A model generated the notes under the pieces. The model saw nothing but the letters and a program-made list of their open reading frames with translations. It was not told the origin of the DNA and searched no databases. 8,874 nucleotides of DNA from Clostridiales bacterium. Its GTDB lineage: Bacteria; Bacillota; Clostridia; Lachnospirales; Lachnospiraceae. This document shows positions 1 through 8,874 of the stretch, piece by piece. The translations under genes were made by a program, and so were the position numbers. Within the stretch, counting starts at the first letter, position 1. The number at the start of each line of letters is the position of its first letter. The stretch is from NCBI GenBank assembly GCA_021199135.1, contig JAJQIQ010000073.1, forward strand, positions 1 through 8,874, given 5' to 3'.

Positions 1-1
1 G

Positions 2-295
2 GCTATCACCGCGTTTCTGCACCTCGACATGGACAACCTCGGCTCGACCGACGTGTCGGTGAAACTTTTCAACAAGGACGTGAGCACCGATTTCTACCTT
101 CAGAACGACGCGGCGTATGAGCTCGTGAAGATGCACATCCCCGAGCTTGAGGCGCGGCTGCGCGAGAAGGGATACAACTGCACGGTGTCGGTCGTAAACG
201 AGGAGAAGCATGTCGATTTCGTGGAGGACTTCCTCAAGCAGGACCTACCGTCAGCTGGGCAGGTGCACAGGTACTCGTTTGACATGAGGGCATAA
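2..295 (+). CDS. C-terminal part of a FliK-like (hook-length control) protein, 5' truncated
   Basis: The open frame enters from the left edge, so the start codon is outside the window; 97 residues and a TAA stop are visible. The visible part resembles the conserved C-terminal domain of flagellar hook-length control (FliK-type) proteins: a hydrophobic strand, then LGSTDVSVKLFNKDVSTDF, then a helix region (ELVKMHIPELEARLREKGY) and a final strand (CTVSVV). In FliK this domain contacts the export switch protein FlhB and changes secretion specificity. The next gene, 2 bp downstream, is an FlhB C-terminal homologue, which strongly supports the family call; Bacillus subtilis has the analogous ylqG-ylqH pair. 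Whether it acts in flagellar assembly or is a divergent orphan cannot be decided from this fragment. The assignment is from remembered family pattern, not a search. Confidence 0.6.
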   Translation, partial: AITAFLHLDMDNLGSTDVSVKLFNKDVSTDFYLQNDAAYELVKMHIPELEARLREKGYNCTVSVVNEEKHVDFVEDFLKQDLPSAGQVHRYSFDMRA

Positions 296-297
296 AT

Positions 298-720
298 ATG
301 GCAAAAACCACTTTCAGTCCGTTTCAGTTCGGACAGCTCAATGGCAGAAACAATGGAGACGGCGACGAAAAGAATAGAGAAGAGAACAGGCGGAACCCCC
401 GGCAGCCTCAGCCTGAAAAGAAGCCCGAGGGCAGGACGTTCGACCCGGACAAGACCGCGGTCGCCCTCGCCTACGATCCGGGCGACGTCGCCCCGCGCAT
501 CCTTGCGACCGGCAAGGGCGTGGTCGCCGAGAAGATCATCGAGACCGCGGAGGAGAACGACGTCCCGACCTACAAGGACAACAAGCTCGCTGACACGCTC
601 TCGAAGCTGCAGATCGGCGACGCGATACCGCCCGAGCTCTACGAGGTCGTCGCGCAGATCCTCGTCTTCGTCGACGACATGGACAAGCTGAGGGCGAAGA
701 TGGCAGGCGCGAGGCACTGA
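298..720 (+). CDS. FlhB C-terminal-domain-like protein (FhlB/YlqH type), soluble
   Basis: A 140-residue protein. Residues 1-45 are a low-complexity polar linker rich in N, R, E, P and K. Residues about 50-135 match the cytoplasmic domain of the FlhB/YscU/EscU export-switch family: AVALAYDPGDVAPRILATGKG, then VAEKIIETAEENDVPTYKDNKLADTL, then IGDAIPPELYEVVAQIL. Full FlhB is about 350 residues with four membrane helices and cleaves itself at NPTH. Here there is no membrane segment and no NPTH: the domain begins at the strand just after where that motif would be. It therefore looks like the stand-alone FhlB/YlqH form, which in some bacteria can partly replace the cleaved FlhB C-terminus. It starts 2 bp after the FliK-like stop, so the two are almost certainly co-transcribed. 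No terminator is evident before the downstream promoter. The function is inferred from family only. Confidence 0.75.
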   Translation: MAKTTFSPFQFGQLNGRNNGDGDEKNREENRRNPRQPQPEKKPEGRTFDPDKTAVALAYDPGDVAPRILATGKGVVAEKIIETAEENDVPTYKDNKLADTLSKLQIGDAIPPELYEVVAQILVFVDDMDKLRAKMAGARH

Positions 721-732
721 TTTCCTAAAAAC

Positions 733-761
733 TTGACAATTCAATAGGCACAATGTACAAT
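733..761 (+). promoter_or_regulatory. Sigma-A-type promoter of locus 1
   Basis: TTGACA (733-738), a 17-bp spacer, then TACAAT (756-761). The -35 is consensus and the -10 is one base off. It lies 13 bp after the FlhB-like stop and about 110 bp before cpsC. It matches the minus-strand promoter at 5324-5296 over -35, spacer (12 of 17 positions, including TCAAT and GGCAC) and -10, and the next leader block (GCGTATGAGACATTC here, GCGTTTGAGGCATTC there) also matches. That conservation argues that it is a real promoter and not a chance match. Confidence 0.85.
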
Positions 762-766
762 GTACA
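754..766. promoter_or_regulatory. Palindrome overlapping the -10 (possible operator)
   Basis: TGTACAATGTACA is a perfect palindrome around a single central A and covers the -10 hexamer of the locus 1 promoter. It also reads as an imperfect direct repeat (GTACAAT, GTACAGT). The homologous promoter at 5296-5324 lacks it, so it may be a locus 1 operator or simply a small local duplication. No regulator gene is in the window. Confidence 0.3.
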
Positions 767-779
767 GTGGCGTATGAGA

Positions 780-809
780 CATTCATGTGATCTTGAACGA
801 TCACGAATG
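780..809 (+). promoter_or_regulatory. Leader hairpin of the locus 1 mRNA
   Basis: The left arm is CATTC, a two-base bulge AT, then GTGATC; the loop is TTGAAC; the right arm is GATCAC followed by GAATG. This gives 11 base pairs, starting about 12 nt after the predicted transcription start. There is no T-run after it, so it is not a classical terminator. A hairpin with the same outer sequence (CATTC/GAATG) and a TTGAA loop occurs in the leader of the invertible promoter (5266-5285, minus strand), which suggests a conserved leader element. Its role is unknown. Confidence 0.55.
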
Positions 810-895
810 CAAAACGCCTTCTCCTGAAGAAGAGCGGAGGGCAGGAGGAGCCCAAAGAAGGAGGCAGTGATGCCGAGGGATCCATCGGAAAATAA
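806..895 (+). pseudogene. Remnant of cpsB (last 29 codons)
   Basis: Read in frame from 806, this encodes 29 residues and a TAA that align with residues 232-260 of the intact CpsB at 6449-7234, about 22 of 29 identical by eye. Shared blocks are LLLKK, QEEPKEG, DAEG and IGK. The remaining 230 codons, including every PHP metal ligand, are absent. The sequence may survive because it carries the AAGGAGG ribosome-binding site and overlaps the start of cpsC. Upstream, in-frame continuation meets a TGA at 794-796, so nothing longer is encoded. The 5' boundary coincides with the GAATG of the leader hairpin, which suggests a short-repeat deletion. Confidence 0.8.
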
Positions 896-1625
896 CGAGG
901 ACATTGAGATAGAGATTGACCTGAAGGAAGTGTTTCGGGCGCTGTGGCACAGATGCCCGGCGATTCTGGCGGTGTGTCTCGCGGGAGGCATCCTGGCGGG
1001 GCTGATAACCGAGTTCTTCATCCCGCCGACCTACACCTCCACCACGAGCATCCTGGTGCTCACGAAGGAGACGACGCTCACGTCGCTTGCAGACCTGCAG
1101 CTGGGGAGCCAGCTGGCAAACGATTACGAAGTGCTGATCACGGCACGCGGCGTGCTGAACGAAGTGATAGATGACCTCGGCCTCGAGATGGACTACGAGG
1201 AGTTAAAGAAAAAGATCACGGTCGAGAACCCCACGGACACGCGGATCCTCGAGATTTCGGTGAGGGACCAAAACCCCACCCAGGCGCGGGACATAGTAAA
1301 TGACCTCGCGTCGGTGGCCTCGGTATACATAGGCGACATGATGGAGGTCGTGCCGCCGAAGATCGTCGAGGAGGGCATCGTGCCGAAGAAGCGCACCAGC
1401 CCGAACTTCCTGCAGAACGTCATCATCGGGGTCGTAATCGGGCTTTTGGTCAGCGGCGGGATTGTCGTCGGGATAACAATCACGGACGACACGATAAAAG
1501 ACGAGGAGGACGTGGAGAAATACCTCGGCCTGTCCACGCTCGCGAGCGTCCCGGACCGCCGTGATTTCATAAACGGCAAGAAGAAAAAGAAAAAGCGCGG
1601 CAAGAATAAGGGCAGTAAGAGGTAG
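870..1625 (+). CDS. cpsC: Wzz/CapA-type polysaccharide co-polymerase, kinase activator (locus 1)
   Basis: A 251-residue membrane protein of the Wzz/CpsC/CapA family, which sets polysaccharide chain length and activates the partner tyrosine kinase CpsD. An acidic cytoplasmic start (about 1-28) is followed by TM1 at about 31-50. An extracellular domain follows (about 51-183), with the Wzz-like start PTYTSTTSILVL and a proline-containing stretch (VVPPKIVEEGIVPKKRTSP) before TM2 at about 184-204. The cytoplasmic C-terminus has DDTIKDEEDVEKYLGLSTLASVP, the segment that in this family docks on the kinase, and then a very basic tail of K and R (237-251). I chose ATG 870, 5 nt after AAGGAGG (858-864); GTG 867 in the same frame is a possible alternative. 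It overlaps the cpsB remnant and is followed 19 bp later by cpsD. It is a paralogue of the gene at 7206. Confidence 0.93.
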   Translation: MPRDPSENNEDIEIEIDLKEVFRALWHRCPAILAVCLAGGILAGLITEFFIPPTYTSTTSILVLTKETTLTSLADLQLGSQLANDYEVLITARGVLNEVIDDLGLEMDYEELKKKITVENPTDTRILEISVRDQNPTQARDIVNDLASVASVYIGDMMEVVPPKIVEEGIVPKKRTSPNFLQNVIIGVVIGLLVSGGIVVGITITDDTIKDEEDVEKYLGLSTLASVPDRRDFINGKKKKKKRGKNKGSKR

Positions 1626-1644
1626 CAGGCAGATGGCAGGATAC

Positions 1645-2352
1645 ATGGAACAGACCGTGATAATGACGGATCAGAGAAAATCGAATTACTACTACGAGGA
1701 GGCAATGAAAACTCTTCGAACAAACGTTCAGTATACCGGACGCAGTGTCCGCACCGTCATGTTCACGAGCTGCATGCCGAACGAGGGCAAGAGTGACATC
1801 ACGATGCAGCTCGCGAGGGAATTTGGGAACCTCGGGAAAAAGGTGCTCCTCGTGGACGCGGACATCCGCAAGTCGGCGCTCGCAGGCCGCTACAAGATCC
1901 AGCGCGCCGTGCTCGGCCTCTCGGACTACCTCAGCGGGCAGGTGAGGATGGAGACGGTCATCTACCAGACGAATTTTACGAACCTCGACATCATCTTTGC
2001 GGGGCCGGTCGCGCCGAACCCGTCGGAGCTTCTCGAGGACGCATTGTTCGGGGAGCTGATGAGGAGGGCGAGGGAGAAATACGATTATGTCTTCGTGGAC
2101 ACGCCCCCGATAGGCAGCATCATCGATGCGGCAATCATCGCGAGGCAGTGCGACGGAGTCGTGTTCGTGATACAGAGCGAGTCGATAAGCTATCACTTGG
2201 CGCAGAAGGCGAAGGAGCAGCTGGAGAAGACCGGGTGCAGGATACTCGGCGCGGTCTTAAACAAAGTTGACGTCAAGAAGGATAAATATTACGGCCATTA
2301 CTACTACAAATACTACGGCGATGATGATGGCGGCAAGGGCAGGAAGCGTTGA
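1645..2352 (+). CDS. cpsD: Bacterial tyrosine kinase, CpsD/CapB type (locus 1)
   Basis: A 235-residue cytoplasmic BY-kinase. The Walker A motif is at 45-50 (PNEGKS, K49 binding phosphate), Walker A' at 68-73 (LLVDAD) and Walker B at 147-152 (YDYVFVD, then TPP). The C-terminal autophosphorylation cluster at 215-224 contains seven tyrosines (YYGHYYYKYY). In this family the kinase needs the C-terminus of CpsC and forms a ring whose phosphorylation state governs polysaccharide export or polymerisation. ATG 1645 is preferred because it matches the start of the paralogue at 7980; ATG 1633, four codons upstream in frame, is possible. Neither has a strong ribosome-binding site, so coupling to cpsC is likely. 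Its own phosphatase gene is reduced to a remnant upstream. The last bases overlap the next gene's TTG start (TTGA). Confidence 0.95.
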   Translation: MEQTVIMTDQRKSNYYYEEAMKTLRTNVQYTGRSVRTVMFTSCMPNEGKSDITMQLAREFGNLGKKVLLVDADIRKSALAGRYKIQRAVLGLSDYLSGQVRMETVIYQTNFTNLDIIFAGPVAPNPSELLEDALFGELMRRAREKYDYVFVDTPPIGSIIDAAIIARQCDGVVFVIQSESISYHLAQKAKEQLEKTGCRILGAVLNKVDVKKDKYYGHYYYKYYGDDDGGKGRKR

Positions 2353-3410
2353 AGAAGAAAACCGGCAGCAAAAAATTGGGATACATATTCACTGCTGTGG
2401 CACTGGCCGCGGTGGTTGCGGCGGTTGTCGTGATTGTCTTCTGCCTGAGGGCGATGGGCTTTGGCGGCGTCGTGACAGGGATGGGACGGCAGGACACGGA
2501 GGACGGGGCCGATGCATACGAGAGCGATGAATATGAGAGCGATGAATATGAGACAGAGGATTTCGACGGGATTGTCTTAGACGGCGAAAAATATGTGTAC
2601 AACGACCATCTGAGCAATTTCCTTTTCATAGGCGTCGACAAGGAGGAACAGGTCGACACCTCCGACGGCTCAAGGCACGCCGGTCAGGCCGACGCGATCT
2701 ACCTCATGTCGTGGGACAGGGTCACTGGGGACGTCACGGTCATCGGAATTCCCCGTGACACGATGACGGACATCGAGATTTACGCATATGATGGGACAGA
2801 CATGGGTGCCGCCACCGACCACATAAGCCTCTCTTACGGCTACGGGGACGGCAAGCACACGAGCTGCAGGCTGACTGTGGAGGCGGTATCAAACCTGCTC
2901 TACGGCATCCCCATCCAGGGCTACTGTTCGATAAGCATCGGCGGCATGCCGCTCCTTACGGAAGCGGTCGGCGGTGTCACGGTCACGATACCGAACGACA
3001 GCCTCGAGTACTTGGGCGATGAGTACAGTGAGGGAAGCGAGATCACGCTGGATAAGGACAACACCGAGATTTTCCTCAGGCTCCGCGACACGACCACGAC
3101 CGACAGCGCGCTTTACAGGATGGAGCGCCAGAAGACATTCCTCACCGCCTTCGCGGAGAAAGCCGAGAGCGTTTTTTCCGCGGAGCCCGAGAAGCTCACG
3201 CAGCTTATCACAGACCTCGACCCGTACATGGTCACGAACATCGGCAATGACCAGTACGTAAAAATCCTGGACGGGCTGAACGATGGCGGGCAGACATCCT
3301 ACTGGACGGTTCCGGGCGAGGCCGCCGAGGGGACCTACTACGACGAGTACTACGTCTCCGACGAGGCGCTGTACGGGAAGGTCATCGAGACGTTCTACGT
3401 CAAGCAATAG
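2349..3410 (+). CDS. LytR-CpsA-Psr (LCP) family glycopolymer transferase (locus 1)
   Basis: 353 residues. LCP enzymes sit outside the membrane and move undecaprenyl-linked glycopolymers (wall teichoic acid, capsule) onto peptidoglycan or protein. A signal anchor spans about 13-33, followed by an acidic linker with a repeated ESDEY (58-70). The LCP domain runs from about 90: FLFIGVD (D97), GQADAIYLMSWD (D115), VIGIPRDTM (catalytic-type R136 and D137), HISLSYGYGDG, and GGMPLLTEAVGGVTVTIPND, ending with RLRDTTTTDSALYRMERQKTFL, the usual RQ-type arginine region (R257, R260). The start is TTG 2349, overlapping the cpsD stop as TTGA; the first internal Met (36) would remove the membrane anchor, and the paralogue at 8744 has the same TTG, so TTG is the real start. 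Sortase follows 47 bp later. Confidence 0.92.
   Translation: MKKKTGSKKLGYIFTAVALAAVVAAVVVIVFCLRAMGFGGVVTGMGRQDTEDGADAYESDEYESDEYETEDFDGIVLDGEKYVYNDHLSNFLFIGVDKEEQVDTSDGSRHAGQADAIYLMSWDRVTGDVTVIGIPRDTMTDIEIYAYDGTDMGAATDHISLSYGYGDGKHTSCRLTVEAVSNLLYGIPIQGYCSISIGGMPLLTEAVGGVTVTIPNDSLEYLGDEYSEGSEITLDKDNTEIFLRLRDTTTTDSALYRMERQKTFLTAFAEKAESVFSAEPEKLTQLITDLDPYMVTNIGNDQYVKILDGLNDGGQTSYWTVPGEAAEGTYYDEYYVSDEALYGKVIETFYVKQ
2520..2549 (+). repeat. 15-bp tandem repeat in the LCP linker
   Basis: GAGAGCGATGAATAT occurs twice without interruption, encoding two ESDEY units, followed by a diverged third start (GAGACAGAG). Because the unit is a multiple of three, copy-number change would lengthen or shorten the acidic linker and keep the frame. 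Confidence 0.8.
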
Positions 3411-3426
3411 ATAAAGGAGGTTGCCC

Positions 3427-3453
3427 GTGCGCAGCGTGGCAGGCCAAATGTGA
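3427..3453 (+). CDS. Possible 8-codon leader ORF before sortase
   Basis: A very strong ribosome-binding site (AAAGGAGG, 3413-3420) is followed 6 nt later by GTG and the short frame MRSVAGQM, stopping at TGA 3451-3453, just 4 nt before the sortase ATG. The sortase ATG itself has no good ribosome-binding site close by. The mini-ORF could deliver ribosomes to the sortase start by termination-reinitiation. Alternatively the upstream site is a relic. The peptide itself shows no recognisable function. Confidence 0.3.
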   Translation: MRSVAGQM

Positions 3454-3457
3454 CAAG

Positions 3458-4240
3458 ATGAAAAAATGGCAGATAATTGTGATAATAATTGCATGTGCCG
3501 CCGCGGCTTTCTGCGCCGTGATGGGCATCCGGGGATGGCTTCGGCAGAAAAACGCAGGGAAAGGGTACGAGGACCTGCGCGAGGAGGTCGTCACGGAGGT
3601 CTCGGCGGCTGAACCGGATGCGGCGGCCGTGGAGGAGACGGAAAGCCAGGAAACAGTCGAGATTCCGATCGATTTCGATGCCCTCTGGGAGGAAAACCCA
3701 GACATCTATGCTTGGATCGTGGTTCCCGGCACCAGCATTGACTACCCGATACTCCGGCGCGATGACGATGACAGCTACTACCTCTCGCACGGCGTGGACG
3801 GGGAGGAGGCCGTGGAGGGAGCCATCTACACCGAGAGCTACAACAGCATGGACTTTACCGACCCGAACACCGTGGTCTACGGCCACAACATGAAAAACGG
3901 CTCGATGTTCCGCACGTTGCACAACTTCGAGGACAAAGATTTCTTCGACGAGAACCGGGACGTGACGATATACCTCCCGGATGAGATCCTGCACTACAGG
4001 ATTTTCGCGGCATACGTGACGGACAACCTGCACATACTGCTGAACAATGACTTCAGCGACCCCGACGCCTACCAGAGCTACTTGGACAACATCTTTGCCA
4101 TGGACAGCTCGAGCGCGTTCGTCGACACGGACATGGAGGTGAGCGCGGAGGACAAGATTCTCACATTGTCCACGTGCAATGCGGGAATATCAACACAGCG
4201 ATACCTGGTACAAGCTGTACTGGTGTCCATAGAGCAATAA
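3458..4240 (+). CDS. srtB: Class B sortase
   Basis: A 260-residue membrane-anchored transpeptidase. The N-terminal anchor spans about 5-24, a charged linker runs to about 70, and the catalytic beta-barrel follows. The catalytic triad is visible: H143 in VVYGHNM, C240 in TLSTCNAG and R248 in STQRYLV. The motif WIVVPGTSIDYPIL (86-99) and the long insert between H143 and C240 are typical of class B. The enzyme cleaves a sorting motif between T and G and links the protein to the cell wall. The likely substrate is the next gene, 28 bp downstream, whose motif is SPKTG. No in-frame start exists upstream of ATG 3458; translation initiation may depend on the strong site at 3413-3420. It is co-directional with, and probably in the same operon as, cpsC-cpsD-lcp. 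Confidence 0.95.
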   Translation: MKKWQIIVIIIACAAAAFCAVMGIRGWLRQKNAGKGYEDLREEVVTEVSAAEPDAAAVEETESQETVEIPIDFDALWEENPDIYAWIVVPGTSIDYPILRRDDDDSYYLSHGVDGEEAVEGAIYTESYNSMDFTDPNTVVYGHNMKNGSMFRTLHNFEDKDFFDENRDVTIYLPDEILHYRIFAAYVTDNLHILLNNDFSDPDAYQSYLDNIFAMDSSSAFVDTDMEVSAEDKILTLSTCNAGISTQRYLVQAVLVSIEQ

Positions 4241-4268
4241 AAATTTTAAGGAAAGTGAGGAAAAAAGC

Positions 4269-5036
4269 ATGAGGAAAAAGGTTTTAGCGGGAATGATCGT
4301 GGGAATGCTCCTTGTGGGCCAGGCCATGAGCGTTTTCGCGGCGGGGAGCAAGGGAACCGATGACAGCTCTTCATCCGACACGTCAGCGTCCACCGAGACG
4401 ACGGCTGCGGTTGCGGCGACTGATGACAGCGCGGCTACCGCCTCTGCGATGGACAGCTCAGCGATTGCCGGCGTGGCTGCGGTAGATAAGACGGCCGCCA
4501 CGGTGATTGAGCAGTTCAACAGCGGCGCGATGACCCTCGCCGATGTTGCGGACACGCTCGCCCAGGATGACGCAGCCGATGCGGACGTCATCGAGACGAT
4601 GCAGGCCGACACGACGGTTGCCATGACAGATTTCTTTGACCTGCAGCTTGCAGACGGGGCCAAGAAGAACGCAAACGGCAAGTACGAGGTCAAGCTCTCT
4701 GTCACGATCCCGAGCGGCTACGACGCATACCTGCTACACTTCAGCACCGAGCGCGGCGTATGGGAAATGGTGAAGGCCACGATCGACAGCAAGGCTGGCA
4801 CGATCTCAGCTGAGCTCGACGACCTCTCACCGGCAGCGGTAATCGCAGTTCCGACGAGCACCAGCGGCAGCGAAGGCGGCAGTGGCAACAGCACCAGCAC
4901 AGGGACCGGGACTGAGACTGGAGCGACATCTCCGAAGACCGGCGTGACCTCTGCCTGGGCTATCTGGATGGTAGCGGCAGTCGCGTTCGCAGGCGTAGCG
5001 CTTGTGGCAGGCACCAGGAAGAAAAACGAGCAGTAA
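4269..5036 (+). CDS. Sortase-anchored surface protein with SPKTG motif
   Basis: 255 residues with a secretion signal (positive MRKK, hydrophobic core to about 22, cleavage near VFAA-GS at 24-26). Residues 27-70 are low complexity, rich in S, T, A and D. Residues about 75-195 form a probable small folded domain: a helical part with repeated DxAD, then beta-like KYEVKLSVTIPSGYDAYLLHF. A Ser/Gly/Thr-rich stalk (196-220) precedes the cell-wall sorting signal: SPKTG (221-225), hydrophobic segment about 228-248, and the RKK tail. S/P-P-x-T-G motifs are known for class B sortase of Clostridioides difficile, fitting the sortase just upstream. The start ATG 4269 has GAGG 8 nt before it. It is followed by a terminator, so it is the last gene of locus 1. 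The function of the middle domain is not recognised. Confidence 0.85.
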   Translation: MRKKVLAGMIVGMLLVGQAMSVFAAGSKGTDDSSSSDTSASTETTAAVAATDDSAATASAMDSSAIAGVAAVDKTAATVIEQFNSGAMTLADVADTLAQDDAADADVIETMQADTTVAMTDFFDLQLADGAKKNANGKYEVKLSVTIPSGYDAYLLHFSTERGVWEMVKATIDSKAGTISAELDDLSPAAVIAVPTSTSGSEGGSGNSTSTGTGTETGATSPKTGVTSAWAIWMVAAVAFAGVALVAGTRKKNEQ

Positions 5037-5068
5037 AAACTAAAAATCCATATGCGTTTATGCACACC

Positions 5069-5097
5069 AAAAAAAGCTCCCGATGGGAGCTTTTTTT
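5069..5097. terminator. Rho-independent terminator, works on either strand
   Basis: A seven-A run, stem GCTCCC (5076-5081), loop GAT, stem GGGAGC (5085-5090), then seven T. The symmetric A and T tracts make it a hairpin-plus-U-tract terminator in both directions. It ends locus 1 on the + strand and would stop the leftward transcripts from the two minus-strand promoters at 5183-5211 and 5296-5324. Confidence 0.92.
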
Positions 5098-5130
5098 ATG
5101 CGCAATATCAAGAAAAAATATTATTCAGAT

Positions 5131-5155
5131 TTCGCAAAGTATGCCACTTCACGAA
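5131..5155 (+). repeat. Recombinase-site-like dyad 1 (imperfect)
   Basis: Left arm TTCGCAAAGT, centre ATGCC, right arm ACTTCACGAA. It is in the same orientation as dyad 2 (5230) but has two changes in the right arm (CA for TG), so the inverted repeat is imperfect. It lies 33 bp after the locus 1 terminator and 99 bp before dyad 2. Its outer left flank (AT before TTCGC) matches the outer flank of dyad 3 read in reverse, which may mean it was a partner of that site. Confidence 0.75.
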
Positions 5156-5182
5156 AAGGTATCTACGCATAACCTAAAGCCT

Positions 5183-5211
5183 ATTTTACATATTATGCGC
5201 GATCTTGTCAA
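5183..5211 (-). promoter_or_regulatory. Minus-strand promoter P1, between dyads 1 and 2
   Basis: Read on the minus strand: TTGACA (5211-5206), a 17-bp spacer, TAAAAT (5188-5183). It points left, across dyad 1 into the terminator, giving a transcript of roughly 100 nt in the present arrangement. It shares TTGACAAG with promoter P2. Inversion between dyads 1 and 3 would turn it toward cpsB; inversion between dyads 2 and 3 would not move it. Confidence 0.6.
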
Positions 5212-5229
5212 TAGCCAAATTTTGTAAAG

Positions 5230-5254
5230 TTCGCAAAGTATGCCACTTTGCGAA
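5230..5254 (+). repeat. Recombinase-site-like dyad 2 (perfect)
   Basis: Left arm TTCGCAAAGT, centre ATGCC, right arm ACTTTGCGAA: a perfect 10-bp inverted repeat. Counted as 9-bp arms with a 7-bp asymmetric centre (TATGCCA), it has the layout of a tyrosine-recombinase core site. It is identical over 27 bp (5230-5256) to the reverse complement of dyad 3 (6400-6426), so the two are oppositely oriented around the recombinase gene. Confidence 0.88.
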
Positions 5255-5265
5255 AATCTTATGAA

Positions 5266-5285
5266 CATTCGAATTTCAACGAATG
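5266..5285 (-). promoter_or_regulatory. Leader hairpin of the invertible promoter
   Basis: CATTCG and CGAATG arms around an 8-nt loop, just downstream of promoter P2 on the minus strand. Its outer sequence and TTGAA loop match the locus 1 leader hairpin at 780-809, although the stem is shorter (6 bp). After inversion it would lie in the 5' leader of the cpsB operon mRNA. Confidence 0.45.
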
Positions 5286-5295
5286 CCTCAAACGC

Positions 5296-5324
5296 ATTAT
5301 AGGTAGTGCCGATTGACTTGTCAA
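5296..5324 (-). promoter_or_regulatory. Minus-strand full-consensus promoter P2 (invertible)
   Basis: On the minus strand: TTGACA (5324-5319), exactly 17 bp, TATAAT (5301-5296). Both hexamers are perfect sigma-A consensus. It lies inside the segment bounded by dyads 2 and 3, just upstream of the recombinase gene but directed away from it. It is homologous to the locus 1 promoter at 733-761 in both hexamers, spacer and leader. The -35 is half of a palindrome, TTGAC-TT-GTCAA (5313-5324), so a second TTGAC faces the recombinase, but no good -10 is found at the right distance on that side. Confidence 0.85.
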
Positions 5325-5364
5325 GTTTTAAACGCAATTTTGCAGAAATTTGGAGGAATGGCAT

Positions 5365-6324
5365 ATGAAAAGACAAGACGAGGCGCGGTATGGTGAAGTG
5401 CTGGATGAGTGGCTGGTTTTCATGAGAATCAGGGTCAAGGAGTCATCCTACGCTAGGTACAGGAACATGGTCGAGGCCCACATCAGGCCGGAGCTAGGTT
5501 CGTGCAGGCTGTCGGAGATGAGCATGACGCTGATAGAGACGTTCATAGTCAATAAGCTGAAAGGCGGGAGGATTGATGGGCGGGGCGGCCTGTCGGAAAA
5601 GACGGCATCGGACATGCTCACCGTGATAAAGAGCACCGTGGATTTCGCGGTATGCCACGGCTATCCGGTATCATGCAGCTTGGGAAAACTTACCGTCAAA
5701 AAGAAGGAGCCAAAGATGCGGGTCCTGTGCCAGTCCGAGCAGGATGCACTGGTGCGAGTCCTGACCGCGGACATGGACCTGTGCAAATTCGGCACCTTCC
5801 TCGCACTTTATACCGGCATAAGGGTGGGGGAACTCTGCGCGCTGCAGTGGGAGGACGTGGACCTGCACGGCTGCAAGCTTATGGTGAGGAAGACGATGCA
5901 GCGGATACAGGTGACGGACGCGCTGGCGAGGAGCAAGACAAAAATAATCATCTCCGAGCCGAAAAGCAACAGCTCCGTCAGGGAAATCCCACTGCCCTCG
6001 TTTTTGGCGGAGACCGCAAAAAATTTTGCTGGGCCGTCGGAGGCATACGTCCTGTCGGGAAAGGCAGACAGGTATGTGGAGCCGCGCACTATGCAGAACC
6101 ATTTCAAGAGATACGCGGCGGAGAGCGGGATAGGCGACGTGAATTTCCACGCGCTCCGTCACACTTTCGCCACGCGTTGCGTCGAGGTCGGCTTCGACAT
6201 AAAGAGCCTCAGCGAAATCCTCGGGCACGCGAACGTGAACATGACGTTGAACCGCTACGTGCACTCATCTTTTGCTTTCAAACAGCAGAACATGGAGAAG
6301 CTCACCTTGAGCATGAGGGACTGA
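5365..6324 (+). CDS. Tyrosine site-specific recombinase (invertase-type)
   Basis: 319 residues. An N-terminal core-binding (SAM-like) domain spans about 8-105 (YGEVLDEWLVFM, SSYARYRNMVEAHIRPELG). The catalytic domain runs from about 120 with the full set of active-site residues: R153 in TGIRVGELCAL, K200 in EPKSNSSVREIPL, H262 and R265 in HALRHTFATR, H288 in LGHANVNMTL, and nucleophile Y298 in NRYVH. There is no extra arm-binding domain of the lambda type and no excisionase or phage gene nearby, which fits a local inversion enzyme better than an element integrase. ATG 5365 is chosen because GGAGG (5352-5356) stands 8 nt before it; an in-frame TTG at 5350 has no such support. The gene is enclosed by dyads 2 and 3, its likely substrates, and would flip with the segment. 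Its own promoter was not identified. Confidence 0.95.
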   Translation: MKRQDEARYGEVLDEWLVFMRIRVKESSYARYRNMVEAHIRPELGSCRLSEMSMTLIETFIVNKLKGGRIDGRGGLSEKTASDMLTVIKSTVDFAVCHGYPVSCSLGKLTVKKKEPKMRVLCQSEQDALVRVLTADMDLCKFGTFLALYTGIRVGELCALQWEDVDLHGCKLMVRKTMQRIQVTDALARSKTKIIISEPKSNSSVREIPLPSFLAETAKNFAGPSEAYVLSGKADRYVEPRTMQNHFKRYAAESGIGDVNFHALRHTFATRCVEVGFDIKSLSEILGHANVNMTLNRYVHSSFAFKQQNMEKLTLSMRD

Positions 6325-6401
6325 AAAAATCCATGCAACTCAGAAAAATCCAATTGCCAAATTTCCACAAATCCACTGTTTTCAACGTATGCGGGGGATT
6401 T

Positions 6402-6426
6402 TTCGCAAAGTGGCATACTTTGCGAA
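6402..6426 (-). repeat. Recombinase-site-like dyad 3 (perfect, inverted relative to 1 and 2)
   Basis: On the + strand: TTCGCAAAGT, centre GGCAT, ACTTTGCGAA. GGCAT is the reverse complement of ATGCC, so this is dyad 2 in opposite orientation. It ends 22 bp before the cpsB start codon. Any mRNA entering cpsB from upstream of it carries this 10-bp stem just ahead of the ribosome-binding site (6433-6440). Confidence 0.88.
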
Positions 6427-6448
6427 ATTCTCAAGGGGAGCGACACAC

Positions 6449-7234
6449 ATGAAGGTGAAGGCGATAGACATCCACTGTCATGTGCTTCCGGATCTCGACG
6501 ACGGATCGGCGAGCATCTGGGAGAGCAAGGACATGATCCGGATGGCTTTCTGGCAGGGCGTGCGTTCAGTCATTGCGACGCCGCATTACTCGAGTGCCTT
6601 CGGCAATGACGACATCGATGTGATAAGGAGCAAATGCGAGGATCTTGAAACGTGGGCGCAGAAGGCTTTAAGCCCAGATTTTTGCGTTTATCCGGGACAG
6701 GAGATCCTCTGCTCGCACGAGGCCATGGAGAGGATAAAGGCGGGAGATGTGATCCCGCTGGCGGAAAGCGACTGCATCCTGGTGGAGTTTCAACCGTCAA
6801 TCTCGTATGAACAGCTGCTTCGGCAGGTCAGGGACATCACGATGAGTCCGTACACCCCTGTGATCGCACACGCGGAGAGATACGTCGCGCTGTGGGAGGA
6901 GGGACGCCTTCGGGAGGTGCGCGGCACCGGGGCGCTGATTCAGGTCAATTATGGCTCGATAAGCGGGGACCGGCGCGACGAGCCCACCAAGTGGTGCAGA
7001 CGGGCACTGAAGGAGCACATGGTCCAATTCGTGGCGACCGACATGCACAACATGGGCAGGCGGGCACCCAAGATTGAGAAGGCCGCAAGGTGGATGAGGC
7101 ACCACCTCGACGAGGAATATGTCAAGGATCTATGTTTTCGGAATGCAGAGCACCTTCTCCTGAAGAAGGGCGAGGGGCAGGAGGAGCCCAAAGAAGGAGA
7201 CCGTGATGCCGAGGGATGCATCGGAAAAGAATGA
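6449..7234 (+). CDS. cpsB: CpsB/Wzb-type PHP-domain protein tyrosine phosphatase
   Basis: A 261-residue metal-dependent phosphatase of the PHP superfamily that removes phosphate from the tyrosine cluster of CpsD-type kinases. The expected ligands are present: H9 and H11 (DIHCHVLPDLDDG, with D17/D18), H46 (ATPHY), E85 (YPGQEIL), H141 (IAHAERY), D198 and H200 (ATDMHNM). The last 30 residues form a charged tail. ATG 6449 has AAGGGGAG (6433-6440) 8 nt upstream. A longer in-frame ATG at 6389 is rejected because it would be translated through the recombination dyad and has no ribosome-binding site. The gene overlaps cpsC by 29 bp and starts a cpsB-cpsC-cpsD-lcp operon. It is the only intact phosphatase gene in view; locus 1 keeps only a tail fragment. 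Expression probably depends on the orientation of the upstream segment. Confidence 0.95.
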   Translation: MKVKAIDIHCHVLPDLDDGSASIWESKDMIRMAFWQGVRSVIATPHYSSAFGNDDIDVIRSKCEDLETWAQKALSPDFCVYPGQEILCSHEAMERIKAGDVIPLAESDCILVEFQPSISYEQLLRQVRDITMSPYTPVIAHAERYVALWEEGRLREVRGTGALIQVNYGSISGDRRDEPTKWCRRALKEHMVQFVATDMHNMGRRAPKIEKAARWMRHHLDEEYVKDLCFRNAEHLLLKKGEGQEEPKEGDRDAEGCIGKE

Positions 7235-7961
7235 AGACACAGAGATAGAGATTGACCTGAAGGAAGTGCTCCGGGAGCTCTGGCGCAAATGCCCGGCAAT
7301 TTTGGCAGTTTGCGTGGCGGGCGGCCTCCTGGCGGGGATGATAACCGAGTTTTTCATCCCGCAGACCTACACCTCCACCACGAGCATTTTGGTGCTAACG
7401 AAGGAGACGACGCTCACGTCGCTTGCAGACCTGCAGCTGGGGAGCCAGCTGGCGAACGACTATGAGGTGCTTATAACCGCGCGGAGCGTGTTAAACGAGG
7501 TGATAGAAAACCTCGGCCTCGACATGGAATACGAGGAATTAAAGAATAAGATCACGGTCGAGAACCCGACGGACACGCGGATCCTCGAGATTTCAGTGAA
7601 GGACCAAAGCCCCACCCGGGCGCGCAACATCGTAAACGAGCTCGCGTCGATCGCCTCGGTATATATAGGCGACATGATGGAGGTCGTGCCGCCGAAGATC
7701 GTCGAGGAGGGAGTTGTCCCACAGAAGCGGACCAGCCCGAGCCTCCCGAGGAATATCGTCATAGGCGTCCTACTGGGCTTTCTGGTCAGCGGAGGGCTCG
7801 TCGTCGGGATGACGATCACGGACGACACGATAAAGGGCGAGGAGGACGTGGAGAAATACCTCGGCCTGTCCACGCTCGCGAGCGTCCCAGACCGCCGCGA
7901 CTTCATAAGCGGCAAGAAGAAAAAGAGGAGACGCGGCAAGAAGAAGGGCAGCAAGAAATAG
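7206..7961 (+). CDS. cpsC: Wzz/CapA-type polysaccharide co-polymerase, kinase activator (locus 2)
   Basis: 251 residues, the same length as the locus 1 paralogue and about 83% identical. TM1 lies at about 31-50, TM2 at about 184-204, with the same C-terminal kinase-contact segment (DDTIKGEEDVEKYLGLSTLASVP) and basic tail. Residues 54-93 of the extracellular domain are identical in the two copies, while TM2 and its edges vary most (for example LLVSGGIVV against FLVSGGLVV). ATG 7206 is 6 nt after AAGGAG (7194-7199); GTG 7203 directly before it is possible. The start lies inside the cpsB 3' end, indicating translational coupling. The family role is chain-length control and activation of CpsD. 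Because the kinase-contact segments are nearly identical, mixed complexes of locus 1 and locus 2 proteins are plausible if both are expressed. Confidence 0.93.
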   Translation: MPRDASEKNEDTEIEIDLKEVLRELWRKCPAILAVCVAGGLLAGMITEFFIPQTYTSTTSILVLTKETTLTSLADLQLGSQLANDYEVLITARSVLNEVIENLGLDMEYEELKNKITVENPTDTRILEISVKDQSPTRARNIVNELASIASVYIGDMMEVVPPKIVEEGVVPQKRTSPSLPRNIVIGVLLGFLVSGGLVVGMTITDDTIKGEEDVEKYLGLSTLASVPDRRDFISGKKKKRRRGKKKGSKK

Positions 7962-7979
7962 TAAGCAGAGGGACAGTCG

Positions 7980-8747
7980 ATGGAACAGAACGTGATAATG
8001 ACGGACCAGAGGAAATCGAATTACTTCTACGAGGAGGCGATGAAGACCCTTCGGACGAACATTCAGTATGCCGGACGCTATGTCCGCACCATCATGTTCA
8101 CGAGCTGCATGCCGAACGAGGGCAAGAGCGACCTCTCGATGCAGATTGCGAGGGAGTTCGGGAACCTCGGGAAAAAGGTGCTCCTCGTGGACGCGGACAT
8201 CCGCAAGTCGGCGCTCGCAGGCCGCTACAAGGTGCAGCGCGCCTTGATGGGCCTCTCGGATTACCTGAGCGGGCAGGTCGGCATCGACTCGGTCATATAT
8301 AAGACCAATTTTGAGAACCTCGACATCATCTTTGCTGGCCCAGTAGCCCCGAATCCCTCGGAACTCCTCGAGGACACAGCGTTCGGGGAGCTTATGAAGC
8401 AGGCGAGGAACAAGTACGACTACATCTTCGTCGACACGCCCCCGATAGGCAGCATCATCGACGCGGCAATCGTCGCGAGGCAGTGCGACGGGGCGGTTTT
8501 CGTGATACAGAGCGAGTCGATAAGCTACCACCTGGCGCAGAGGGCGAAGGAGCAGCTGGAAAAGACCGGGTGCAAGATCCTCGGCGTGGTGCTAAACAAG
8601 GTCGACGTCAAGAGGGACAAATACTACGGCCACTATTACTACAAATATTACGGCAGCTACGGTTATGGTGGCAAGGCCAAGGACGGCAGCGCGGCCGCGG
8701 CGGGAAATGATGCCGGTAAAAGCAGTGGCAAGAGAAAGAAACATTGA
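7980..8747 (+). CDS. cpsD: Bacterial tyrosine kinase, CpsD/CapB type (locus 2)
   Basis: A 255-residue BY-kinase. Walker A is PNEGKS (45-50), Walker A' LLVDAD (68-73) and Walker B YDYIFVD (146-152). The tyrosine cluster is longer than in locus 1: YYGHYYYKYYGSYGYG holds nine tyrosines (215-229). It is followed by an Ala/Gly/Ser/Lys-rich tail of about 25 residues that locus 1 lacks. The first 225 residues are about 87% identical to the locus 1 kinase. The start ATG 7980 has GAGGG 6 nt upstream and sits 18 bp after cpsC. The stop overlaps the TTG start of the next gene. The extra tyrosines and tail could change phosphorylation dynamics between the two kinases; that is inference. Confidence 0.95.
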   Translation: MEQNVIMTDQRKSNYFYEEAMKTLRTNIQYAGRYVRTIMFTSCMPNEGKSDLSMQIAREFGNLGKKVLLVDADIRKSALAGRYKVQRALMGLSDYLSGQVGIDSVIYKTNFENLDIIFAGPVAPNPSELLEDTAFGELMKQARNKYDYIFVDTPPIGSIIDAAIVARQCDGAVFVIQSESISYHLAQRAKEQLEKTGCKILGVVLNKVDVKRDKYYGHYYYKYYGSYGYGGKAKDGSAAAAGNDAGKSSGKRKKH

Positions 8748-8874
8748 AGAAGAAGACAAGCAGCAAGAATTTGGGATATGTATTCATCATCGTGGTCGCG
8801 GCCGCGGTGGTGGCGGCGATTGTCGTGATCGTGCTCTGCGTGAGGGCGATGGGCTTGCAGCCCATCGCGGCAGT
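8744..8874 (+). CDS. LCP family glycopolymer transferase, N-terminal part (locus 2)
   Basis: 43 codons are visible before the right edge. The sequence begins MKKKTSSKNLGY, followed by a membrane anchor (about 13-33) ending LCVRAMGL, matching the N-terminus of the locus 1 LCP protein. The start is TTG, overlapping the cpsD stop as TTGA, exactly as in locus 1. The catalytic domain lies outside the window, so the family call rests on the paralogue. After residue 37 the two copies seem to diverge. Confidence 0.8.
   Translation, partial: MKKKTSSKNLGYVFIIVVAAAVVAAIVVIVLCVRAMGLQPIAA

Follow-up and report, generated by a model that had tools for sequence, protein, structure and literature searches.

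An 8,874-nucleotide stretch of DNA from a Clostridiales bacterium, referred to here as the window and making up one entire contig, very probably contains a self-enclosed, Hin-like promoter switch with a tyrosine recombinase in front of a cpsB-wzz-kinase operon. As predicted from the sequence, the recombinase would invert a 1.2-kb segment between two sites, B and C, and in just one of the two orientations a promoter, P1, would drive the operon, whose product is a predicted capsule or exopolysaccharide. As far as sequence goes, the segment has the make-up of an inverton, since two inverted sites bound it, a promoter points out at one end and a site-specific recombinase with an intact predicted active site is linked to it. 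As in the Hin system, the recombinase gene lies inside the segment; unlike Hin, which is a serine recombinase, the enzyme has a tyrosine recombinase domain. We infer three things: the enzyme recombines these sites, the promoters are active, and capsule is the product of the operon.

The segment is bounded by a perfect 10-5-10 dyad, TTCGCAAAGT-N5-ACTTTGCGAA, which is present at its left end at positions 5230-5254 with the spacer ATGCC (site B, plus strand) and, in the opposite orientation, at its right end at 6402-6426 with the spacer GGCAT (site C, minus strand), 22 nt 5' of cpsB. A repeat finder returned the corresponding arms as 5222-5256 and 6400-6434 with a complementarity of 91%. A third recombination-site-like dyad, site A (5131-5155, plus strand), has the same ATGCC spacer as site B, differs from it by two changes in the right arm and forms a direct repeat with it at a distance of 99 bp. 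Allowing up to three mismatches, the dyad was matched at exactly three places in the window and at none in 200 shuffled versions. A chance origin of the dyad repeats was considered and ruled out by the shuffles together with the repeat finder. P1, a TTGACA-17-TATAAT promoter on the minus strand (5296-5324), is located 41 bp inside site B and, as sequenced, points left and away from cpsB; its score of zero mismatches was reached in 0 of 5000 shuffles of its stretch. P2 (TTGACA-17-TAAAAT, 5183-5211, minus strand) lies between sites A and B and also points left, with a score that was reached in 11 of 5000 shuffles. Consensus promoters with at most one mismatch occur at three places in the whole window, namely P1, P2 and the promoter at 733 of a sister operon described below. 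The same window scan did not find a promoter of the recombinase gene's own within two mismatches of the consensus, and an Rfam search of the leader for RNA elements gave no match.

As sequenced, leftward transcripts from P1 and P2 would stop at a hairpin with A- and T-runs at 5069-5097, a likely bidirectional terminator (no strand assigned) that was seen by eye and is absent from the list of the terminator scan. The sequenced orientation is predicted to be OFF, or low via read-through from the recombinase gene. OFF may mean low because this gene reads toward cpsB and no obvious terminator lies between the two; the scan listed none there, and the same scan overlooked the obvious hairpin at 5069-5097. 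Computed inversion between sites B and C places the end of the -10 box 88 nt before the cpsB start codon. A symbolic inversion model with sites A, B and C yielded four arrangements, in which P1, P2, both or none of the promoters face cpsB, such that the third same-spacer site and P2 would allow further states, i.e. P2 alone or P1 plus P2. It is conceivable, though we hold it for doubtful, that the locus is a promoter shufflon, in which one recombinase, three same-spacer sites and two promoters would give four states and thus graded capsule expression, recombination between A and B would delete P2 irreversibly, and the sister operon would be a fossil ON arrangement, locked by deletion of a site and most of cpsB. 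A third dyad within 3 kb was found in one of 50 related cassettes, namely that of the window.

Several of these features had been proposed in an earlier, sequence-only reading of the window. Its recombinase with a complete active site, enclosed by two identical 25-bp dyads in opposite orientation, was confirmed by Pfam, the alignment and the dyad scan, and its minus-strand TTGACA-17-TATAAT promoter, inside the left dyad and pointing away from cpsB, is borne out by the shuffles. The recombinase gene indeed lies inside the predicted inverted segment, between the two dyads, and the distance of about 80 nt that it gave for promoter and cpsB after inversion agrees with the computed value, which runs from the -10 box to the ATG. 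The OFF orientation holds insofar as P1 points away from the operon, but the state may be leaky for the reasons given above. Likewise, both sites and P1 of its two-site, one-promoter picture stand, but site A and P2 had been missed and more than two states are possible.

The recombinase gene (5365-6324, plus strand) encodes a predicted invertase of 319 amino acids, assigned to the tyrosine recombinases based on Pfam, alignment, tree and structure match. The protein contains a Pfam Phage_integrase domain (E=4e-27) and a SAM-like core-binding domain; its NCBIfam matches are to XerA/XerC-type models and far under their cut-offs. The residues R153, K200, H262, R265, H288 and Y298, which we take to be the catalytic set, are unchanged across ten aligned sequences (the window and nine relatives) and align with the active-site motifs of the Tn1549 integrase, whose structure (Tn1549 Int, 6EN0, E=1.6e-16) is the best match among solved structures. 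Two proteins of 64% identity (P0003 and P0012) are named from Agathobacter. The window recombinase is without an N-terminal arm-binding-type domain, and none of the Pfam arm-binding models matched it. An N-terminal extension of this type is present in P0012 and L096 by alignment and in L097 by motif; in the tree, L096 and L097 are the nearest relatives of the window recombinase, in a supported grouping with it (99/89), and both carry the N-terminal domain. Mapping an 'arm-type domain' label on the tree required 16 changes, of which 10 are forced by well-supported branches, the label being set by a rough regular expression and the domain counts approximate; as judged from the sequences, losses or gains of the domain have apparently happened more than once. 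GGTCA motifs in pairs, which are candidate arm sites, were seen close to the recombinase gene at 22 of 52 loci with an arm-type motif (L057, L063 and L066 among the 22) vs. 0 of 30 loci without it, where the regular expressions for this analysis and for the tree (54 of 82) differ and some rows are misfiled. According to excerpts of the source, the arm-binding domain is preserved throughout the IntTn916 subgroup and is essential for mobility (PMC8138268). Its loss would therefore fit a domesticated, inversion-only enzyme, which the window recombinase may be.

The predicted target operon begins with cpsB (6449-7234, plus strand), coding for a PHP-type CpsB/CapC phosphatase (Pfam CpsB_CapC, E=2e-66), followed on the same strand by the chain-length determinant gene wzz2 (7203-7961; Pfam Wzz), a second BY-kinase gene (7980-8747), which is a 90% DNA repeat of copy 1 over 300 nt, and the start of a second LCP gene (8744-8874), which is cut by the contig end and is a 79% DNA repeat of LCP 1 over 130 nt; the respective first copies match TIGR01007 and LytR_cpsA_psr. 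These first copies belong to the sister operon (867-5036, plus strand), which comprises wzz1, BY-kinase 1, LCP 1, a class B sortase and a surface protein, and whose wzz-kinase-LCP block is 79-90% identical to the target block over the three longest repeats. Since positions 805-1104 match 7141-7440 with 88% identity over 300 nt (repeat D2), the sister operon continues with a cpsB 3' end: its start corresponds to the final 94 nt of a copy of cpsB (remnant 805-898, plus strand; counterpart 7141-7234). The repeats point to a duplication of the wzz-kinase-LCP block with loss of most of one cpsB copy. Directly before the remnant, a P1-like promoter (733-761) and leader face the sister operon (728-803, plus strand); this stretch was aligned locally over 77 positions to the complement of 5329-5262, i.e. 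P1 and its leader, with a score of 60 that was reached in 0 of 2000 shuffles, and in 1 of 2000 after masking of the promoter hexamers. Positions 728-803 are a probable locked-ON copy of the P1 end. On the simplest reading, the sister operon would stem from a duplicate of the locus that was in the ON arrangement and became locked there when the dyad and the greater part of cpsB were lost. The opposite order, in which the cassette captured an operon promoter, is possible; under either order, P1 belongs with this operon. The surface protein gene of the sister operon (4269-5036), for whose product no family was matched, lies directly 3' of the class B sortase gene and its product has a sorting-signal-like C-terminus by eye, so that the two are a likely sortase-substrate pair. 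Directly 5' of the sister operon, positions 2-720 hold a FliK C-terminal-like fragment and a small FlhB-related protein.

Relatives of the recombinase at E<=1e-3 were found in 61 of the 62 genomes of the genus, its own included, most of these hits being weak and to tyrosine recombinases in general; of the 299 genomes of the family, 64 have close relatives (E<=1e-40). For comparison, 82 loci were used, consisting of the window, L046 (from an 'uncultured Lachnospiraceae bacterium'), 20 mostly strongest non-window matches from the genus search (L047-L066) and 60 of the 86 non-window matches listed by the family search, taken from ranks 1 to 61 after omission of one partial match (L096-L155). Inverted dyads with a score of at least 18 enclose the recombinase in 50 of the 82 loci, compared to 0 of 72 other places in the same loci and 2 of 400 hybrid flanks. 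Among the 32 loci without an enclosing pair, three (including L049) have a dyad pair beside the recombinase, an arrangement found in 0 of 74 control windows, and the remaining 29, some of which are cut by contig ends, have neither an enclosing nor an adjacent pair. At the dyad end 5' of the recombinase, an outward promoter is present in 25, 33 and 43 of the 50 cassettes at up to one, two and three mismatches, respectively, and an inward one in 0, 0 and 9; the respective values were 1, 1 and 6 for the other cassette end and 0.3%, 4.1% and 21.8% for shuffles. This leaves 17 of the 50 cassettes without an outward promoter within two mismatches. The 5-bp spacer is identical between both sites in all 34 clear dyad pairs, of which 21 differ in their arms, a count for which 16 of the 50 cassettes were dropped, the other 34 having a clear 10-5-10 dyad, and which is biased toward matching centres by the use of exact seeds. 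Within each of the genomes G175, G022, G056 and G281, spacers differ from cassette to cassette; in G175, four cassettes (L101, L102, L103 and L105) have nearly the same dyad arms and four different 5-bp spacers. This suggests how several switches in one genome could avoid cross-recombination.

The window's arrangement recurs in another genus, in genome G374, where the order dyad-recombinase-dyad-cpsB-wzz-kinase is the same and the recombinase is 51% identical. Within the genus of the window, this recombinase is nearby in 1 of 29 other cpsB loci, based on flanks of about 1.5 kb and on 29 of 34 listed non-window matches; outside these 29, on contig C59 of G018, cpsB is preceded by part of a recombinase gene and a dyad, together with a TetR gene and polysaccharide genes. 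The pairing of cassette and cpsB is sporadic in the genus. Pfam scans of 30 neighbouring proteins, a non-random selection in which some are regulators adjoining a dyad, revealed ATP-grasp, DUF4910, UDP-GlcNAc 2-epimerase, PglD-like, Wzz-kinase, CpsB, NusG-like and TadZ-like domains, as well as pilus-type (FctA, SpaA), FHA, PP2C and signal-peptidase domains and six helicases. Some of the neighbours are transcription regulators, two are TnpB-like, and two of the 30 proteins, in L052 and L054, had no Pfam match. The two TnpB-like (Cas12f1-like TNB) genes adjoin the cassettes of L057 (1563-2897) and L154 (7454-8830) and are possibly a route of spread.

Three same-genome pairs share both cassette and target flank, and the cassette is opposite in two of them. 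In the pair L063/L209, the target flank is 93% identical and the cassette, at 77-84% identity, runs in the opposite direction, the switch in direction falling at the dyad. The promoter is turned toward a helicase gene in L209 and away in L063; past the far dyad, the two loci do not match. L101 and L102 (G175) share a cassette of 88% and a target flank of 73-80% identity in opposite orientation, the target of L101 encoding a NusG-like protein. L103 and L105, also of G175, have the same orientation. A flipped copy of the window's own locus was not seen in its single assembly. In L133/L139, again from one genome, related targets lie on opposite sides and the cassettes do not align by blastn. At three of nine loci with a helicase target, the promoter end is turned toward the target, and at six away from it; three of the nine (L064, L139 and L141) have weak promoters only, with three or more mismatches. 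An extended pair comparison covering the 50 cassettes and 12 of 13 extra loci with dyads gave 25 opposite, 29 same and 1 other pair, where many pairs share members, most were not viewed singly and L057 and L154, which both adjoin TnpB-like genes, enter five of the opposite pairs. Both orientations thus occur at related loci, among paralogues and other species rather than at one locus in two strains. The comparisons between different loci or species suggest that inversion in place is likely at related loci.

Taken together, the enclosing dyads in 50 of 82 loci, the outward promoters, the gene order in G374 and the reversed pairs make the promoter switch of a capsule-type operon, as the sequence-only reading had proposed it, the reading that is best supported by the sequences. 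It is rather unlikely that this inverton has ceased to invert, the target operon being stuck at low expression and its role taken by the sister operon, fixed in the ON state. Such a frozen state would fit the missing N-terminal arm-binding-type domain, which the nearest relatives carry, and the P1-like promoter facing the sister operon, but sites B and C are perfect, the catalytic residues and the open frame are intact, and other cassettes without that domain, including L052 and L155, keep their dyads. We also consider it unlikely that the segment is a small mobile cassette, i.e. an orphan Tn916-like integrase that has dyads at its ends and was inserted before cpsB, inversion being of no functional importance. 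Tn1549 Int as the nearest solved relative and the occurrence of related cassettes beside many different genes in many genera agree with mobility, and the lack of a match past the far dyad of L063/L209 does so too, as insertion in reverse could yield opposite orientations. However, integration of the Tn916 type leaves the attachment sites as direct repeats, whereas the sites enclosing this segment are inverted, and there is no cargo besides the recombinase, so that the direct-repeat attachment sites and the cargo of an integrative mobile element were not found. In addition, the outward promoter at one end, with no inward one within two mismatches, and the matching spacers in 34 of 34 pairs fit inversion better than mobility.

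Very improbable is the reading that the recombinase acts mainly on sites elsewhere and that the dyads are operators by which its gene is autoregulated. Dyads can bind regulators, and the gene's want of its own promoter within two mismatches of the consensus would be in line with this, but within the 1.57-Mb assembly, which is 73.7% complete, no copy of the site was found outside the window at up to three mismatches, and in relatives dyad arms and spacers match as pairs that flank the recombinase.

Phase-variable capsules are best known from Bacteroides, and Bacteroides fragilis, unlike the source of the window, is a Gram-negative host. In the Hin segment, a promoter leaves the inverted DNA in one orientation, which resembles the window. 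The shufflon recombinase Rci serves several sites and shuffles coding ends, whereas the third site of the window would rearrange promoters. The Mpi recombinase of Bacteroides, which the sequence-only reading had offered as a tyrosine-recombinase parallel, is a serine recombinase. The proper parallel is Tsr19 of B. fragilis, described in excerpts of PMC3090145 as a tyrosine recombinase with an invertible promoter at a large-capsule locus, similar to the window. For Hin and fljBA of Salmonella, a passage of PMC2784873 places the recombinase gene inside the inverted DNA, as in the window, and Hin is portrayed in part of PMC3798978 as a serine recombinase with a Fis-bound enhancer, different from the tyrosine recombinase, 10-5-10 dyads and polysaccharide-type genes found here. 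RecV and cwpV of Clostridioides difficile, as presented in PMC2784873 in part, share with the window a tyrosine recombinase, inversion upstream of a surface gene and an OFF orientation, but the cwpV segment comprises 195 bp, RecV is encoded elsewhere and the promoter lies upstream of the segment. Since RecV is remote from its switch and the cwpV promoter is outside the segment, the architecture of the window is closer to that of Hin, and the RecV parallel drawn previously holds for the type of enzyme but not for the location of recombinase gene and promoter. The integrases of Tn1549 and Tn916, the former being the nearest solved relative with aligned active-site motifs, move transposons and keep the arm-binding domain according to excerpts of PMC8138268, whereas the window enzyme is without it and has inverted flanking sites. 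Rci of the R64 shufflon is, as far as a section of PMC11852207 describes it, a tyrosine recombinase with asymmetric sfx sites, similar to the window in that one enzyme is associated with several sites. In hCom2, inverton group 139, which goes with invertase group 35, comprises 33 invertons, 32 of them from Clostridia, with a tyrosine recombinase near nearly all, by the account in excerpts of PMC11892184; going by this description only, they are probably of the same broad kind as the window cassette. One example of group 139 given in the same excerpts has about 200 bp between the repeats, which is too short to enclose a recombinase (PMC11892184). Among the listed open-licence matches, no description of this cassette in the literature was recognised.

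The comparisons point to a cassette family within one large Gram-positive family, probably the Lachnospiraceae, in which a transposon-type integrase was apparently turned into a one-gene, portable switch. Sites, enzyme and promoter fit in about 1.2-1.5 kb, which provides a simple and testable part list, and such cassettes recur next to surface genes, among them polysaccharide and pilus genes, and next to regulatory genes. The three-site reading, if true, would make the window a natural multi-level promoter selector.

Scans were also extended to viral contigs, one set of which consisted of 80 of 352 confirmed loci. Mixed-strand pairs were present among these contigs: the regulator common to L157 and L159 lies on different sides of the recombinase in the two loci, L157 being without an enclosing dyad pair, and the other such pairs have distant recombinases. 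Distant relatives of the recombinase between inverted repeats were seen in L308, L309-L311 and L313 (Enterococcus raffinosus plasmids), while inverted repeats around the recombinase were not found in L312 (E. gilvus). Three E. raffinosus records of one distant cassette (L309-L311) all have the same orientation, the L308 region matched in its own record only, and the L313 region matched on the same strand in its own and two other records, the matches in these two others being in two pieces with about 1.55 kb extra. The recombinase of L312 lies beside WxL-type surface genes and that of L313 beside signal-peptidase and glucosaminidase-domain genes. On the Ruminococcus albus plasmid pRUMAL02 (L314), two opposed integrase genes precede a gene with a helicase-associated domain, similar to the helicase targets of other cassettes.
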